Shown: positions 1 to 64,000 of the stretch, piece after piece | How positions within the stretch are numbered: position 1 is the stretch's first letter | How the letters are laid out: every line of letters begins with the position of its first letter | Assembly: GCF_002706795.1 (NCBI RefSeq) | Contig: NZ_CP017705.1 | Coordinates: 886,001 to 950,000 of the forward strand | Direction: 5' to 3' | DNA from: Brevibacillus laterosporus DSM 25 | GTDB lineage: Bacteria; Bacillota; Bacilli; Brevibacillales; Brevibacillaceae | Length of the DNA: 64,000 bases | Program-made: the position numbers and the translations under genes | Notes under the pieces: model-generated | Told to the model about the DNA's origin: nothing | Seen by the model: the letters and a program-made list of their open reading frames with translations, nothing else | Database searches by the model: none

Positions 1-579
1 ATAATTCTTCAGATTTTTCCTGATTGTTCTTTTATAATCCAAGTTTTTTATTGACTTTATATATCCTCTGCGATGGTAATTACGCTTACCCACAACACTC
101 GTTTTAATTTGAAATTCAAGCGTTCTTTTCAGCTCCTCTACCACCCTGCGCACCATTTCCTTGGCGCTTTTGACCACTTCGCCTTTCATATATCCTTTAA
201 ATTGAAGAATATTTTTTAGTAATGTCATGTTAGGCTCAAGCTTTTCGAGTACTTTTTTGTCCGTGAGTAGCTCTGTCATGTTATATTTTTCAATCGCTTG
301 TTTTTCAAGAGTCTCTACCGTTTTCTTAGGAAAAATTTTGCGGATTTTACGTATCCACGTAGGGACGGTTAGTTGCGAGTCACCCCGTCCACCCTTTGCT
401 CGATAACCTTGTTCTTCCTTGTATTCTCTATTGTAGAGATAGCCCAAGATGTCATCTATTTCAGAGTAGGTAAAATCAGCCTCTTTATAGCCATCGATAC
501 TGGTTAACGCTTCCTTCGAATTCTCGCCCAATAATAACCTCCAGCGATTGAGATTCTCTTTGTTTAGATGAGGTTCCAT
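1..579 (-). CDS. VWA (CoxE-like) domain protein, N-terminal part; cut by window edge
   Basis: The minus-strand frame is open from an ATG at 579 to base 1 (193 codons) without a stop, so the C-terminal part lies outside the window. It begins MEPHLNKENLNRWRL and contains the stretch GYRAKGGRGDSQLTVPTWI followed by a basic region, which I recognise as the N-terminal helical part of the bacterial VWA/CoxE-like proteins that travel with MoxR ATPases. The VWA domain itself with its MIDAS residues would be in the missing part. The start overlaps the 3' end of the DUF5682 gene by 16 bases, so translation is probably coupled. Function is unknown; MoxR-VWA pairs usually act as chaperone or complex-remodelling machines. 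The family call rests on sequence style and context. Confidence 0.7.
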   Translation of the reverse strand, partial: MEPHLNKENLNRWRLLLGENSKEALTSIDGYKEADFTYSEIDDILGYLYNREYKEEQGYRAKGGRGDSQLTVPTWIRKIRKIFPKKTVETLEKQAIEKYNMTELLTDKKVLEKLEPNMTLLKNILQFKGYMKGEVVKSAKEMVRRVVEELKRTLEFQIKTSVVGKRNYHRRGYIKSIKNLDYKRTIRKNLKNY

Positions 580-2945
580 TTTGCAAACTCCTTCTCAATA
601 GCCTGATCCATCTTCCTTACCTGCTGCAGTAGTCGTTCTTCAATAACAGGATTTTGTAAATCCTCCGCGGTAGTTTGGAATATAGAAGCTACTTTCTCTG
701 AAATAAGCATGATTTCCATAGGCGTAAAATAAGTAAAGGCTAGACGTAGCTCCGGTACGATCTGCAAAAATTCCTCATAAGACAGCTTGCCAATAAGCTT
801 GTTCAAATCCTCCAATAACTGTTTATCGTGTAGGAACACATCACGGGCTATTGTAAATATTCCTTGTAAATACGCAGCAGTATGTAACATGTTTTCAGGC
901 GTACCAAACATATATGACCTTGCTTTTAACGCTATTTCCTCACGATCCAATACGTCCAGATTACATAAAATAGCAATGATAACGCCTTCAAAACGAGGCA
1001 AAATATCACTGACGGTAAGTAAACTAACTAGTTGATCTTTAAAAATATCAACAGATAGACCCCAGCTCTCCTTGGAGGAAAGCATATAGAGAAATTTCAG
1101 GTATTCAACGATGTCATTTATTTCTTCTGGACTAGGCTTTGTTATTTCATAGATTTTTGTTACTGCATGGTAATAGGTTTCCTCTATAAGCTTTTGCAAT
1201 CGATCCGTTTCTTTCAGAGCAAACAAACGTTTTTGTTCAGAAAGAACTGTAAGTGTTTGAAGAGTTTGACAGAGGGAAACAAAGCTTCCATCTTTCTTTA
1301 CAAAATCCTCCACCAGATCAAAAAGCTTGTCGCTCAATTCCTCTAGCCCCATTAGCATTGACTTCAAAAGCCACTTAGCCGCCGCTCTACTATGATGATC
1401 AGGAAGCTCCTTCATACACTCCTCAATTTTATGAATCGCCGCTTCTTTAACGCTTCCTCCATAAATTGAGTTTTCGATAAGCCTCGCTTCTACATAGGAG
1501 GAGTAGCTATAATCCCAGCTTTCTCTCACTACATGAATATGCTGATTGCCCACCCAATCAGGTCCCGTAATTTTTTGACAGAACTCTGGTACTAAAAACT
1601 GTAGACAGTGAAAAAAGTAACTAATCTCTCGATGTAGCGGTTTAGCATACAGGTCTACTATTTTCTTACTTTTACTGGTCGTATGTAGATGTAACTTATA
1701 TTTTTTACCTCTTTCTTTAAAATCGCGTACAATCGGCACATCTAGATCATTTTTGGCAATTTTACCAATTTTATTGCCCATCATTAACTCTTGTAATGTT
1801 TCTAACGGTTGTGATGTGGCAAGTGACCGCTCTCCTTTTGTAAATGCTGAGGTAACAGCATCAAGTAATTCATAGGCCCCGCCCTCTGATTTGGAACGAA
1901 AGGTAGCAAGCCCCTGAACTAAATGATAGGCTTCAATAGCGTCTGAAACCGACGCCGTTTCTCCTTTTTCTCGCAAGCTCTTTGTTAATTGGGCTAAGAA
2001 GAGAACCGCATTCTTGTTATAAGGATGGGCTTGCTTCTTCTGAATTGCCCGCCAGACAGTGTCATAGTAATTAACAAAGGGCATTCCACTTGCATATCCA
2101 TTCAAATGATCCGCCTCGCGGAAGGTGTACACCATTGGGTAGACTTTTTCATTTTTTACCTGTTTTATTTTAACGTTTGAGACTCTATCTTCTAGTAATC
2201 CATAGGTATGGAATCCTCCTGTAACGACGAGGATTCGATCAAATTTTTTTTGTGCTTCAAAAATTTTTTTCTTCATGTGTGCTTCACGGATCAGATGCCC
2301 CTCTGCCTCTAGCATCCCTTCCTCGTAACACATTCTGGAGAAATAGCAGTATGTATATACTTCTTTCACAAAATCTTCGGTAGATTTCTTGATCCCTTCC
2401 ACTTCAAAGACCTTTTCCCAAAGTTCATCGAAATGCCGACAGTTCATCTTTTGACAAAGTTGTTTAATAAAAATTGAACTGGTAAGCAAGGTTTCATCAT
2501 GATAGGAGATTTTTTTGGACTCTTGTTTATCGTAAGGCCCGTGTCTCATACTCTCCTGACGACTCCCGTAGCTTATATCAATGAATTGAGCAGGAATCCC
2601 CCTTCGCTTCGCTTCCTTTAAAGCCACATACTCAGGTGAATAATCTAGCAAGGGGAAATAGCAGGTATAGTTATGCTCTTTTTTACTATATGCATAATAG
2701 ATACTGACGGGTGGCGTGGTATCCTCATGAGTCAGTATTTCTATAATATGATTGCTATTATCTGGCCCTTCCAACAGAATGATTTCGGGCTTATACGCCG
2801 CAATTGTTTTTTGGAGGTGAAAAGAACAAGCAGGGCTGTGGTGACGAATTGGGAAATAGACAACCTGACTGGCAAGATTATATATTTTATTCTCACATAG
2901 CTCGGTTATCTGATCCATTTCTTCTGATTGTAATAATCTCCCCAT
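564..2945 (-). CDS. DUF5682 family protein of a MoxR/VWA gene cluster
   Basis: 793 residues. The N-terminus contains YFPIRHHSPACSFHL and IILLEGPDNSN, the hallmark of DUF5682, a family distantly related to the TraB/ChaN/erythromycin-esterase-like fold. A later GGFHTYG motif around residue 240 fits that fold's second conserved histidine region. The remainder is helical with no membrane segment or signal peptide, so it should be cytosolic. An AGAGGA ribosome site precedes the ATG. The gene overlaps the MoxR ATPase gene upstream by 40 bases and the VWA gene downstream by 16 bases, so the three proteins probably work as one complex. The biochemical activity of DUF5682 is not known to me. Similar MoxR-VWA-DUF5682 sets have been suggested to be conflict or stress systems. 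Confidence 0.8.
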   Translation of the reverse strand: MGRLLQSEEMDQITELCENKIYNLASQVVYFPIRHHSPACSFHLQKTIAAYKPEIILLEGPDNSNHIIEILTHEDTTPPVSIYYAYSKKEHNYTCYFPLLDYSPEYVALKEAKRRGIPAQFIDISYGSRQESMRHGPYDKQESKKISYHDETLLTSSIFIKQLCQKMNCRHFDELWEKVFEVEGIKKSTEDFVKEVYTYCYFSRMCYEEGMLEAEGHLIREAHMKKKIFEAQKKFDRILVVTGGFHTYGLLEDRVSNVKIKQVKNEKVYPMVYTFREADHLNGYASGMPFVNYYDTVWRAIQKKQAHPYNKNAVLFLAQLTKSLREKGETASVSDAIEAYHLVQGLATFRSKSEGGAYELLDAVTSAFTKGERSLATSQPLETLQELMMGNKIGKIAKNDLDVPIVRDFKERGKKYKLHLHTTSKSKKIVDLYAKPLHREISYFFHCLQFLVPEFCQKITGPDWVGNQHIHVVRESWDYSYSSYVEARLIENSIYGGSVKEAAIHKIEECMKELPDHHSRAAAKWLLKSMLMGLEELSDKLFDLVEDFVKKDGSFVSLCQTLQTLTVLSEQKRLFALKETDRLQKLIEETYYHAVTKIYEITKPSPEEINDIVEYLKFLYMLSSKESWGLSVDIFKDQLVSLLTVSDILPRFEGVIIAILCNLDVLDREEIALKARSYMFGTPENMLHTAAYLQGIFTIARDVFLHDKQLLEDLNKLIGKLSYEEFLQIVPELRLAFTYFTPMEIMLISEKVASIFQTTAEDLQNPVIEERLLQQVRKMDQAIEKEFAKWNLI

Positions 2946-4015
2946 AAGTCCTCTTCCTTTGCCCTTTGTTTCACTACTTTTGAAAAATAGGTTTGCAGAA
3001 CATGAATATCCTTATGATTTTCCTTGGCTACAGCACCCAGCATATTTTGAACCAATCGTTCCAAGGTAATGGGCTTATTGTCATAAAAATAAGAGGTCAT
3101 AGCACTCTGTACATAGACAGAAACCGCTTCAGCAGTACTCATGACAGCTTGTGGACTATCAATTTTATAGCCTTCTCTCGTCTCCCCTGTCCGCAATTCT
3201 AAAAACGTAGTAGCTAGGACTTCGATAATAGAAGAGTCAACAGCAATATCAACCCCACTTTGTTGCAACATGTTCCTAGCTTGGGATTCAATGATCTGAG
3301 CCTCCATTTTTACATGATTGATAGGAAATATTGTTTCAAAATTAAATCTCCGCTTTAAGGCGCTGCTCATTTCATTTACACCTTTATCCCGAATGTTTGC
3401 CGTCGCAATGATATTAAAACCTGGTTTTGCAAATAAAATACCATCCTCAATTTCGGGAATATTCATCACCTTGTCGCTTAAAATGCTAATTAATACATCT
3501 TGGACTTCGAAGGGGCATCGTGTAATCTCTTCAAAGCGTGTAATGATACCTTTCTTCATCCCGGTATATAAAGGAGAAGGGACTAAAGCATCAAGACTAG
3601 GACCTTTATCCAGTAACATGGCATAATTCCAGGAGTACTTAATCATGTCCTCCGTCGTTCCAGCAGTACCTTGAATCGTATTGGTACTTGTCCCAGATAT
3701 CGCCGCTGATAATAGTTCGCTTAGCATCGTCTTTGCCGTCCCTGGCTCACCTACTAGCATAAGCCCTCGATTTCCAGCCAATGAGACAATAGCTCTTTCA
3801 ATCAGCACATCATCACCATAGAATTTCTTTGTGATGGTGATTTTTTCTTCCTCTAGCTTTAGCGGAGCCTCTGTCCCCAGGATAAAATCTCTGACAGACT
3901 TTGGAGACAATAGCCAATTCGGTGGCTTAGACCCTTTGTCATTTGCTACTAGGGCTTTTAACTCGGTTTCATATAACGTTTCCATTGGGGGCTTCATGGT
4001 CATCATCGGCTCCAT
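2906..4015 (-). CDS. MoxR-type AAA+ ATPase
   Basis: 369 residues. Walker A is GEPGTAKT near residue 95, followed by the MoxR-type region ending in RFEEITRCPFEVQDVL (Walker B-like acidic pair) and a sensor region NIIATANIRDKGVNEMS with the arginine finger segment ALKRRFNFE. There is no signal peptide. The ATG is preceded by AAAGGA in a sensible position. It is the first gene of the overlapping MoxR - DUF5682 - VWA cluster and should supply ATP-driven remodelling for the VWA partner. No substrate or cofactor gene is visible nearby, so the target complex is unknown. Family assignment is firm; the role is inference. Confidence 0.85.
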   Translation of the reverse strand: MEPMMTMKPPMETLYETELKALVANDKGSKPPNWLLSPKSVRDFILGTEAPLKLEEEKITITKKFYGDDVLIERAIVSLAGNRGLMLVGEPGTAKTMLSELLSAAISGTSTNTIQGTAGTTEDMIKYSWNYAMLLDKGPSLDALVPSPLYTGMKKGIITRFEEITRCPFEVQDVLISILSDKVMNIPEIEDGILFAKPGFNIIATANIRDKGVNEMSSALKRRFNFETIFPINHVKMEAQIIESQARNMLQQSGVDIAVDSSIIEVLATTFLELRTGETREGYKIDSPQAVMSTAEAVSVYVQSAMTSYFYDNKPITLERLVQNMLGAVAKENHKDIHVLQTYFSKVVKQRAKEEDLWGDYYNQKKWIR

Positions 4016-4286
4016 AGCACGTCCTTTCTTCTAGCATTCTGTTCCTGATTGGAAAGGTATTCCTTTTGTTAAGCAAGAACTATACATGGTATAACAAAAT
4101 ATGATTTACTACCACAAGGGTAGAAAGTCACAATGTAGGAACTAGGAGCATGAACAGCAAAATTATTGGGTAAAAAAGGGTAGTGTCAGATGAAAAGTTG
4201 ACATATCTTCCTGTTTTTATATTTTTTTATGTACCACACTAGAGTGACTTGCCACGGATTCTGTGGCTCTTTATGCTAAAACAACA

Positions 4287-4313
4287 TAAAAAGACGCTGG
4301 AGGGCGCCTTTTC
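4287..4313 (-). terminator. Terminator of the small secreted protein gene
   Basis: An 8-bp stem (4290-4297 with 4304-4311, one G-T pair) with a 6-base loop is followed by a T run on the minus strand, just downstream of the gene ending at 4354. Confidence 0.7.
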
Positions 4314-4353
4314 ATAAACGAACGATATATAGAAAAGAACTTTGTCTTTTAGT

Positions 4354-4650
4354 TTATTCATCAACCTTTTTATAAGTAACGAGCCAACTATCACCCTCTT
4401 CTTCGACTTTCTCCAGAACATATTTTGTAATGGCATAACAACCTCCACCCATTTTTTCGGACGGAATGCTTTCAATTGTAGGATAATCTTCTTTTGATAG
4501 TAACCCTTGTAAATATTCATTTGCGGGAGCAATAGAGTACTTACTGTGATCTATTGAGATAGGTGCAGCACTAACTACAGACCCTACTGACAGAACAGCA
4601 AAACTCAACATTCCAACAGCCATAACTCTTTTCATTTGGTTTTTAAACAC
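4354..4650 (-). CDS. Small secreted protein, unknown function
   Basis: 98 residues from a GTG at 4650, chosen because GGGAGG lies 8 bases upstream; the longer frame to 4704 has no ribosome site. It starts VFKNQMKRVMAVG, then a hydrophobic segment ending in VVSAAP, a clear signal peptide with an AxA-type cleavage site. The mature part is about 70 residues, has one cysteine in a GGGCYAI motif, and ends in an acidic/basic tail. It stands alone with its own terminator. I do not recognise a family. Confidence 0.7.
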   Translation of the reverse strand: MFKNQMKRVMAVGMLSFAVLSVGSVVSAAPISIDHSKYSIAPANEYLQGLLSKEDYPTIESIPSEKMGGGCYAITKYVLEKVEEEGDSWLVTYKKVDE

Positions 4651-4803
4651 AATTGTTTCCTCCCAAAGTAAATATATTTGTATTACTTGTATATAATTTA
4701 CCATTAAATCAATAAAAATGGATAAACTTGGAATAAAATAAAATAATAATTATATGAATATTTCTAATGTAATGATAGCCAAAAAGAAAAAATGATAGAA
4801 AAC

Positions 4804-4839
4804 AAGCCTCTCTCTATTTATGTAACCAGAGAAAGGCTT
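4804..4839 (-). terminator. Terminator of the FAD monooxygenase operon
   Basis: An 11-bp inverted repeat with one mismatch (4804-4814 and 4829-4839) is followed by a T-rich stretch on the minus strand, 17 bases after the stop of the monooxygenase gene. Confidence 0.65.
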
Positions 4840-4855
4840 ATAGTGATCATGTAGC

Positions 4856-5998
4856 CTAAAATTCTACATTGAATAGATCCTTCATTTGCTTATTTTGAAG
4901 AGAGGAAGGGGTAAGTCTCATGACACTATTTCGCAAACCGCAATGAAATGGATTCTCTAATTGAGCAATTTTACCTACTTGGAGAGATATCTGAGAGATT
5001 GCTCGTGTCCTTTTTATTCGTCTCATCTCAAATGCTTGATAAGCTAACTCGACAGACGAATGCTGTATGAAACAACGTGCAAGCTCTAGAGCATCCTCTA
5101 TTGCCTGGCATGCCCCTTGTCCAAGGTTCGGCGTTATTGCATGTCCAGCATCACCGAGGAGTAGCGTACGTCCGGACACAAATTGTTCAGGTGTCTCTAA
5201 ATCAAATATATCGTTATGAATCATCTTATCGTCAGGGGTTTTTGACAAGACCTGCGCAACTGGAGAATGATAACCCTCGAAGATTTGGCTTATGTCCTTA
5301 ATCCGGTACTCTACATACCGCCTATCTCCAGATGGTCCATTCACCAAAGCATACCAATAGGTCCGTTCATTTGCTAATGGTATGACACCAAAACGTCCCT
5401 GTGCAGCCCAAGTTTCAGTAAATTGCGAATTTTCACCCGAACCCGGCCAGCATGGAGCAATACCACGCCAGCATGTATAGCCCGAATATCGTAACTTAAT
5501 GGAAGGAAACAGCTTCTTCCTTACAGCCGAATGAATACCGTCGGCCGCTAGTAAATAATCTCCTGAGGCTTCACTCTGATCTACAAAGGTAACAGTTACA
5601 CCCTCATTATCTTGCCTACAATCTGAGCAAGCCTTTCCAAAAATGACAGTGCCTGGTCGAAGTGCGGAGAGTAGTATCTGATGCAATTCTGCCCGATGAA
5701 TGGATACCGTGGTATATTGCTGCGTACTCGTAGATATCTCAGATAATACAGCACCTTGTTTGTTTAGAATAGCAATACCTCTCGGACTTACATAGCCTTG
5801 ATTCTGCACCGCTTTGTCTAATCCTACGCGTGCCAGAGCTTTCAAAGCATTAGGAGCAATCATAATCCCAGCTCCAGCAGGACGAATTTCTGGAAAACGC
5901 TCATACACTTTTACATCAAGCCCCAATTGCTGTAACGCAATAGCAGCTGTCAGACCTGCAATTCCTCCACCTATAATCAGAAAGGATTTATTTTTCAT
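4856..5998 (-). CDS. FAD-dependent monooxygenase (PHBH fold)
   Basis: 380 residues from the ATG at 5998, preceded by GGAGGAG. The N-terminus carries the dinucleotide-binding motif GGGIAGLTAA, and the second FAD motif appears as LLLGDAGHAITPNLGQGAC near residue 290. The segment YSGYTCWRGI is typical of the urate/salicylate/zeaxanthin-type branch of the p-hydroxybenzoate hydroxylase family. It should use NAD(P)H and O2 to hydroxylate an aromatic or similar small molecule in the cytosol; the substrate cannot be read from sequence. It is the last gene of a TetR - DUF3995 - monooxygenase operon (12-base gap to DUF3995), so it is probably induced by the ligand of that repressor. A role in drug or aromatic-compound inactivation is plausible but unproven. 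Confidence 0.85.
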   Translation of the reverse strand: MKNKSFLIIGGGIAGLTAAIALQQLGLDVKVYERFPEIRPAGAGIMIAPNALKALARVGLDKAVQNQGYVSPRGIAILNKQGAVLSEISTSTQQYTTVSIHRAELHQILLSALRPGTVIFGKACSDCRQDNEGVTVTFVDQSEASGDYLLAADGIHSAVRKKLFPSIKLRYSGYTCWRGIAPCWPGSGENSQFTETWAAQGRFGVIPLANERTYWYALVNGPSGDRRYVEYRIKDISQIFEGYHSPVAQVLSKTPDDKMIHNDIFDLETPEQFVSGRTLLLGDAGHAITPNLGQGACQAIEDALELARCFIQHSSVELAYQAFEMRRIKRTRAISQISLQVGKIAQLENPFHCGLRNSVMRLTPSSLQNKQMKDLFNVEF

Positions 5999-6009
5999 AC
6001 CTTCTCCTC

Positions 6010-6429
6010 CTATCGACTGATTGCATATAAAAAGCTGATACATAGCCATAAACAAAGCGGTGTAAACAGATAGGTATCGTACTTAGCAAAACGTGTATTC
6101 TTCATTCTCTTAAACAATCCCACATATTTACAATCACCTATACTCCGTAGTCCGAACACAGCCATACAACCCCAACACCCCCACTTCACAATTGGATATG
6201 AGGGAATTGATAGGAAAACTTCTCCCTGAGCCATCAACAGAAGCGACGCTCCAAACAGCAGCAAAGCAACAAGAAGCGTCCCTACTGTGCCTGGGGCAAA
6301 TGTAGGTTGTTGGGATTCATCTGTAGGTATAGCGACACTTTTCCCCCATTTGCCACCAAACGCCCAATATACGTGAATGCAGCCAATACTCACCAAGAGT
6401 AGAATAGATATCCCGACGAAAATATCCAT
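6010..6429 (-). CDS. DUF3995 membrane protein
   Basis: 139 residues with four hydrophobic segments. Motifs HVYWAFGGKWG near the N-terminus and GLRSIGDCKYVGLFKRM towards the C-terminus match the DUF3995 family of small bacterial membrane proteins of unknown function. It lies 6 bases after the TetR gene and 12 bases before the monooxygenase gene, so it belongs to that operon and probably responds to the same inducer. Nothing suggests truncation. Confidence 0.8.
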   Translation of the reverse strand: MDIFVGISILLLVSIGCIHVYWAFGGKWGKSVAIPTDESQQPTFAPGTVGTLLVALLLFGASLLLMAQGEVFLSIPSYPIVKWGCWGCMAVFGLRSIGDCKYVGLFKRMKNTRFAKYDTYLFTPLCLWLCISFLYAISR

Positions 6430-6435
6430 TATTTC

Positions 6436-7032
6436 TTATCCCCCCTGAGGATGAATTCCTTGCCAGACAACTTCAAATTGGCGCTGAAAAATCGTTTCTA
6501 TCCCCGTAACGTCCTCATCAGAGGATAACCATACCATGAGCGTATTGAAATAAACGCCTACAAGCACAGAGGCAACATCCTCAGTGATCATTTGCTCGGA
6601 AAGCTGACCGCTTTTTTGGGCATCATCAAGCATGGAAGTAATCGCTTCTCTAAATCTTTGTACGACACTGATTTCTTCTTGAATATGTAAAGTAGAGCGC
6701 ATCAATTCCAAAATGATTAGTCGAATTAGATCGGGATGCTCGGTATAACGTGCAAACAAATTGTGAAAGAGTAGTGTAAGCTTCCTCTTTAAATTCGGCT
6801 CGTCTGCGTAGTGGATTATACTTTGATAAAACGACTCCAGTTGTGTTTTTCCTAGATGTAGTAGAATGGCTTCTTTTTTGGGAAAATAATTATAAAACGT
6901 ACCTTTAGCGATGCCGCATGCCTTTGTAATTTCCTCAACCGTCACATTCTCGAAGCCTTTTTCTTTAAACAATTTCAAGGCCTGCATGAAAATGTGCTCC
7001 TTCAGCTCTTGTTTCCTTACATCCCTTAACAT
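6436..7032 (-). CDS. TetR family transcriptional repressor
   Basis: 198 residues from the ATG at 7032 (MLRDVRKQE), chosen because GGTGGTG lies 6 bases upstream; an ATG at 7047 in the same frame has a poorer spacing. Residues about 10-55 form the TetR helix-turn-helix (ALKLFKEKGFENVTVEEI, then GIAKGTFYNYFPKKEAIL). The C-terminal ligand and dimer domain has no recognisable specificity. It is the first gene of the operon with DUF3995 and the FAD monooxygenase, and two palindromes cover its promoter, so autoregulation is very likely. Confidence 0.88.
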   Translation of the reverse strand: MLRDVRKQELKEHIFMQALKLFKEKGFENVTVEEITKACGIAKGTFYNYFPKKEAILLHLGKTQLESFYQSIIHYADEPNLKRKLTLLFHNLFARYTEHPDLIRLIILELMRSTLHIQEEISVVQRFREAITSMLDDAQKSGQLSEQMITEDVASVLVGVYFNTLMVWLSSDEDVTGIETIFQRQFEVVWQGIHPQGG

Positions 7033-7060
7033 TGTAAACACCACCATCCATCCCTAATTA

Positions 7061-7120
7061 TGACCACAGTCATTATTTGACTACAGTCATTATTATATCT
7101 AAAAAAGGAATTTTTTACAA
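7061..7120 (-). promoter_or_regulatory. Promoter with two TetR-type operators
   Basis: On the minus strand, TTGTAA (7115-7120) and TATAAT (7092-7097) are 17 bp apart. Immediately downstream lie two 12-bp palindromes, tgactacagtca (7078-7089) and tgaccacagtca (7061-7072), with centres 17 bp apart. Such paired dyads over the start region are what a TetR autorepressor needs. Confidence 0.8.
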
Positions 7121-7178
7121 TATTTATTTTATTGGTACCTGCACTTTCAGCTAAAAGCTACTAATTGGGTAAAAGCTC

Positions 7179-7206
7179 AAAAAACACCCTCACAAAGTGA
7201 AGGTGT
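7179..7206 (-). terminator. Terminator of the NRPS operon
   Basis: A 10-bp stem with one G-T pair (7184-7193 and 7197-7206) and a 3-base loop is followed by TTTTTT on the minus strand. It lies about 140 bases past the stop of the last NRPS gene. Confidence 0.7.
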
Positions 7207-7239
7207 CAGAGTTGAGTTATATCTGAATCAAGCCATAAG

Positions 7240-7304
7240 AAGAGGGATGCCTCCTCCCTTCGTGAACCCACTTTTTTAGTAGGCACACCTGAGTCATCCC
7301 TCTT
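7240..7304. other. Long inverted repeat, possible structured RNA
   Basis: Perfect 10-bp arms aagagggatg (7240-7249) and catccctctt (7295-7304) enclose 45 bases. Inside them a second stem pairs 7267-7272 with 7278-7283, and a purine-rich strand (complement of 7251-7260) stays unpaired. It is in the 3' region of the NRPS operon, ahead of the terminator. It does not match any riboswitch I know. Confidence 0.45.
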
Positions 7305-7344
7305 TTGCTATCTTCTCCCCGAGTCAGTTTTCGAGGCTTGTTTA

Positions 7345-10300
7345 TTATTGGTCAAGTGGTGTTGCTAGCAACCGTGCCAGATTACCTACATTCGGTTCTA
7401 CTATACAACTGAAATGGTTCCCGGCGATTTCTGTTACTTCTAATTCGCCCAGACAAACGTCTCTCCAGAAATCAAGGGTCGTTTCATTGGTGCGTGGCAA
7501 AAATAGAAACGGCTCATTTGCCATCAAGAAACGGATGTCACCCATGTACGGTGGGGGCGTAAAGCGAGCGGCCTTAAAGCTTTGACGAAAGACCTTGCAC
7601 AAACCTTCCGCCATCTCAACCGGCATTTGCTCGCCAGTAGATCGGGCACTTGCTTCAACATAAGCCGTGAAGCGTTCTCTCCTGTCAAGTGCGGACAGTC
7701 GTTGAAATAGCTCACCCACCTTATCAAGCCCCTCATCGCCGCCAATGGTGCATGCCGAGCCTTGTGGAATATGATTGCCATGCCTTTCAATAAGCTGCAT
7801 GACACCCCGGGCCAAATCATTTTGATCAACTCCACCAAAACCAGCCTGTTCTAGCGTGATATTCAAATTGGGGACAAAGAGTGTTTCAATCAGCAGATCA
7901 TCATCGAATTCCGTAACAATCGGAGGAATGTCAATTAAAACTACGTCCGCAAGATGGATTCCTCGTTCAACAAGACGTCTGGCTACTTCGATTGCAATCA
8001 AACCACCTAAGGAATATCCGATAAGCTGCATCTGCGTGTGACCGCTTTGTAGCAGGCATTCCGTATAATCATCCGCAACCGCTTCAATGAGTTCGGACGG
8101 TTCAAGCGCGCAATATCGCTCTATATCCGCGATGGAAATTCCCACTACGCTCCCCAAATTCTGTGCTTTCAGTTGTTCCAGAAGCGGGCGGAAACTATCC
8201 ATTGTACCCAAGACAGCGTGGAACACAACTCTGAGTGGTCCTGTCCCCTCTCCTCCAAATGGAATAATGACAGCATTGCTTGATTCCCCTTGAATTTTGG
8301 GCCAAGAGACTTCCTGATCGTGTTTTGCTTCTGGACTGCGCGAACGTATGAATTCTGCCAGTGCAGCCACGGTCGGATAGTTCAGCATTTGTCTAAGCAA
8401 AGCATCAAAAGGGATTCCTTCCTGTGTTGGGTCCTCAGCCAGTTTGTCACGTAGCTTTCCGGCTACTTGCGCCATGATGAGTGAGTCAGCCCCGTGTTTG
8501 TAAAAGCTTTGAGATCTACCAATTCCAGGGATTCCTAATGCTTCCGCCCAAATTTGGGCAAGCTGCTCTTCCAGCATGTCCTGCCCATCCTCGTCCGTTT
8601 CTGCTGCGGTATTCTGTACGGGCGATGCGGGGCGCCATTTTGCCAACTCGCGCCGGTCAACCTTGCCATTTCCGGTCAGCGGTAGAGCATCTACTATTTG
8701 CAAATGGGAAGGAAGCATATAAGCAGGCAGATGCAAGGAAAGGAAGGTTTCCAGCTCCTCTGCTCTTACCGGCACCCTGTCCTGCTTAAAGCGCTTAGCA
8801 AATAGATGAAAGCCCAGGGAGGTGCGTTTGTCATTTTCTTCTGGTAACGATAAAACGTGTTCCTCTCCCTCTTCCTGTAACAGTTGCATCCATCCCCCGC
8901 GGTCCAGGTAGGAAGTCTCGGCTCGCAAAAGATCCCCCGGCTCCATCATCATAAACGCCTGCGAAGCCAGTATCCATAAGTGCTCCACAGTCGGTTCCGT
9001 AAATACGAGCCATCCGCCGGGGCAAATGAGTTCTTTCAGCCTATTCATACTTGCCGGAATGTCATGTGCGTTTTCCAATACTCCGGCAGCTAGTACGACA
9101 TCAAAGCTGTTAGGAGCCAATCCCTGTGCCCGATAATCCTTGTCTACATCAAAAACACCGAAGCGGATATTCGGATATTGTCCAAAACGGGATTTAGCTC
9201 CCGGAATGAAAAAGGCTGCAACATCTGTAAATACATACTCAATATCAAAGCCTTCCAACGCTTTTAACACGTTCTCTGTCGTTGCACCAGTACCCGCACC
9301 GACTTCCAAAATCCGCAAAGTCTTGCCCGACTGCTGCTGGGCAATGCGTTGCAAAAGTGTGCACATGCACTGATTGAGATAGTTGGCCATGACATGATCA
9401 ACATACAAGGAGCGAACATGGTCGAGCTTGCCCTCAGGGAATAACAGGGAAACAGCATCCTGCTGACCACTTAGTAGTTCCGGTAGCTTTTCCGCATTTT
9501 TTCGCACATAGGCGGTGAAGCCAGCTGTTTGAAGCATGTTCGTCCACGCTGCCTCTGCCTGTGCCCAATATTCGTCTACCGTCTTATCGTCTTGTAGTAT
9601 CGAGCAACTGAACTGTTTTGCAGGGTGCTCATGTAGCATGCCAGCTTCCGTCAGCTTTGCGACCCAACGTCGAACCAACCAGTGATAGTTGGAAAGAATT
9701 TTATCGGATTGGAGTATGTCTTCCATAGTATATTTTTCACTATTGGTAAAGAAGTCTAGCTTTTGTAGTGCATATAACATGGAGTGGAGCACTGCTTGAT
9801 CAAGGTCTGCCATTGCTGACTCGATTTCCGCTCTACTCAGTCGATCTGCTACAGCGCTGGCTTGCTCGCCGATCCCATTTACCAGCATCGTAAATTCCGC
9901 TTTTTCTCCTTCAGGGTTCCGATCTTTTTGGCGGTCGGTTTCCACAACGCCCAACAGGATGTGTTCATCGCTCGTACCATCCAGCACAACACCAGCTGCG
10001 GCGACGGCAGGATGCTTAAACAAGGCCGACTCGATTTCACCTAGTTCGATTCGATGTCCTCTGATTTTGACTTGGTTATCTTCACGACCAAGAAACTCGA
10101 TTTCACCACCAGGGGTGTAACGGCCTAAATCTCCTGTGCGATAAAGCCGCTCTCCATCCGCATGGTGCAGCAAAAATCGCTCCTGAGTGAGTGCCTGATC
10201 CCCCACATAGCCCTCGGCCAAGCCATGTCCAGTAATATACAGCTCTCCGGTTACCCACACAGGGCAATCACGCATCTGCGAATCCAGAACACGGAATCCC

Positions 10301-12858
10301 TGATTTGCGAGCGGCAGACCGTAAGGAATACTGTGCCAGTCCGCCTCAAGACCTTTGTATATATGATAAATCGACCAGATGGAGGCTTCAGTGGCACCGC
10401 CCAGACTGACAATCTGTACAGAAGGCAGGCGCTTTTGCATCATGTCTGGCAGTGTCAGAGGAATCCAATCTCCGGAAAGCAAGGACAGACGCAATTTTGG
10501 TACATTTATACTCGGCTCGGAATCTAAATAAGTGACCAGCATTTGCATCAAGGCCGGTACCGAATTCCACACGGTAATCCCATGCTCAACCATTAACTGA
10601 GCCCAATGAGATGGGTCGGTCTGTCGATCGGCACTCGGATAAACCAATGCGCCACCAACGGACAGAGGACCAAAGATATCATAGACGGACAGATCAAAAC
10701 TCAGTTGGGCAAGCCCCAGCACCCGGTCTTCTCTGTTGACGATAAAGCGGCGATTCATGTCCACAATGGTGTTGGCTGCTGCGCGGTGGCTGATGACGAC
10801 TCCCTTCGGCTGCCCTGTGGAACCAGAGGTGTAAATGATATAAGCAGGTAAGTCCGGATTTCCCGCAGACAGGATCAACTTATCCTGATGTGGCTCTACT
10901 TTATCCACTTCAATTGTTTGTACGTTGTTTGCCCATTTGAGTTGTATGGTCGACACCGTCAAGACAAAGCGGACGTTCGCTTGCTCCAGCATAGCCTGAC
11001 GACGCAATTCTGGCTGCTTCTTGTCAAGTGGAACGTAAACGGCTCCAGCAAACAAAGCACCCAACACCGCTGTAACTTGATGTGCGCATTTGTCCATCAC
11101 GATAGCAACGCGGTCTTGATCCTCGCAGCCGAGCTCTTTTAGTTTGTTAGCCACAGCTGCAGCACGTTTCACCAGCTCCCCGTATGAAACCTGCCCTTCG
11201 CTGTCAAACACGGCAGGGCGGTCTGGAGCCGCCATTGCTTGCTTCAGTACCTGCTGGTGCAAGCAATGATCCGGCAAAGTAGCCGCTGTCTCGTTGATAC
11301 CATGCCGCTCTGCAATCTGCCAGGCAGGCAAAGCAATCACATCCCCTGCCTCCCAGACTTGCTCGGTTCTAGCCAATGCCTGGAGCAATTCTGCAAAGGC
11401 ATCAAACATGTCGTCAATCATTTGATCAGGGAAAACGCCCTCTCGCACATCCCAGTTAACCTGTAGCCCGGCTGAACTGTCCATGGCCTGACAATCAATG
11501 AAAACCTGTGGTGTCTGGCTGATGCCGTACCCGGCGATTTCACCTGTCAACTGACTACCCTCCGCCGGTTCAACTAGTCCGATCGCACTGGTAAACACTA
11601 CAGGCATCAAAGCGGCTTCACGCCCTCGTCTGCGGGCCACCTCCCGCATAACCTCTACTCCAGAAAACAAGCGATGATCCAAATCTTCAAATAACTGTTT
11701 TTGAATGGTACGTGCCCGTTCTTGGAAGGAACGCTCCGCATCCCAGTCTACCGCAAGCAAATTGACCGATGTAAAATCGCCGACAATGTCATGGACCTGT
11801 TCATGTAATGGCTGCCGGTTCAATAACGTCAGATTTAGACAAAACGCCCTGCTTCGACTCCATCGCTCAATCACAGCGGCATAGGCAGTCATTACAGCAG
11901 TTGTTGGCGTCAATCCCCGTTTTTGGGCACGTTGCTTGAACGAATCCCATGCGGTTTTATCCAGCCGGATAAAGCGACGACGGAAGCGTGCCTCACCTGA
12001 TTTGGCTTGCTGTCTGGCTAAAGGCAGATCTGGAGCCGCAGGCAAAATATCCATTCGTTGTTGCCAATACTCTTTATCTCTGAAATACGTCGTAGTTTCC
12101 TTTAAGCTGCGTTCGGCGAGCAGATAATCGCGGAACGTAAGGGACAGTTCGGGCAACGTCTGTCCTGACTCCTTGTAGAGCGTCTCAAATTCAGACAAGA
12201 GTAGCCAGATACTCGCCCAATCCGCGATAAGAAATTCCATGGATACATGGAGCACAGAACGGTCATTCATTTTAGTCAAGCCAATATCAAACAAGGGCCA
12301 ACGAGCTGTATCGTAAATACGATGCCCCATTTTTTCACGAATTTCCCCAAGTCTGGCTTCTGCCTCCTGCTTATGTAAGCCGCTTGTGTCTGTATAAGTC
12401 ACTTCCAAGTGCGGCACGTTCGCCATCACGCACTGCTCTCCATTCTGATCAATCGTTGACCGTAGCATATCATGGCGAGCTATGAGCAGGTTCCAAGCCA
12501 CTTGTGTTCGCTTATGATCGAGCTTGGGATAGTCTAATTCCAGGTAGATGTGGCACGCCACACCTCCATAGCCAAACAAGTCATGCCGCCCCAGCAAGTA
12601 AGCTGACTGCACATCTGTCAGCGGAAAAGGTTCAAACCGGGCTTTTGGATCAGGTATGACCGTCACCGATCGGGTTTCGGCACTCAATAGAGCCAAAATT
12701 TCCACTTTATGCTCTTTTAGCGCTTGTAAATCACCAGCTGCAAGCGTTCCTTTGGGTGCCCTGTAGCGCAGACTCCCATTTTCTTGCCATAGAAAAATTC
12801 CTTCATTTCGAAGACGCGTCAGCAACCGGGCACAATTCGTCTTGATGTTTTGGGGCAT
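7345..12858 (-). CDS. NRPS: docking-Cy-A(Cys)-MT-PCP-TE, final module of siderophore assembly
   Basis: 1837 residues. Order: a TubC-like docking domain (about 1-55), a cyclization domain (about 75-500) whose core reads EFLIADWAS, an adenylation domain with FDLSVYDIFG, WNSVPALMQM and GGATEASIWS (the set seen in cysteine-activating domains), an embedded SAM methyltransferase with intact EVGAGTGATT (about 1150-1380), the A-domain tail NGKVDRREL, a carrier protein with the phosphopantetheine serine in GADSL, and a thioesterase with GYSLGG and a late GNHFS histidine. It should add a third cysteine, cyclize it, C-methylate it as PchF and HMWP1 do, and release the product. Oddities: the first core residue of Cy is Glu rather than Asp, and the carrier motif has HGADSL instead of GGDSL. 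It is the last gene of the operon. Confidence 0.9.
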   Translation of the reverse strand: MPQNIKTNCARLLTRLRNEGIFLWQENGSLRYRAPKGTLAAGDLQALKEHKVEILALLSAETRSVTVIPDPKARFEPFPLTDVQSAYLLGRHDLFGYGGVACHIYLELDYPKLDHKRTQVAWNLLIARHDMLRSTIDQNGEQCVMANVPHLEVTYTDTSGLHKQEAEARLGEIREKMGHRIYDTARWPLFDIGLTKMNDRSVLHVSMEFLIADWASIWLLLSEFETLYKESGQTLPELSLTFRDYLLAERSLKETTTYFRDKEYWQQRMDILPAAPDLPLARQQAKSGEARFRRRFIRLDKTAWDSFKQRAQKRGLTPTTAVMTAYAAVIERWSRSRAFCLNLTLLNRQPLHEQVHDIVGDFTSVNLLAVDWDAERSFQERARTIQKQLFEDLDHRLFSGVEVMREVARRRGREAALMPVVFTSAIGLVEPAEGSQLTGEIAGYGISQTPQVFIDCQAMDSSAGLQVNWDVREGVFPDQMIDDMFDAFAELLQALARTEQVWEAGDVIALPAWQIAERHGINETAATLPDHCLHQQVLKQAMAAPDRPAVFDSEGQVSYGELVKRAAAVANKLKELGCEDQDRVAIVMDKCAHQVTAVLGALFAGAVYVPLDKKQPELRRQAMLEQANVRFVLTVSTIQLKWANNVQTIEVDKVEPHQDKLILSAGNPDLPAYIIYTSGSTGQPKGVVISHRAAANTIVDMNRRFIVNREDRVLGLAQLSFDLSVYDIFGPLSVGGALVYPSADRQTDPSHWAQLMVEHGITVWNSVPALMQMLVTYLDSEPSINVPKLRLSLLSGDWIPLTLPDMMQKRLPSVQIVSLGGATEASIWSIYHIYKGLEADWHSIPYGLPLANQGFRVLDSQMRDCPVWVTGELYITGHGLAEGYVGDQALTQERFLLHHADGERLYRTGDLGRYTPGGEIEFLGREDNQVKIRGHRIELGEIESALFKHPAVAAAGVVLDGTSDEHILLGVVETDRQKDRNPEGEKAEFTMLVNGIGEQASAVADRLSRAEIESAMADLDQAVLHSMLYALQKLDFFTNSEKYTMEDILQSDKILSNYHWLVRRWVAKLTEAGMLHEHPAKQFSCSILQDDKTVDEYWAQAEAAWTNMLQTAGFTAYVRKNAEKLPELLSGQQDAVSLLFPEGKLDHVRSLYVDHVMANYLNQCMCTLLQRIAQQQSGKTLRILEVGAGTGATTENVLKALEGFDIEYVFTDVAAFFIPGAKSRFGQYPNIRFGVFDVDKDYRAQGLAPNSFDVVLAAGVLENAHDIPASMNRLKELICPGGWLVFTEPTVEHLWILASQAFMMMEPGDLLRAETSYLDRGGWMQLLQEEGEEHVLSLPEENDKRTSLGFHLFAKRFKQDRVPVRAEELETFLSLHLPAYMLPSHLQIVDALPLTGNGKVDRRELAKWRPASPVQNTAAETDEDGQDMLEEQLAQIWAEALGIPGIGRSQSFYKHGADSLIMAQVAGKLRDKLAEDPTQEGIPFDALLRQMLNYPTVAALAEFIRSRSPEAKHDQEVSWPKIQGESSNAVIIPFGGEGTGPLRVVFHAVLGTMDSFRPLLEQLKAQNLGSVVGISIADIERYCALEPSELIEAVADDYTECLLQSGHTQMQLIGYSLGGLIAIEVARRLVERGIHLADVVLIDIPPIVTEFDDDLLIETLFVPNLNITLEQAGFGGVDQNDLARGVMQLIERHGNHIPQGSACTIGGDEGLDKVGELFQRLSALDRRERFTAYVEASARSTGEQMPVEMAEGLCKVFRQSFKAARFTPPPYMGDIRFLMANEPFLFLPRTNETTLDFWRDVCLGELEVTEIAGNHFSCIVEPNVGNLARLLATPLDQ

Positions 12859-12924
12859 ATGTACACACTCCTATTTTTTTGAGCTTGGCCATTTCGTTAC
12901 GGATTGATTTCGCTACTGCACATG

Positions 12925-15240
12925 CTACTGCACGTCAGCATCCGCTTCCTTCCTTACAACAAACAATTTTTGTCCAAGAGGAGCGAGCGGGTGCTCTTCA
13001 TTTGGTAGTACTACAAACTCCTTGGCGCCTGCACGCTGTATTACATCAGTCCACTGCTGGACAGACATGAAGGTAGATTGCGTATTTTTTCGATCGTCCT
13101 CGGGAGGAGTCATCATGAAGGCCTGTGAAATGAGCATTTCCACAAATTCCCTAGTAGGCTCCGTGATGACCAACCATCCCCCCGGAGCAAGGCTTTGCAT
13201 GAGATTGTGCATAACCTGATCCGTGTCGCGAGCATTGTTAAGCATGCCTGCCGCAATCACGATATCGACGCTTCCGGGTGTCAATCCCTGCGTAAACAGA
13301 TCTTTGTCAATATCGACAGTCTGGAAACGCATCCAAGGGTAATCTTTGAAGCGTTCGCGAGCTGTTGATAGGAAAAAGTGAGACACATCTGTGTACAGAT
13401 ACTCCAGATTCAACTGCTTAGAAACAGATGCTTTCAGTCTCTCCACAACCACATCGGTAGTTGCTCCTGTCCCTGCGCCTACCTCCAGAATGCGGAGGGA
13501 CGCTTTCGAGGTAGCCGACAAAGAAGAGGAGGTAGCTTGTTTTATAGCAGCGATCCGCATCACCGCTTCCGCTACCGACTTGTTCAAATACCGCGCCATA
13601 AGCGTATCCCGATACAGAGCATTAGCAACATTCATGCGGCCCTCGGGAAATAATAGCAGTGCGGCCTGCTGGCTATCATTTATCAGTTCCGGAAGCTTGT
13701 CTGCATTAGCCATGAGATAGTCGATGACAATCGGAGAGCCTAGTTTCCCGTTCCATGCTTTCTTAACTGAATCCCAACGACGCTGTACCTCGTCTGCTGT
13801 CATCCGAATCGCACATTGATACTCCCTACCGGACTGTGCTAGATAACCTCGCTCCGTCAATATCTGTAGCCAGCGCATAATGACAGGCTGATGACGTGGC
13901 GCTACCTTCACAGCAGAGAAAATATCGTCCTCACTGTATCCATGTTCCGTTGTTGTCAGCGCTCCTAGTGATTGCAAAGCAAACAGCATGGAAGACAAAG
14001 CTGCTTCATCCAATCGCTCGACGCACATTCTCACCAACCCGGCATCAATCCCTCTCAGTTCTCCCTCGGCATATGCTGTGCAAGCAAATACATTGTTTTT
14101 CACCTCAGGATCGGTTGCCGAATCAGTATGATCGCATAAATCTTCCGTTATGCTCAGGGCCGCTTTTTGTAAAGACTCTATTGATAACGGTTGATGACTG
14201 CTGTTGGAGCGCAACACCGGATATCCCAATGCCTGGGTCCAATCTTGCCACTGACGAGAGCACAAAAGCTCCTGCTGCGCTTGCGTATCCATAGCGGCTT
14301 TGTTGACTTGTCCCAAAATCATGTCTCGCATTGCTACCAAATCCTTACCGATTGCCCGCGGCCATTGTGTCATGAGAATATCCTTATAGCTGGTAGGCTC
14401 TGCTGGCCCCAGTATTTGCGTGCTATTCTCAAGCATGTGTGCTGGCGGTGCCTCTGCCAGCTCACCATGAATATTCGAAAGATCTGGAACATGCAAACGT
14501 GGCTGCCACATAACAGGACCATGCGTATCTGTGAGTGACAAGCTACCGCCTGCCACACCAATCGTCACTCGGTGCAGTAAATGAAGATGGTTGTCTGGAT
14601 CGTTCGGGTCGACCTCATTATGGGCCCGCAACGTAATCGGAATTTTTCCAAGTAGGCCGGTTATTACTTGAAACGGCCCCTCATCCTTGAGAACATGACT
14701 GATTTTCCATGGACGAATACTCGGCAATGCTTCTTGCAATATATGCATGAGCGGGAAAGAAACCTGAGTGGCACACACAGCATCAATGTAGAGCGCTGGT
14801 TGTTGTTCCAGCATTGTGCGGGCGCACGCAACAAAACGACGCACAGCAGGCAGATGCACGTAGAGATCACCTGTCTTGAAATGTACCCCCTGTTGCCGTG
14901 CCAGCTTCAGGCAAAGAGCCAGATCTTTGTGATGAATCGGCTGCTCAGAAATGACATGAATGTTGCGGGCAAGCAGTTTAAGCGACATCTCGGTGCCATT
15001 GCCGCCCATGACTGTGGAGCGTAATACGACGCAAGCAAGGTCAATGTCGGCAGGAAGTTGCTCAACATCTGTGTACAACGGAATTCCGTAACGTTCTGCG
15101 CAATTTTGGGAGCGCTCACTGCCCTTTGCCAATAAACCTACCAATTCAAACTGTTCCGGCAATGCCTTTACAGCCTCAAGGTAGAACTGTCCAAATCGGG
15201 AACCACATACCACGGTACGCAACCTACGATTCTCTGTCAT
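12925..15240 (-). CDS. Thiazolinyl imide reductase fused to a C-terminal NRPS-type methyltransferase
   Basis: 771 residues; ATG preceded by GAGGTGG. Residues about 1-370 resemble the PchG/YbtU (Irp3) thiazolinyl imide reductases: an N-terminal nucleotide-binding start with VVCGSRFGQFYLEAV and a conserved VISEQPIHH segment. These NADPH enzymes reduce a carrier-bound thiazoline to a thiazolidine. Residues about 400-771 are a methyltransferase of the type normally buried inside A domains of these synthetases, with the same winged-helix lead-in and an intact SAM motif EVGAGTGATT. PchG and YbtU are single-domain proteins of roughly 350-370 residues, so the C-terminal extension is unusual. The gene starts 9 bases after the neighbouring reductase gene stops, within the NRPS operon. 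Confidence 0.85.
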   Translation of the reverse strand: MTENRRLRTVVCGSRFGQFYLEAVKALPEQFELVGLLAKGSERSQNCAERYGIPLYTDVEQLPADIDLACVVLRSTVMGGNGTEMSLKLLARNIHVISEQPIHHKDLALCLKLARQQGVHFKTGDLYVHLPAVRRFVACARTMLEQQPALYIDAVCATQVSFPLMHILQEALPSIRPWKISHVLKDEGPFQVITGLLGKIPITLRAHNEVDPNDPDNHLHLLHRVTIGVAGGSLSLTDTHGPVMWQPRLHVPDLSNIHGELAEAPPAHMLENSTQILGPAEPTSYKDILMTQWPRAIGKDLVAMRDMILGQVNKAAMDTQAQQELLCSRQWQDWTQALGYPVLRSNSSHQPLSIESLQKAALSITEDLCDHTDSATDPEVKNNVFACTAYAEGELRGIDAGLVRMCVERLDEAALSSMLFALQSLGALTTTEHGYSEDDIFSAVKVAPRHQPVIMRWLQILTERGYLAQSGREYQCAIRMTADEVQRRWDSVKKAWNGKLGSPIVIDYLMANADKLPELINDSQQAALLLFPEGRMNVANALYRDTLMARYLNKSVAEAVMRIAAIKQATSSSLSATSKASLRILEVGAGTGATTDVVVERLKASVSKQLNLEYLYTDVSHFFLSTARERFKDYPWMRFQTVDIDKDLFTQGLTPGSVDIVIAAGMLNNARDTDQVMHNLMQSLAPGGWLVITEPTREFVEMLISQAFMMTPPEDDRKNTQSTFMSVQQWTDVIQRAGAKEFVVLPNEEHPLAPLGQKLFVVRKEADADVQ

Positions 15241-15249
15241 ATGCCACCT

Positions 15250-16365
15250 CTATTTTATTTCGATTAATGAATGCGTAAGGTCAATCGTCTGCTCACGTAA
15301 AGCACCGATCAATCTAGTCGCGGATACGCCTTCTGACACAAAGAAGCAACCTGATTCCTTACTTCTGTCCTCCGCGATCAAGCGAGCTACCGTTCCGGCA
15401 ATGATGCCCGATAACCGATTCCAGTCCCCCCGATACAGGAGAGTTGATACCAACCGCATTTTTTTGCCGTTTCGGTTTCCGGTGGCAATCAGATGGAACA
15501 TGGTGAAATCCTCCACACCCTGCTTCTTTGCACTGAACTGCTCAACCAGCAGTTTAGCTGACGCCTTTTTTTCTTCTTCGGTTTTGTATTGCTGCAAAGC
15601 CTTGATCATCACAAATTGATTCAAAACAGAATTGTTTTGATAACTGTTGTAAAAGTAAGCAGATGATATTTTCTTTTGTTTTGCCATTTGGCTGAATTCC
15701 TGGGTTAAGACCGGATAAGTGTCACGTTTGCCTGCCGGGAGTGGCAGTTCATAATTCCGATGAAACGAACCGTCTATTTTTTTTGCTTCACCTTGCTTGC
15801 AATAGGTCATTCCCAAACCGGTATCTTCCTCAATGCTACACACAATATCGTAGGCTGCATTTAAGGAAAAATCGCCCTGACCTGCAAAAAACAATTCAAG
15901 AAAATCGATCTCTTCCAACTCGTTTTCAGCGATGTAAGCCGGGAAGATTTCCGATAACCCGGGGTAAACCCCTGCAGAGATAAGAAACAGCAGTCCTTTC
16001 TCTTTGATCTCGTGCTGTCTCTTTAGCAATTGGCGGTAAAGATGCTCATCTCCAGAAACATCTACATAATGGACTGCATGTTCGATGCATGCAGAAGCTA
16101 CGGTATCGACAATTTGTTTGGAAGGCCCAGCACAATTGATGACAATGTCGCATGGGCTACAAAAGCGATGAAGCTGCTCCTCGTTGTAAACATCCACTTG
16201 GAGGCATTCGATCCTGGCTTCCATCTCTTTAAAAGACTCGCAAAGATTATCTGGATTTCTGCCCCCTAGCACAACATGATGGTTCGTAAAAGCAAGAATG
16301 GTCTGAACGGCTTCTCTGCCTACGATTCCACTAGCTCCCAGGATACCAATCGTTTTTTTATCCAA
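15250..16365 (-). CDS. Saccharopine-dehydrogenase-like NAD(P)-dependent reductase
   Basis: 371 residues from a TTG at 16365 with GGGGGAG upstream. It opens with a Rossmann motif, TIGILGASGIVGREAV, and continues with VINCAGPS and VHYVDVSGDEHLYRQ, the pattern of saccharopine-dehydrogenase-type proteins. No carrier or membrane segment is present. Its position between the two NRPS genes implies a tailoring reduction of the siderophore, possibly a second thiazoline reduction, since the next gene encodes a PchG-type reductase. A short frame of 33 codons (start near 16465) ends across its TTG start, which might couple translation to the upstream NRPS. The exact reaction is not readable from the sequence. 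Confidence 0.75.
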   Translation of the reverse strand: MDKKTIGILGASGIVGREAVQTILAFTNHHVVLGGRNPDNLCESFKEMEARIECLQVDVYNEEQLHRFCSPCDIVINCAGPSKQIVDTVASACIEHAVHYVDVSGDEHLYRQLLKRQHEIKEKGLLFLISAGVYPGLSEIFPAYIAENELEEIDFLELFFAGQGDFSLNAAYDIVCSIEEDTGLGMTYCKQGEAKKIDGSFHRNYELPLPAGKRDTYPVLTQEFSQMAKQKKISSAYFYNSYQNNSVLNQFVMIKALQQYKTEEEKKASAKLLVEQFSAKKQGVEDFTMFHLIATGNRNGKKMRLVSTLLYRGDWNRLSGIIAGTVARLIAEDRSKESGCFFVSEGVSATRLIGALREQTIDLTHSLIEIK

Positions 16366-16494
16366 TGTTCTCTCCCCCTTCTAAGCCTGTTTCCTGCGCC
16401 AGCTTCCAAAGAGAAGACAAGGCTGACGTTTGCCATAAAGTCGCGATTCCCTTGTTCATTCTCCTTGAAGACAACGCAGTTCCGTTCTAGTTAA

Positions 16495-19400
16495 TCAAAT
16501 GGTTCCCTCGTCATAATTTGCTTCAAGCTGTTCTGTTGCTGAAGCACTCGTGTCGATGAACCCGGCAAGCATGCAAATCGTGGAATACTCAAAAAGACTT
16601 TGCATAGACAATTCAATCTGATATCGCTCTTTCAGGAGATTGATGCATTGAATGGCACGTAACGAATCCCCGCCCCGTGCAAAGAAACCGTCATGTATTC
16701 CGATAGAGTTACAATGAAGCACCTCTTCCCAAACACTCGCTATTTTGATTTCTGTCTCGGTGGAAGGTGCGACATGCGCTTTTTTCGGCAAGCTCTCTCT
16801 CTTCCCTCCGAGCTTCGCAAGTGCCTTACGGTCTACTTTCCCATTGGCCGAAAGAGGTAGCTTATCAAGCAGTACATACTCGGTTGGCATCATGTAATCA
16901 GGTAGCATTTTCTGCATGGCATCGGACAATTTTTCCGGTCTAAACACCCTAACCGTTTCAGGTGCTTGTGCCACGATTAGGTGCCGGTCGAATTTTTCTG
17001 CGACCTGACCGTTTTGCGGGAATGCCAGCATGTTTGAAAAGCCCTGTTTTTCCAATACCTCGCACCATTGATCTGCCGCTAGTAAAGGAAGATAATTCGC
17101 CTTGCGCTCATCCTCTAGTCGACTGAATCCATCTTCAAAAAACCCGACAGTGGTCAGCATAAGGCGGCTGTTACGAGTTGACTCTACCAGAAACAGAACT
17201 CCACCGGGTGCCAGCATTCCTTTCAGGTACTCAAGTGTCATGTTCAGATTTCGGGTGCGGTGCAGAGTATTATCCGCAACAATCACATCAAAATAATGCG
17301 GTTCATAGCCTTGCCAAAGCGGCGCTGTGTTCATGTCAAACAGACCGTATTCAAGCGGGGCCTTCTCTCCCCATGTCTGCTTTGCCTTGTCTGTAAAAAA
17401 GGAGGACTCGTCGGCATATATGTATCGGGCACGATCCGCAGGCAAAGCGGACACAAGCGTTTGTGTCAAACTACCGGCCCGTGTGCCGATCTCTAGCACC
17501 CGCAACTCTTTATCAGGTGGATAGCTGTTCACTAAAGTGCCGAACACCTCTTTAGCAAGATTGCTGTAATACTCCCGCGTAAAGTCAAACCTGCTCAGTC
17601 CTGCCGGTGTCAAAGAAGCATCTTCCGCAAAGAAAAGCTCAAGCGGATCAAGCTTGCCTGTTAATAACCTGATAAACAGTGGATAGTCTCGTAAAAAACC
17701 ATCTTCAAGAGCCTGTACCGCTTCCGAACTCCCAGATGAAACCGATAGCTTCCCATCCTGTGTAAATGTAGGCAGTTCTTCGCGTAATGAACGAGGATTT
17801 TGGTAGGTACCATCCTCCGTTTTTTCGAGTAGCCCTTCTTCCACAAGCACATTTAGCCAATGAAGTAGCAGGGTCTTGTAACGAGGATGAATCTGAAACC
17901 GTCGGATCAATTCCTCAATGGAATAACGCTCTCCTTCACTTGAGAACATCCCCAAGTCATTCAGCGTGCGGCATATGTAGGCAGAGCTTACACGGTCTGC
18001 CTCATGGAGGAACTTCGCGATTGCGTCAGCATCGACGGAATCCGGAAGTTGGGAGGCCTGTAGCTGACCAGCACTAGTAATTGCCTGCCAGCGTGATGCG
18101 CAAACAGTCGGATCGACCTGCTCGGTTTCCAACAGCTCAGCTCCCATTTCCTGATCAAGCACCACATACCCTACCAGGCGCTTCTCCTCGCTTACTTCGT
18201 CAGGTACTGCAACGACAGCGTTCTTTATCCCATCATGACGCTTCAGTGCCGTTTCAACCTCTCCTAATTCAATCCGATGACCACGAATTTTTACCTGAAA
18301 GTCTTCTCGACCGAGAAACTCCAGATTGCCGTCCGGCAAGTAACGACCCAAATCACCTGTATGATAGAGACGTTCACCTGTTCGAGGATGCAGGATAAAC
18401 TTGTCATTGGTCTTGCTTTCATCTTGCCAGTAGCCTTTAGCAAGGCCAATTCCACCGATATAAAGCTGCCCCGGCACCCATACGGGACAATCTTCCATCC
18501 ATTCGTTAAGCACGTAGAAGCGCTGATTGACCATCGGGCGACCATACGGAATGCTCTTCCAACTTGAGTCAATGTCTTCGATCGGATACAGGTTCGACCA
18601 GATCGACGCCTCCGTGGCTCCTCCCAAACCGATCACCTGTACATTTGGAAAATAAGCCTTGATCTTGTCCGGCAAATCCAATGGAATCCAGTCACCGCTC
18701 AACAGGACCAGACGCAGAGATTGTGGTAGTTCTAGGTTTCGTCCAGAAGCGTACTCTATCAGCATCTGCATCAGTGCCGGAACCGTGTTCCAAACCGTCA
18801 CTTGCTCCTGCTTCATCCATTCAATCCAGTGAGCAGGATCTTTGGCTTTATCCGCCTCCGGCATGATGATAGTTCCACCTGCTGCAAGCATACCGAAAAT
18901 GTCATACACCGATAGATCAAAATTCAGATTGGAAAGAGCGAGTACCCTGTCTTTTGGTCCTACAGAAAAACGTTGGTTCACATCTTCAATGGTGTTAACA
19001 GCTCCTCGATGGTCGATCATAACCCCTTTTGGCAAACCTGTTGACCCTGAGGTGTAAATAACGTAGGCCAAATCATCCGGCTGCTCTGCAAGCGGCAGTA
19101 GACTCATAGCCTCATTCCTTGCTGTCATCTGATCTACTATCAGTCGTTCAACATTCTCAGGCCAGCTCAATTGCTCGTCCAGCCAAGACTGAGTAAGTAC
19201 GATGCGGATTTGCCCGTCAAAGAGAAGCTGTGAACGGCGCTCTTCAGGGTGCGCTGGATCGATCGGCAGATAAGCTGCTCCGGACTTCAGAGTCCCAAGC
19301 GTTGCCACAACCTGCTCCCAACCTTTCTCCATCACGACTGCAACCAGTGTATTGGGCTTGACTCCCTTTTCCCGCAACAAATTGCCTATTTCATCAGCGG

Positions 19401-22400
19401 AGATAGACAGCTCCTCATAGGTCAAGATTCGATTAGTAGAAATGATGGCTGGATGATTCGATTGCGAAACAGCTTGTTTTGCAAATAATCCGGTAAGCGT
19501 TTCTGAAGATACAGGTGCATCTGTCGCGTTGGCCTCAGCCCTTGCTTCTAGACGTGGGACAGCTATAAGGCTAGACATCTCTTTTTTCCATACCGCATCA
19601 TCATCGGTCAGTCGCTGTAGCAATTGGCAATACGCACTAAACATGTCGGCAAGCATTCCCTCAGGGAAAAGCCCTTCGACCGCATCCCAAATCAGGAGCA
19701 GTTCCTCGTCTTGCTCCACCACTTGATGGTCCAGCCATACTTGCGGTGTTTGTGTAATGTTATACACGAGCTTGCCCAGCCACTTTCCGTCGGATTCGGT
19801 TCCGCTCCACTGGTCGACCCCCAGTGCGCTCGTAAAGACAACCGGCATCGTCACGCCATGATGCTCCCCAGTTTGTTTCGCCAATTCACGTTGCACCTGA
19901 ACCCCCCCAACATAAGGGTGATCCAAATCGCTCCAAAGCTGTTGCTGCAAATTCCGGCCCCGTTCCAACATTGTCTTTCCTTCCGAAAGCTCCACAGCCA
20001 GCAAGGTCAACGTAGTGAAATCCCCTACGATATCATTGACTTGTGCGTGCAGCGGTAATCGGTTAAATTGTGTCAGGTTAATGGTAAAGCGGGTGCTCTT
20101 ACTCCAAGCACCAAGCGTTTCAGCATAAGCTGTCAGCAGAATTCCCGATGGCGTAAGCCCAACCTCCGCCGTCCGTTTTTTAAGCTTCTGCCATGTTTGT
20201 TTAGACAACCTTGCTTCCAGACGACTGAATCGTTGTTCGGAAAGAGACTCTGGATTTTGAGCCAAAGGTAGCTGTGGAGCAGGGGGCAATTCTGGCAAAC
20301 GGGCAATCCAATAGTCGAGATCGCGTTGATACAGCTCAGATGCTTTAAGCTCTTCCAAGGCAAGGACATAATCGCGGAATGACAGGTCTAGTGTAGCCAA
20401 TGGTGCATCCGGCTGATGATAGAGCCTAGTCCATTCGCTCAGGAGATGGAACATGCTCCACCCATCAAAAATCAGGTTATCAAAGCTGATATGAAGGCGA
20501 ACGCGCTCTTCTCCAAAGCGGGATGCCCGTACGTCAAACAGAGGCCACACGTCTGTAGATAGCACCTGATGTGACATTTCTTCCCGAATCTGTTTCAATT
20601 CGGACTCGACCTCTTCAGGAGTCTTGCCTCGCAAATCATTGACATTGATCAGATAATCAGGAACATTCTCCAAAATTCGTTGATGCCAGCCATCCGGCAT
20701 AATAACCGCCCGCATCATTTCGTGGTGATCAATCAGTCTCTGCCAGGCACGGTTGATCCGCTCAAGATCTAAATTCTGTCCTTCAATTTCAAAATAGCAA
20801 TGGGTGGAGACATTGCCCAATGCATAAAGACCGCTTCGACCGACCCAGTACGCTTGCTGGATATCGGTCATTGGGAAAGGCTGGTTCCGATCCTGTGGAA
20901 CCGGGACGATTTGAGGCAAGCTTTCCGTAGACTCGTCATGCTGTCCTTTCTGATCCATAAGTGTCTGGACTTGCTCAGCCATCCCTGCAATGGTAGGCTT
21001 TTCAAAAATCCGGCCCAATGACAGCTCCACCTCGAACTTGCTACGTACCAAAGCACTTAGTCTGGTAGCCAAGAGCGAATCTCCGCCCAATTCAAAATAG
21101 TTATCAGCAATACCTACGCGTTCCATTCCAAAAAGCTGGCACCAGATCGCCACAAGAGCTGTTTCAATCGGCGTCCTCGGAGCTGTATAGGTTTTTTCCG
21201 TTTTTGCCTTGATCAGCTTGTCAGGAGTCGGCAGTGCTTGCCGATCCACCTTGCCATTGGAAGTGAGTGGCATTTCGCTCAGTAGGATGAAAGCAGACGG
21301 AACCATGTAATCAGGCAACTTTTGGTTCAAAAAACCAGATAGCTTGACCGGATTGAATTGAGTAACATGATGCGGTGCCTGCGCAACGATTACATGCTGA
21401 CCAAAAACACTGGCCGGATCATCCTGCTCCGGGAAGGAAGCAACTTGCGCGAAGGTTTGCGACTGCAATAATTGTTGCCATTTTTCAACCGATAGAAGCG
21501 GACGCTGTTCTGCATGTCTTTCGTCTTCAAAATAGATAAATCCGTCTTCAAGGAACCCTGTACTTACTTGCTGCAAACGGCTATTACGAGTCATTTCCAG
21601 CAAAATCAGCAAGCCTCCAGGGGCGAGAAGGGATTGCATATGTAAAAGAGCCGTTCCAACATTCCGCGCACGATGCAGGGAATCCGCAGCGATAATAACG
21701 TCATAGTGATGTGCATCATAGCCTTGAGCCAGTGGATTCTGGTCAATATCCAACAATTGATAGTGCACAAACGGATACTCTTTGAATCTGGTTTTAGCCG
21801 CATTCGTAAAGAAGGTCGAGTTATCCGTGCCCGTATAAAGAGTCTCATCAGAGCGCAGTAAAGGTAGCAACGACTCGGTTAGCGATCCGCTCCTCGCCCC
21901 GATTTCCAGAATACGCAACGGTTCCGATTTGGCTTGCAGGCCATGTTGAAGACCTTCGATGATCGACCGTGCAATGCTGTTTCTGTGCTTGGTGCCAGGG
22001 AGTGCTTGCATCAGATCATTCGGAGTCAAACATAGCTCATCTGAAAAGAAATAGGCCAGCGGGTCAAGCTCTCCTGTCAAAAGTGCGACATTGGCGTTGT
22101 CCATTTGCTGCAAATAGCGCAAAAGTGCTTGTGCATGTTGCTCCCATGCAGGAGGCACCTTGCCCTCCATCGGCTTATCAAGCAATTCTTCCGGTATCGG
22201 GCGAACGATGACGAATGTATCCGATGCGTCTATTCTGGCAAATCCTTCGTCAGCTAATATCTGAAGCCACTGTCGGATCAACTCACGGTAACGCGGCTGA
22301 ATGCTGCAACATTGCATGAGGGCATCGAGCGTGTAGCTTTGGTTTTTCTGCAAATCTACCCCTGCTTGTTTCAGCGCACGGCAAATATAACGAACGCCAA

Positions 22401-25400
22401 GACGCTCTATATATGCCCAAAACACAGGAAAATCTTCCGGACTGATCTCATCAGGTCGCTCCTGTCCGCGTCCCGCCTTCATCAGGGCATCCCAGAGCAC
22501 TTCGCTATGTTTCAGATCAGCGCTTACGCTGTCATACAGGGATGATTCGTTTTCACGTTCAGGAACCACATAGCCGATCAGATGCTTGTTTTCCCGCGAA
22601 TCGCCTACAGCGGTGACGACTGCATCACGTACACCCGGATGCTGCTTCATTGCCGTTTCGATCTCGCCTAGCTCAATGCGGTGGCCTCTGATTTTGACCT
22701 GAAAATCCTGACGCCCGAGAAATTCAATTGTGCCATCAGGCCAATATCGTCCCAGATCACCAGTTCGATACCAACGGGAACCATTCCAATTGACAAAACG
22801 TTCTGCGGTAAGCACCGGATCACCCCGATAGCCTAGTGCGACACCAGCTCCTCCAATCCATAGTTCGCCCGCTACCCAGTCGGGGCAATCCTTTCCTTTT
22901 CCATCCACAACCCGATAAGCCTGATTGGTTAGCGGGCGTCCATAAGGAATCGATGTCCAATGTGAAGGTAGAGGTAATGTAACATCAAAGAAATTAGACC
23001 AGATGGAAGCCTCTGTGGCTCCCCCCATCGCAACCAGCTGGCTGTGTGCGGCTACACGTTTCAGACGTGACGGCAAATCAAGGCCAATCCAATCCCCAGA
23101 AAGCATCGCCTGGCGAATCGGCAAACTGTCGTACTGTCCGCTTTCCGCAGCAATCAGCAGCATATCGAGCAGTACTGGCACGGAGTTCCATAGTGTGACC
23201 TGATACTGGTCAACCAGCTTTACCCAATGTACGGCATCACGACGTGTCTCTTCCGTAATCAGCACAAGAGAGCCGCCAACGCTCAGCAATCCGAATATGT
23301 CATAAACAGAAAGATCAAAATCGAGAGAGGAAACCGACAAGATCCGATCAGCTGGACCAACCTGATAGCGCCTGTTGATGTCAGCGATGGTATTCCATGC
23401 TCCGGAATGGCTGATTTCAACCCCTTTTGGTTCACCCGTGGAACCCGAAGTAAAGATGATATAAGCGAGACTATCCCAAGAAATGGATACAGGTTCAGTC
23501 AAGGGAACTATGTTCTGTACATCTGTGATCGACAAGACAACGGCGTCGTCTGGCCAATCCAAGGTTTGAGCACATTCGTCATCGGTAAGCACGTAACGAA
23601 TGCCCGCTTTTTTATGGATTCGCTCGCGCCGGGTAGCCGGCTGTCCGGTACCGATCGGGACATAGCAGCCCCCAAGTGCAACTATGCCAAGCACCGCGGC
23701 GATTTGTTCAATCCCCCGCGGCATGCTGACGGCCACAGGATCACCCTCTTTTATTCCCTGTTCCTTAAGGAATGCCGCCACCTGCAACGCGTACCTAGAT
23801 AGTTCGCCATACGAAATATAAGTATGTGTATAACTATCAATCAGCGCCGTTTCTTGCGGATTTGTAGCAGCATAAGCAAAGAATGCGCTATGCAGGCATT
23901 GACTCGGTTGTGGAAGTGACGATTCGTCATCCTTGTTCTGTCTTTGCTGCTCCAGAGTAGGAAGAAGCTCCGGTGTAACTTGCCAGTCATTGTCCTGAGC
24001 CACTAGCCAGTCCATGAGTTGACCAAAGGCGGCAAACATTTGGTCGATCATACCGTCCGGGAACATCTGATCGACGGAATCCCACGCCAGCAACAGGCCA
24101 CCATCCATTTCATAGGACTGAAAATCAAGCCATACCTGAGGCGTTTGCGAGATCATATAGGAGAGCTGTCCTAAAGTCTGACGGCATTCCTCATTGATCA
24201 GCGGAGTACCTAAATTGCACGCGAAAACAACAGGGGCAAAATCCCGCTCTCCCTGGCGGACACGCGCCAGATCACGTTGAAGCTGTACGCCGGAATAAGC
24301 TGCATGTGCGACATCCTGATGAAACTGTCCTTGTACCGTTCGCACACGATCCAGAAAAGTTTGAGGGTTACGCAAGTCAACGGCAAGCAAGAGCAGGTTG
24401 GTAAAATCAGCAACAACATCTTCAATGCCAGCGTCCCCAGTTTGGCGATCAAACAATGGGATATTGATGAGGAACTGCGAATGGGTGCTCCATCGGTCAA
24501 GAATTTCCGCATATGCCGTTAACAGTACCATCGCTGGCGTGACCCTTTGAGCTGCGGATCGTTTTTGCAAAAGCATCCAATCCGCTTCTTTCACGAAATA
24601 ATTCCTTCTTGTAAAAACAGGGGCCTTAATCATTTCCGGCTTTTCCTTCAGCGGCAAGCCAGGAGCACCTGGTAGCGTTGACAGCTTTTCCTGCCAATAA
24701 TGAGCGGCTTTTTGTCTGTCTGAGACCCGATGTTGTGTCTCATGTTTGAGATAGTTGGCAAAGCTCCAATGAACAGGTGCTGTTGGCTGGCAACCACGTG
24801 CATAAGCTGCTGCCAGATCTCGTAAAAGAATGTGCAAGCTTTGCACGTCAGCGACAAGCAAATCAATATCAAAATGGAGTCTGGTACGGCCAGCTGGCAA
24901 CAAGCTCAGCTCCAAACCAGCTACCTCTCCCTCTTCCACCTTCAGACGACGATGTGACAGCCGGGTGCGTATGCTCTCCAGCTTTTGGGTCAGCTCGTCC
25001 CCAGAATAGAAACGCAAGTCATGAACGGGCACCGTTTTTGTAAAGGGAGTGCTCAGCACCTCTTGCTGTCCATCAGCTAGAAATCTTGCCCGAAGCATCG
25101 GATGGTGCATTAGTAACTGTCCCCACGCGGTTTCTAGACGCCCATGCTCTACTCCCTCGCCATCAATCTCCAGATAGGCATGGCATCCAACTCCGCCCAG
25201 CGGTTGATCATCTCGACGTCCAATCCAATAGGCATATTGCACATCCGTAAGCGGAAAGGGACTATTCGCGTCCTCTTGTGCTTGGCTTGCTATATTATTT
25301 TCCTCCACTAACGAAGGCGCCGGACTGTTTTTTTGCAAGAACGCCCACCAATCACTCAAGCGAGGGGCAGCAATCAGCTCGGCAAACGTAACCTTCACGC

Positions 25401-25587
25401 CTTCCTTTCGCCATTTGTTGACCATCCTCATCATTTGCAACGAATCCAATCCCAACTCGATCAGATTCTGATCATCAGCAAACTCGACAGGCGAAGGCAA
25501 CACAGCCTGAATCTGCCTCCGCACCTCCTCATAGCTCAATGAGGAGGCAGGGCTTGCGGATTGGCTGTCAATAATCAGATGTTTCAT
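16495..25587 (-). CDS. NRPS: ArCP-Cy-A(Cys)-PCP-Cy-A(Cys)-PCP with two degenerate MT-like inserts
   Basis: 3030 residues from the ATG at 25587 (GGTGG 8 bases upstream). Order: aryl carrier protein with LGLDSL (Ser about 50); Cy1 (about 105-540) with DLLVADVQS; A1 with FDLSVYDIFG, WNSVPVLLDM and GGATEASIWS; an MT-like insert whose SAM loop reads EIGARSGSLT; PCP1 with LGGDSLLA; Cy2 with DNLIFDGWS; A2 with the same cysteine-type motifs; a second insert reading EIGTRAGSLT; PCP2 with GGDSLRA. It should load salicylate and join two cysteines as thiazolines, like HMWP2 or PchE extended by a module. Both inserts lack the GxGxG loop of active methyltransferases, resembling the MT-like epimerase domain of PchE; I infer epimerase or structural roles. 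It starts 27 bases after the salicylate gene. Confidence 0.9.
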   Translation of the reverse strand: MKHLIIDSQSASPASSLSYEEVRRQIQAVLPSPVEFADDQNLIELGLDSLQMMRMVNKWRKEGVKVTFAELIAAPRLSDWWAFLQKNSPAPSLVEENNIASQAQEDANSPFPLTDVQYAYWIGRRDDQPLGGVGCHAYLEIDGEGVEHGRLETAWGQLLMHHPMLRARFLADGQQEVLSTPFTKTVPVHDLRFYSGDELTQKLESIRTRLSHRRLKVEEGEVAGLELSLLPAGRTRLHFDIDLLVADVQSLHILLRDLAAAYARGCQPTAPVHWSFANYLKHETQHRVSDRQKAAHYWQEKLSTLPGAPGLPLKEKPEMIKAPVFTRRNYFVKEADWMLLQKRSAAQRVTPAMVLLTAYAEILDRWSTHSQFLINIPLFDRQTGDAGIEDVVADFTNLLLLAVDLRNPQTFLDRVRTVQGQFHQDVAHAAYSGVQLQRDLARVRQGERDFAPVVFACNLGTPLINEECRQTLGQLSYMISQTPQVWLDFQSYEMDGGLLLAWDSVDQMFPDGMIDQMFAAFGQLMDWLVAQDNDWQVTPELLPTLEQQRQNKDDESSLPQPSQCLHSAFFAYAATNPQETALIDSYTHTYISYGELSRYALQVAAFLKEQGIKEGDPVAVSMPRGIEQIAAVLGIVALGGCYVPIGTGQPATRRERIHKKAGIRYVLTDDECAQTLDWPDDAVVLSITDVQNIVPLTEPVSISWDSLAYIIFTSGSTGEPKGVEISHSGAWNTIADINRRYQVGPADRILSVSSLDFDLSVYDIFGLLSVGGSLVLITEETRRDAVHWVKLVDQYQVTLWNSVPVLLDMLLIAAESGQYDSLPIRQAMLSGDWIGLDLPSRLKRVAAHSQLVAMGGATEASIWSNFFDVTLPLPSHWTSIPYGRPLTNQAYRVVDGKGKDCPDWVAGELWIGGAGVALGYRGDPVLTAERFVNWNGSRWYRTGDLGRYWPDGTIEFLGRQDFQVKIRGHRIELGEIETAMKQHPGVRDAVVTAVGDSRENKHLIGYVVPERENESSLYDSVSADLKHSEVLWDALMKAGRGQERPDEISPEDFPVFWAYIERLGVRYICRALKQAGVDLQKNQSYTLDALMQCCSIQPRYRELIRQWLQILADEGFARIDASDTFVIVRPIPEELLDKPMEGKVPPAWEQHAQALLRYLQQMDNANVALLTGELDPLAYFFSDELCLTPNDLMQALPGTKHRNSIARSIIEGLQHGLQAKSEPLRILEIGARSGSLTESLLPLLRSDETLYTGTDNSTFFTNAAKTRFKEYPFVHYQLLDIDQNPLAQGYDAHHYDVIIAADSLHRARNVGTALLHMQSLLAPGGLLILLEMTRNSRLQQVSTGFLEDGFIYFEDERHAEQRPLLSVEKWQQLLQSQTFAQVASFPEQDDPASVFGQHVIVAQAPHHVTQFNPVKLSGFLNQKLPDYMVPSAFILLSEMPLTSNGKVDRQALPTPDKLIKAKTEKTYTAPRTPIETALVAIWCQLFGMERVGIADNYFELGGDSLLATRLSALVRSKFEVELSLGRIFEKPTIAGMAEQVQTLMDQKGQHDESTESLPQIVPVPQDRNQPFPMTDIQQAYWVGRSGLYALGNVSTHCYFEIEGQNLDLERINRAWQRLIDHHEMMRAVIMPDGWHQRILENVPDYLINVNDLRGKTPEEVESELKQIREEMSHQVLSTDVWPLFDVRASRFGEERVRLHISFDNLIFDGWSMFHLLSEWTRLYHQPDAPLATLDLSFRDYVLALEELKASELYQRDLDYWIARLPELPPAPQLPLAQNPESLSEQRFSRLEARLSKQTWQKLKKRTAEVGLTPSGILLTAYAETLGAWSKSTRFTINLTQFNRLPLHAQVNDIVGDFTTLTLLAVELSEGKTMLERGRNLQQQLWSDLDHPYVGGVQVQRELAKQTGEHHGVTMPVVFTSALGVDQWSGTESDGKWLGKLVYNITQTPQVWLDHQVVEQDEELLLIWDAVEGLFPEGMLADMFSAYCQLLQRLTDDDAVWKKEMSSLIAVPRLEARAEANATDAPVSSETLTGLFAKQAVSQSNHPAIISTNRILTYEELSISADEIGNLLREKGVKPNTLVAVVMEKGWEQVVATLGTLKSGAAYLPIDPAHPEERRSQLLFDGQIRIVLTQSWLDEQLSWPENVERLIVDQMTARNEAMSLLPLAEQPDDLAYVIYTSGSTGLPKGVMIDHRGAVNTIEDVNQRFSVGPKDRVLALSNLNFDLSVYDIFGMLAAGGTIIMPEADKAKDPAHWIEWMKQEQVTVWNTVPALMQMLIEYASGRNLELPQSLRLVLLSGDWIPLDLPDKIKAYFPNVQVIGLGGATEASIWSNLYPIEDIDSSWKSIPYGRPMVNQRFYVLNEWMEDCPVWVPGQLYIGGIGLAKGYWQDESKTNDKFILHPRTGERLYHTGDLGRYLPDGNLEFLGREDFQVKIRGHRIELGEVETALKRHDGIKNAVVAVPDEVSEEKRLVGYVVLDQEMGAELLETEQVDPTVCASRWQAITSAGQLQASQLPDSVDADAIAKFLHEADRVSSAYICRTLNDLGMFSSEGERYSIEELIRRFQIHPRYKTLLLHWLNVLVEEGLLEKTEDGTYQNPRSLREELPTFTQDGKLSVSSGSSEAVQALEDGFLRDYPLFIRLLTGKLDPLELFFAEDASLTPAGLSRFDFTREYYSNLAKEVFGTLVNSYPPDKELRVLEIGTRAGSLTQTLVSALPADRARYIYADESSFFTDKAKQTWGEKAPLEYGLFDMNTAPLWQGYEPHYFDVIVADNTLHRTRNLNMTLEYLKGMLAPGGVLFLVESTRNSRLMLTTVGFFEDGFSRLEDERKANYLPLLAADQWCEVLEKQGFSNMLAFPQNGQVAEKFDRHLIVAQAPETVRVFRPEKLSDAMQKMLPDYMMPTEYVLLDKLPLSANGKVDRKALAKLGGKRESLPKKAHVAPSTETEIKIASVWEEVLHCNSIGIHDGFFARGGDSLRAIQCINLLKERYQIELSMQSLFEYSTICMLAGFIDTSASATEQLEANYDEGTI

Positions 25588-25614
25588 CAAAATACCACCT
25601 TCCCAGGCAATGCC

Positions 25615-28608
25615 CTAAACTGGTTTTACTTTTTCTACTTCACGGCTGGAGATAACCAGCTGCCTGGAAAAACTGCTCAATTTTTCACGTGTTTCTTCCA
25701 GCTCTCTGGTTGGTAAAGACATCTCTACCACACCTGCTCCGGCATGTAGCCATGCACTGTTGTTTTGTTGATATATTGTTCGTAGCACCAGGGCAGCGTC
25801 CATTGCACCATCACTGTCAAAGGTCATGACGCAGCCACTGTAGAGATTTCTCGGCTCAGACTCGAGTCTGCCTATGGCATCGATCGATTCTTTTTTTGGA
25901 ATACCAGAAGCAGTGACAGCAGGGAACAGCGCACGAAACGCATCCCATGAGTTGAAGTCCGGCTTTAGTTTCCCTTTTAGTCTTGAGGCAATATGCTGAA
26001 CTGTTCCCCGGCTGGCAACAGACATGAAATCGCTCAAGAAGATCGTCGTAGAATCGCAGACACTTTTTAGCTCTTCAAAGGCCAGTTTTACGGATACAGC
26101 ATGCTCAGCAATTTCCTTAGGATCATTCAAAAGCTCAGCCTTGAGCCTGTCCCCCTCGTCCTCGCTGCATCCACGTGACCGCGTTCCTGCAAGCGGGAAG
26201 GTGCTTACCCATCCACTGCCATCAACCTCAACCACCGTTTCCGGACTAAAGCCAGCCACACTTAAACCATCGAGGCTAAGTAAAAAAGAACGAGCAGGAG
26301 TGTTAACTCTTCTACCTGCGATATAGCTAGCCACCATATCAAGCTCTTGGTGAATCGGAATTTTTCTAGATAAGATCACTTTGTGGTATTTCCGCTCCTT
26401 AATCTCTCGTACGGCTTCCGCTACCCCTTGCATATAGGCTTCAGCACCATACGTATTAACCTCAGGAACATCCAGCTTGTGACTGTCCACTCTTTGCACA
26501 AGAGCATTTTTCTCTTCGTCAAGACCATTCACTTGAATCCCCCGTAGTAACGCACCGAATTCATTTCGTTTTTCTTCACTCAGTGCTCTGAGCAGGATGG
26601 AGCCTTTTGTAAAGCGTATCTCCACCTCAGGAATAAACAGCTTGATAAGGCAACCGTCTTCAGACAGTAATGGCAGATTTTGATAATAGCGGGCCATTCC
26701 AAAGTTAACGGTTCCATAGGCACGCCAGTTTTGGAGCGGGACGGATGCAAACGCTTTGTCAATCGTTTCACTTAACAGGTTGTTTTCAAAGCGAATTGTT
26801 TGGTTGTCGTAGGCTAAGGTTGTATTTTGGGCATCTACGGATACAAGGGCATGAATCCCCATTCCCAACGACAGCTCATCTCCGTTTTCATAGAGCAGAT
26901 AGTTTTCAAAAAGACCATGCTCTACGATTTGTGACGCTGCCAAATGAGCATCTCCCTCAAAAGCCACGATTTCTTCCAGATAGGAGACCTCGCACTGCTT
27001 TGCATTACGTTTTGGTGCTGTGGCCAACTCTTTGAGCTTAGCTTTATTGACTTTGCCGACGCTGGTAAGTGGCCAGTAATCGATGAATTCGATTTGATCC
27101 GGCATTTTATAACGGGCCACTCCCTTTTCATGGAAAAAGGCATGGATATCAGCAAGAGTAATTTCCTGATTGTCTGTGATCACATATGCGCAGCTTTTCT
27201 CACCAAGCGTTTGGTCGGGAAGAGTAATCAGAGCAGCGTCTTTAATATCTGGATGCATACGTAAGTACGCCTCCACTTCAGCAGGCATGATTTTTTCGCC
27301 CGCACGGTTGATTTGCTCTTTGATTCGTCCTCCGATCTGGAAATTTCCTTCAGGAGTAATCCTTGCCTTGTCGCCAGAACGGTAAAATCCATCGGGAGTA
27401 AAACTCTCGCGGTTCTGTTCCAAAGCTCTGTAGTACCCGCTTATCGTATAGGGTCCTCGGACAAGTAGTTCTCCGTATGCGCCTACCTCAACGTCGTTTC
27501 CATGCTCGTCGACAATTCGGACCTCATCCGCATCGGAGAGTGGACGTCCTTGGCAGTTAGCTACGACAGACTCAGGATCGTCAAGGGATGTGCAGCAAAT
27601 GAGCCCCTCCGCCATCCCGAACACCTGCTGAAGCTTGCATTTCATTTCCTGTATGATACGTTTCGCGAGATTTTCATCTAGCATGGAGCCGCCTACCTGT
27701 AGGACTTCAAGACTTGAGAGATCGTTCGAGGTATCCCATTCCAGCACCTCAAGCCATACATGGACAATGGAAGGTACAAGGGCGGTGATGGTCACCTGTT
27801 CTTTTTCAATAAGGGGGAAAGCTTCATCGCAGCTTGTGGTTTTACATAACACGACTTTGCCTCCAGCCGACAGTGTGCCAAGGATTCCAGGGCAGCATAG
27901 TGGAAAGTTGTGTGCAACCGGTAGAACAGCAAGATAGACGCTTTGCGGGGTCAACTTGCAGCGTGTCGCGGCTGCTTTTGCATTGTATGCGTAATCTGCG
28001 TGGGTTCTTGGAATCAGCTTAGGAGTACCGGTCGTTCCACCAGATAAGAGCAAGAGAGCGGTGTCTTTGTACGAAGGCGATTCTAGCTCTACCGGCGTCC
28101 CGCTGATATCTGCAAGATTAATGCCGATGTCACTGTCTCCATCGGTCATGATGAATTTCACAGATGGATGCTTTTTAACCAGCTGTTCTGCCATTTTTGT
28201 GTAGTCAAAACCAAGAAACGTAGTTGGAACTATATAGGCAACCGGCTTGGCGAGCGTAAAAATTCCGTCCAGTTCAGCCTCTCGATGAGCCGGTAAAACC
28301 AGAATCGGCAAAGCGCCAATGCGAAACAGGGCAAAGCATGTGAGTACGAAGGAAATCCGATTCGGAAGCTGTACAGCGACATTGTCTCCTTTTTTGATTC
28401 CCATCTGGAAGAAACCAGAAGCTAGCTCATCAACCTTACTGTCGAGCTCCCTGTAGGTGAGTCTGTTCTCCTCCTCCACTAGCGCTTCTCGATTCTGATA
28501 TTGTTCAGCCCACGTGCGCAATTGCTGCCCAAGCGTTTTTGGCTCCCAAAATCCGAGTTGTTCGTATTTTTTTGCAGTATCCTCAAACCATTCTGTAGTT
28601 GCTTTCAT
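25615..28608 (-). CDS. Salicylate-AMP ligase fused to salicylate synthase
   Basis: 997 residues from the ATG at 28608 (GAGGAGGA upstream); a longer frame to 28680 lacks a ribosome site. Residues about 1-545 are an aryl-acid AMP ligase of the DhbE/YbtE type: the P-loop SGGTTGTPK near 190, HNFPLCCPG, and YRSGDKARITPEGN. A Cys stands where 2,3-dihydroxybenzoate enzymes have Ser (HNFPLSSPG type), as in salicylate-activating PchD, YbtE and MbtA. Residues about 560-990 match MbtI/Irp9/YbtS salicylate synthases: FPLAGTRSRG, LNDPKEIAEHAVSV and TASGIPKKESIDAI. The protein should convert chorismate to salicylate and adenylate it for the ArCP of the next gene. In the relatives I know these are two separate proteins. 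First gene of the operon, behind a Fur-box promoter. Confidence 0.92.
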   Translation of the reverse strand: MKATTEWFEDTAKKYEQLGFWEPKTLGQQLRTWAEQYQNREALVEEENRLTYRELDSKVDELASGFFQMGIKKGDNVAVQLPNRISFVLTCFALFRIGALPILVLPAHREAELDGIFTLAKPVAYIVPTTFLGFDYTKMAEQLVKKHPSVKFIMTDGDSDIGINLADISGTPVELESPSYKDTALLLLSGGTTGTPKLIPRTHADYAYNAKAAATRCKLTPQSVYLAVLPVAHNFPLCCPGILGTLSAGGKVVLCKTTSCDEAFPLIEKEQVTITALVPSIVHVWLEVLEWDTSNDLSSLEVLQVGGSMLDENLAKRIIQEMKCKLQQVFGMAEGLICCTSLDDPESVVANCQGRPLSDADEVRIVDEHGNDVEVGAYGELLVRGPYTISGYYRALEQNRESFTPDGFYRSGDKARITPEGNFQIGGRIKEQINRAGEKIMPAEVEAYLRMHPDIKDAALITLPDQTLGEKSCAYVITDNQEITLADIHAFFHEKGVARYKMPDQIEFIDYWPLTSVGKVNKAKLKELATAPKRNAKQCEVSYLEEIVAFEGDAHLAASQIVEHGLFENYLLYENGDELSLGMGIHALVSVDAQNTTLAYDNQTIRFENNLLSETIDKAFASVPLQNWRAYGTVNFGMARYYQNLPLLSEDGCLIKLFIPEVEIRFTKGSILLRALSEEKRNEFGALLRGIQVNGLDEEKNALVQRVDSHKLDVPEVNTYGAEAYMQGVAEAVREIKERKYHKVILSRKIPIHQELDMVASYIAGRRVNTPARSFLLSLDGLSVAGFSPETVVEVDGSGWVSTFPLAGTRSRGCSEDEGDRLKAELLNDPKEIAEHAVSVKLAFEELKSVCDSTTIFLSDFMSVASRGTVQHIASRLKGKLKPDFNSWDAFRALFPAVTASGIPKKESIDAIGRLESEPRNLYSGCVMTFDSDGAMDAALVLRTIYQQNNSAWLHAGAGVVEMSLPTRELEETREKLSSFSRQLVISSREVEKVKPV

Positions 28609-28715
28609 TATGTCCTCCTCTTGAATACCTGCGGGTAAATCATTGTGCACCCGAAGCGGGATCATGCAGGGTACTATCAATCTGGTTGCATTATCGTGAT
28701 GGTTTGTCTAACAAT

Positions 28716-28744
28716 ACGATATTGATAATGATAATCATTGTCAA
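28716..28744 (-). promoter_or_regulatory. Fur-controlled promoter of the siderophore synthesis operon
   Basis: On the minus strand TTGACA (28739-28744) and TATCGT (28716-28721) are 17 bp apart. The spacer holds a Fur box, gataatgataatcattgtc (28724-28742), 18 of 19 bases matching the classical consensus. Iron-replete Fur would block polymerase here. Confidence 0.88.
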
Positions 28745-29062
28745 TACATTTGGGCGATAAATTTTCTTTATATTGGTAAAACCCTCTGGATTTGCTTCCA
28801 ATTTTCACTTTTTCTTCGTTTCAGTCGACTAGCTCCTAATCTCTGCTCAAAAATAAAATCGATCTATTCTGCCGATTCCTTCTCCAGACAGGAATACACA
28901 ACCCGTGCTTTGTCTCTGGATTCGAATGCTTGCTCCAAAATTCACCCCGCCGTCGTCAGCAACAGGGCTACATATGAATTGTGATTCCGGCCACTGTGTT
29001 ACTCGTACTTGCAACATTGACTGCTACTTATTTTCCATTTGGACAGATTTTGCACCCATCCA
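28745..29062. other. Gap between thioesterase gene and synthesis-operon promoter
   Basis: I see no convincing gene and no clear terminator hairpin, so transcripts from the thioesterase gene may read into the main operon. Confidence 0.4.
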
Positions 29063-29845
29063 TCAGCTGTTCCTTCTTGCTAGCGTCACTTCCCGATGCT
29101 GTTCAACGATTTTGGCGACAGACGGCAAAAGCAAATCCTTTTTTGTCGTCAGAAAAAAATGATCCCCCTCAATCATTTCAAGCGTAAAAGCAGAGCTTGT
29201 ATGATTCGCCCAGACTTCAATCTCCTCTCGATTCGCCTCCGTGTCCTCAGTCCCGCCGAATACAGAAATCGGGCATTTAAGGATCGCTTCCTCTGCATAA
29301 ACATACGTTTCGTCAACGGTAAAATCCGCACGCAAAACCGGGAGGAACAGGTTCATGAGATCTCTGTTTTGCAAGATTGCCTCAGGTGTACCGGAAAAAC
29401 GACGCAACTCACTGATAAACTCATCATCAGGCAGATGATGCAGAGGATTTGGCTCTGGTATGTGCGGAGCGCGGCTTCCTGAAACAATCAGGTGGCAAGG
29501 CTGGAGCTTCCATTTTCTTCGAACCGTTCGTGTCAGCTCAAAAGCGACTCGCGCGCCCAAACTATGACCAAAAAAGATAAATGGGCGATTCAAATACGGA
29601 TATATCGCTTGGGAGATTGCTTCAACCAGCACCTCCATTTCACACAGTGCCTGTTCCGTAATCCTGTTTTCCCTTCCTGGAAGCTGTATGGGGTAAACTC
29701 CCACATCATCGGGCAAAGCATTTGTCCATCCTCTGTAAGCAGAGGCGCCTCCTCCTGCATAGGGAAAGCAGAACAGGCGAATGATGTCTTTCGCTTCAGG
29801 ATGAGTAATCAGCCATGGATTGACTGTTTGATCAGTTTCCAACAT
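29063..29845 (-). CDS. Type II thioesterase of the siderophore pathway
   Basis: 260 residues; ATG preceded by GGAGGAG. The alpha/beta-hydrolase features are FCFPYAGGGASAYRGW near the N-terminus, the nucleophile elbow GHSLGAR (Ser about 95), the acidic loop GGTEDTEANRE and the catalytic histidine in GDHFFL near 229. This is the GrsT/YbtT class of editing thioesterases, which clear misloaded phosphopantetheine arms of NRPS carrier proteins. It lies upstream of, and in the same direction as, the synthesis operon but behind its own Fur-box promoter. A 43-codon frame beginning at 29943 overlaps its start; I treat it as leader sequence. Confidence 0.9.
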   Translation of the reverse strand: MLETDQTVNPWLITHPEAKDIIRLFCFPYAGGGASAYRGWTNALPDDVGVYPIQLPGRENRITEQALCEMEVLVEAISQAIYPYLNRPFIFFGHSLGARVAFELTRTVRRKWKLQPCHLIVSGSRAPHIPEPNPLHHLPDDEFISELRRFSGTPEAILQNRDLMNLFLPVLRADFTVDETYVYAEEAILKCPISVFGGTEDTEANREEIEVWANHTSSAFTLEMIEGDHFFLTTKKDLLLPSVAKIVEQHREVTLARRNS

Positions 29846-29964
29846 AACTCCTCCATTCTTTCCATCAGTCGGGCGCTATGATCCACCTTGTCCCTGATAT
29901 CCCCTCGAACAATCGTCACTGGCATCTGCGCTGCTTCGACCATGGTGAACATGAATATTCACAT

Positions 29965-29983
29965 GATAATGATAATCATAATC
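29965..29983 (-). promoter_or_regulatory. Fur box upstream of the thioesterase gene
   Basis: gataatgataatcataatc matches the 19-bp Fur consensus at 18 positions. On the minus strand a plausible promoter TTGTAA - 18 bp - TATGAT (about 29986-30015) places the box just downstream of the -10, so iron repression is expected. Confidence 0.75.
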
Positions 29984-30329
29984 ATAATCATATTTAGGCC
30001 TAATTTACAAAATCTGCATTTGATCTATTTTTTGTAAAATTAGCTAGTTTTCCTCCAATTATCTCGTCCTAGGTCCACCAGATTAACTTTTTTGCAGATT
30101 ATGTCAGCCTTACAGCACGACTGGGTCCGTTTCCGATAAGCAATGCTGTGTTTCAGGTGCGTTATTCCTTCATCTTCTCATCGGTTAGCGATGACGATTA
30201 CAGTCACTCACTCATTAAATTCCAGTTTTTGGAGTCCAAAATTTGGACATCGATCAAGAAATACGAAGAAATATGGAGATAATTGGCGAAAATAGCAGGA
30301 ATATCTGCCAAAATATAGGCTTTTCCACT
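29984..30329. other. Divergent regulatory region
   Basis: AT-rich spacer between the thioesterase promoter and the transporter promoter. I see no supported gene here. Confidence 0.4.
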
Positions 30330-30358
30330 TTGACGATGATTCTCATTATCAATATTGT
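30330..30358 (+). promoter_or_regulatory. Fur-controlled promoter of the transporter operon
   Basis: TTGACG (30330-30335) and TATTGT (30353-30358) are 17 bp apart. The spacer contains gacgatgattctcattatc (30332-30350), about 15 of 19 matches to the Fur consensus. The arrangement copies that of the divergent synthesis promoter. The leader to the first gene is about 240 bases. Confidence 0.78.
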
Positions 30359-30597
30359 AATTCTATACCAGTATCAAAGCGATGAACGTGAGACTGGCTA
30401 CATAACCGTTTCACTGGCATTCTAAAAAAGGAACTAGAGGGGGATTTACTTGATGTCAAGGGTACGTTTTGAGCTGAAATAAGGCTCCGGTCAGAGACAA
30501 GAGGAAGAGGAAAGCAATTCGGTGGTACAGACATTTTGACCCAACCGCTTCGGCGGATGCCGATAAACTACATGTGAAAAAACAGGGAGGATTTAAC

Positions 30598-31200
30598 ATG
30601 CAAACACAGACAGCAGTCGCTCAAAACAGATGGAAAATGCGTGATTTCATTACACTTGCCATTTTCAATGTGGTGATGCTCATTATTATGACGATTTGTC
30701 CGGTCTTTACGGTTGTTTCTTATCTGGTTGTAGGAGGAGCCGCTGCACTGTTTAATGGGCCCATTTATATGGTTATGGCCAATAAAATTAACAAACGTGG
30801 AGTACTGTTTTTTACATGCATCATTACAGGCTTGTATTTTGTAGCCTTCGGTTATGCTTATTACCTGCTTACACTAGCTGTGATCGGAATTATCTGCGAA
30901 TTAATCCTATGGGGAGGCTCTGCCTATAAGAACCCTGTCCGTAATGCCATCGGCTACGCTATTTTTTATGTAGGCTGGTCTCTTTGCGGTGTTGTACCGC
31001 TTATTTTCTTCCGCGAGCAGTATCTGGCCATTTTGAAGAAAAGCTACTCTCCGGAACAGCTTGAAGCGATGCTTTATTATTTTGATACGCCTAGCATGAT
31101 TCTGATCATGTGCACAATCTCTGCTATCGGTGGGTTAGTTGGTTGCTTTATCGGGAATTTGCTAATGAAAAAACATGTGAAAAAGGCAAAGCTGGTATGA
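30598..31200 (+). CDS. MptD-family ECF transporter substrate-binding (S) component
   Basis: 200 residues from the ATG at 30598 with GGGAGG upstream. It has five or six hydrophobic segments and a conserved GPIYMVMANKINKRG segment near residue 60, typical of the MptD/Trep_Strep family of ECF transporter S components. It should provide substrate recognition for the T and A components encoded next. The stop overlaps the T-component start (ATGA). Its location in a Fur-regulated operon divergent from the NRPS genes implies transport of the iron-siderophore complex or of a precursor. Confidence 0.82.
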   Translation: MQTQTAVAQNRWKMRDFITLAIFNVVMLIIMTICPVFTVVSYLVVGGAAALFNGPIYMVMANKINKRGVLFFTCIITGLYFVAFGYAYYLLTLAVIGIICELILWGGSAYKNPVRNAIGYAIFYVGWSLCGVVPLIFFREQYLAILKKSYSPEQLEAMLYYFDTPSMILIMCTISAIGGLVGCFIGNLLMKKHVKKAKLV

Positions 31201-31877
31201 GCAGTCTCGGTCCCAAAACGCATTTATTTGTGCTGGTTTTGGCAAGCATCCTCTCCACGCTTGTGAGCAATTCATTGCAAGCACATTTGATGGTGCTTAC
31301 ATGCGCACTGTATTTGCTTTGCAACAAACAGCCCAAAAAGGCGCTTTTTTTTGTGCTGCTATATATAGGTCTAATGACAATTTTAACTATTTTGCCGAGT
31401 GGCGCAGGAACAGTCATCATTATTCTCTATACGTTTGCCAGAATGATTCCGATGGTCATGATCGGTACTATGCTGATGCATTCGACTCCCAGCAGCATCA
31501 TGTGTGCGTTTGAAAGATTATACGTACCAAAAGCTGTGCTCATCATGATCTGCATTCTGATCCGCTTCTTCCCCGTTGTCTTGCTTGAAATGAAAGCAAT
31601 TCGGGACGGCATACGGGCCAGAGGCATTTTTCCACAGTGGTACAGCGCTCTCCTACATCCGGCCATGGCCTACGAATGCTTTTTTATGCCGCTGATCGTC
31701 CGATGCCTGAAACTGTCAGCAGAGCTGGCCTCGTCCGCAGAGTTGCGGGGAATTGAGTGTGCTTGCGCCAGAACCTCTATCCATCCTGTAAGCTTTCGTG
31801 CCATAGACGGCATGGCAGTAGGACTGTACGCGTTGATCGGGGTAGCTATTTATTGGACAGGAGGTCAGAATTTGTGA
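31197..31877 (+). CDS. ECF transporter transmembrane (T) component
   Basis: 226 residues, start ATG at 31197 overlapping the S-component stop by 4 bases. Several hydrophobic segments and a cytoplasmic stretch with AIRDGIRARGIFPQ correspond to the coupling-helix region of ECF T proteins (an Ala-Arg-Gly-type motif). It should dock the double ATPase encoded next. Its stop overlaps the GTG start of the ATPase gene by 4 bases, so expression is translationally coupled. Confidence 0.85.
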   Translation: MSSLGPKTHLFVLVLASILSTLVSNSLQAHLMVLTCALYLLCNKQPKKALFFVLLYIGLMTILTILPSGAGTVIIILYTFARMIPMVMIGTMLMHSTPSSIMCAFERLYVPKAVLIMICILIRFFPVVLLEMKAIRDGIRARGIFPQWYSALLHPAMAYECFFMPLIVRCLKLSAELASSAELRGIECACARTSIHPVSFRAIDGMAVGLYALIGVAIYWTGGQNL

Positions 31878-33319
31878 TTGAGTTAAACGGCGTCACCTTC
31901 CGCTATGGATATGAAGGCGAGGAAGCCGAGAATAAAACCGGTGTGGAGCACATCAATTTATCTGTGAAGGCCGGGCAATGCGTCGTGCTTTGCGGTCGTT
32001 CAGGCTGCGGTAAAAGCACGATCATGCGTCTTATCAACGGACTTGCACCCAGCTTTTATGTCGGGAGCCTCACCGGTCAGGTAACCGTTGGTGGAAGAAG
32101 TCCTGCCTCTCTTAGTCCAGAGGAGCGAACCAGATTGATGGGCGTCGTATTTCAGGACCCTCGCAGCCAGTTTTTCATGGAAACCGTGCGGGACGAGCTG
32201 GCGTTTTCAGCCGAAAACCTTGGAGTCTCACCGAAAGAGATTATAGACCGGATTGAAAAGCAAGCGAAAGAACTAGGCATCTTTCATTTGCTCGACCGCC
32301 CGCTACATATGCTGTCTAGTGGGCAGAAACAGCGTGTGGCCATTGCAGCCGTGTCCGTTCTTTCACCACCGCTTTTAATTCTTGACGAGCCCACTGCCAA
32401 TCTGGATCATCACTCCACACAAAACCTGATTGAAATCCTCGGTAGGCTCAAGCAAAACGGCACTACCCTCTTCATCAGCGAACATCGAATGCATCCACTG
32501 TTGCCTGTTGCTGATTTATTTGTCTGCATGGAAAAAGGAAAAATCGCACGAACATGGACAAAAGAGGAATTTTCCCAGCTTTCCTATGAAGACGTACGCC
32601 CATACGGTCTGCGCCACCCTGATATGATAAAAAGCCGATTGATAAGCCAATCAGCAGGAGCACCTAAAGCCTCCCCTGCGCTGGAGGGTCATAAGCTTAC
32701 CTATCAATACAAAAGAAAAGGCGACGGGATTAAAGATGTAAACATCACACTCCCAAAAGGAGGAGTTACCGTACTGACGGGGGAAAACGGAACTGGAAAA
32801 ACCACCCTGTGCAAAGTTCTATGCGGTCTTCTACGTCAGCAAAAAGGTACGATCTTCAGTCAGGGAAGCCGCTTGTCGGCAAGCCAAAGACGCTCCTCCA
32901 GCTACCTTGTCATGCAGGATGCTGACTACCAGCTCTATGCGGACAGTGTAGGAAATGAGATTGTTTTAGGCAGACGTGTCGATGATTCGCTTCGTCTGAA
33001 GGCCTATGAAGCACTGGATTCCTTTGGCTTGGGAGAACTACGTGATCGGCACCCTGCCTCCCTTTCCGGCGGCGAAAAGCAGCGAGTCACCATGGCTGCG
33101 GCTTACTGCTCAGATGCGGAATTAATCATACTCGACGAGCCAACCAGCGGACTTGACGGTGACAGTGTGCTCAAAGTTGTTGCTTGGGTAAAAAAACTAG
33201 CACAGGACGGCAAAACAGTCGTCATTATTACGCACGACAACATTCTTTCCGAATTAGCCTGCGATCAAGTCATTGAACTGAAGAATCTGCAGAAGGGAGT
33301 GAGAACTGTTGAAATCTAA
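31874..33319 (+). CDS. ECF transporter ATPase, two fused ABC domains
   Basis: 482 residues from a GTG at 31874 with GGAGG 8 bases upstream. Domain 1 (about 1-230): Walker A GRSGCGKST, signature LSSGQKQR, Walker B LLILDEPTANLD. Domain 2 (about 265-475): Walker A GENGTGKTT, signature LSGGEKQR, LIILDEPTSGLD. This is the EcfA1-EcfA2 pair in one chain and should energise the S and T components. It overlaps both neighbours by a few bases. Confidence 0.9.
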   Translation: MIELNGVTFRYGYEGEEAENKTGVEHINLSVKAGQCVVLCGRSGCGKSTIMRLINGLAPSFYVGSLTGQVTVGGRSPASLSPEERTRLMGVVFQDPRSQFFMETVRDELAFSAENLGVSPKEIIDRIEKQAKELGIFHLLDRPLHMLSSGQKQRVAIAAVSVLSPPLLILDEPTANLDHHSTQNLIEILGRLKQNGTTLFISEHRMHPLLPVADLFVCMEKGKIARTWTKEEFSQLSYEDVRPYGLRHPDMIKSRLISQSAGAPKASPALEGHKLTYQYKRKGDGIKDVNITLPKGGVTVLTGENGTGKTTLCKVLCGLLRQQKGTIFSQGSRLSASQRRSSSYLVMQDADYQLYADSVGNEIVLGRRVDDSLRLKAYEALDSFGLGELRDRHPASLSGGEKQRVTMAAAYCSDAELIILDEPTSGLDGDSVLKVVAWVKKLAQDGKTVVIITHDNILSELACDQVIELKNLQKGVRTVEI

Positions 33320-35120
33320 GGAAAAAAAGGGAATCTCAAAGCTATTGGAGCTTGCAGGTGAAAAAAAATCACTTATGGTTTGGTCGGCCATTCTATCGAC
33401 CGTGAGCGTGTTTTTGATGCTGGTTCCATACTTCTCAGTCTACTTTGTGATGACTGAGCTTTTAACACATGCTTCGGACATTTCTGCTGTGGACGCCTCG
33501 TACATATTGCAGTGGGCTTTTTGGGGCATTGGAGGAATGGTACTGGGTTATCTCTTCATGTATGTCGGAGGGATGTGCTCGCATATTGCAGCATTTCGCA
33601 TCCTATACGGTATCAGAGTCAAGCTGTCGGATCACATCGGAGCACTCCCTCTAGGCTACTTTAACAAAAATGCCACGGGAAAAATCAAAAAAATCGTCGA
33701 GCTGGATGTAGAAAAAATCGAACTGTTTATTGCCCACCAGTTGCCCGACCTGATCAACACTTTCGTCATGATCGTCGCAATTATTGTCACGATGTTTTCA
33801 TTGAACATCTGGCTTGCACTGGCTTGCGTCATCCCCATGCTGATCGGATTTGCCGCTCAATACTCCATGATGGCCGGCAAAAAAGCAAGGCAGGGCTTGA
33901 AGGAATATTTTGATGCCCTGGAAAACATTAACACCTCATCCATCCAGTATGTGCGAGGTATGCCCTCTATCAAGATCTTTGGACAGACGGTTCACTCTTT
34001 CCGAAAATTCCATGAAGACATGCTTCATTACCGTAATTTTAGCGTCACGTATACGGACAATTTTCAAAACGGTTATGTATCCTTTAAAGTCATCATTTTA
34101 TCGTTAGCAACGTTCTTTTTACCTGTCGGGCTGTTTTTCATCAGCACTGATCCGCATAACGTAGCCTTTGCCGCAACATTGTTGTTTTTTCTCGTTTTAA
34201 CACCGGGTATTTCCACTCCAATTTTCAAATTAAACAGCTTTGCCTCCACCATTAACGTCATTGTCGAAGGGGTCAACCGCATTGACGACATATTCAAGGA
34301 AACAACCATAAAGGAGCCTGAAGTCGGCAAAAAACCTTCCTCTTATGACATCGGGTTCCATGAGGTTTCCTTTTCTTACGGTGGTGAAGGCAGTGTAGAG
34401 GTTTTGAAGGGAATCAGCTTTACTGCACCCCAAGGGAAAATCACGGCTTTGGTCGGCCCCTCCGGCTCTGGAAAATCCACCGTCGCCCAGCTTATCCCCC
34501 GGTTTTGGGACGTACAAAAGGGAAGCATTACCATTGGTGGCGTGGATATCCGCGACATGAAAATGCACGAGTTGATGAACAACCTGTCCTTTGTGTTTCA
34601 GGATACGTTCCTGTTTTCCGATACACTCTACAATAATATTTTGGCGGGTAGGCCGACTGCGACAAAGGAGGAAGTCCACGCAGCAGCGAGAGCGGCGCAA
34701 TGCCATGAGTTTATTGAGCGTTTGCCAAATGGCTACGATACGCTGATCGGCGAGGGCGGGGTTTATCTATCAGGTGGCGAGGAACAGCGGGTATCCGTCG
34801 CAAGAGCCATCCTAAAAAATTCCCCCATTCTTGTACTCGATGAAGCTACGGCTTACGCTGATCCGGAAAATGAATACCAGATGCAGCTTGCGTTACGCGA
34901 GCTCATTAAGGACAAAACCGTGTTGATCATCGCCCATCGTTTGACGACCATTTGTGAGGCGGATCAGATCATTGTAGTAAAGGAAGGGGAAATCAACGAT
35001 ATCGGTACCCATGGCGAGCTTCTTGCTCACAGGGGTTTATACAAAAGCATGTGGGACGCCTATACATCCTCAGCAGAATGGAAAATCGACATTTCGCAGA
35101 AGGAGGAGGAATTCGTGTGA
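33309..35120 (+). CDS. ABC transporter, TM-ATPase half-molecule (YbtP/Q-like)
   Basis: 603 residues from a TTG at 33309 that overlaps the ATPase stop by 11 bases. Residues about 20-310 form six membrane segments; about 340-590 form the ATPase with Walker A GPSGSGKST, signature LSGGEEQRVSVARAIL and LVLDEATAYADPENE. The last motif is typical of siderophore-linked half-transporters such as YbtP/YbtQ and IrtA/IrtB. It probably forms a heterodimer with the next gene product. YbtPQ and IrtAB import iron-siderophores despite an exporter fold; direction here is inferred, not shown. Confidence 0.87.
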   Translation: MKSKEKKGISKLLELAGEKKSLMVWSAILSTVSVFLMLVPYFSVYFVMTELLTHASDISAVDASYILQWAFWGIGGMVLGYLFMYVGGMCSHIAAFRILYGIRVKLSDHIGALPLGYFNKNATGKIKKIVELDVEKIELFIAHQLPDLINTFVMIVAIIVTMFSLNIWLALACVIPMLIGFAAQYSMMAGKKARQGLKEYFDALENINTSSIQYVRGMPSIKIFGQTVHSFRKFHEDMLHYRNFSVTYTDNFQNGYVSFKVIILSLATFFLPVGLFFISTDPHNVAFAATLLFFLVLTPGISTPIFKLNSFASTINVIVEGVNRIDDIFKETTIKEPEVGKKPSSYDIGFHEVSFSYGGEGSVEVLKGISFTAPQGKITALVGPSGSGKSTVAQLIPRFWDVQKGSITIGGVDIRDMKMHELMNNLSFVFQDTFLFSDTLYNNILAGRPTATKEEVHAAARAAQCHEFIERLPNGYDTLIGEGGVYLSGGEEQRVSVARAILKNSPILVLDEATAYADPENEYQMQLALRELIKDKTVLIIAHRLTTICEADQIIVVKEGEINDIGTHGELLAHRGLYKSMWDAYTSSAEWKIDISQKEEEFV

Positions 35121-36859
35121 TAAAGGAACAACTACGCAACATTACTGCGGGTGAGCCAAAGAAAATATGGAAGCCCATCTTTTGGGCTGTTTTGGCTAAT
35201 TTGGTCAATATGTTTCCGTTTGGGTGCATGGCCGCTGCGGTGAGCATGATCTACGCCTACTATTCAACGGAACAGTCATCTTTGAATATGCAATCCCTAT
35301 GGCTCGTGTGGGGGGGCATGGTGGTATTTCTTGTCCTTGTATTTCTGTTTGAACGGATGTCTTACCGTTCCACATACCGCAGTGCGTACGAGTCTTCTGC
35401 TGATGGACGGACATATCTAGCAGAGCATATGCGCAAGCTTCCTCTAGGCTTCCTCATGAAAAAAGACCCCGGGGAACTCGGCCACATGATGATGAATGAT
35501 TTTACCCATTTAGAAAATGCCGCGACGAATATTTTACCCCAGCTTGTAAGCGGTGCGATTATCCCCATTTTAGCCTTTTTTGGTCTGCTTTTTATGGACT
35601 GGCGAATGGCTGTAGCCATGCTTGCGGGGTTTCCCGTAGCTGTGTTATTGCTATGGAGTATTTCCGGTTTGGAACGAAAACTCGGCAAGAGTCATTCTAC
35701 TGCCAAAATCGTTCAGGCCAATTGTTTGCAGGAATACCTGTTGGGGATGAAAGTAATCAAGGCTTACAACCTGCGTGGTGAGAACTTTAAAAGATTGGAA
35801 CAGTCTTTTTATAATTATATGAAGGAAAGCATTAAACTGGAGGGCGTGCTAGGTCCATTCTTTTTGGTCGCCATGGCCTTTATGCAAACCGGTGTATCCT
35901 TGATGACAATCGTAGGAGTTTATCTCATATTGGGTGGAGAAATTACAGTGCCTTTGTTTGCCATGTTTTTACTGGTAGGCACCCGTGTTTTTGATCCACT
36001 TTCGGTTGCCATCATGCGTCTCCCTGCGTTCAAATATGACGCCATGGCCGGAGAACGCATAATTAGCCTCCTGGATGAGCCTATCATGAGTGGCGAAAAT
36101 GAACCCCCAGAACATCACGATATCCAGTTTGACAGCGTAACCTTTGGCTATGACAAAAACATCGTGCTGGACAATGTTTCCGTGGAAATGAAGCAAGGGA
36201 CTCTGACCGCGATCGTTGGCCCTTCGGGAAGCGGAAAAAGCACGCTACTACGCCTGATTGCAAGATTTTACGACCCTCAGCACGGGAAAGTGCTGTTTGG
36301 CGGCACCGATGTAAGCGAAATGGACCCAGAAAAGCTCATGAAAAAAATCTCTATGGTATTCCAAGACGTTTACTTGTTCCAGGACACCATCCGCAACAAC
36401 ATCCGCTACGGGCGGGAGAACGCCACACAAGCTGAAATTGAGGAAGCTGCAAAAGAAGCCTGCTGTCATGATTTTATCATGAAGCTACCCCTAGGTTATG
36501 ACACCATGGTGGGGGAAGGCGGGTCCACCCTCTCTGGTGGTGAACGCCAGCGTATCTCCATCGCCCGGGCCATACTCAAAAATGCTCCCGTGATACTGCT
36601 CGACGAGGCCACTTCCTCCCTCGATCCAGAAAACGAGGTAGAAATGCAGCGAGCGATCAGCCGCCTGATCAAGGGACGTACTGTCATCATGATTGCCCAT
36701 CGACTAAAAACAGTTGTCAACGCAGACAGAATCATCGTACTAGACAAAGGCAAAATCGTCGAAGAGGGACAACATGAAGAGCTCATCAAAGACGACGGAC
36801 TGTACGCTAAGCTGTGGGAGCTCCAGACCAAAACGAGTGGCTGGAAGATTACTGCCTAA
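35117..36859 (+). CDS. ABC transporter, TM-ATPase half-molecule, partner of the preceding gene
   Basis: 580 residues from a GTG at 35117 (AGGAGGAGG upstream), overlapping the previous stop by 4 bases. Six membrane segments occupy about residues 20-305. The ATPase has Walker A GPSGSGKST, signature LSGGERQRISIARAIL and VILLDEATSSLDPENE, all canonical, in contrast to the slightly altered signature of its partner. It is the last gene of the five-gene transporter operon and is followed by a hairpin terminator. Confidence 0.87.
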   Translation: MIKEQLRNITAGEPKKIWKPIFWAVLANLVNMFPFGCMAAAVSMIYAYYSTEQSSLNMQSLWLVWGGMVVFLVLVFLFERMSYRSTYRSAYESSADGRTYLAEHMRKLPLGFLMKKDPGELGHMMMNDFTHLENAATNILPQLVSGAIIPILAFFGLLFMDWRMAVAMLAGFPVAVLLLWSISGLERKLGKSHSTAKIVQANCLQEYLLGMKVIKAYNLRGENFKRLEQSFYNYMKESIKLEGVLGPFFLVAMAFMQTGVSLMTIVGVYLILGGEITVPLFAMFLLVGTRVFDPLSVAIMRLPAFKYDAMAGERIISLLDEPIMSGENEPPEHHDIQFDSVTFGYDKNIVLDNVSVEMKQGTLTAIVGPSGSGKSTLLRLIARFYDPQHGKVLFGGTDVSEMDPEKLMKKISMVFQDVYLFQDTIRNNIRYGRENATQAEIEEAAKEACCHDFIMKLPLGYDTMVGEGGSTLSGGERQRISIARAILKNAPVILLDEATSSLDPENEVEMQRAISRLIKGRTVIMIAHRLKTVVNADRIIVLDKGKIVEEGQHEELIKDDGLYAKLWELQTKTSGWKITA

Positions 36860-36879
36860 TAGGTTTATAACATAAAGAA

Positions 36880-36930
36880 CCGCCGAGCTTTCTCGGCGGC
36901 CTGACACCTCCATACATGTGAAGGTGTTTT
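36880..36930. terminator. Paired terminators between the transporter operon and the MCP gene
   Basis: A perfect 8-bp GC-rich stem (36880-36887 / 36892-36899) is followed by a second hairpin (36904-36909 / 36922-36927) with TTTTCTTT on the plus strand. They serve the transporter operon and, in reverse, the converging chemotaxis receptor gene. Confidence 0.75.
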
Positions 36931-36951
36931 CTTTATCTTTTATACCTAGAC

Positions 36952-38694
36952 TTAATACGTAAAAGTACGCGTAAGCTTTTGTAGCTCCTCAGCCATAGTG
37001 GACAGAGAGTTCGCTAATGCAGTTACCTCTTCCATGGAAGCAAGCTGTTCCTCTGCTGAAGAAGCGATATTTTGCGAATGATCCGTTGCCTGTTGAGCAA
37101 TATGAGCCACATTTTCTCCACTGGCTGAAATTTCTTGGAGACTCGCTGATATCTGTTGACTAATGCTAGCTAATTCTTCGATCTGCTGAGAAATATAGCC
37201 TGTTGAAGAAAGAATGTTCTTAAACTTCTGATCGGTATCGTTTGCAATCTCAATCCCCGTCTGAACTTCCTCTTTGACCTTACTCATGGTCTGAATGGAT
37301 TGATTCATATCTTGCTGTATCTCTTCTAGTAGCTGCGTAATTTGGGTAGAGGATTGTGTAGATTGATCTGCCAGCTTTCTAACCTCTTCAGCGACTACGG
37401 CAAATCCTCGTCCGTGTTCTCCAGCTCTTGCAGCCTCAATAGCAGCATTTAAGGCTAGTAAGTTGGTTTGAGCAGATATATCTGTAATGACACTTAACAT
37501 TCCGGAAATATCACTTGTTCGTTTATCAAGAAGCTTAATCACAGCATCTGACTCATTAACAGATTTATGGATGGAGTTCATCTGCTGAACTGTTTTTTGT
37601 ACTGCTATTCCACCATCTTCTGCTGTTTCTCTCGTTTCTGTAGATGTTTCTGCAATAGATGACGAGCTCTCCGCTATTCGTTGCATACCAATGGATATTT
37701 CCTCAATCGAGCTTGTTGTTTTAAAGAGAGCGTTCTGTTGCTCTTCAGCACCACTCGCGGCTTCTTGGATAGCAAGCGTAATTTGCTCATTTGCTTTGCT
37801 TGTCTCATCGGCGCTAGCTGTTAATTCCTTCGAGGAACCAGCCACTCGCTGTGCAGATAAATCCACTTCCCGAATCAGATGTCGAATATTTTTTATCATA
37901 TAATTAAAATCTTTTGCCAAATTCCCTATTTCATCTCTGGAGGTAATCTTCAATTCTTCTATTGTAAGATCTCCATCCGCTACCCTGTTCAACTCTTTGG
38001 CCACTAATACAATTGGCTTGGTAAATAGTTTGGAGAAAAAGCTAACAATAATAACCCCAGCAATCGTAGAGATGGAAGCAATCAGAGCTACTAAAGTCAA
38101 AATGTTATCAGCACCTTTATTAAACTCGGTAAGATAGGCACCAGACCCCACAATCCATCCCCAGTGTGGCTCTAATTCTACATATGACACTTTGGTCTCT
38201 ACCTCATCAGAATTGGCGATTTGCCATTTGTACCTAACAAATCCACCGCCGGCAGTTCCCTTTCCGACTAATTCCTTCCCCAATAATACACCGTCCTGTG
38301 TGGTGACATTCGAGAGATCCTGGCCTTCATTAGATGGATTCATGACAGACACAGCTTTCTCATTGATTGCCCACACGTAGCCCGTTTCGCCAGCCGTATA
38401 CTCCTTTTTCACTGGACGCTTGTTTTCTGCATTTTTTGCACCTAGAAGCTCCTGACGTACCCTTTCCTGGGCTTCTTCTAAGGTTAGCTGTCCTGCCTCA
38501 ACTCGCTCATTCATCAGGTCAATCATCCCAATCACCATTTTCACATTGTTTTGTAGTGCTGATTGACCTGCCTGATCTAACTCTTTCTTAGTAGACCCAT
38601 AGGTAGTGATTCCGATTAGCAAAGTGGGTACTAGTAAGATTCCTAAGCATAAAATCGTAAGTTTTGATCTTAAAGAAGCGATTTGGATTTTCAC
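36952..38694 (-). CDS. Methyl-accepting chemotaxis protein with Cache sensor
   Basis: 580 residues from a GTG at 38694, preceded by GGAGGAGA; the longer frame to 38730 would include the ribosome site. Order: a membrane segment (about 10-30), an extracellular Cache domain of the small type (about 35-190, with [13 protein letters not shown] and HWGWIVGSG), a second membrane segment (about 200-225), a HAMP domain with [14 protein letters not shown], and a cytoplasmic signalling domain with the hairpin tip around [20 protein letters not shown] and [15 protein letters not shown]. It should signal to CheA/CheW. The ligand is unknown. Confidence 0.92.
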
Positions 38695-38775
38695 AGTCTC
38701 TCCTCCTTTAGCGTCTTTCTTATATGACAAAATGGATGTTTTTTTCCTACATCTTCATTCAGCCTATCCTTATAA

Positions 38776-38800
38776 ATATCGTAGAAATTGAGCCATCTAA
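38776..38800 (-). promoter_or_regulatory. Possible sigma-D promoter of the MCP gene
   Basis: On the minus strand TTAG (38797-38800), a 14-bp spacer, then ACGATAT (38776-38782), an imperfect match to the TAAA-N15-GCCGATAT pattern used by chemotaxis genes. Confidence 0.4.
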
Positions 38801-38923
38801 TGAGTGGAAATAATTACCTTTCACACTAATTTGGGAACCGAATTACTCGTTTGATAGAAAAGATAGAGCGACGAAATGGAAGATCTGTAAAATGGGTAAG
38901 CAATTTTGTTTGGTAAGTAGCTG

Positions 38924-38950
38924 TTAATCTTTTCACAAAAATACCGATAT
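38924..38950 (+). promoter_or_regulatory. Sigma-D-type promoter of the CheX-like gene
   Basis: TTAA (38924-38927), 15 bp, then ACCGATAT (38943-38950) closely matches the motility sigma factor pattern TAAA-N15-GCCGATAT and lies 40 bases before the start codon. Confidence 0.68.
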
Positions 38951-38989
38951 ATAAATGAAGAACTCACAAACCGGAAAAGGATGAGAATT

Positions 38990-39463
38990 GTGGATGTAAA
39001 AATATTGAATGCGTATCTCAAAGGACTGACAACTGTACTAGGTTCATTAGGAATTAATATACAGCGTAAAGACGTACAACTACAAAGATCCCCTTATACC
39101 TACAGTCAGTCCCATCGAGTTGTTTCCCAAATAACGGGTGATGTTACAGGTGACATTATTATTGGTATGGAGGAAGAGGCTCTTAGTGTTTTACTTCAAT
39201 CCTTCAGCATTCCGCTAGACATGGTCGATGACGAAATGAAACGAAGTGTACTTGAAGAATTCGCAGATATGGTAAGAGGACATGCCATTACTAGTTATCA
39301 AGCAATCGACGCTCAAGTTGAGTTTACGAATGTTGGTCTGCTCAAAAATATTTACTCAGTTGATACCTTCCCCCAGCAGGAGCAAAGCTTGAGTGTACAT
39401 ATTCTAGTTAACGAAGAATTCCCAATCCATATTGACTTTGTTTTACAGCAAATCCCAGCATAA
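38990..39463 (+). CDS. CheX-like chemotaxis protein
   Basis: 157 residues from a GTG at 38990, chosen because AAGGATGAG lies at a proper distance; an ATG at 38981 is too close to it. The fold resembles CheX/CheC: SQITGDVTGDIIIGM in the first half and the helix LEEFADMVRGHA in the second. CheX phosphatases use an ExxN pair; here the helix gives ExxD, so dephosphorylation of CheY-P may be weakened or lost. A sigma-D-type promoter precedes it and a divergent MCP gene adjoins it, supporting a role in motility. Confidence 0.72.
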   Translation: MDVKILNAYLKGLTTVLGSLGINIQRKDVQLQRSPYTYSQSHRVVSQITGDVTGDIIIGMEEEALSVLLQSFSIPLDMVDDEMKRSVLEEFADMVRGHAITSYQAIDAQVEFTNVGLLKNIYSVDTFPQQEQSLSVHILVNEEFPIHIDFVLQQIPA

Positions 39464-39479
39464 TCAGCACAAAAAACGA

Positions 39480-39506
39480 AACCCTCTAAATATGATTTAG
39501 AGGGTT
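39480..39506. terminator. Bidirectional terminator
   Basis: A perfect 11-bp stem (39480-39490 / 39496-39506) lies between two converging genes; the T-rich side is stronger on the minus strand. Confidence 0.7.
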
Positions 39507-39515
39507 ATAAACGCA

Positions 39516-39806
39516 TCAATCTATCTTTATATACGATTTGTCTGCGCTTATTTTGGAGCATTGCTCCCTTTCCATAAAGACATAAGATTTCCTTCGATAT
39601 GAACACGCTCCTTGAACCTTATCCCATATCTTAGCCAGACAATTCGGGCATCTATATCGTTGACGTTTTACCTCTATTTTTCTTGGTTCACCATCTACAA
39701 TGTCATCGAATATCTGTATGCGGGATTCTGTCCTGTGAAACTTTTGGTTTCTACATATAGAGCATCTTTTAGGAGGTTCGGTGTAAATATTTATATGTAA
39801 CCACAC
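39516..39806 (-). CDS. ISL3-transposase-like zinc-finger protein (fragment or stand-alone)
   Basis: 96 residues from a GTG at 39806. Two CxxC pairs (KRCSICRN and YRCPNCLAK) flank a segment with IFDDIVDGEPRKIEVKRQ, the pattern of the N-terminal zinc finger of ISL3-family transposases. The catalytic domain is absent: the frame stops after the finger and no inverted repeats are apparent. AAGGAG sits almost against the start codon. It may be a transposase remnant or a small domesticated DNA-binding protein; the clean frame of about 100 residues leaves the second option open. Confidence 0.5.
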   Translation of the reverse strand: MWLHINIYTEPPKRCSICRNQKFHRTESRIQIFDDIVDGEPRKIEVKRQRYRCPNCLAKIWDKVQGACSYRRKSYVFMEREQCSKISADKSYIKID

Positions 39807-39952
39807 TCCTTATCGAAGTCTTTGATCGTAGGATATTATATAATAATCATTTTTAATCTACTACACAAAAGTTAACGAAACTGTAATTCTGCCTTAATTT
39901 TACATTATGTTAAAAATTTCAATTCCATTTACATCTAAAAGGTAGGCTAACA

Positions 39953-39991
39953 TAAAAAAGACGTGCATGGGATACTTTCCCCTTACACGTC
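39953..39991 (-). terminator. Terminator of the secreted protein gene
   Basis: Stem gacgtg/cacgtc (39960-39965 / 39986-39991) with an inner GGG/CCC pairing, followed by a T run on the minus strand. Confidence 0.65.
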
Positions 39992-40106
39992 ATTACCATA
40001 GTACTACCTCTACCTTCTATACTTTTTACTTAAAAATCTACTTTTTATCTACTATAATACTCCGTGTGAATTGCTCCGTTTAAGCTCACAAGCAGTCTTA
40101 GCCAGT

Positions 40107-40712
40107 CTACAATTTTTTGGGAGGGTCTAATCTTACAGGATCCACCATCACAGTGATACCACTAGACTCTCTTTTTATCGAAATTTTTACTCCATCAACT
40201 TTCATTTCTTCTGAAGACTTAGCAGTGCCTCCACCTGTAAGTAATTGATCTAGCTGAGTTGACCAGACAATGCCTGTAGCTTCAATCATCGCCTTAATGG
40301 TAGGAAAATCGGGAGTCCCCTGAAACATCAGGCCATCAATCGTTTTTCCGTCACTCTTTAGCATTACACTTACCCATTTAGCTTCTTCTTTGGTATATTT
40401 CTGTTTTTTGGGATAATAGAATCGATAAAAATTGGTTTTCTTTTCTACTTCAAGAGTAAAAGGTAAAACCTTAATGCCTTTCCCTGCTAACTCTGTTTTC
40501 AATTTGTTATAACGATTGAGATATTCATCTGTGGTCATCTGTTTATATGTACCCGTTTTTTTTCCCTCTTCTAATTCTAAATTCGGCTGCGGACTAGTAG
40601 GAAGCGGAAGATTCTTGTTTTCAATCGAAGCATCCGTCTTTTCATTAACCCCAAACACCGCTAGCCCAGTTACTAAAAACAATGCTACTCCCAAAGCTAC
40701 GTACTTTTTCAA
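40107..40712 (-). CDS. Secreted protein of unknown function
   Basis: 201 residues from a TTG at 40712 with GGAGGG 8 bases upstream. A signal peptide is clear (MKKYVALGVALFLVTGLAVF). The mature part has a proline-rich linker (NLPLPTSPQPN), then a mixed region with FYRFYYPKKQKYTKEE and a C-terminal beta-rich tail VKISIKRESSGITVMVDP. No cysteine and no lipobox are present, so it is probably released or wall-associated. I recognise no family. It has its own terminator. Confidence 0.65.
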   Translation of the reverse strand: MKKYVALGVALFLVTGLAVFGVNEKTDASIENKNLPLPTSPQPNLELEEGKKTGTYKQMTTDEYLNRYNKLKTELAGKGIKVLPFTLEVEKKTNFYRFYYPKKQKYTKEEAKWVSVMLKSDGKTIDGLMFQGTPDFPTIKAMIEATGIVWSTQLDQLLTGGGTAKSSEEMKVDGVKISIKRESSGITVMVDPVRLDPPKKL

Positions 40713-40804
40713 AATAATCCCTCCTTAAATTTTCACATATTGATAATTCAAATATTTTATCTTCCATAAATACAGTTAGGAAGCTAAAATCAAATGTACA
40801 ATTT

Positions 40805-41725
40805 TTATGTCCGCTTTTCGATACGCCGTTTAAAAAACGATGGTTGCCATGCTTGCATGATTGAAGTTCGGGAAAGCGTATATAGAACAAGCGCTATCCA
40901 AATGCAAACAAAGCTTAAAAGGTGGCTATCTGTAAACGACTCTTTATATATAAATACCGCAATCGCCAATTGGATCGTAGGGGCTAGGTATTGAATGAAG
41001 CCTAATGTAGAAAGGGAAATACGTTGTGCCGCTGAAGCAAATGCAAGAAGCGGCATTGCCGTAGCTATTCCCGAACCTATGAGCAATAAATCCGTTCCCC
41101 AGTCTGCCATGCCAAACGACCCAACACCCTGACTTTGTAACCAGCAGATATATACAAACGAAATCAGGGCAACCGGAACCGTCTCTAGTGTTAATGAAGT
41201 AATCGAGTCTGTTTGAATCAGCTTCTTAACGACACCATAAATACCAAATGACAATGCTAAAGAAAGAGAAATCCAAGGAAGCTGTCCAAAATTAATAGCC
41301 ATCCAGCATACGCCTACTGCCGCAAAAAGTAACGAAATAAGTTGCCAGAAATCTAATCGTTCTCGGAAAAATAGCATCCCTAACGCAACATTAAGTAGAG
41401 GATTAATATAGTATCCCAGACTTGTCTCTACAATATGACCGGAATTGACTGCCCATATGTAAATCATCCAGTTCGCACTAATTAAGACGGAAGCAAGTAA
41501 AAAAAGCAGTAGACTCCTAGGTTTCTTCATAAATTCCATAACCCGTTTCCACTTCTTGCTTAGTCCTACTAGCACGATGGAAAAAATCATTGACCATAAA
41601 ATGCGATGAGCTAAAATCTCTCCCGGTGGTATAAAACTGACACTTTTCCAATAAATTGGCAGGAAGCCCCACATGGCATATGCCGCTATTGCATAAAGAA
41701 TTCCTACTCTCTGTTCATTCTGCAT
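40805..41725 (-). CDS. rarD: RarD protein, EamA/DMT superfamily transporter
   Basis: 306 residues with about ten hydrophobic segments. The N-terminus YAIAAYAMWGFLPIYWKSV, the following EILAHRILWSMIF and the mid-region NWMIYIWAVNSGHIVETSLG are diagnostic of the RarD branch of the EamA family. It should be an inner-membrane permease; RarD substrates are not established. It stands between a secreted protein gene and a long-stem terminator region and appears monocistronic. Confidence 0.88.
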   Translation of the reverse strand: MQNEQRVGILYAIAAYAMWGFLPIYWKSVSFIPPGEILAHRILWSMIFSIVLVGLSKKWKRVMEFMKKPRSLLLFLLASVLISANWMIYIWAVNSGHIVETSLGYYINPLLNVALGMLFFRERLDFWQLISLLFAAVGVCWMAINFGQLPWISLSLALSFGIYGVVKKLIQTDSITSLTLETVPVALISFVYICWLQSQGVGSFGMADWGTDLLLIGSGIATAMPLLAFASAAQRISLSTLGFIQYLAPTIQLAIAVFIYKESFTDSHLLSFVCIWIALVLYTLSRTSIMQAWQPSFFKRRIEKRT

Positions 41726-41978
41726 GATTCTCCATCTCTTTCCTTATTGAATTGTTCCTAATCATACAAGAATTCACATTTTATATCAAAGAAGTTTTGG
41801 AGGAAATGACACTTACTTGTTTATGCTTTCGAAAAATTGACTAAATTTTTGCAACATCTACATTATATAGCCTCCTTTCACCGTGATCCACTAGCTTTGT
41901 AAAACATTCACGTTCAGAGTTGCCTATATTAAACAGTAAATTGATAGTATATTAAAATTCTTTCACTCATTATTATAT

Positions 41979-42026
41979 AAAAGGTTTCCAACAGTTTTGA
42001 TTTTACACCTCTGTTGGAAACCTTTT
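41979..42026. terminator. Strong bidirectional terminator
   Basis: A perfect 16-bp stem (41979-41994 / 42011-42026) with a 16-base loop and T/A runs on both sides lies between the rarD upstream region and the oxalate decarboxylase 3' fragment. It would have ended the intact decarboxylase gene. Confidence 0.75.
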
Positions 42027-42061
42027 ATTATTTTACAAATTAAATATTTTACATCAAGTTT

Positions 42062-42376
42062 TTATTTAGGATAATAAGCAAAGCCCGGATATGTAACAAC
42101 CGGCCACTTCTCCTTGCGTAATGCACTCAATAGTTCAGAATCAACTTGCAAATTATCCTTAACCAGATCACGGGGAGTAAGTGCCATCCATTGATTTAGA
42201 GACATATCGACAAATCGATCGCTTTTAAATATCTCCAAGAACCACAATGTTTGCTCACCGGTATTCTGAATATAATGTCCATACGCAAATGGAACATAGC
42301 CCACATCACCAGCTCTGTAATCAAATGTACGTGCTGCACCGTCTCCCGCAAATACAGTCATTCTTCCTTCACCAGT
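42062..42376 (-). pseudogene. Oxalate decarboxylase, C-terminal fragment
   Basis: From about 42376 the minus strand reads [20 protein letters not shown], then [17 protein letters not shown] and [14 protein letters not shown], which is the end of the second cupin and C-terminus of OxdC/OxdD-type oxalate decarboxylases. Upstream in frame is a TAG about 40 bases away and sequence unrelated to the family. The residues that should precede it (cupin up to EWQYY) are found at 48047-48301 in the same orientation, so the gene was split by the intervening 5.7 kb. Translation could start at the ATG at 42361 but would give only a piece of a cupin. Confidence 0.85.
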
Positions 42377-42525
42377 GACTATTCTTTCGCGAAACTAAAA
42401 CCAAGAACCGCATAAAATGCACTTTTATACCGTTTGGCGCAACGCGTTTTAACATGAAAATCAATATTTAAATGAAAAAACGGTATCAAGAGTGGTATCA
42501 CGTCACTTCAAAATGGTAGAGGGGC

Positions 42526-42759
42526 TTATTCCTTTTTCAACTCCTCTATTTTCTCTATCCTTGAGCATAGTTCGTGCTGCCATCCCGTGTCGTTGGTCAT
42601 ACTGGCGATCAAGGATAAGTTTTTGAGTTTTGCAATCTCCCAAGCTCTTTGAGCGTTTGTACTCAAGCAATGACTCATTTCTGTCATTTCCGAGTCGGTA
42701 AGCTCCCCTGTCTTATTGATAAACCAAAGCTCTGCCATACGTTGGTGAACGATCCACAT
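42526..42759 (-). CDS. Small phage-type protein, DUF7667-like
   Basis: 77 residues from an ATG at 42759, chosen because AAGGAG lies 9 bases upstream; a longer frame to 42786 has no ribosome site. It contains VHQRMAELWFINKTGELTDSE and SLIASMTNDTGWQHELC, a pattern I associate with small proteins of Brevibacillus and Paenibacillus prophages (DUF7667). Function unknown. It lies next to the HTH regulator near the right edge of the inserted segment. Confidence 0.65.
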   Translation of the reverse strand: MWIVHQRMAELWFINKTGELTDSEMTEMSHCLSTNAQRAWEIAKLKNLSLIASMTNDTGWQHELCSRIEKIEELKKE

Positions 42760-42813
42760 CTGCACCAGCTCCTTAATCTTAAACATACGGTATATGCACA
42801 GTTAACTTTGATT

Positions 42814-43056
42814 TTACATGTCCAACTGTGATTTTTTTCTGTCCCAAATTTGTTCAACTGTCCATTGCTTTTGTAATCCCTGTTCAGCAGCTCGTGCATT
42901 CAATACATCTACTATGTCGTAAGCCAACGCTAGATTAGGCATTGACTTATTCCTCGCAAGGCTTGTGATGGTATTTCGGCTAACTCCAAGTATATCAGCC
43001 AACTCCTGCTGCGACATGTCCAACATGATTAGGATCGTTTTTAGATAGCAGATCAT
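42814..43056 (-). CDS. Cro/CI-type helix-turn-helix regulator
   Basis: 80 residues; ATG preceded by GGGGTGA. The helix-turn-helix is MSQQELADILGVSRNTITSLA at residues 14-34, followed by a short helical tail with WTVEQIWDRKKSQ. The length and type fit a phage Cro-like or small XRE regulator. It is in the same direction as the DUF7667 gene downstream and could be transcribed with it. Confidence 0.8.
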   Translation of the reverse strand: MICYLKTILIMLDMSQQELADILGVSRNTITSLARNKSMPNLALAYDIVDVLNARAAEQGLQKQWTVEQIWDRKKSQLDM

Positions 43057-43125
43057 AAAATCACCCCATTCTCACTTCACTATCGGGCTTGTCGAATCCT
43101 TTAGCGAGAGAACAAAGGTTTTGAC

Positions 43126-43153
43126 GAAAAAAAAACTCGCTACGCATAGCAAG
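43126..43153 (-). terminator. Terminator of the 249-residue protein gene
   Basis: A 7-bp stem (43136-43142 / 43147-43153) with a 4-base loop and nine T residues following on the minus strand. Confidence 0.7.
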
Positions 43154-43284
43154 TATTTTACAAGAAAAACATATTCTTCATTCCACTTTCTCTGCTTTCA
43201 GTACCTGTTTACACTGTTGATCATGGTATTATGCAGATTTCACAGAAAGTACCAATAGACATACTCTCTTGGCAACAGTATACA

Positions 43285-44034
43285 TTATAGCTTATCTGCT
43301 AAGTTATATATCCCTTTAAAATCCTCATAGTTTGAAAAGCTGAGGCTCCATTGTTCTACCTTATAGTGAGATTCCTGCGTGGTTGACTTTTTGTTTGTAA
43401 TATCAGAAATATGATAACTGTATTTATATTGCACACCACCAAAGATGTCGCAATCAACGCTGCCGTCTGGATTTGTTACTGCTCCTGAATCGACAATAAA
43501 ATGGAATTGTTCTGTTGAATATCCCTCTTCCGATGTAGTTTTTTCGACTTCATTTGAAATCATTTTTAATAACTGGTCATGATCTATATGGCCAGTTGGT
43601 AGATTTCCTATTACATTTGCTATATCCGAAAATATATTTTGGATAGCATTTTCTGTACTATCTGTAAACGTTTTTTCTTCTACGTTGTAATTAAATATGA
43701 TTTCGTGATGTGCTTGAAGATCCTCTCGTTTAGCAAAGATCCTGTTCATTTGGATAACAAGTGGATCAGTATCATCTACAGTATAATCGTAATCATTAGA
43801 TGAAGATAAAAGATTTCCAATAAAATGTGAGATTTTCTCCGAAGGAAAATTAGAAGCAACTGCCTTCGCGTACTGTTCGATCTTTTGGGGAGTATTCAAT
43901 TCACAGCCAAGCCCAAGCGAAGCCAATGAATCGGATGTTTTTTGATAGTCAACAGCTAAGTTTTTAGGGGGATTAAACGTTTTAAATGAAAACTTTTGTC
44001 CTACAGGGATGTGAACCTTAGGTTTTTGATTCAT
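43285..44034 (-). CDS. Uncharacterised protein in the inserted segment
   Basis: 249 residues from the ATG at 44034 (MNQKPKVHI), with GGAGGTG upstream; the longer frame to 44097 lacks a ribosome site. It is hydrophilic, acidic, without signal peptide, membrane segment or cysteine-rich motif. The middle is predicted to be helical (ENAIQNIFSDIANVIGN), the C-terminus beta-rich (GGVQYKYSYHI). I recognise no family. It has its own terminator and sits between the HTH gene and a proline-rich small gene, so it may be moron-type cargo. Confidence 0.55.
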   Translation of the reverse strand: MNQKPKVHIPVGQKFSFKTFNPPKNLAVDYQKTSDSLASLGLGCELNTPQKIEQYAKAVASNFPSEKISHFIGNLLSSSNDYDYTVDDTDPLVIQMNRIFAKREDLQAHHEIIFNYNVEEKTFTDSTENAIQNIFSDIANVIGNLPTGHIDHDQLLKMISNEVEKTTSEEGYSTEQFHFIVDSGAVTNPDGSVDCDIFGGVQYKYSYHISDITNKKSTTQESHYKVEQWSLSFSNYEDFKGIYNLADKL

Positions 44035-44286
44035 AGAAAACACCTCCAGAAATTTTAACAGCGGTATAAGGCTGAAACTTTGCCTTGCCCCAATCAATAA
44101 TATACCGCAAATAATTACAAAATAATACCCCTTTTAGGAATATTTACATATTCATCTTACTAATTCGAGCTACTTTTAATGATCATCTATAGAAATATTC
44201 AAAACCCTCTGATACTCTGTAGGGCTATTTTAGTATCCATGCCTCACTGGCAGTACCTTCTATGGCTGTAAGATTTCCTTCCAAAT

Positions 44287-44311
44287 AAAAAAGCCGCCTA
44301 AAATCGGCGAC
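44287..44311 (-). terminator. Hairpin with minus-strand T run
   Basis: Stem 44293-44298 / 44306-44311 followed by six T on the minus strand. The remainder of 44098-44600 shows only this and a second hairpin; no gene is apparent. Confidence 0.5.
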
Positions 44312-44496
44312 CTACATAAATTCTTCCTTAAACGTAATTCAACCACGAGAGCTCCAGCGAGTCACGGGCCTATCTGGGAAACCAAACATATCAATTTGCA
44401 TAACATAATAGGATTCGACATAAATATCTCGAATTAAATCTTCTTTGTATATAAAGTTTAAATAACCTATTTTTCATTAATAGTTTAAAAAAGAAA

Positions 44497-44528
44497 AAAT
44501 CGTTTCCTTACATCTCAGGAGACGATTT
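44497..44528 (-). terminator. Terminator of the proline-rich small protein gene
   Basis: A 10- to 11-bp stem with one G-T pair (44498-44507 / 44518-44528) precedes a T-rich run on the minus strand, downstream of the gene ending at 44601. Confidence 0.65.
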
Positions 44529-44600
44529 TCTTCATTTTTATTTCATCCTTGTATTTTTCCTAAACTAATACACACTCTTTTCCCTAACATCACTGAACTG

Positions 44601-44831
44601 TTACCAAGGGGATCCATAACAAAGAAAGAAACATTCGGTCCGATTTCTTCCATAATACATGCAATCTTCTATACATCTTGGGTCATCATAGCCGGGAGTT
44701 AGGGGACGAGGCGGTGGGGTATAAGGTATTATGGGTGGATAATTTGGCCAAGGTACTCGTGGTGGGGGTAAATCAGGTCGAGGTAGCCTTTGAACCGGTA
44801 GTGGTTCATAATCTTGTCTATAAAACCACAA
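44601..44831 (-). CDS. Small proline-rich protein with C-terminal cysteines
   Basis: 76 residues from a TTG at 44831 with a strong AAGGAGG 7 bases upstream. The first 50 residues are dense in Pro and Arg (PLPVQRLPRPDLPPPRVPWP), the last 25 contain four cysteines (RCIEDCMYY, then CFFLC). No signal peptide is visible. Proline-rich plus short Cys-rich tail could suit a spore-coat-like or wall-binding protein, or a peptide precursor, but I recognise no family. Confidence 0.6.
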   Translation of the reverse strand: MWFYRQDYEPLPVQRLPRPDLPPPRVPWPNYPPIIPYTPPPRPLTPGYDDPRCIEDCMYYGRNRTECFFLCYGSPW

Positions 44832-45094
44832 GGTAATTCCTCCTTATCTATATTTAAGTTTTCTCGATAGTATATTTAACTGTATAATTTTTAGGTGATT
44901 GTCTAAATAAAATTGGATAAATACCCGTACTTAATTAAAAACCCTCGTATAAAACTGAGTAAGAGAAGTAACTTAGTTATTTTCTACCCTAACCACATTC
45001 TCAACAGGTATCCACCAAAAATTCTCATCGTTCTTTAGCTTGATCTGTTTAAATTGGGGATCAAACTTATCTACACGCACTCTTAGTTATTTAC

Positions 45095-45301
45095 ATGGAT
45101 AGTGGTTTAATCAAAGAATTTGAAATGACAAATGAAGAAATCAGAAACTTTACCGAATGGTATGAAGATAGAGCTAAAGGAAACGGTAAAGAAGCATACA
45201 TCGTTAATAAAAAATACAACATCGGACCTTTTAATTCTAGAAAAGACTTCATTAGCTACAGTCATATAGAGAGTTTTGAAGTTCAAGAATACAGTAGATA
45301 A
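45095..45301 (+). CDS. Small hydrophilic protein, doubtful
   Basis: 68 residues on the plus strand, against the direction of its neighbours. The composition looks protein-like (EEIRNFTEWYEDRAKG, YNIGPFNSRKDF) and a plus-strand terminator hairpin follows 6 bases after the stop, but no ribosome site precedes the ATG at 45095 or the internal ATG at 45125. It may be a genuine small gene or a remnant. Confidence 0.35.
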   Translation: MDSGLIKEFEMTNEEIRNFTEWYEDRAKGNGKEAYIVNKKYNIGPFNSRKDFISYSHIESFEVQEYSR

Positions 45302-45307
45302 TAAGAT

Positions 45308-45337
45308 ACCCCCTCTTACACTATGTGTGGAGGGGGT
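45308..45337 (+). terminator. Terminator after the small plus-strand gene
   Basis: Perfect 8-bp stem accccctc/gagggggt (45308-45315 / 45330-45337). Confidence 0.55.
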
Positions 45338-45451
45338 TCTCATGTTTTTTAAGGTGATCAGTAAGTTTTTTAAATAGCTAATGTTTGGTTGCAAATTTTC
45401 ATGAAAATAAGCAAAATGGTTGCAAAGATGATTGTCAAGAAAAAGAATGAA

Positions 45452-45474
45452 AACCCTCCCGATTAAGGAGGGTT
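45452..45474. terminator. Hairpin, possible terminator
   Basis: Perfect 8-bp stem aaccctcc/ggagggtt with a 7-base loop; A-rich before and T-rich after. Confidence 0.45.
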
Positions 45475-45552
45475 AAATTTCGTTACAAGGGGATCAAGAA
45501 TTTTACTAGCCATGGAGATTATGCAATGGGTAAAATTACATGTTTATCAACC

Positions 45553-45598
45553 AAAAATAGCCCTCCAACGGTTTAATTTCCGTCAGAGAGCTATTTTT
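45553..45598 (-). terminator. Terminator of the small membrane protein gene
   Basis: 9-bp stem aaaaatagc/gctattttt (45553-45561 / 45590-45598) with an inner acgg/ccgt pairing, just past the stop at 45623. Confidence 0.6.
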
Positions 45599-45622
45599 GT
45601 CGAAGGTTAGTTTGGGCACCCC

Positions 45623-45817
45623 CTATGGGGAGCTGATAATAAACATTGTAACTAATCCCATAGCAATAAACACTGCTACAAGGGAAATAAGAGAGGTTTT
45701 AACAAGTTTCTTCTTCTCAGAAACATCTCCTCTCTTATACTGATATATCGCTCTGATACTAAAAATAACCGTGATAGCTAAAGAAAAAATTAGAATTGTA
45801 TTTGCCAACTGCTGCAT
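45623..45817 (-). CDS. Small membrane protein, candidate immunity partner
   Basis: 64 residues from the ATG at 45817, with GGAGG 8 bases upstream. Two membrane segments (ANTILIFSLAITVIFSI and SLISLVAVFIAMGLVTMFII) flank a basic loop YKRGDVSEKKKLVK. It lies directly downstream of the WWG-motif secreted protein gene in the same direction, separated by a hairpin at 45845-45883. A second WWG-motif gene at 58.8 kb also has a small membrane protein downstream. That pairing suggests a protective (immunity) role; this is inference from position only. Confidence 0.6.
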   Translation of the reverse strand: MQQLANTILIFSLAITVIFSIRAIYQYKRGDVSEKKKLVKTSLISLVAVFIAMGLVTMFIISSP

Positions 45818-45844
45818 ATCTTTATCCTCCACGTATAGAAATTT

Positions 45845-45883
45845 AAAAGTTTCCCCTTTTTATTTTGAAAAGAGGAAACTTTT
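45845..45883 (-). terminator. Hairpin between the secreted WWG protein and its membrane neighbour
   Basis: Ten-bp outer stem aaaagtttcc/ggaaactttt (45845-45854 / 45874-45883) with further A-T pairing inside. It may reduce read-through from the secreted protein gene. Confidence 0.6.
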
Positions 45884-45914
45884 AGAGAAAAAATAGTCAA
45901 ACTAAGAAAACATT

Positions 45915-46583
45915 TTACTGCGGCTCTATGTCAAAAATATATGCCCATGTCATATCTAGCACTACGCCAGTATTATCACTGTTATTAGCATATATACGAG
46001 AAGACAATAACGCCCAATAACTTCCAGCTATTCCAGGTGGAACAGCTGGAGCTACACCCCAAATACCTGCTACAACTGCAACACCTCCGGCTACTGATGC
46101 AGCACCGGCAAAATCAGCCGCAACTTTATTAGCCTCGCAGCTATCCAATTTTCTGCTATAACCCCACCAATAGGTAGTTTTTTCAGTAGTTATGCCATTA
46201 CAATTACCTTTACCTTTGATACTAATAACTGACGAAGGCTTATTTGAATGAATTGCTTTCACATCTAAATTATTATATGCCTTTAAGTCTCCTTCTGCTA
46301 TCTGTGTATTAAGTTGTTGAAGATATTTTTGCTGGCCAATCAGTAATTCCTCTTCGAAACCATCGGCTTTTGCTTTTTCAATATCGAATTCAAAAAAGCC
46401 TTCATTATTCACTAAAACATACTTTTTCAGAGGGAGAATATCCTCTTTTGTAAAATCCCCTTCTGCAGCTACAGACACTGATTTAGTCTGATCTGTGAAA
46501 GCAAAAGCATTTGGTGATGGTGCAATAATCGTGGTAGCAAATAAAGCTAAGAAAGTGAACATCATCAAAATCTTTTTGAACAT
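45915..46583 (-). CDS. Secreted WWG-motif protein, candidate bacteriocin-like toxin
   Basis: 222 residues; AGGAGG before the ATG. A signal peptide ends near residue 28 (MFKKILMMFTFLALFATTII then APSPNAFA). A pro-like region follows, then a Gly-rich boundary (SIKGKGNCNG) and a C-terminal domain of about 90 residues: TTYWWGYSRKLDSCEANKV, a Gly/Ala-rich hydrophobic stretch (GAASVAGGVAVVAGIWGVAP) able to insert in a membrane, and GVVLDMTWAYIFDI at the end. Two cysteines flank the WWG motif. The protein at 58767-59276 aligns by eye over nearly its whole length. I know no named family. Membrane-active toxin is a hypothesis from composition. Confidence 0.6.
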   Translation of the reverse strand: MFKKILMMFTFLALFATTIIAPSPNAFAFTDQTKSVSVAAEGDFTKEDILPLKKYVLVNNEGFFEFDIEKAKADGFEEELLIGQQKYLQQLNTQIAEGDLKAYNNLDVKAIHSNKPSSVISIKGKGNCNGITTEKTTYWWGYSRKLDSCEANKVAADFAGAASVAGGVAVVAGIWGVAPAVPPGIAGSYWALLSSRIYANNSDNTGVVLDMTWAYIFDIEPQ

Positions 46584-46775
46584 TTTTATTCCTCCTACAA
46601 TATGTCAGATAAAGTCTTTTTAATAGATTATCAGAAACATAATGTAAGATATTGTCATAATTTGAAATTTATTATATTTTATTTTCAGATCAAACCACGC
46701 TGATTTTCTTTTCGACCATAAATACTTACTTCTATATATGTAACCTTTTTCCTCTTTATGTATAAGAACCGCCCC

Positions 46776-47459
46776 CTATAAAGGGGGCAATCCTTGTCTA
46801 CTACTTGCCAAATTAAAATAAACCTCATCTATTTCAAAGCCTGTTATTTTACGGCCAAGCTTGTTTGCCGCTTCTACCGTTGGGCCAGATCCTAAAAAGA
46901 AATCCGCTACCGTTTCGCCTTCCTGGCTGCTGTTCAGAATGATATCTTCCATAAGTTTAACCGGCTTTTCAGTAGGGTGAATCATCCTTTGTCCTGCTAC
47001 TTTTGGTATTGGCCAAATGTCTGTTATCCGTCTATTAGGAATACGACGTTCTTTACTTTTCCCTTTAACTGCAAAAACGATAAATTCGTGCTGATAGCGA
47101 TATTGGTATCCCATTCCCATGTGTACTTTGTTCCATATCACACAATTTTTTATAACGAACCCGACACGCTGCATCCACAAATATAAAAGAGGATACATCC
47201 GCCAATCAATAAACACGTAGATATGTCTGCCAGGCTTCAGGACCCTATATGCTTCTCGGAGCCATTGGAAAGTGAACCGCTGATAATTCCTTGGATTAAG
47301 ATGATCGTTAGCAATTATGTTAAATCTATGCTTTTTGGTTTTAGGATTTTTTCTACCAAAAAAACCTAGATTATAAGGTGGATCGGCAATGAGTAGGTCG
47401 ATAGATTCGTCTTGTAGGTGTTGTTTAGCTCCAGCTATGCAATCCATGTTGTAGATCAT
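46776..47459 (-). CDS. Phage-type orphan DNA methyltransferase
   Basis: 227 residues; GGGAG before the ATG. Catalytic motif IV is DPPYNLGF near residue 26, and the SAM-binding motif DFFLGSGPTVEAA lies near residue 190, i.e. the beta class order (catalytic first). MIHPTEKPVKLMEDII before it is typical of N6-adenine or N4-cytosine methyltransferases. No restriction endonuclease is next to it, so it is probably a phage protection or regulatory methylase. The end of the gene contains a GC-rich hairpin (46770-46788) that may act as a terminator. Confidence 0.87.
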   Translation of the reverse strand: MIYNMDCIAGAKQHLQDESIDLLIADPPYNLGFFGRKNPKTKKHRFNIIANDHLNPRNYQRFTFQWLREAYRVLKPGRHIYVFIDWRMYPLLYLWMQRVGFVIKNCVIWNKVHMGMGYQYRYQHEFIVFAVKGKSKERRIPNRRITDIWPIPKVAGQRMIHPTEKPVKLMEDIILNSSQEGETVADFFLGSGPTVEAANKLGRKITGFEIDEVYFNLASSRQGLPPL

Positions 47460-47514
47460 CGTACCAGCTCCCGTTGATGTAGTAAATTATGTGTGTGCGT
47501 AGTAGGGAAAAGAA

Positions 47515-47541
47515 AAAGTGCCAGCTTTTAACCAGCACTTT
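47515..47541 (-). terminator. Terminator of the endolysin fragment
   Basis: 7-bp stem aaagtgc/gcacttt (47515-47521 / 47535-47541) with extra inner pairing, followed by a T-rich run on the minus strand. Confidence 0.6.
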
Positions 47542-47548
47542 CTAAGAA

Positions 47549-48043
47549 CTATTTATTTTGTGCTTCCTGTCCACTAGCAACCCTCAACTCATCTGCCAAT
47601 TGCCCGATCCTAACAGCCTTATCCTTCATATCCATTTGATTGTAAAAAGCCCATTGTCCCTGTAAATGACTAATAATTTCATTTGCTACCTCTGGTTTCA
47701 CCGTTTTTTCCTCCTTGTCATATTTAGCTAAACCGTACTTTTCAATCAATCCAATTAGCTTACCTGGATAACCTGGATCAGTGGCATATCCTCCCTTGTG
47801 GATAGCATGGCAAGCAGTCTTATAATCGACACCTAACACACCATGGTAGCGCGTTGGCTTGTCTCTTGTACCGTTTAAGATTAGTTTAGAATGATCCGCA
47901 ATAGACTCGCTCCAGTTGTTGTAAGCTCTGAAATTAGCTGTAATGGTTGTCCATTTACCGTTGTAATTTTCCTTTGTAGGCATAGCGCAAACGCCTGCTG
48001 GACCTGTTCCTTTGATACCAAAGAGGTTGTTTCCTCGCTTAGT
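47549..48043 (-). pseudogene. Endolysin/glucosaminidase, C-terminal fragment
   Basis: From about residue 88 of a longer chimeric frame (start 48301) the protein reads [15 protein letters not shown], then [41 protein letters not shown] and [14 protein letters not shown]. This is the second half of the glucosaminidase (GH73, FlgJ/LytG-like) domain found in phage endolysins and autolysins. The N-terminal half with the catalytic glutamate is missing; in its place stands oxalate decarboxylase sequence. The fusion comes from the insertion junction, not from a functional two-domain enzyme. A C-terminal helical tail of about 60 residues follows. Confidence 0.8.
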
Positions 48044-48046
48044 AAG

Positions 48047-48301
48047 GTAGTACTGCCACTCGTCATTATTCGGATGCCAATGCAGTTCTCTCATTGCTCC
48101 TGGTTCAACTTCAACTAAGGCGGCAGCAACTGTTTTTGAAGCCAGAAAATTAGATGAGTCCACAATTCTAACACTTCCCCCAGGTGTTCTAATTGGTTTT
48201 TGAGCTAATAACCGATACGTAAAGCTTTCGGGAACGATCCCATAGGGAGAGTGGACTTGACAAGAAAAGAGACTTTTTTCATCAAATAATGTATGCCACA
48301 A
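48047..48301 (-). pseudogene. Oxalate decarboxylase, internal fragment
   Basis: The minus strand encodes [40 protein letters not shown], and [20 protein letters not shown]: the linker and the metal-binding HxH of the second cupin of OxdC/OxdD. The first cupin (roughly 200 residues) is missing upstream; only about 330 bases separate this piece from the divergent phenylalanine hydroxylase gene. The 3' continuation lies at 42062-42376. The nominal start is a TTG without a properly spaced ribosome site, so this is a remnant. Confidence 0.85.
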
Positions 48302-48511
48302 TTCCCTTCATTATTACTTTCCGTCATTAAAAACTTGATTATCATTTCCCGCAATAAGATACATTCCCATGCTACGGTTTATTCTAAAGTTTATCCCTTT
48401 TACAAACTGATACATTTATAAATCAACAAATTAACTCAATTGCATGAATATTTCCAGCCGTATTGACGATCTTATTTTCCCGACATATACTTATCCATAT
48501 ACTTTATCACT

Positions 48512-48575
48512 TAAAAGCATAACAGTTTAAAAGCATAACAGTTTAAAAGCATAACAGCTTAAAAGCAAAAAAGTG
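48512..48575 (+). repeat. Tandem repeat, four 16-bp units, upstream of phenylalanine hydroxylase
   Basis: Units at 48512-48527, 48528-48543, 48544-48559 and 48560-48575. The first two are identical (taaaagcataacagtt), the third has one change and the fourth is degenerate in its second half. The array ends 53 bases before the hydroxylase start codon, so it sits in the promoter/leader. No other gene lies in 48302-48628. Confidence 0.8.
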
Positions 48576-48628
48576 AAGCAACCCACTCTTATGCTTATAC
48601 AGCAAGGATGGGACAGGAGGACATTATT

Positions 48629-50053
48629 ATGCAAGCTACTACTAAAACAAATTTCGTTATTCCTAAACATCTTCAACCATACGTCGTCGAACAAAATTAT
48701 GATAAATATACAGAAGTTGACCAACAAGTGTGGCGTCATGTATTGCACAGAAATTACAATTTTTTAAAAGATGTGGCTCATCCAGCATATGTAGATGGAT
48801 TACGTAAAACAGGGATAAGCCTAGATCATATACCTCGTGTTGAAGAAATGAACCAATGCCTACAGCCATCTGGCTGGGGAGCTGTTACAATAGATGGATT
48901 TATTCCTGCTGTGGTTTTCTTTGATTTTCAATCACGTGGGATTCTTCCGATCGCTACCGATATCCGTAAGCCTGAGCATATCGACTACACTCCAGCACCT
49001 GATATCATACATGAGGCGGCTGGTCATGCTCCTATTCTAAGTGATAAGTGGTATGCGGATTATGTTAAACGTTTTGGAAAGATCGGTTCCAAAGCATTTG
49101 CTACCAGAGAAGAACATGAGGTATTTGAAGCGATTCGTTCATACTCCAAATTAATGGAAGATCCGAAGGCAACGCAAGAAGAGGTTCAGCTAGCCAAAGA
49201 AATTCTTGATGCAAAGCAAAGTGCAGTAACAGGTGTATCGGAAGCAGAAGAGATTGCCAGATTATACTGGTGGACAGTCGAATACGGTTTATTTGGAAAA
49301 ATAGAACAGCCATTGCTATACGGCGCTGGTCTACTTTCTTCCATTGAGGAAAGTAGACACTGTCTAACCGATGCTGTCATCAAGCGACCATTCTCTTTAG
49401 AAGAGACGATCAGCACAGCATTTGACATAACGAAAATGCAACCTCAACTGTTTGTTTGCGAAAGCTTTGACCAGCTACTTGATTCTGTTGAACGTTTTAA
49501 ATATCGCATGGCCTTTCATACAGGTGGTAAGGTTGCTATGGAAAAAGCACTTCGTTCAGGTGCTACTTCCACTGTGGTATACAGCTCTGGCCTACAGGTA
49601 ACTGGAACACTAGAGTCAATGGTATACACTGAAAATAGTGAGATTGTTTTCTTCCGTACAGAGGGCCCGACTGCTCTTGCTTGGAACAATCGGGAATTGA
49701 ACGGACATGGTAAATCCACACACACTGATGGTTTTTCTTCTCCAATTGGCCGTCTGCAAGGTGTTTCACTTCCACTGGAGTTGTTTACAGATGGAGACCT
49801 CGAGGCACACGGTATTAGAATGAAGGAGCACGTGAACCTTGTGCTTGAAGGTGGAATAACAGTGGAAGGAAGATTGGAAGAAATCGTCCGTCAGGAAGGC
49901 AAGATATTGCTTCTGTCCTTTAATCAATGCAAGATTAGTCATCATGGACGTACCCTTTTCCAATCTGATCAAGGCACATACGATATGGCTGTGGGCGAAC
50001 GAATTGTATCTACATTCGCAGGTGCGGCAGATCCTGAAAGATTTTTTGAGTAA
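48629..50053 (+). CDS. phhA: Phenylalanine 4-monooxygenase (aromatic amino acid hydroxylase)
   Basis: 474 residues from the ATG at 48629 with GGAGG 8 bases upstream. The catalytic domain (about 15-290) has the pterin/iron signature APDIIHEAAGHAPIL with the two iron histidines, and the glutamate ligand region WWTVEYGLFG. It should convert phenylalanine to tyrosine using tetrahydrobiopterin-type cofactor and Fe(II). A C-terminal extension of about 180 residues, beta-rich, with SSGLQVTGTLE and YDMAVGERIVSTFAG, matches that of Bacillus homologues, which are longer (about 580 residues), so this one is shortened at the C-terminus. No dehydratase or regulator gene adjoins it. A rho-independent terminator follows. 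Confidence 0.93.
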   Translation: MQATTKTNFVIPKHLQPYVVEQNYDKYTEVDQQVWRHVLHRNYNFLKDVAHPAYVDGLRKTGISLDHIPRVEEMNQCLQPSGWGAVTIDGFIPAVVFFDFQSRGILPIATDIRKPEHIDYTPAPDIIHEAAGHAPILSDKWYADYVKRFGKIGSKAFATREEHEVFEAIRSYSKLMEDPKATQEEVQLAKEILDAKQSAVTGVSEAEEIARLYWWTVEYGLFGKIEQPLLYGAGLLSSIEESRHCLTDAVIKRPFSLEETISTAFDITKMQPQLFVCESFDQLLDSVERFKYRMAFHTGGKVAMEKALRSGATSTVVYSSGLQVTGTLESMVYTENSEIVFFRTEGPTALAWNNRELNGHGKSTHTDGFSSPIGRLQGVSLPLELFTDGDLEAHGIRMKEHVNLVLEGGITVEGRLEEIVRQEGKILLLSFNQCKISHHGRTLFQSDQGTYDMAVGERIVSTFAGAADPERFFE

Positions 50054-50072
50054 AACGAAATTAGTACACGAA

Positions 50073-50101
50073 TGTCCCGACAGTTGTTGGGACATTTTTT
50101 T
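50073..50101 (+). terminator. Terminator of phenylalanine hydroxylase
   Basis: Stem tgtccc/gggaca (50073-50078 / 50089-50094) with inner aca/tgt pairing, then seven T. Confidence 0.85.
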
Positions 50102-50140
50102 AACTCCCCACTCTCTCTTTTTATATGTGATCTGGACAAG

Positions 50141-50163
50141 AAAAAAGCACCACAGTGGGTGCT
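50141..50163 (-). terminator. Terminator of the DUF3006 gene
   Basis: 6-bp stem agcacc/ggtgct (50146-50151 / 50158-50163) followed by six T on the minus strand. Confidence 0.65.
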
Positions 50164-50249
50164 AAGGCTTTCTAGGCTAAACAATCCCTGTTACGTCTTT
50201 TGGATTCTGCAATTCTTGTTAAAGAAATTCCTGATAGAGATCTATGCCG

Positions 50250-50459
50250 TTATTCAAACAAATCATCCATCAAATCATTAGCTTCTTTTTCTCTAGCCTC
50301 AGTTTCCGTTTGGTCTACTTCGGTAGAAATATTTATCACTTGCCCAACCTGCACATTAGCCTGGAAAATAGAGATAGGAAGGTCATATGTCTGACCATCA
50401 ATCTCCACAACAACCATGCCCTCCTCAAAGCGATCGATAATTCCTTTTGTTGTTTTCAT
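50250..50459 (-). CDS. DUF3006 family protein
   Basis: 69 residues from the ATG at 50459 (MKTTKGIIDRFEEG), preceded by GAGGT; the longer frame to 50537 has no ribosome site. The sequence IIDRFEEGMVVVEIDGQTYDLP is the DUF3006 signature, a small beta-barrel-like fold of unknown function. In Firmicutes it commonly neighbours secreted ComEC-like metallo-beta-lactamase proteins, as it does here, where that gene lies upstream in the same direction but behind its own terminator. Confidence 0.85.
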   Translation of the reverse strand: MKTTKGIIDRFEEGMVVVEIDGQTYDLPISIFQANVQVGQVINISTEVDQTETEAREKEANDLMDDLFE

Positions 50460-50678
50460 ACTCACTACCTCACATTCTTTATATACTAGTCTTACTAGGG
50501 GCAAGACTTTGAATTCATTATAAGTCAATACTTGCAAAACAATAGAAAAGTATTAACGGATAATTTGCTGGAGTCATATCAACTTCTAAAACTAGCAAAA
50601 AAATACAAGCTACAGGAGTTACTATTTCGAATTTGTCCTAGGATCGTTCGGTAGGTTATATTTCTTATCGTACTCATA

Positions 50679-50721
50679 AAAAATCGGTAGAACAATAGAT
50701 TAGCATTCCACCGATTTTTTT
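50679..50721 (-). terminator. Terminator of the ComEC-like hydrolase gene
   Basis: 10-bp stem aaaaatcggt/accgattttt (50680-50689 / 50710-50719) flanked by A and T runs. Confidence 0.75.
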
Positions 50722-50726
50722 CCCCT

Positions 50727-51770
50727 CTACCTCGCAGTCTTACATGTGATCGTCTTTCCATTACTTACAGCTAAGATCGTTCCTTTTTGATCTGTACGGT
50801 ATGTAATAATTTTTGATTGTTGTAATTTCTGTAGCGTACCTTGGGTTGGATGCCCGTATTTATTATCCTTCCCAGAGCTGATGACAGCATATTTAGGGGC
50901 TACGGCTTTCAGAAAAGCTGGTGATGTAGAAGAATTTGAACCATGGTGGCCAACCTTTAACACGTCAGCCTTGAGAACTTGCTTGCTTTTAAGCATATCA
51001 GCCTCTGATTTATGCTCAGCATCGCCAGTAAATAAAAATGAGGTTGTTCCATAAGTAAGGTGTAAAACGGCACTCCATTCATTTAATTCCTTCTCGTATG
51101 TACCAACCGGAGCAACGAATTTAGCTGAAATGCCCTGAAGAGGTATCTGTGTGCCTGCTGTTGCTGGTTTAATGGATAAACCTTGTCCTTTGATTAGCTT
51201 CAAAAGGGTAACGTATGTATCGGTTGTGTGAGCTACTTTGGGTGCATACACAGATTTAACTTTAAAGTTCTGCATGACCTTATGTAGGCCACCGATATGA
51301 TCAGCATCTGGATGAGTCATGATTAGAACCTCGATGTCATCCACCTTGAGGTCCTTTAAGTATTTCACCATCAAATCGCCCTTGTCCGTATTCCCACCAT
51401 CAATGAGAATATCGTCACCCTTAGGGGTTTTTATATAAGTAGCATCCCCTTGCCCAACATCAAGGAAGTAGATTTTTAGATCGTTTGTGGTTGATGATAC
51501 TGGAACGATCGAAGCAGGTGCTTGTTTACCAGAAGGGACAGCTTGTACTTTGGGTTGTGATACTGGGGGTTGCTTCGTTTGATTAGTACGGATTACCTTA
51601 CCATCCCGATGAATATGATACTCTCCATCCTTTAATCCCCATTTAGCGCAGTTCGTTTTGCAAACATGACCACCATTGGCATCTGTCTTACCAGGATGCG
51701 CTTCTGACAAGCCAATGGGTAGAATAAACATAGCCATGATGATTACTAGTAATATGTTTCTTTTCAACAT
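50727..51770 (-). CDS. Secreted ComEC/Rec2-like metallo-beta-lactamase hydrolase with YHYH domain
   Basis: 347 residues from the ATG at 51770 (GGAGGTG upstream). A signal peptide (MLKRNILLVIIMAMFILPIG) precedes a YHYH-type Cys/His segment (AHPGKTDANGGHVCKTNCA, then GEYHIHRDGK), a linker rich in Pro/Gln/Ser, and a metallo-beta-lactamase domain from about residue 95: FLDVGQGDATYI, the metal motif THPDADHIGG, FTGDAEHKSE and KVGHHGSNSST. It resembles the isolated hydrolase domain of ComEC, a DNA-uptake protein, without the channel, and should act outside the cell, perhaps on nucleic acid or phosphodiester substrates. Neighbour DUF3006 supports the assignment. Confidence 0.88.
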   Translation of the reverse strand: MLKRNILLVIIMAMFILPIGLSEAHPGKTDANGGHVCKTNCAKWGLKDGEYHIHRDGKVIRTNQTKQPPVSQPKVQAVPSGKQAPASIVPVSSTTNDLKIYFLDVGQGDATYIKTPKGDDILIDGGNTDKGDLMVKYLKDLKVDDIEVLIMTHPDADHIGGLHKVMQNFKVKSVYAPKVAHTTDTYVTLLKLIKGQGLSIKPATAGTQIPLQGISAKFVAPVGTYEKELNEWSAVLHLTYGTTSFLFTGDAEHKSEADMLKSKQVLKADVLKVGHHGSNSSTSPAFLKAVAPKYAVISSGKDNKYGHPTQGTLQKLQQSKIITYRTDQKGTILAVSNGKTITCKTAR

Positions 51771-52129
51771 ATGCACCTCCAAATGATTCAAAAATAAAAC
51801 TTAAAGCTTCAACTCGTTATGCTGTCATAAAAAATACACCCTCTAAAGTTCATCGGCTAACCTCAAGGTTTTTTCCAATGTCTACTTTAAAAGAGTGCAT
51901 TTTTTTTGTTACAACGTTTATTTGTTGTCAAGTCATCGCCTTCATAAGCTCGTTAATTGTGAAAAGTCCATCTGAGGTTCATATTCAACCATTGCACTAA
52001 GAAGTAATCTGGGCAATTTCATAAATTTAGTCTAATTCAACTCTTATACGTTTCGACCACGCTGGGAAGTGGAGGATTTCTGGTCTTTCCAGTGACCCTC
52101 TTTGTCCCAAGCAAATAGATAAAGAAAAT
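51771..52129. other. Intergenic region without a gene
   Basis: Contains an imperfect inverted repeat around 51832-51910 ending in a T run on the plus strand; no supported coding sequence. Confidence 0.4.
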
Positions 52130-52152
52130 AAAAAGCCCTCGCCGTAGCGAGG
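52130..52152 (-). terminator. Terminator of the stalk-domain protein gene
   Basis: 6-bp stem cctcgc/gcgagg (52137-52142 / 52147-52152), 4-base loop, T-rich run on the minus strand. Confidence 0.7.
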
Positions 52153-52225
52153 AGCGTAGATCGAATATCACTATCATATGGGGTCTATTCGTTTATTTAT
52201 ACCGTATTTGACATCAAGCTTCAAT

Positions 52226-53041
52226 TTAGTCTTGCAAATCGTCAATCAAGACAATTTTGCCTTCTTCCTTCCAATCTACGCTCGTTTTCAACTGTTCACT
52301 AACAAAACGTAGCGGCAGGAAAAGGCGCCCATTTTTAAGAACAGGTGCAGTTTCTAAAGTGATGTCTTTTCCGTTAACAGTTGCCTCTTTTTTATCCAAA
52401 TATAGAGTGATTGACTGACTGCCACGAGTAATTAATACTGAACGTGTTTTGTCATCCCACTTCACGTCTGCTTTAAGTGCCGCACTGATAACGCGAATCG
52501 GAACCAGTGCTCGTCCCCCCTGCATGAATGGTTTTACATCTGACGTAATGACCTTACCATCTACAAGTGTAGTAATTTCAGTGTTACCGTTTTTCTTTAA
52601 CAGTTTGCCCAGCTTATCAACAGAAGAGCGATCTGCTTTGTTATAGTAACGCTCAACTAGTTCCAGTTGAACCTCTACTGCTTGGGAAATGTCCGCTTGT
52701 TTTTCTAATTCGGATACCAGTGTCTCATATTTAGATTTCTGTTTATCGCTTATCTCTGTAGTATGTTTCAATTCCTGACGTAGCTCGATTAGTTCTTTTT
52801 TCAGCTCGACGTTTTCCAGTACTGGCTTAGCTGAAGAACTATTCTTCGTTGTTTCCTCTTTTTCGGAGGTCTTTTCCTTTTTCATTTCTTTCTCTTCATT
52901 CTTTTTGCTATCTACTGAAACTTCAACTTCTACCTTACCCTTCCCCTTTGCATTTCCGTTGTCTTCCTCTTTAGCTAATACTGCGGGTACGGCTGTTACT
53001 AGAAGAGCAATTGCCAAGGATGCGGATATCAGTTTCTTCAT
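52226..53041 (-). CDS. Secreted protein with copper-amine-oxidase N-terminal-type (stalk) domain
   Basis: 271 residues; AGAGGAG before the ATG. A signal peptide (MKKLISASLAIALLVTAVPA) is followed by a highly charged Lys/Glu coiled-coil region (about 25-125), then a repeat of the Cu-amine-oxidase N-terminal fold (about 155-268): GRALVPIRVISAALKADVKWD and GRLFLPLRFVSEQLKTSVDW. Such domains are frequent in cell-surface proteins of Paenibacillaceae and probably bind the wall or partner proteins; no oxidase activity is implied. It is monocistronic. Confidence 0.87.
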   Translation of the reverse strand: MKKLISASLAIALLVTAVPAVLAKEEDNGNAKGKGKVEVEVSVDSKKNEEKEMKKEKTSEKEETTKNSSSAKPVLENVELKKELIELRQELKHTTEISDKQKSKYETLVSELEKQADISQAVEVQLELVERYYNKADRSSVDKLGKLLKKNGNTEITTLVDGKVITSDVKPFMQGGRALVPIRVISAALKADVKWDDKTRSVLITRGSQSITLYLDKKEATVNGKDITLETAPVLKNGRLFLPLRFVSEQLKTSVDWKEEGKIVLIDDLQD

Positions 53042-53355
53042 CGTTCATTCTCCTCTCAAGATGTATTATTATGCTCTTGCGCATCTCTTGACGAAGAATA
53101 ACGAGACAAGGTTGCGAATCACCGAGCACCTACATATACCTATCTATTTTCACTTAGAACCCATTTGTACAATAGAATAAATCTTCTCCATTACCAGTAA
53201 CACCAATCATACACTCATCTGATTTATCTGGATTAGAAAATACGACCATGCTACCTATTTGTTTTTCCGAACCCAACCATGAATAAGTCGAACTTATGAG
53301 TAAGAAATAATCTGCTACACGATTCATTCCATAAAAGGACGCAAAATGAGAATAC

Positions 53356-53395
53356 AAAAAGTCTCCAGCCCGATTTACTTGCTGGAGAGCTTTTT
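53356..53395. terminator. Bidirectional hairpin terminator
   Basis: 7-bp stem ctccagc/gctggag (53363-53369 / 53381-53387) flanked by A and T runs. The rest of 53042-53643 holds only a doubtful minus-strand frame (53154-53357). Confidence 0.6.
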
Positions 53396-53643
53396 GTTTT
53401 TACAAATAAAGTCTGGCATCTTTATTTGGCATAAGCAACATCACGTCGATCTTTACAAATCGACAGCACCATTGTTCAATCGCTTATGCATGGTTATTTT
53501 ATTGCAAGCACGCTAAAAAGGTTACTTATCCAATAGAAAATCAGCGATTGCCGCTCTACATCCTCACTTCCCCCCCTGTGCGTTGTCTCTTCCCCTACAT
53601 AATAGAAAAATCTAGTGGCTATACTACTCACAGGAGGTGTGCC

Positions 53644-54792
53644 ATGAACAAAATATATATCATGAGCATAAGTATTGGTATCGCATTACTTGCAACATCC
53701 TGTTCTAACATTGGCGGTACAAATCAGAAATCAGGACATACCCAAACAGTTCAAAATGCTGGTGTGAAAAATAAACAATCGAATGTACATCAAATGGCCA
53801 ATAGAGCAACCGTCGCTAAATCCATTAAGGAAGCCCCGTCAACAGTAAATGCACGGTACGTGGAGCCATCGTCTAAAAAAGTTCTCCATTCTGGTGAAAA
53901 AATAGATAGGCTATATAATAGAAATTTGAATGAGAAGTATATCTTGCAACGCCTTACTCCTCGTACGTATTGGGTTCAGAGTAATTTTTACAGTACAACA
54001 TTCTTTGTTGGTAAAAAAGGCGTATTACTGTTCGATCCATTAGAAGATCGCACAGAGCAAATCCTAGCAGCTATTCGTAAGGTGACCAAATTACCAATTA
54101 CCAGCGTCGTCTATTCTCACAATCACGCGGATCACATTGGTGATTCTTCTAAACTACTTGCTACATTAAAGAAGTCAGGAATAAAACCACGCATTGTTGC
54201 AAGTAAAGCTACATCTGACAAGCAGCTCTATCTGAATAGTAAGCTTCCTCGTCCCACTGAGGTTGTTGCCTGGCCAAATGGCTCCTTTAAATTCGAGGAT
54301 TTGACCGTTCAATTACATGGTTTTGCACGAGCTTCTCATTCGGATGATCATTCTGTTTGGTTGCTTAAAGACGAAGGAGTACTTCACGCACCAGACTTGA
54401 TAAACCCAGATCAACCTCCATTTTGGAGATTCGCCGGTTCAGATACCTTCCTTTATCATGAACAGAATCTTCAAGATGCACGTAAGCTGTCGTGGAAATG
54501 GGTAAATGGCGGGCATGGCAACATTGGTGAAAAGAAAGACTTTGACTTTGATCTGACCTTTATCAAAGATCTTAAAAAAGCAGTGGCAGATGCTATGGAA
54601 AGCCAGAAATTCACCGATTTTGTTGACCCTAGTAAGGGGGCTCATACTGCCTTTTTACCTAGCTGGTTAAACGCTGTCTCTAAACAGTCTACCGATACCC
54701 TTCGCCCGAAATATGGAAAATATTACGGTTTTGATTATGCTACACCGTCCAATGCCGAAATGGTAGCTGAATGGATGTTTTCGTATCGTTAA
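53644..54792 (+). CDS. Lipoprotein metallo-beta-lactamase-fold hydrolase
   Basis: 382 residues from the ATG at 53644, with AGGAGG upstream; the frame extends to 53548 but without a ribosome site. A lipoprotein signal with ATSC at residues 17-20 anchors it to the outer membrane face of the cytoplasmic membrane. After a linker the MBL domain begins near residue 85 (YWVQSNFYSTTFFVG), with the metal motif SHNHADHIGD near 160, a later histidine in RASHSDDHSVW and GHGNIGE. The substrate is unknown; the style resembles bacterial MBL hydrolases of the quinoprotein relay or alkylsulfatase-like groups. Monocistronic with a terminator. Confidence 0.82.
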   Translation: MNKIYIMSISIGIALLATSCSNIGGTNQKSGHTQTVQNAGVKNKQSNVHQMANRATVAKSIKEAPSTVNARYVEPSSKKVLHSGEKIDRLYNRNLNEKYILQRLTPRTYWVQSNFYSTTFFVGKKGVLLFDPLEDRTEQILAAIRKVTKLPITSVVYSHNHADHIGDSSKLLATLKKSGIKPRIVASKATSDKQLYLNSKLPRPTEVVAWPNGSFKFEDLTVQLHGFARASHSDDHSVWLLKDEGVLHAPDLINPDQPPFWRFAGSDTFLYHEQNLQDARKLSWKWVNGGHGNIGEKKDFDFDLTFIKDLKKAVADAMESQKFTDFVDPSKGAHTAFLPSWLNAVSKQSTDTLRPKYGKYYGFDYATPSNAEMVAEWMFSYR

Positions 54793-54824
54793 TACCTTAA
54801 ACAAATGATTACTCAAGCATGTAT

Positions 54825-54856
54825 GCCCGCTCTCCATAATCTGAGCGGGCTTTATT
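54825..54856 (+). terminator. Terminator of the MBL lipoprotein gene
   Basis: Perfect 8-bp stem gcccgctc/gagcgggc (54825-54832 / 54843-54850) followed by TTTATT. Confidence 0.85.
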
Positions 54857-54945
54857 CAGTCTTATGGCACGTCTTTCGTTATAAATCCAAACTTTATATA
54901 GTAAGGGCCACTTACAGATCCTGCAAATAAAATCCAAATCCTTGA

Positions 54946-55190
54946 TTGATACCGAAGATAGTAATAACACTAGATTATTTACGTGGGTTCGCTTTAGTAG
55001 GTATTATTCTCATGAACATTATTGCTCTACTTACTATTGGTGATCCGATAGCAAACACGAAAGATGCTTCCTACCAACGTTTTTTATTCTTATTAGTGGA
55101 AGAATAGATTTTTCACCATTTTCTCATTCAGAATCCGAGTATACTCAATGCTTCCACTATTTATTACAATAGAGAGATACGAAATTTAAG
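54946..55190 (+). pseudogene. DUF418 (YeiB-like) membrane protein, N-terminal remnant
   Basis: The plus strand reads LDYLRGFALVGIILMNIIAL (from 54970), the hallmark start of DUF418/YeiB proteins. The match continues as SYQRF, then only after a one-base frame change as LFLLVEE, and after another change as RFFTIFSF, which is the next conserved block of the family. The rest of the roughly 380-residue protein is missing. There is no start codon with a ribosome site. Two frameshifts and truncation make this a decayed gene. Confidence 0.75.
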
Positions 55191-55296
55191 ACGGTAAATA
55201 AAAAGGAAATCTCGGAGGAAAAATGGATAAATTACACATCTCTGTCCCCTCTTCCTATGGTATGATTTTCCTAAATGAAGTAAAGGGGACATCTGT

Positions 55297-55737
55297 GTGA
55301 ATCTTATCTTAAAAGAAATAACTGCTGAAAACTGGGAGGAATGTATTGAACTACAGCCCCATGAGGATCAAGAAGTATTTATCGCCTCAAATCTATATTC
55401 CTTAGCACAGTCAAAATTCTTACCTAACTTTGAAACTCTTGCTGTATACAAAGATCAAAAAATGGTGGGGTTTGTCATGTTCGGAAAAGATCCAGATGAT
55501 TCGCAATACTGGATTTATAGACTTATGATCGATGCAAGCCACCAAGGAAAAGGTTATGGTAGTGAAACAATGAAACAGGTGATAGAAAGAATAAAAGCAA
55601 AACCTGATACCACAGATATTATGGTAGCCTATCATCCAGAAAATCAGGCCGCTGCCTATCTTTACAAAAAACTAGACTTTAAAATTCTTGGCAATGCTCC
55701 ATGGGGTGAAATTATGACACGACTCTCAAAGAATTGA
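55297..55737 (+). CDS. GNAT family N-acetyltransferase (polyamine/SpeG-BltD-like)
   Basis: 146 residues from a GTG at 55297 with AAAGGGG upstream. The GNAT core is present: beta-4 with YWIYRLMIDASHQGKGYG (acetyl-CoA pyrophosphate loop Q-x-x-G-x-G type near residue 88) and the C-terminal AAAYLYKKLDFKILG. The opening ITAENWEECIELQ resembles diamine/spermidine acetyltransferases such as BltD and PaiA. It should transfer an acetyl group to a small amine; substrate not certain. It lies alone between two gene remnants. Confidence 0.85.
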   Translation: MNLILKEITAENWEECIELQPHEDQEVFIASNLYSLAQSKFLPNFETLAVYKDQKMVGFVMFGKDPDDSQYWIYRLMIDASHQGKGYGSETMKQVIERIKAKPDTTDIMVAYHPENQAAAYLYKKLDFKILGNAPWGEIMTRLSKN

Positions 55738-55745
55738 ATCAGCAA

Positions 55746-55936
55746 TGAATTTGAACACGAGACCCACTGCAATCTATGCAAACTAAGATGAGGTTGCCGG
55801 AGGGATATTTCGGTATGGATTGTCCCTTAACTACAAAGTCCCAGATGATCTGGCTATTTTAGGTCAAACAAACCAGCCAATCGGAATAGGATTGGGTTTA
55901 TCCACAGTAGATCATCAGCTTAATTTTAATATATAG
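55746..55936 (+). pseudogene. LacI-family regulator, C-terminal remnant
   Basis: In one frame the strand reads TRPTAIYAN, an in-frame TAA, then DEVAGGIFRYGLSLNYKVP, DDLAILGQTNQPIG and GLSTVDHQLNFNI before the stop at 55936. The series TAIxAxxDExAxG, VPDDLAIxG and LSTVDHQ is typical of the effector domain of LacI/PurR regulators. The DNA-binding domain and most of the core are absent and a stop interrupts the piece. The following stretch to 56190 shows no gene. Confidence 0.72.
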
Positions 55937-56190
55937 TCAAGTAGAATAGCCCTGTAGCTTTTTGACTCAGGGCTTAAAATAGACTCCAAATTCTAGTAGA
56001 GGGTGTGTGCGGCATACGTCTACACCTTTCAGCAGACATTCCCAGCAATACTTATAACCTAGAAGATATAGGTGAAAATCTCCTTGTATAAATACTCCTC
56101 TGCATTCTGAATTCTTATCCCGTTACATTCAACAAAATAATCATAGTGTCTTTTCAGCCATGTAAATGATCTATCTCGACTTGTAGTTGA

Positions 56191-56481
56191 TTAAAGATCA
56201 TGTAACTCTATTTTCTCTAACTCTTTCCGTCTTTTATCCTTAACAGATGTTCTTCCCTTAATCCAGACCAGTAATAAAAGTGCTGTCCCACCTAAAGCTG
56301 CCAATATCATTGACATTTCCTTACCTTCATTAAATAATCCAGTCAGCTTTCCATACACAAAACATGCAATGTATATCACTGGTAAGATAGCTCCCCAATA
56401 TGTGTTATTTCTTCTGGATAGGTAATATTGAATCCCCAATATGACAACTCCCACTACGAATTGCAACGCGTGAACCATCAA
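56191..56481 (-). CDS. Small membrane protein, partner of DUF2089 protein
   Basis: 96 residues with three hydrophobic segments (ALQFVVGVVILGIQYYL, WGAILPVIYIACFVYG, MILAALGGTALLLLVWI) and a charged C-terminal tail (KDKRRKELEKIELHD). Its ATG overlaps the stop of the DUF2089 gene upstream by 4 bases (ATGA), so the two are co-translated. I recognise no family; the pairing suggests a membrane-linked regulator set. Confidence 0.7.
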   Translation of the reverse strand: MMVHALQFVVGVVILGIQYYLSRRNNTYWGAILPVIYIACFVYGKLTGLFNEGKEMSMILAALGGTALLLLVWIKGRTSVKDKRRKELEKIELHDL

Positions 56482-56777
56482 TTATCAGCTCTTTCCTTTT
56501 TATATTTATCTATAATTATTTTTGCTACTTCAAGGCTAATACGCTCATCAATTACTAGATTTTTAATCATATGAACGAACTCTACTTCGTCTTCCTTGCT
56601 ATGCAGTTCAATTTTTTTAATTAATCGATCCAGCTTAGCTCTAACCGTCGGATAAGAAACATCATATATTGTTGACATATTCTTTAGAGAACCCGAATTT
56701 ATAATAAATTTTCTTATGAATTCGAGTGACTCCTTATCTAAAGCCAAGATCCAAGATGGAATTTCTTCACGCTCCAT
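56478..56777 (-). CDS. DUF2089 family protein
   Basis: 99 residues; GGGGAGG before the ATG. The motif PSWILALDKESLEFIRKFII with SGSLKNMSTIYDVSYPTVRAKLD is the DUF2089 core: a short helical region followed by a putative helix-turn-helix. The usual N-terminal zinc ribbon of longer members is absent. It is the first gene of a two-gene operon with a small membrane protein and may be its transcriptional or sigma-like regulator; in B. subtilis-like genomes such pairs are common but little studied. Confidence 0.75.
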   Translation of the reverse strand: MEREEIPSWILALDKESLEFIRKFIINSGSLKNMSTIYDVSYPTVRAKLDRLIKKIELHSKEDEVEFVHMIKNLVIDERISLEVAKIIIDKYKKERADN

Positions 56778-57084
56778 CAGCTCACCTCCCCTTTAATTAT
56801 ATTAATCTAAACTTAAATTTTATTCAAGTTTTTTTAAATATTTTTCAATAAATACTCAAGGGCTGTTGTAGATCGGTCAGACACTTCACAAATGATAATT
56901 TTAAAGTGAAGAAGGATCGAGGTTGACGATTAGCTCGGCAATCGAAGTTCGTTCTGTTCAAAATCCTTACATAGAATGAACAGAGGACAAAACTTGTAAA
57001 TAAGTAAGCAATTTATCAAAATACCTACATTTAGCTTTTTATGCTATATTATTTTCATACTATTCAGAAATAGGTGGTGATTCT
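56778..57084. other. Divergent intergenic region
   Basis: AT-rich, between the DUF2089 operon and a short secreted peptide gene. I see no gene and no clear hairpin. Confidence 0.4.
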
Positions 57085-57222
57085 ATGAAAAAGTGGTTGG
57101 TAATGGGACTTACTGCTCTTATGCTTCTTTCCCTTTCTACTTCTGTTTTTGCTACATCCTCAGCTACCCAAGTTGGTGGTATTTACGAATGCACAGATCC
57201 TCTTAACCCAGATAATTGTTAA
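57085..57222 (+). CDS. Short secreted peptide precursor
   Basis: 45 codons: ATG at 57085, stop at 57222, AGGTGG 7 bases upstream. The product starts MKKWLVMGLTALMLLSLS, a textbook signal peptide ending near VFA, and leaves a mature peptide of about 21 residues with GGIYECTDPLNPDNC at its C-terminus (two cysteines, possibly disulfide-bonded). Size and layout recall Phr-type signal precursors or small secreted peptides, but no Rap-like receptor is adjacent. Function unknown. Confidence 0.65.
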   Translation: MKKWLVMGLTALMLLSLSTSVFATSSATQVGGIYECTDPLNPDNC

Positions 57223-57266
57223 CTTTCCCCTCTTCAACTAGCATCATGCTTGGAAGTAGGCTTTAA

Positions 57267-57608
57267 TGGACTACTTGTGTACTACAGAATGATTTCCACA
57301 GTAGCTGGCTTGGAAAACAAGATTTTTACCTATATAATCTGAATTCCTTAGTCGGTGAGCGAAGCCTTGTAGGTAAGAAAGACCTGCAAGGCCTCACTAC
57401 TGTCATTAGAGGTCAGGAAAAATTACAACTCCGGTTTTCCTTCGTGCTACCATTAGAACCGAAAGATTTAGCTTACGAAAAGCTAGAATTGACAAAAAAG
57501 AAGCCTTTGCAAGCACGCAAAGACTTCAACCTTCACCATATAATTGTTCCTTTGTCTATATGCTGCAATGAAACTTTACTAGTAAGTTTGATTTATTTAG
57601 CATCGTAA
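57267..57608 (+). pseudogene. Unassigned gene remnant, start lost
   Basis: An open frame of 113 codons follows a TAA at 57264 and ends at 57608. It has no early ATG, GTG or TTG, yet reads like protein: FHSSWLGKQDFYLYNLNSLV, then LQGLTTVIRGQEKLQLRFSF and LPLEPKDLAYEKLELTKKK. I cannot name the family. It probably is the 3' part of a decayed extracellular-type gene in the same orientation as the short peptide gene. Confidence 0.4.
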
Positions 57609-57618
57609 AGGCTTTCTG

Positions 57619-58432
57619 CTATTTAATAAGTTGCTCTTTAGTAACATCCTTGGACCTCGTCATCACGCTGTAGCTCAGCTTCGTGCCATTTTTCAACCAT
57701 TCAATTTGTTGACTATATACTTTATCATGATCCCATAAAAGGTACGCAGCTTCATTTTTCTCGGACTTTCACCTTCTCCATCTTGTCAAAACTGCCAACT
57801 GTCGAAATTTTATCTCCTACTCCTTCTTCATTTCTGACTTGAACCATGACTTTATCTTTCTCACCTTTGTAAAAGAAAGTACTTTCTTTTAATACATCCG
57901 TTAATAGAAGCTCTTTAACGATTAGCTCTTTCATGTTTTTTTCTGCTTCTGCTTTCAGTGCGTCAGCATTAAAATCTCTCTTTTCTTGATAATCAACATA
58001 AGCCTCTGAGAATTTATACCCTCCAGCTAGTTCAGTAAGAAGAACGAATTTTTCTCCTATTTTTGCTTGTACCTCTGCCAAATTCATAGAATGGAACGGT
58101 TGCTGGATCACATGAGTTAAGACAAAATTACTATTCTCAAGAGAACCCCCATTTTCTGATAGCTTAGGAGTAACATAGACAACTGCCGCCGTACCCGGCT
58201 TCAGTTTATCCATGACGTTGTTTACTATTTCCATTTGTCTTTCCGATTCTCTTTCCTCTGCTTCCTTTTGTTTTTCATCTAAATTGTCTATTGTAGTAAA
58301 ACTAAAAAGTAAACTGATATCAAAGACCCAAAATACAAGAGAGCGACTAAAATATAAGCAGTAAAAAGATGGACGACTTCTATTGCAACTGTATTGATTG
58401 TGGCAGGAACAGCAGGAATGTGGAAGGGACAA
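57619..58432 (-). pseudogene. DUF4367-type (anti-sigma/lipoprotein-like) gene, frameshifted
   Basis: The middle part is one long frame (57752-58432) with LDEKQKEAEERESERQMEI and KPGTAAVVYVTPKLSEN. Its stop is bypassed by a one-base shift: the next frame continues without break as EAAYLLWDHDKVYSQQIEWL, LKNGTKLSYSVMT and DVTKEQLIK to a TAG at 57619-57621, which has the form of a DUF4367 C-terminus. At the other end, the first 45 residues of the long frame are Cys/Ser-rich and non-biological, while another frame there gives a membrane segment. So at least two frame changes separate a membrane N-terminus, the body and the C-terminus. Confidence 0.6.
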
Positions 58433-58766
58433 GAATTATTTTCTGCAAAAATACCGTTTTTCATATGACAGAGAGGGTGCTGTATAAATATCTGAACTAG
58501 GTCAATATTTGCAATTAAGTGTAATTATCTTGTTAGGCATGGACTTTTCGATAAGGGAATGGAGTTTTTCTTTTTATAGATATTCTTAGAAAATAATTAC
58601 ATAACCCCATCGTTATTTACAAATATATACAATTGAAGTAATATAGTTAACAACTATCACATATTATTAATGAGGGACTTGTAACCTGCTCTATGCTTAG
58701 CTACTCCTTTAACTCCATCAGCAGTTAGAAATAGACACTAAAGGTCTTTCAATTGTTAATAAAAAT

Positions 58767-59276
58767 TTGAAAACTGTTAGAGAGAATGTATTTTTGGATG
58801 AGGATGGATTTTATCACCTAAAACCTGAGTTAAAAGAGCTACTGGGTGAAGAAGAGTATGAATTCTTTGTGAAATCTAACGAAAAAATTAATCAACTTAT
58901 TAAAGATGGGGTCATTAAAGTTGATGAAGATGGTCAGATTATTAAAAACGCTAGCAAATTGAAAGTAAAAGCTTCCGAAGATGCTTATGAGGAGTTTGAA
59001 TATTTTTGGTGGGGTACGCATTATGTTCTAAATAGAAAACAAGCTGATAACTTTCAGCAATCACTAGAGGATGCCGAAGAAGCATATGATTTTTACTCCA
59101 TTGCTTTAATTATGGTTCCCGAAATATACTATTCGAAACTCCTCTCTCTTACAACTCAATTACTTAGCAAACGCGCTAGTAGCATAGCTAAGAAGATAGA
59201 TAAAAACAAGACCAAAAAAGGTGTCTATTGTGATTTTGGGTGGGATGGATTTACAACTAATATTTACGGGCGTTAA
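58767..59276 (+). CDS. WWG-motif protein, paralogue of the secreted protein at 45915-46583; N-terminus probably lost
   Basis: 169 residues from a TTG at 58767 without a ribosome site. The frame stays open upstream to about 58707, but there is no ATG. The body aligns by eye with the 45.9-kb protein: NVFLDEDGFYHLK against YVLVNNEGFFEFD, EYFWWGTHYVLNRKQADN against TTYWWGYSRKLDSCEANK, and GVYCDFGWDGFTTNIY against GVVLDMTWAYIFDI. A hydrophobic signal-peptide-like piece (CLATPLTPSAV) lies just upstream in another frame, so a frameshift may have removed the secretion signal. A terminator and a small membrane protein gene follow. Unknown family; toxin-like by analogy only. Confidence 0.5.
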   Translation: MKTVRENVFLDEDGFYHLKPELKELLGEEEYEFFVKSNEKINQLIKDGVIKVDEDGQIIKNASKLKVKASEDAYEEFEYFWWGTHYVLNRKQADNFQQSLEDAEEAYDFYSIALIMVPEIYYSKLLSLTTQLLSKRASSIAKKIDKNKTKKGVYCDFGWDGFTTNIYGR

Positions 59277-59289
59277 TTAACTGGATTTA

Positions 59290-59311
59290 AAAGCCGCATA
59301 TTTGCGGCTTT
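59290..59311 (+). terminator. Terminator after the WWG-motif gene
   Basis: Perfect 9-bp stem aaagccgca/tgcggcttt (59290-59298 / 59303-59311) with a 4-base loop. Confidence 0.7.
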
Positions 59312-59338
59312 ACTTCATTATTAGGAGGGTTGTTTGGA

Positions 59339-59608
59339 ATGAATGTAACCGCAACGAATATTGGATTGTTTTTAGTTATTGCAATACTGTTAGTTTCTTT
59401 ATTTTTTACAAATAGAAAAAATCCAAAAAAATCGTCAGTTAAAATCTATATACTCAACATTATTATTCTGAGTATTATCTTAGGCAACTATTTCTATAAC
59501 AACTATAGTGGACTTAACTCTATTTTTATACCTATCGTTTATATTCTGGTGATATTATTGAACCTCCAGCAAATTATAAGAGGATTAAAAAATAATAACT
59601 TGAAATAA
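59339..59608 (+). CDS. Small membrane protein, candidate immunity partner
   Basis: 89 residues from the ATG at 59339 (AGGAGGG about 10 bases upstream; a TTG at 59330 is too close). Three hydrophobic segments (IGLFLVIAILLVSLFF, IYILNIIILSIILGNYF, IFIPIVYILVILLNL) separated by a basic loop NRKNPKKSS. It is downstream of the WWG-motif gene, as another small membrane protein is at 45.6-45.8 kb. An immunity role is a positional hypothesis. Confidence 0.6.
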   Translation: MNVTATNIGLFLVIAILLVSLFFTNRKNPKKSSVKIYILNIIILSIILGNYFYNNYSGLNSIFIPIVYILVILLNLQQIIRGLKNNNLK

Positions 59609-59639
59609 TTTGATCCTGATTATAGTATTATGTAAAATC

Positions 59640-59669
59640 AAACGTCCGAATTTGAGAATTCGGACGTTT
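59640..59669. terminator. Bidirectional terminator
   Basis: Perfect 13-bp stem (59640-59652 / 59657-59669) with a 4-base loop between two converging genes. Confidence 0.75.
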
Positions 59670-59688
59670 CGCTGTTATTAGCCATTAT

Positions 59689-60096
59689 TTATTCTTGTTT
59701 GAAATATGTAGGCTTTATTCTAATACTTTGGATTTCACCTTTTTTTGTCATGTGTACATAGGCTACTGTTCCATCCTCCTTCTCCATGATATAAGACCCA
59801 TATCTATGTTTAATTTCTTTGGTTGCTGGAGTAAATTCATTACTATTCATTCCAAAAGCTTTTTCTAAAATTATGTTTGCCTTTTTCGTCACTTCAGAAT
59901 CTGATATTTTTTTATCTGGCCAATCAAAATCATTATATCTCAAAACCAAGCTATACACCCGGCCAGTTTTTGCTCCTATGTTGATATAATCACCATCTTG
60001 AGTCGAAAATCCCCACTGGTCTTCATAAACGCCACTAGCCAATGGTCCATGAAAGAGCAGACTTGTTGCAAAAAGTGACAAAACAACCTTCTTCAT
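59689..60096 (-). CDS. Secreted YcdB/PepSY-like protein
   Basis: 135 residues; a signal peptide (MKKVVLSLFATSLLFHG) leads into YINIGAKTGRVYSLVLRY and a DSEVTKKANIILEKAFG helix, the pattern of the YcdB/YcdC PepSY-like fold, followed by a beta-rich end (VAYVHMTKKGEIQSIRI). Only one such unit is present. The ribosome site is weak (AAGG about 13 bases upstream). PepSY-type domains are thought to inhibit or fold extracellular proteases; no protease gene is nearby. Confidence 0.6.
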   Translation of the reverse strand: MKKVVLSLFATSLLFHGPLASGVYEDQWGFSTQDGDYINIGAKTGRVYSLVLRYNDFDWPDKKISDSEVTKKANIILEKAFGMNSNEFTPATKEIKHRYGSYIMEKEDGTVAYVHMTKKGEIQSIRIKPTYFKQE

Positions 60097-60324
60097 TTTT
60101 CTCTTTCATCCTTTCTACTCACATATATCCATGAGCATTAGTCTAATAACTTTCATTGGCTGAAATTTTTTGTGAATACCAATTTGCAGTATGAACGATT
60201 CTTTCACTTTCTTCTAGCCATGCTAAGTACTATCATACCAAATTTTATGAAAATAGAGTAAATGAGCCCTTCTTTATTGGAGGGCTTCATGTAATAAATG
60301 TTTCACGTATAAAAGCAGTGCAGA

Positions 60325-60359
60325 AAAAGTCCTGACAGCATTTTAGCGTCAGGACTTTT
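60325..60359. terminator. Hairpin terminator
   Basis: Perfect 12-bp stem aaaagtcctgac/gtcaggactttt (60325-60336 / 60348-60359). A weaker hairpin lies at 60266-60287. Nothing else is seen in 60097-60495. Confidence 0.65.
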
Positions 60360-60495
60360 CTATCTCCCGCTCCAAGTCTATAAATCATAAGTGGTTATTA
60401 GAAGAATGTATGCTGGAATTTTCTCACCGGTTCTTCCTGTAAGCTGTACTGATCCAATCAGAATGACAATTACTATTCACCATGCCTAGTACCAT

Positions 60496-61878
60496 TTAAA
60501 GCAAAGGAATCTTGATTAAATTCTGTTCACGAATCTTTTGCTCTTCTTTGTTCATAACATCTGTAGGAATGACTAGCTTCAAGTTTTTTGGAGATGGAAA
60601 GGGTGGAAATTCTGTCATGAACGAATAAGACTCAGTAAACTCTCTTATTTCAGGTGAACTTCTGTATTCGTTATTCTTTTCATCCTTTATTATTAAAAAA
60701 CGTGATTGATTGAAGGGATTTTTAACCTCATAATGGATAACCGTTTTTGTTGAAAGGAAATCTACCTTTTTTAGAATAAAGTCTCCTTGTTGTTCGGACA
60801 ATACATAAGGTAATGGGTGTGATAGATCAATCTCTGCATCCTTTGGAGGATTTTCTTTTGTTTTTGACTTCTCTAGCTCTGTCTCTTTCTCCACTACTAC
60901 ACGGGGATTCATGTAAATAAATGGTTCTTCTCCATTTAGTTTAGAAAGTATAAACTCGTATTCTTTGGTATTGTCATTTAAAAAGTGACCCATGAAAGAA
61001 TGTGGTCGTCTATTCATATATTGGTCATAAAAGGTGATATGAAGATTCTTCAGTTTCTCTCTAGGACCATTGACTATAATTCGTGAGGTTGTTCCTGTAG
61101 CATTTCTCCTGATGTTTTCAACTGTAAATTGTAATCCGTTCCGATCCTTTTCAAAATGTGGAGGAACTGTTCGTTGCAAGGCTTTTAGAGATTCGGGCAT
61201 TTTAAACTCAAGATCCCACTGCCATTTCCCACTTCCCCCTACTAAACCTACTCGTTCTATCTGTGCGTGGAGTAAAAAATCATTTGGTGCCCCTGCTTTT
61301 AAATAAGTAGAGTCAATCCCTGCATACAAATGGTCCCCGATTCGTGTTACGTCTTTACTTCCACCGTTAAAAAAAGATTCTCCAATTCCATTCAAAGTAA
61401 GCTCCTTAAAATCAGCAAGATAATCAGAAAACAAATCCCTATTGAGATCTTTCTCCGGCGGCATTTGAACCAGATACCCAATAGCCAACTGGTGTCCGTC
61501 AAAGAACAAATCGGTTATTGTGACAGTCACTCCTTGATCGGTTTTGCTTACATGATAAGGAACCGTCAACCCTTTTTCATGAAAGGCTTTCAGCTCTTCA
61601 TCACCGTATGCCACAAAGGCACTGATACGCGGAGTATTAGTAAGTGTAGGAAACAGATTCTTTATGGTGTCCGCACTAGGCACTCCCGTTAGTGCCAGCA
61701 GGATAATCAATAATCCAGCAAAGGAGGAAGTCCAGTACCAGATTCTGCGCTTTGGTTTTGAAGTCATGATCATTTTCTCCCGTACATGATTTTTCATTTT
61801 CTGGGTAAATGTTAACTCGGAAAGGATCGGACCTTTATCACTATATTGAAACTCCTTTAATTCTTGATCGATGTCCAT
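60496..61878 (-). CDS. DUF4179 anti-sigma factor
   Basis: 460 residues; GGGAGGG before the ATG. A cytoplasmic N-terminal segment (about 1-45, sigma-binding in this family), one membrane helix (WYWTSSFAGLLIILLALTG, about 47-66) and a long extracellular part with the DUF4179 region (ISAFVAYGDEELKAFHEKGL, then VTVTITDLFFDGHQLAIGY). Its start overlaps the end of the ECF sigma factor gene by 22 bases, the standard co-translated sigma/anti-sigma order. The partner sigma gene is frameshifted, so this anti-sigma factor may have no intact target here. Confidence 0.85.
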   Translation of the reverse strand: MDIDQELKEFQYSDKGPILSELTFTQKMKNHVREKMIMTSKPKRRIWYWTSSFAGLLIILLALTGVPSADTIKNLFPTLTNTPRISAFVAYGDEELKAFHEKGLTVPYHVSKTDQGVTVTITDLFFDGHQLAIGYLVQMPPEKDLNRDLFSDYLADFKELTLNGIGESFFNGGSKDVTRIGDHLYAGIDSTYLKAGAPNDFLLHAQIERVGLVGGSGKWQWDLEFKMPESLKALQRTVPPHFEKDRNGLQFTVENIRRNATGTTSRIIVNGPREKLKNLHITFYDQYMNRRPHSFMGHFLNDNTKEYEFILSKLNGEEPFIYMNPRVVVEKETELEKSKTKENPPKDAEIDLSHPLPYVLSEQQGDFILKKVDFLSTKTVIHYEVKNPFNQSRFLIIKDEKNNEYRSSPEIREFTESYSFMTEFPPFPSPKNLKLVIPTDVMNKEEQKIREQNLIKIPLL

Positions 61879-62409
61879 GACAATCCCTCCCGCTCAAGCA
61901 ATTGTTTCAGTTTTTTTCGTCCCCGATAAAGCTTGTTTCGCACAGCTCCTTGGGAGGTTTCCAGAACATGAGCTACTTCTTCAATGGATAAGTCCTGATA
62001 ATAATGAAGAACGATGACTTGACGGTAGGAGAGCGGCAATTTCAGTACGAGCTGTACGAATTCCTTCCGTTCCACTTGCTTCATGACCAGTGGCTCTGTC
62101 TCATCCTGCTCTTTTTGTGTATGCAGGTATTCCCCAAACAAAGATGGGAAGATGTTTCCTAACGTACCAGGATCGGACATGCTTCTTGGCTTCGTTTATG
62201 GCGATTCGATAAATCCATGTTTGAATGCTTGATTCTCCCCGAAAAGAAGGCAGGTGACGATATACTTTTACGAATACCTCCTGCGCAATATCCTCAGCAG
62301 ATGTCCGATTTTTTACAATTAAATAAACAAGATGTACGACTCTCCTTCCATATTCGTTCATAATTCTTTCCATGATGGCTTCGTTGGTTTCATGCAATTC
62401 CAAATCCAT
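61857..62409 (-). pseudogene. ECF sigma factor, interrupted by a frameshift
   Basis: The first frame (ATG at 62409 with AGAGGAG, stop at 62101) encodes sigma region 2: VYLIVKNRTSAEDIAQEVFV and SSIQTWIYRIAINEAKKHVR. The second frame (within 62180-61857) continues with NIFPSLFGEYLHTQKEQ and region 4: LPLSYRQVIVLHYYQDLSI, EVAHVLETSQGAVRNKLYRG. Together they make one normal ECF factor of about 180 residues; a one-base change between about 62130 and 62180 separates them. No classical slippery site is visible. It is followed by its anti-sigma gene. Mutation or sequencing error are both possible. Confidence 0.82.
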
Positions 62410-62507
62410 GGCGTTACTCCTCTGTCCGCTCACATATATTGATCCATGAGCTACGGATCGTGTCACACCTTTTTAAAATTTTTTTTTAGCAGTATGAAAT
62501 AAAAATG

Positions 62508-62535
62508 AAAAAATCCCCGCTTTGGAGGATTTTTT
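62508..62535 (-). terminator. Terminator of the SpoIIP-like gene
   Basis: 9-bp stem aaaaaatcc/ggatttttt (62508-62516 / 62527-62535); T run on the minus strand. Confidence 0.7.
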
Positions 62536-62564
62536 CTTGTGATTTCTATATAAGAATGCTTCTT

Positions 62565-64000
62565 TTACTTTACCGCAATTTGCGATTCAAACATATAAGT
62601 AACAAGCACATTGGCAAATGCTTCAGCCGTATTGTAGCATTCCTCCAATGTATTGTTAGTCCCGCCAAATTCCAGCAGCAGGCTCCCCTCGGAAATAGAC
62701 TGATTATACACGCCATTCCCTTGGTTCTTACCTTTCAGGATAATTCCCCGTGATAAGCCAGGATACGAGGCTTCCAAACGGGCATGCAGATTTTCGGCTA
62801 GCTTCTTGTTTTGTAAATAGTTCGGGTGGGCTGTTCCGATGACAAATAAAATACGCGAATACGTCTTGTCATTCAAGGTAAGGGCTACCTTACTGCGGGG
62901 CTCGTCACTATCCCGATGGATGTCAAAAATATATTGTAGGCTTGGATTCATTGCTGCCGCTGCGCTTACCGCTTTGTATGATTCCGCATAGGAAAGCGAA
63001 TAGCTTTTCTTTTGCTCCGCCAGTTTTTTGGCAAAGTCGTCCTGATTCACCATCGCTTGAATACCGTGCGCCTGCAACAGCTCACCCAACCGTTTTCCGA
63101 CCAATGTGATATTGATTTGGGGATCATCCACTGAGCTACCACTCGTATTTCTTGCGACATTTCGCCATGACTCACGGTTATGTGTGTGATAGATGTAGAC
63201 TGTTTCATTCCCAATCATGCCAGTGTTATATTCTACCCCAGAGGTGTTGGGTACATTTGCTGGCTGATTAATACCTGGCTGAACGCGATCTACTATCCAG
63301 CTAGCAATATAGGCAGTCGAATTGTCAGTTAATTGAATTTCGTACCAGTCTCCTTCGCTCTGTACAACCGGGAAGACTTGCCCAGGCTGAACATTCCCGA
63401 CGACAGCATAATTGGTTCCAGGTCCAGATCGCAGATTAGTATCGGGATTTTTCACGCGAATCATTGCTTCAGCTTGTCCTGTATTAGGAGTAGGTGCACC
63501 CGGTATATCACTTGGCTGTCCCTGAACCGCACCCTCATGAGCCACTGGTTTGAAAATATAAGCGTCTGTGCCGTTAAAGCTGATCTTGTACCAATCATTT
63601 GTATATCCATAATGGTTGATGGTTGTATTGACAGGTAGCTGACCAATAACTGTGCTTAAAACATTTGGCTCAACATAAACATCATAGCTTTCCGATAATA
63701 CAATTGTACCTGCCACTTGCCCATTCTCTGTAACAAAAGATGGTAAAGGAACAACCGGTTCAGGAGATGCTAAGGATGGAACTGGTGTTGATACAGGTAC
63801 TGGATTAGGAATCGGTTTTGGGGTTGGTTCGGTGGTTTCCGTCAAGAAACGCGCATTTACCCAGCCGCTGACATTGTCAGATAGCTTGATCTGTGCCCAA
63901 TCCCCTTGTTTTTTTATTTGCAAAAATACACCGTTTTGGTCGATGATCTGCAATATTTGTGCAGTTGCATTCGGCTCAGCCCGGACATTTAGCATGTCTA
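62565..64000 (-). CDS. SpoIIP-like peptidoglycan hydrolase with SH3 repeats; 5' end outside the window
   Basis: At least 478 residues; the frame is still open at base 64000 and the first visible methionine sits inside an SH3 domain (LNVRAEPNATAQILQ), so the start lies outside. Three bacterial SH3-like units (the visible edge, then YDVYVEPNVLSTVIG and TNLRSGPGTNYAVVG) are joined by a Pro-rich linker. The C-terminal 240 residues match SpoIIP: VYIYHTHNRESW, YIFDIHRDS, GTAHPNYLQNKKLAENLHAR and ISEGSLLLEFGGTNNTLEE, including metal-binding histidines and glutamate of this amidase/endopeptidase family. SpoIIP acts in engulfment; with SH3 wall-binding domains this copy may have another cell-wall role. 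Confidence 0.85.
   Translation of the reverse strand, partial: DMLNVRAEPNATAQILQIIDQNGVFLQIKKQGDWAQIKLSDNVSGWVNARFLTETTEPTPKPIPNPVPVSTPVPSLASPEPVVPLPSFVTENGQVAGTIVLSESYDVYVEPNVLSTVIGQLPVNTTINHYGYTNDWYKISFNGTDAYIFKPVAHEGAVQGQPSDIPGAPTPNTGQAEAMIRVKNPDTNLRSGPGTNYAVVGNVQPGQVFPVVQSEGDWYEIQLTDNSTAYIASWIVDRVQPGINQPANVPNTSGVEYNTGMIGNETVYIYHTHNRESWRNVARNTSGSSVDDPQINITLVGKRLGELLQAHGIQAMVNQDDFAKKLAEQKKSYSLSYAESYKAVSAAAAMNPSLQYIFDIHRDSDEPRSKVALTLNDKTYSRILFVIGTAHPNYLQNKKLAENLHARLEASYPGLSRGIILKGKNQGNGVYNQSISEGSLLLEFGGTNNTLEECYNTAEAFANVLVTYMFESQIAVK

What the first reader, a model, noticed from the sequence alone, without database searches (positions are those of the whole stretch)
42062..48301. Oxalate decarboxylase gene split by a 5.7-kb prophage-derived segment
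Two consecutive halves of one second-cupin coding sequence flank the segment in the correct order and orientation, meeting at the codon after EWQYY with a shared ACT. OxdD-type decarboxylases are spore-coat proteins in B. subtilis, and insertions in sporulation genes that excise in the mother cell (skin, SP-beta in spsM) are known. Here the 5' cupin and any recombinase are missing, so this looks like a fossil of such an event.
Basis: partly seen in the sequence, partly recalled or inferred. Interest (0 to 1): 0.75.

Follow-up and report, generated by a model that had tools for sequence, protein, structure and literature searches.

The report
Dead oxalate decarboxylase gene, prophage remnant inside
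A probable spore-linked enzyme gene in a Brevibacillus laterosporus-type bacterium has been broken by leftover phage DNA and by a separate loss of its first half; it looks like an ordinary decayed gene, not a working genetic switch.

Summary
On the minus strand, two consecutive parts of one bicupin oxalate decarboxylase gene (TIGR03404) flank 5,664 bp of phage DNA (42377-48040) and abut exactly, with ACT at both junctions. Two of the four other genus genomes carry an intact gene at the same locus. The segment runs from codon 44 of an endolysin gene to just past a DUF7667 gene, matching the right-hand part of B. laterosporus phages. In two other remnants of this chromosome with clear att repeats, DUF7667 is the last gene before the right repeat (gaps 163 and 173 bp; here 149 bp). 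Most likely this is a former prophage inside the gene that lost its left part.

The excision reading is not supported. No recombinase was found, the direct repeat is 3 bp, the left end lies inside a lysin gene, and a separate deletion removed the start codon and about 226 codons. None of 19 near-full-length family alleles has an insertion at this codon. A sigma-E-like promoter (also in both intact relatives) does support a sporulation link. Single-step capture of a phage fragment remains a serious rival. The locus is an ordinary pseudogene with a prophage remnant.

The parts
42062..42376 (-). 3' piece of the oxalate decarboxylase gene (rest of second cupin to stop)
   Evidence: TIGR03404 positions 279-367 of 367; continuous with the 5' piece in G003/G004
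48041..48256 (-). 5' piece of the second cupin (to EWQYYL plus ACT)
   Evidence: TIGR03404 202-276; 6 amino-acid differences in 71 from G003 and 5 from G004
42377..48040 (-). Phage-derived insert, 5,664 bp, GC 0.368
47549..48043 (-). Endolysin C-terminal part (residues 44-207 of 207), fused in frame to the cupin 5' piece
   Evidence: 91.5% identical to the Jimmer1 endolysin (aligned from residue 43, which is the shared Leu); PF01832 and phrog_3513
46776..47459 (-). Phage DNA methyltransferase, open ORF
   Evidence: PF01555 1.5e-44, phrog_67 2.2e-70; Emery and IMG/VR homologues
45915..46583 (-). Secreted-type phage-borne protein (signal peptide read by eye)
   Evidence: weak phrog_30375; homologue in G004 contig 42, 86%
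45095..45301 (+). C-terminal stub of a phage kelch-repeat protein
   Evidence: Near-identical by eye to the C-terminus of the 406-aa ORF 6638-7858 of L254; the DNA matches the 3' end of the Jimmer1 galactose oxidase/kelch gene
43285..44097 (-). 270-aa ORF of unknown family
   Evidence: best matches E 0.043 (Pfam) and 0.057 (PHROGs)
42814..43056 (-). XRE/Cro-type regulator
   Evidence: PF01381 8.5e-11
42526..42786 (-). DUF7667 gene, last gene before the right att repeat in L253 and L254
   Evidence: PF24704 8e-33; positions in L253 and L254
42374..42376 (-). Right junction, ACT copy (candidate attR start)
48041..48043 (-). Left junction, ACT copy shared by oxd and lysin
48257..48270 (-). Scar of a separate deletion that removed the start codon and about 226 codons of oxd
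   Evidence: L009 8017-8726 has no counterpart in the window; codon count
48288..48316 (-). Sigma-E-like promoter, TAATAAT-N14-CATACATT
   Evidence: 14 of 15 consensus positions, 0 of 200 shuffles as good; same score in G003 and G004; consensus recalled

Best explanation
A temperate phage of the B. laterosporus type once integrated inside the second cupin of a sporulation-linked oxalate decarboxylase gene. The prophage then lost everything from its left end to codon 44 of the endolysin (integrase, replication, head and tail genes), and a separate deletion removed the start codon and first cupin of the host gene. What remains is a dead gene holding the right-hand 5.7 kb of a prophage. Shown: split gene, intact alleles at the same locus, phage origin, no recombinase found, missing first cupin. 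Inferred: that a whole prophage once stood here, that the right junction is a true attR, the sporulation role, and the order of events.
For: Intact 404-aa open frames at the same locus in G003 and G004. The insert shares gene content and order with the lysin-to-integrase interval of Brevibacillus phages. In two other remnants of this chromosome with clear direct repeats (L253, 48 bp, one copy at a tRNA-Val gene; L254, 17 bp) DUF7667 is the last gene before the right repeat, gaps 163 and 173 bp; here 149 bp. In Emery the matching stretch ends at 30414, and the junction extrapolates to about 30572, before the integrase stop at 30675. Both comparison remnants (about 10.8 and 9.8 kb between repeats) are far shorter than the 45-59 kb Brevibacillus phage records, yet keep the right end. 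The 3' piece has low dN (0.047 and 0.038) against dS 0.41 and 0.53 to G003 and G004, so the disruption is recent compared with that divergence.
Against: The left deletion would have to stop exactly at the oxd/phage boundary; no mechanism for that is shown. The direct repeat is only 3 bp, whereas the integrases of L253, L254 and Emery are tyrosine type, with 48- and 17-bp repeats in L253 and L254. In L070, L071 and L132 phage-like DNA continues about 200 bp past the position of this junction. No complete prophage in this gene was found. The lysin site is no clear att-like site: in L011 rank 28 (48 ties) and 33 (24 ties) of 633 ACT sites at 10- and 15-bp flanks; in L163 rank 6 (13 ties) and 8 (18 ties) of 244.
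Confidence: 0.58

Rival explanations
1. A linear fragment of phage DNA was captured in one step at a break in the oxd gene (end joining with 3-bp microhomology), without site-specific recombination. No prophage ever stood here.
For: Both oxd sides are complete to the base; ACT is native to the lysin in several phages and present at the site, so microhomology suffices; no repeat of 8 bp or more across the junctions; left end inside a gene; no integrase found; in L070, L071 and L132 the phage continues past the right junction.
Against: The right end falls in the short interval between the last phage gene and the integrase/att region, which a random break would hit rarely (my estimate, about 1% for a 50-kb phage).
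Confidence: 0.34
2. The element is a gene-intervening element like skin or SP-beta in spsM that is, or until recently was, excised in the mother cell.
For: Sigma-E-like promoter upstream of the gene in the window, G003 and G004; B. subtilis OxdD is a spore-coat protein (PMC5812249, passages).
Against: No recombinase found; 3-bp repeat only; the rest of the gene lacks start and first cupin; no insertion at this codon in 19 near-full-length alleles.
Confidence: 0.05
3. The two pieces come from different genes or from an assembly error.
For: Only one genome shows the split; reads cannot be inspected.
Against: Both pieces match consecutive parts of one allele at the same locus; the genome is one contig, 100% complete by the tool's figure.
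Confidence: 0.03

Closest known systems
Degenerate prophage remnants of the same chromosome (957.5-968.3 kb, L253; 2666.1-2675.9 kb, L254)
   Same: Right-hand phage end with DUF7667 as last gene; much shorter than the phages
   Different: L253 keeps an open integrase ORF and L254 integrase pieces, with repeats of 48 and 17 bp; here no integrase was found and the repeat is 3 bp
SP-beta in spsM, skin in sigK, gin in gerE (sporulation gene-intervening elements)
   Same: Foreign DNA splits a probable sporulation gene with both parts in the correct order and orientation
   Different: Those carry a recombinase and the joined gene is whole; SP-beta has a 16-bp core (passages of PMC4191935), gin 9 bp and three serine recombinases (PMC5595907 part 1 of 6). 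Tested here, none of these features was met.
Brevibacillus phages Jimmer1, Abouo, Emery
   Same: Endolysin or methyltransferase and accessory genes between lysis genes and integrase
   Different: Complete phage records with integrase and virion genes; no record covers more than 18% of the insert

Membership tests
Sporulation gene-intervening element (skin / SP-beta-spsM / gin) | Carries a site-specific recombinase | tested here: not met
   No recombinase family above chance among the ten proteins scanned and no tblastn hit of four phage integrases in the window
Sporulation gene-intervening element (skin / SP-beta-spsM / gin) | Direct repeats / att sites at both ends | tested here: not met
   Only ACT (3 bp); no direct repeat of 8 bp or more between the two 300-bp junction regions
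Sporulation gene-intervening element (skin / SP-beta-spsM / gin) | Joining the flanks gives a complete gene | tested here: not met
   Start codon and about 226 codons deleted upstream
Sporulation gene-intervening element (skin / SP-beta-spsM / gin) | Interrupted gene is a sporulation gene | tested here: inconclusive
   Sigma-E-like promoter in window, G003, G004 (consensus recalled); best sites of 17 other family alleles score only 10-12 of 15; no expression data
Sporulation gene-intervening element (skin / SP-beta-spsM / gin) | Excision in the mother cell during sporulation | not testable with these tools
   needs cells
Prophage remnant | Several phage genes in phage order | tested here: met
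   Lysin, methyltransferase, DUF7667 in the order of L254 and L130; lysin and methyltransferase as in L163
Prophage remnant | Ends at attachment sites | tested here: inconclusive
   Right end fits the position seen in L253 and L254 but lies about 200 bp short of host-like sequence in L070; left end lies inside the lysin gene
Bicupin oxalate decarboxylase (TIGR03404) | Full-length two-cupin match above the curated cut-off | tested here: met
   Met by the intact G003 allele, 591 bits against cut-off 254; the window pieces score 102 and 126 bits, each below it

The most novel reading that the evidence does not exclude
The codon after EWQYYL in oxd was an attachment site of a B. laterosporus phage whose excision once rebuilt a sigma-E-driven spore enzyme gene: an oxd counterpart of the spsM/SP-beta switch, here seen as a fossil.
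Probability: 0.07. Interest if true: 0.5.

Novelty: new member of a known kind. Interest (0 to 1): 0.2.

Why it matters
It shows how a prophage-split, probably sporulation-linked gene can end as a pseudogene, and warns against reading split spore genes as switches without a recombinase, att repeats and a whole gene on joining. The gene also looks prone to loss in this family: partial or disrupted in 4 of 39 genomes, and no match at E 1e-20 in 16 of 39.

Tried and rejected
Looked for a complete prophage in oxd: in the viral-contig scan with the 3' piece 7 stretches matched a pattern and none encodes a relative; the scan with the fusion ORF gave 10 loci, seven of them phage lysins (L163-L168, L172; not all opened) and three oxalate decarboxylase genes of other bacteria on phage-classed contigs (L169-L171). 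Such scans use short peptide patterns and find close relatives only.

Looked for the right-end sequence elsewhere: pattern AGTTTCGCGAAWGAAT occurs once in G000 and in none of four other genus genomes; in viral contigs 22 stretches, of which two (L109, L123, the records of L071 and L070) were recognised; the other 20 were not examined. Plasmids: 1 of 72,556 records matches, over 5% of the insert. The idea that L070 and L071 end exactly where the insert ends was withdrawn, because host-like sequence starts only about 200 bp later. A serine integrase: PF07508 matched in 0 of 5 virus records tested, which may be fragments.

Idea that the lysin holds a secondary att site: not supported. The first attempt, used a wrong right flank and is discarded. 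In one search the label 'lacks ACT' printed for five loci comes from my strict anchor; L165 and L167 do have ACT there, so only L011 and L163 were ranked.

The dN of the 5' piece (0.18) is inflated because the stretch compared reached into the deletion scar; one search recounts 6 and 5 differences in 71. The sigma-E consensus is recalled; the passages seen did not print it. In one search, 3 of 17 other alleles (L016, L019, L020) had best sites reached by 4 or fewer of 100 shuffles, the other 14 by 13 or more. The 39 family genomes are one per species, so strain variation was not seen. For G013 and G026, one search reports one TAA inside the match; not followed up.

Papers: PMC5595907 part 1 of 6; passages of PMC4191935, PMC5812249 and PMC517825; all others only search listings. 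No title or abstract start listed reports a phage in oxdD; the lists were capped at 15, 10, 8 and 8 rows.

Full report
Setting. The window is 886001-950000 of a single-contig 5.40-Mb chromosome. A genome of the same genus, G004, has a contig 4 of 140,981 bp, and a record of the same length titled Brevibacillus laterosporus MSSRFCCT15 was returned as L173. Twelve of the 14 phage records matched are B. laterosporus phages (several are GenBank/RefSeq copies of one phage). I therefore call it B. laterosporus-type.

Observation. On the minus strand the 5' piece ends ...EWQYYL plus ACT at 48041, and the 3' piece starts ACT GGT GAA at 42376 and ends at 42062. Pfam, TIGR03404 and the comparison with relatives agree that these are consecutive parts of one bicupin oxalate decarboxylase. 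The intact gene sits at the same place in G003 and G004: the 16-kb stretches L009 and L010 match the window on both sides of the gene (about 84-92% in blocks of 300 bp or more), with the segment absent. The other two genus genomes, G001 and G002, show no match.

What the segment is. It is 5,664 bp, 42377-48040. Reading along the gene it holds: an endolysin from residue 44 to 207, fused in frame to the cupin; a DNA methyltransferase; a secreted-type protein; small ORFs, including, on the other strand, a stub of a kelch-repeat protein; a 270-aa protein; an XRE regulator; and DUF7667. In the phage collection 14 of 50,697 records match, 12 Brevibacillus and 2 Paenibacillus, none covering more than 18%. 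Integrated relatives in the genus and in IMG/VR share blocks, mostly at about 80-93%. No integrase or recombinase was found in it (a Phage_int_M match at E 0.043 in the 270-aa ORF is at chance level).

Right end. In two remnants of the same chromosome with clear direct repeats, L253 (48 bp, one copy at a tRNA-Val gene) and L254 (17 bp), the DUF7667 gene is the last one before the right repeat, at 163 and 173 bp. Here the distance from the DUF7667 stop to the junction is 149 bp. In phage Emery the matching stretch ends at 30414, and the junction extrapolates to about 30572, just before the integrase stop at 30675. That fits a true prophage end. Against it, L070, L071 and L132 share a further stretch beyond this point, and host-like sequence, as judged by matches in G000, G003 and G004, begins only about 200 bp later. 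For that phage type the junction would lie short of attR.

Left end. The lysin in related phages reads GGACTAACTAAG or close variants; the window reads TACCTTACTAAG. The boundary is exact, with ACT common to oxd and lysin. No direct repeat of 8 bp or more links the two junction regions. If a prophage stood here, a deletion from its left end to lysin codon 44 must have stopped at the boundary. I tested whether the lysin site resembles the oxd site more than other ACT sites of the same locus do. In L011 it has 11 of 23 matches, rank 28 with 48 ties of 633, at 10-bp flanks, and 14 of 33, rank 33 with 24 ties, at 15 bp. In L163 it has rank 6 with 13 ties and rank 8 with 18 ties of 244. It is above the middle but not outstanding. 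At 6-bp flanks it is in the middle, and at 20 bp rank 70 of 633 and 22 of 244. The left junction is therefore unexplained under the prophage model and natural under fragment capture, while the right junction is natural under the prophage model and a coincidence under capture. I give 0.58 and 0.34.

State of the gene. Between 48257 and 48270 a second, separate event removed about 710 bp: the start codon and about 226 codons. Joining the flanks could not give an enzyme. The remaining pieces are still conserved (6 and 5 differences in 71 residues from G003 and G004; 3' piece dN 0.047 and 0.038, dS 0.41 and 0.53), so the damage is recent compared with the split from the relatives.

Sporulation link. 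Upstream of the gene, G003, G004 and the window carry a sigma-E-like promoter scoring 14 of 15 (TCATAAT or TAATAAT, N14, CATACATT). No shuffle reached it: 0 of 100, 0 of 100 and 0 of 200. In 17 other family alleles the best sites reached 10 to 12; for 14 of these, 13 or more of 100 shuffles did as well. The consensus is recalled. OxdD is a spore-coat protein in B. subtilis and the parasporal crystal protein of B. pumilus 15.1, where a sigma-K promoter was predicted (passages of PMC5812249).

Comparison with gene-intervening elements. SP-beta in spsM has a 16-bp core (passages of PMC4191935), and gin in gerE has 9 bp and three serine recombinases (PMC5595907 part 1 of 6). The defining features tested here (recombinase, att repeats, whole gene on joining) are not met. 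Of 39 family genomes, 19 have a near-full-length gene in one piece, four (G000, G005, G029, G034) have partial genes, and 16 have no match at E 1e-20; the sequence around this codon is continuous in all 19. In two of the 19, G013 and G026, the search reports one TAA inside the match, not followed up. I found no sign that other elements use the site.

Verdict. A real but ordinary feature: a pseudogene interrupted by a prophage remnant. Interest 0.2.

Noticed in passing
G005 C1:1254286-1254882 and G034 C1:203567-204288 (L035, L038, L033, L037): Two other family genomes carry oxd genes with the middle missing; in G005 the first cupin is joined in frame just before EWQYY of the second, giving a 227-aa frame, as if the two cupin repeats had recombined.
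   Followed up: partly
L254 (G000 C1:2666.1-2675.9 kb): Prophage remnant with the same right-hand gene order as the insert (lysin end, methyltransferase, start of the secreted protein, DUF7667), integrase fragments, what reads by eye as an IS3-like element between integrase and lysin pieces, and a 508-aa ORF that reads by eye as a serine recombinase just outside its right repeat.
   Followed up: partly
L253 (G000 C1:957.5-968.3 kb): A 10.8-kb prophage remnant between 48-bp repeats, one at a tRNA-Val gene, 7.5 kb beyond the window, with a 379-aa open tyrosine-integrase ORF.
   Followed up: partly
window 7345-36859: Large gene cluster with two giant multi-domain synthetases, a synthetase fused to what looks like a salicylate-type synthase, a thioesterase, and ABC/ECF transporter genes; reads by eye like a siderophore cluster of the pyochelin/yersiniabactin kind.
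   Followed up: no
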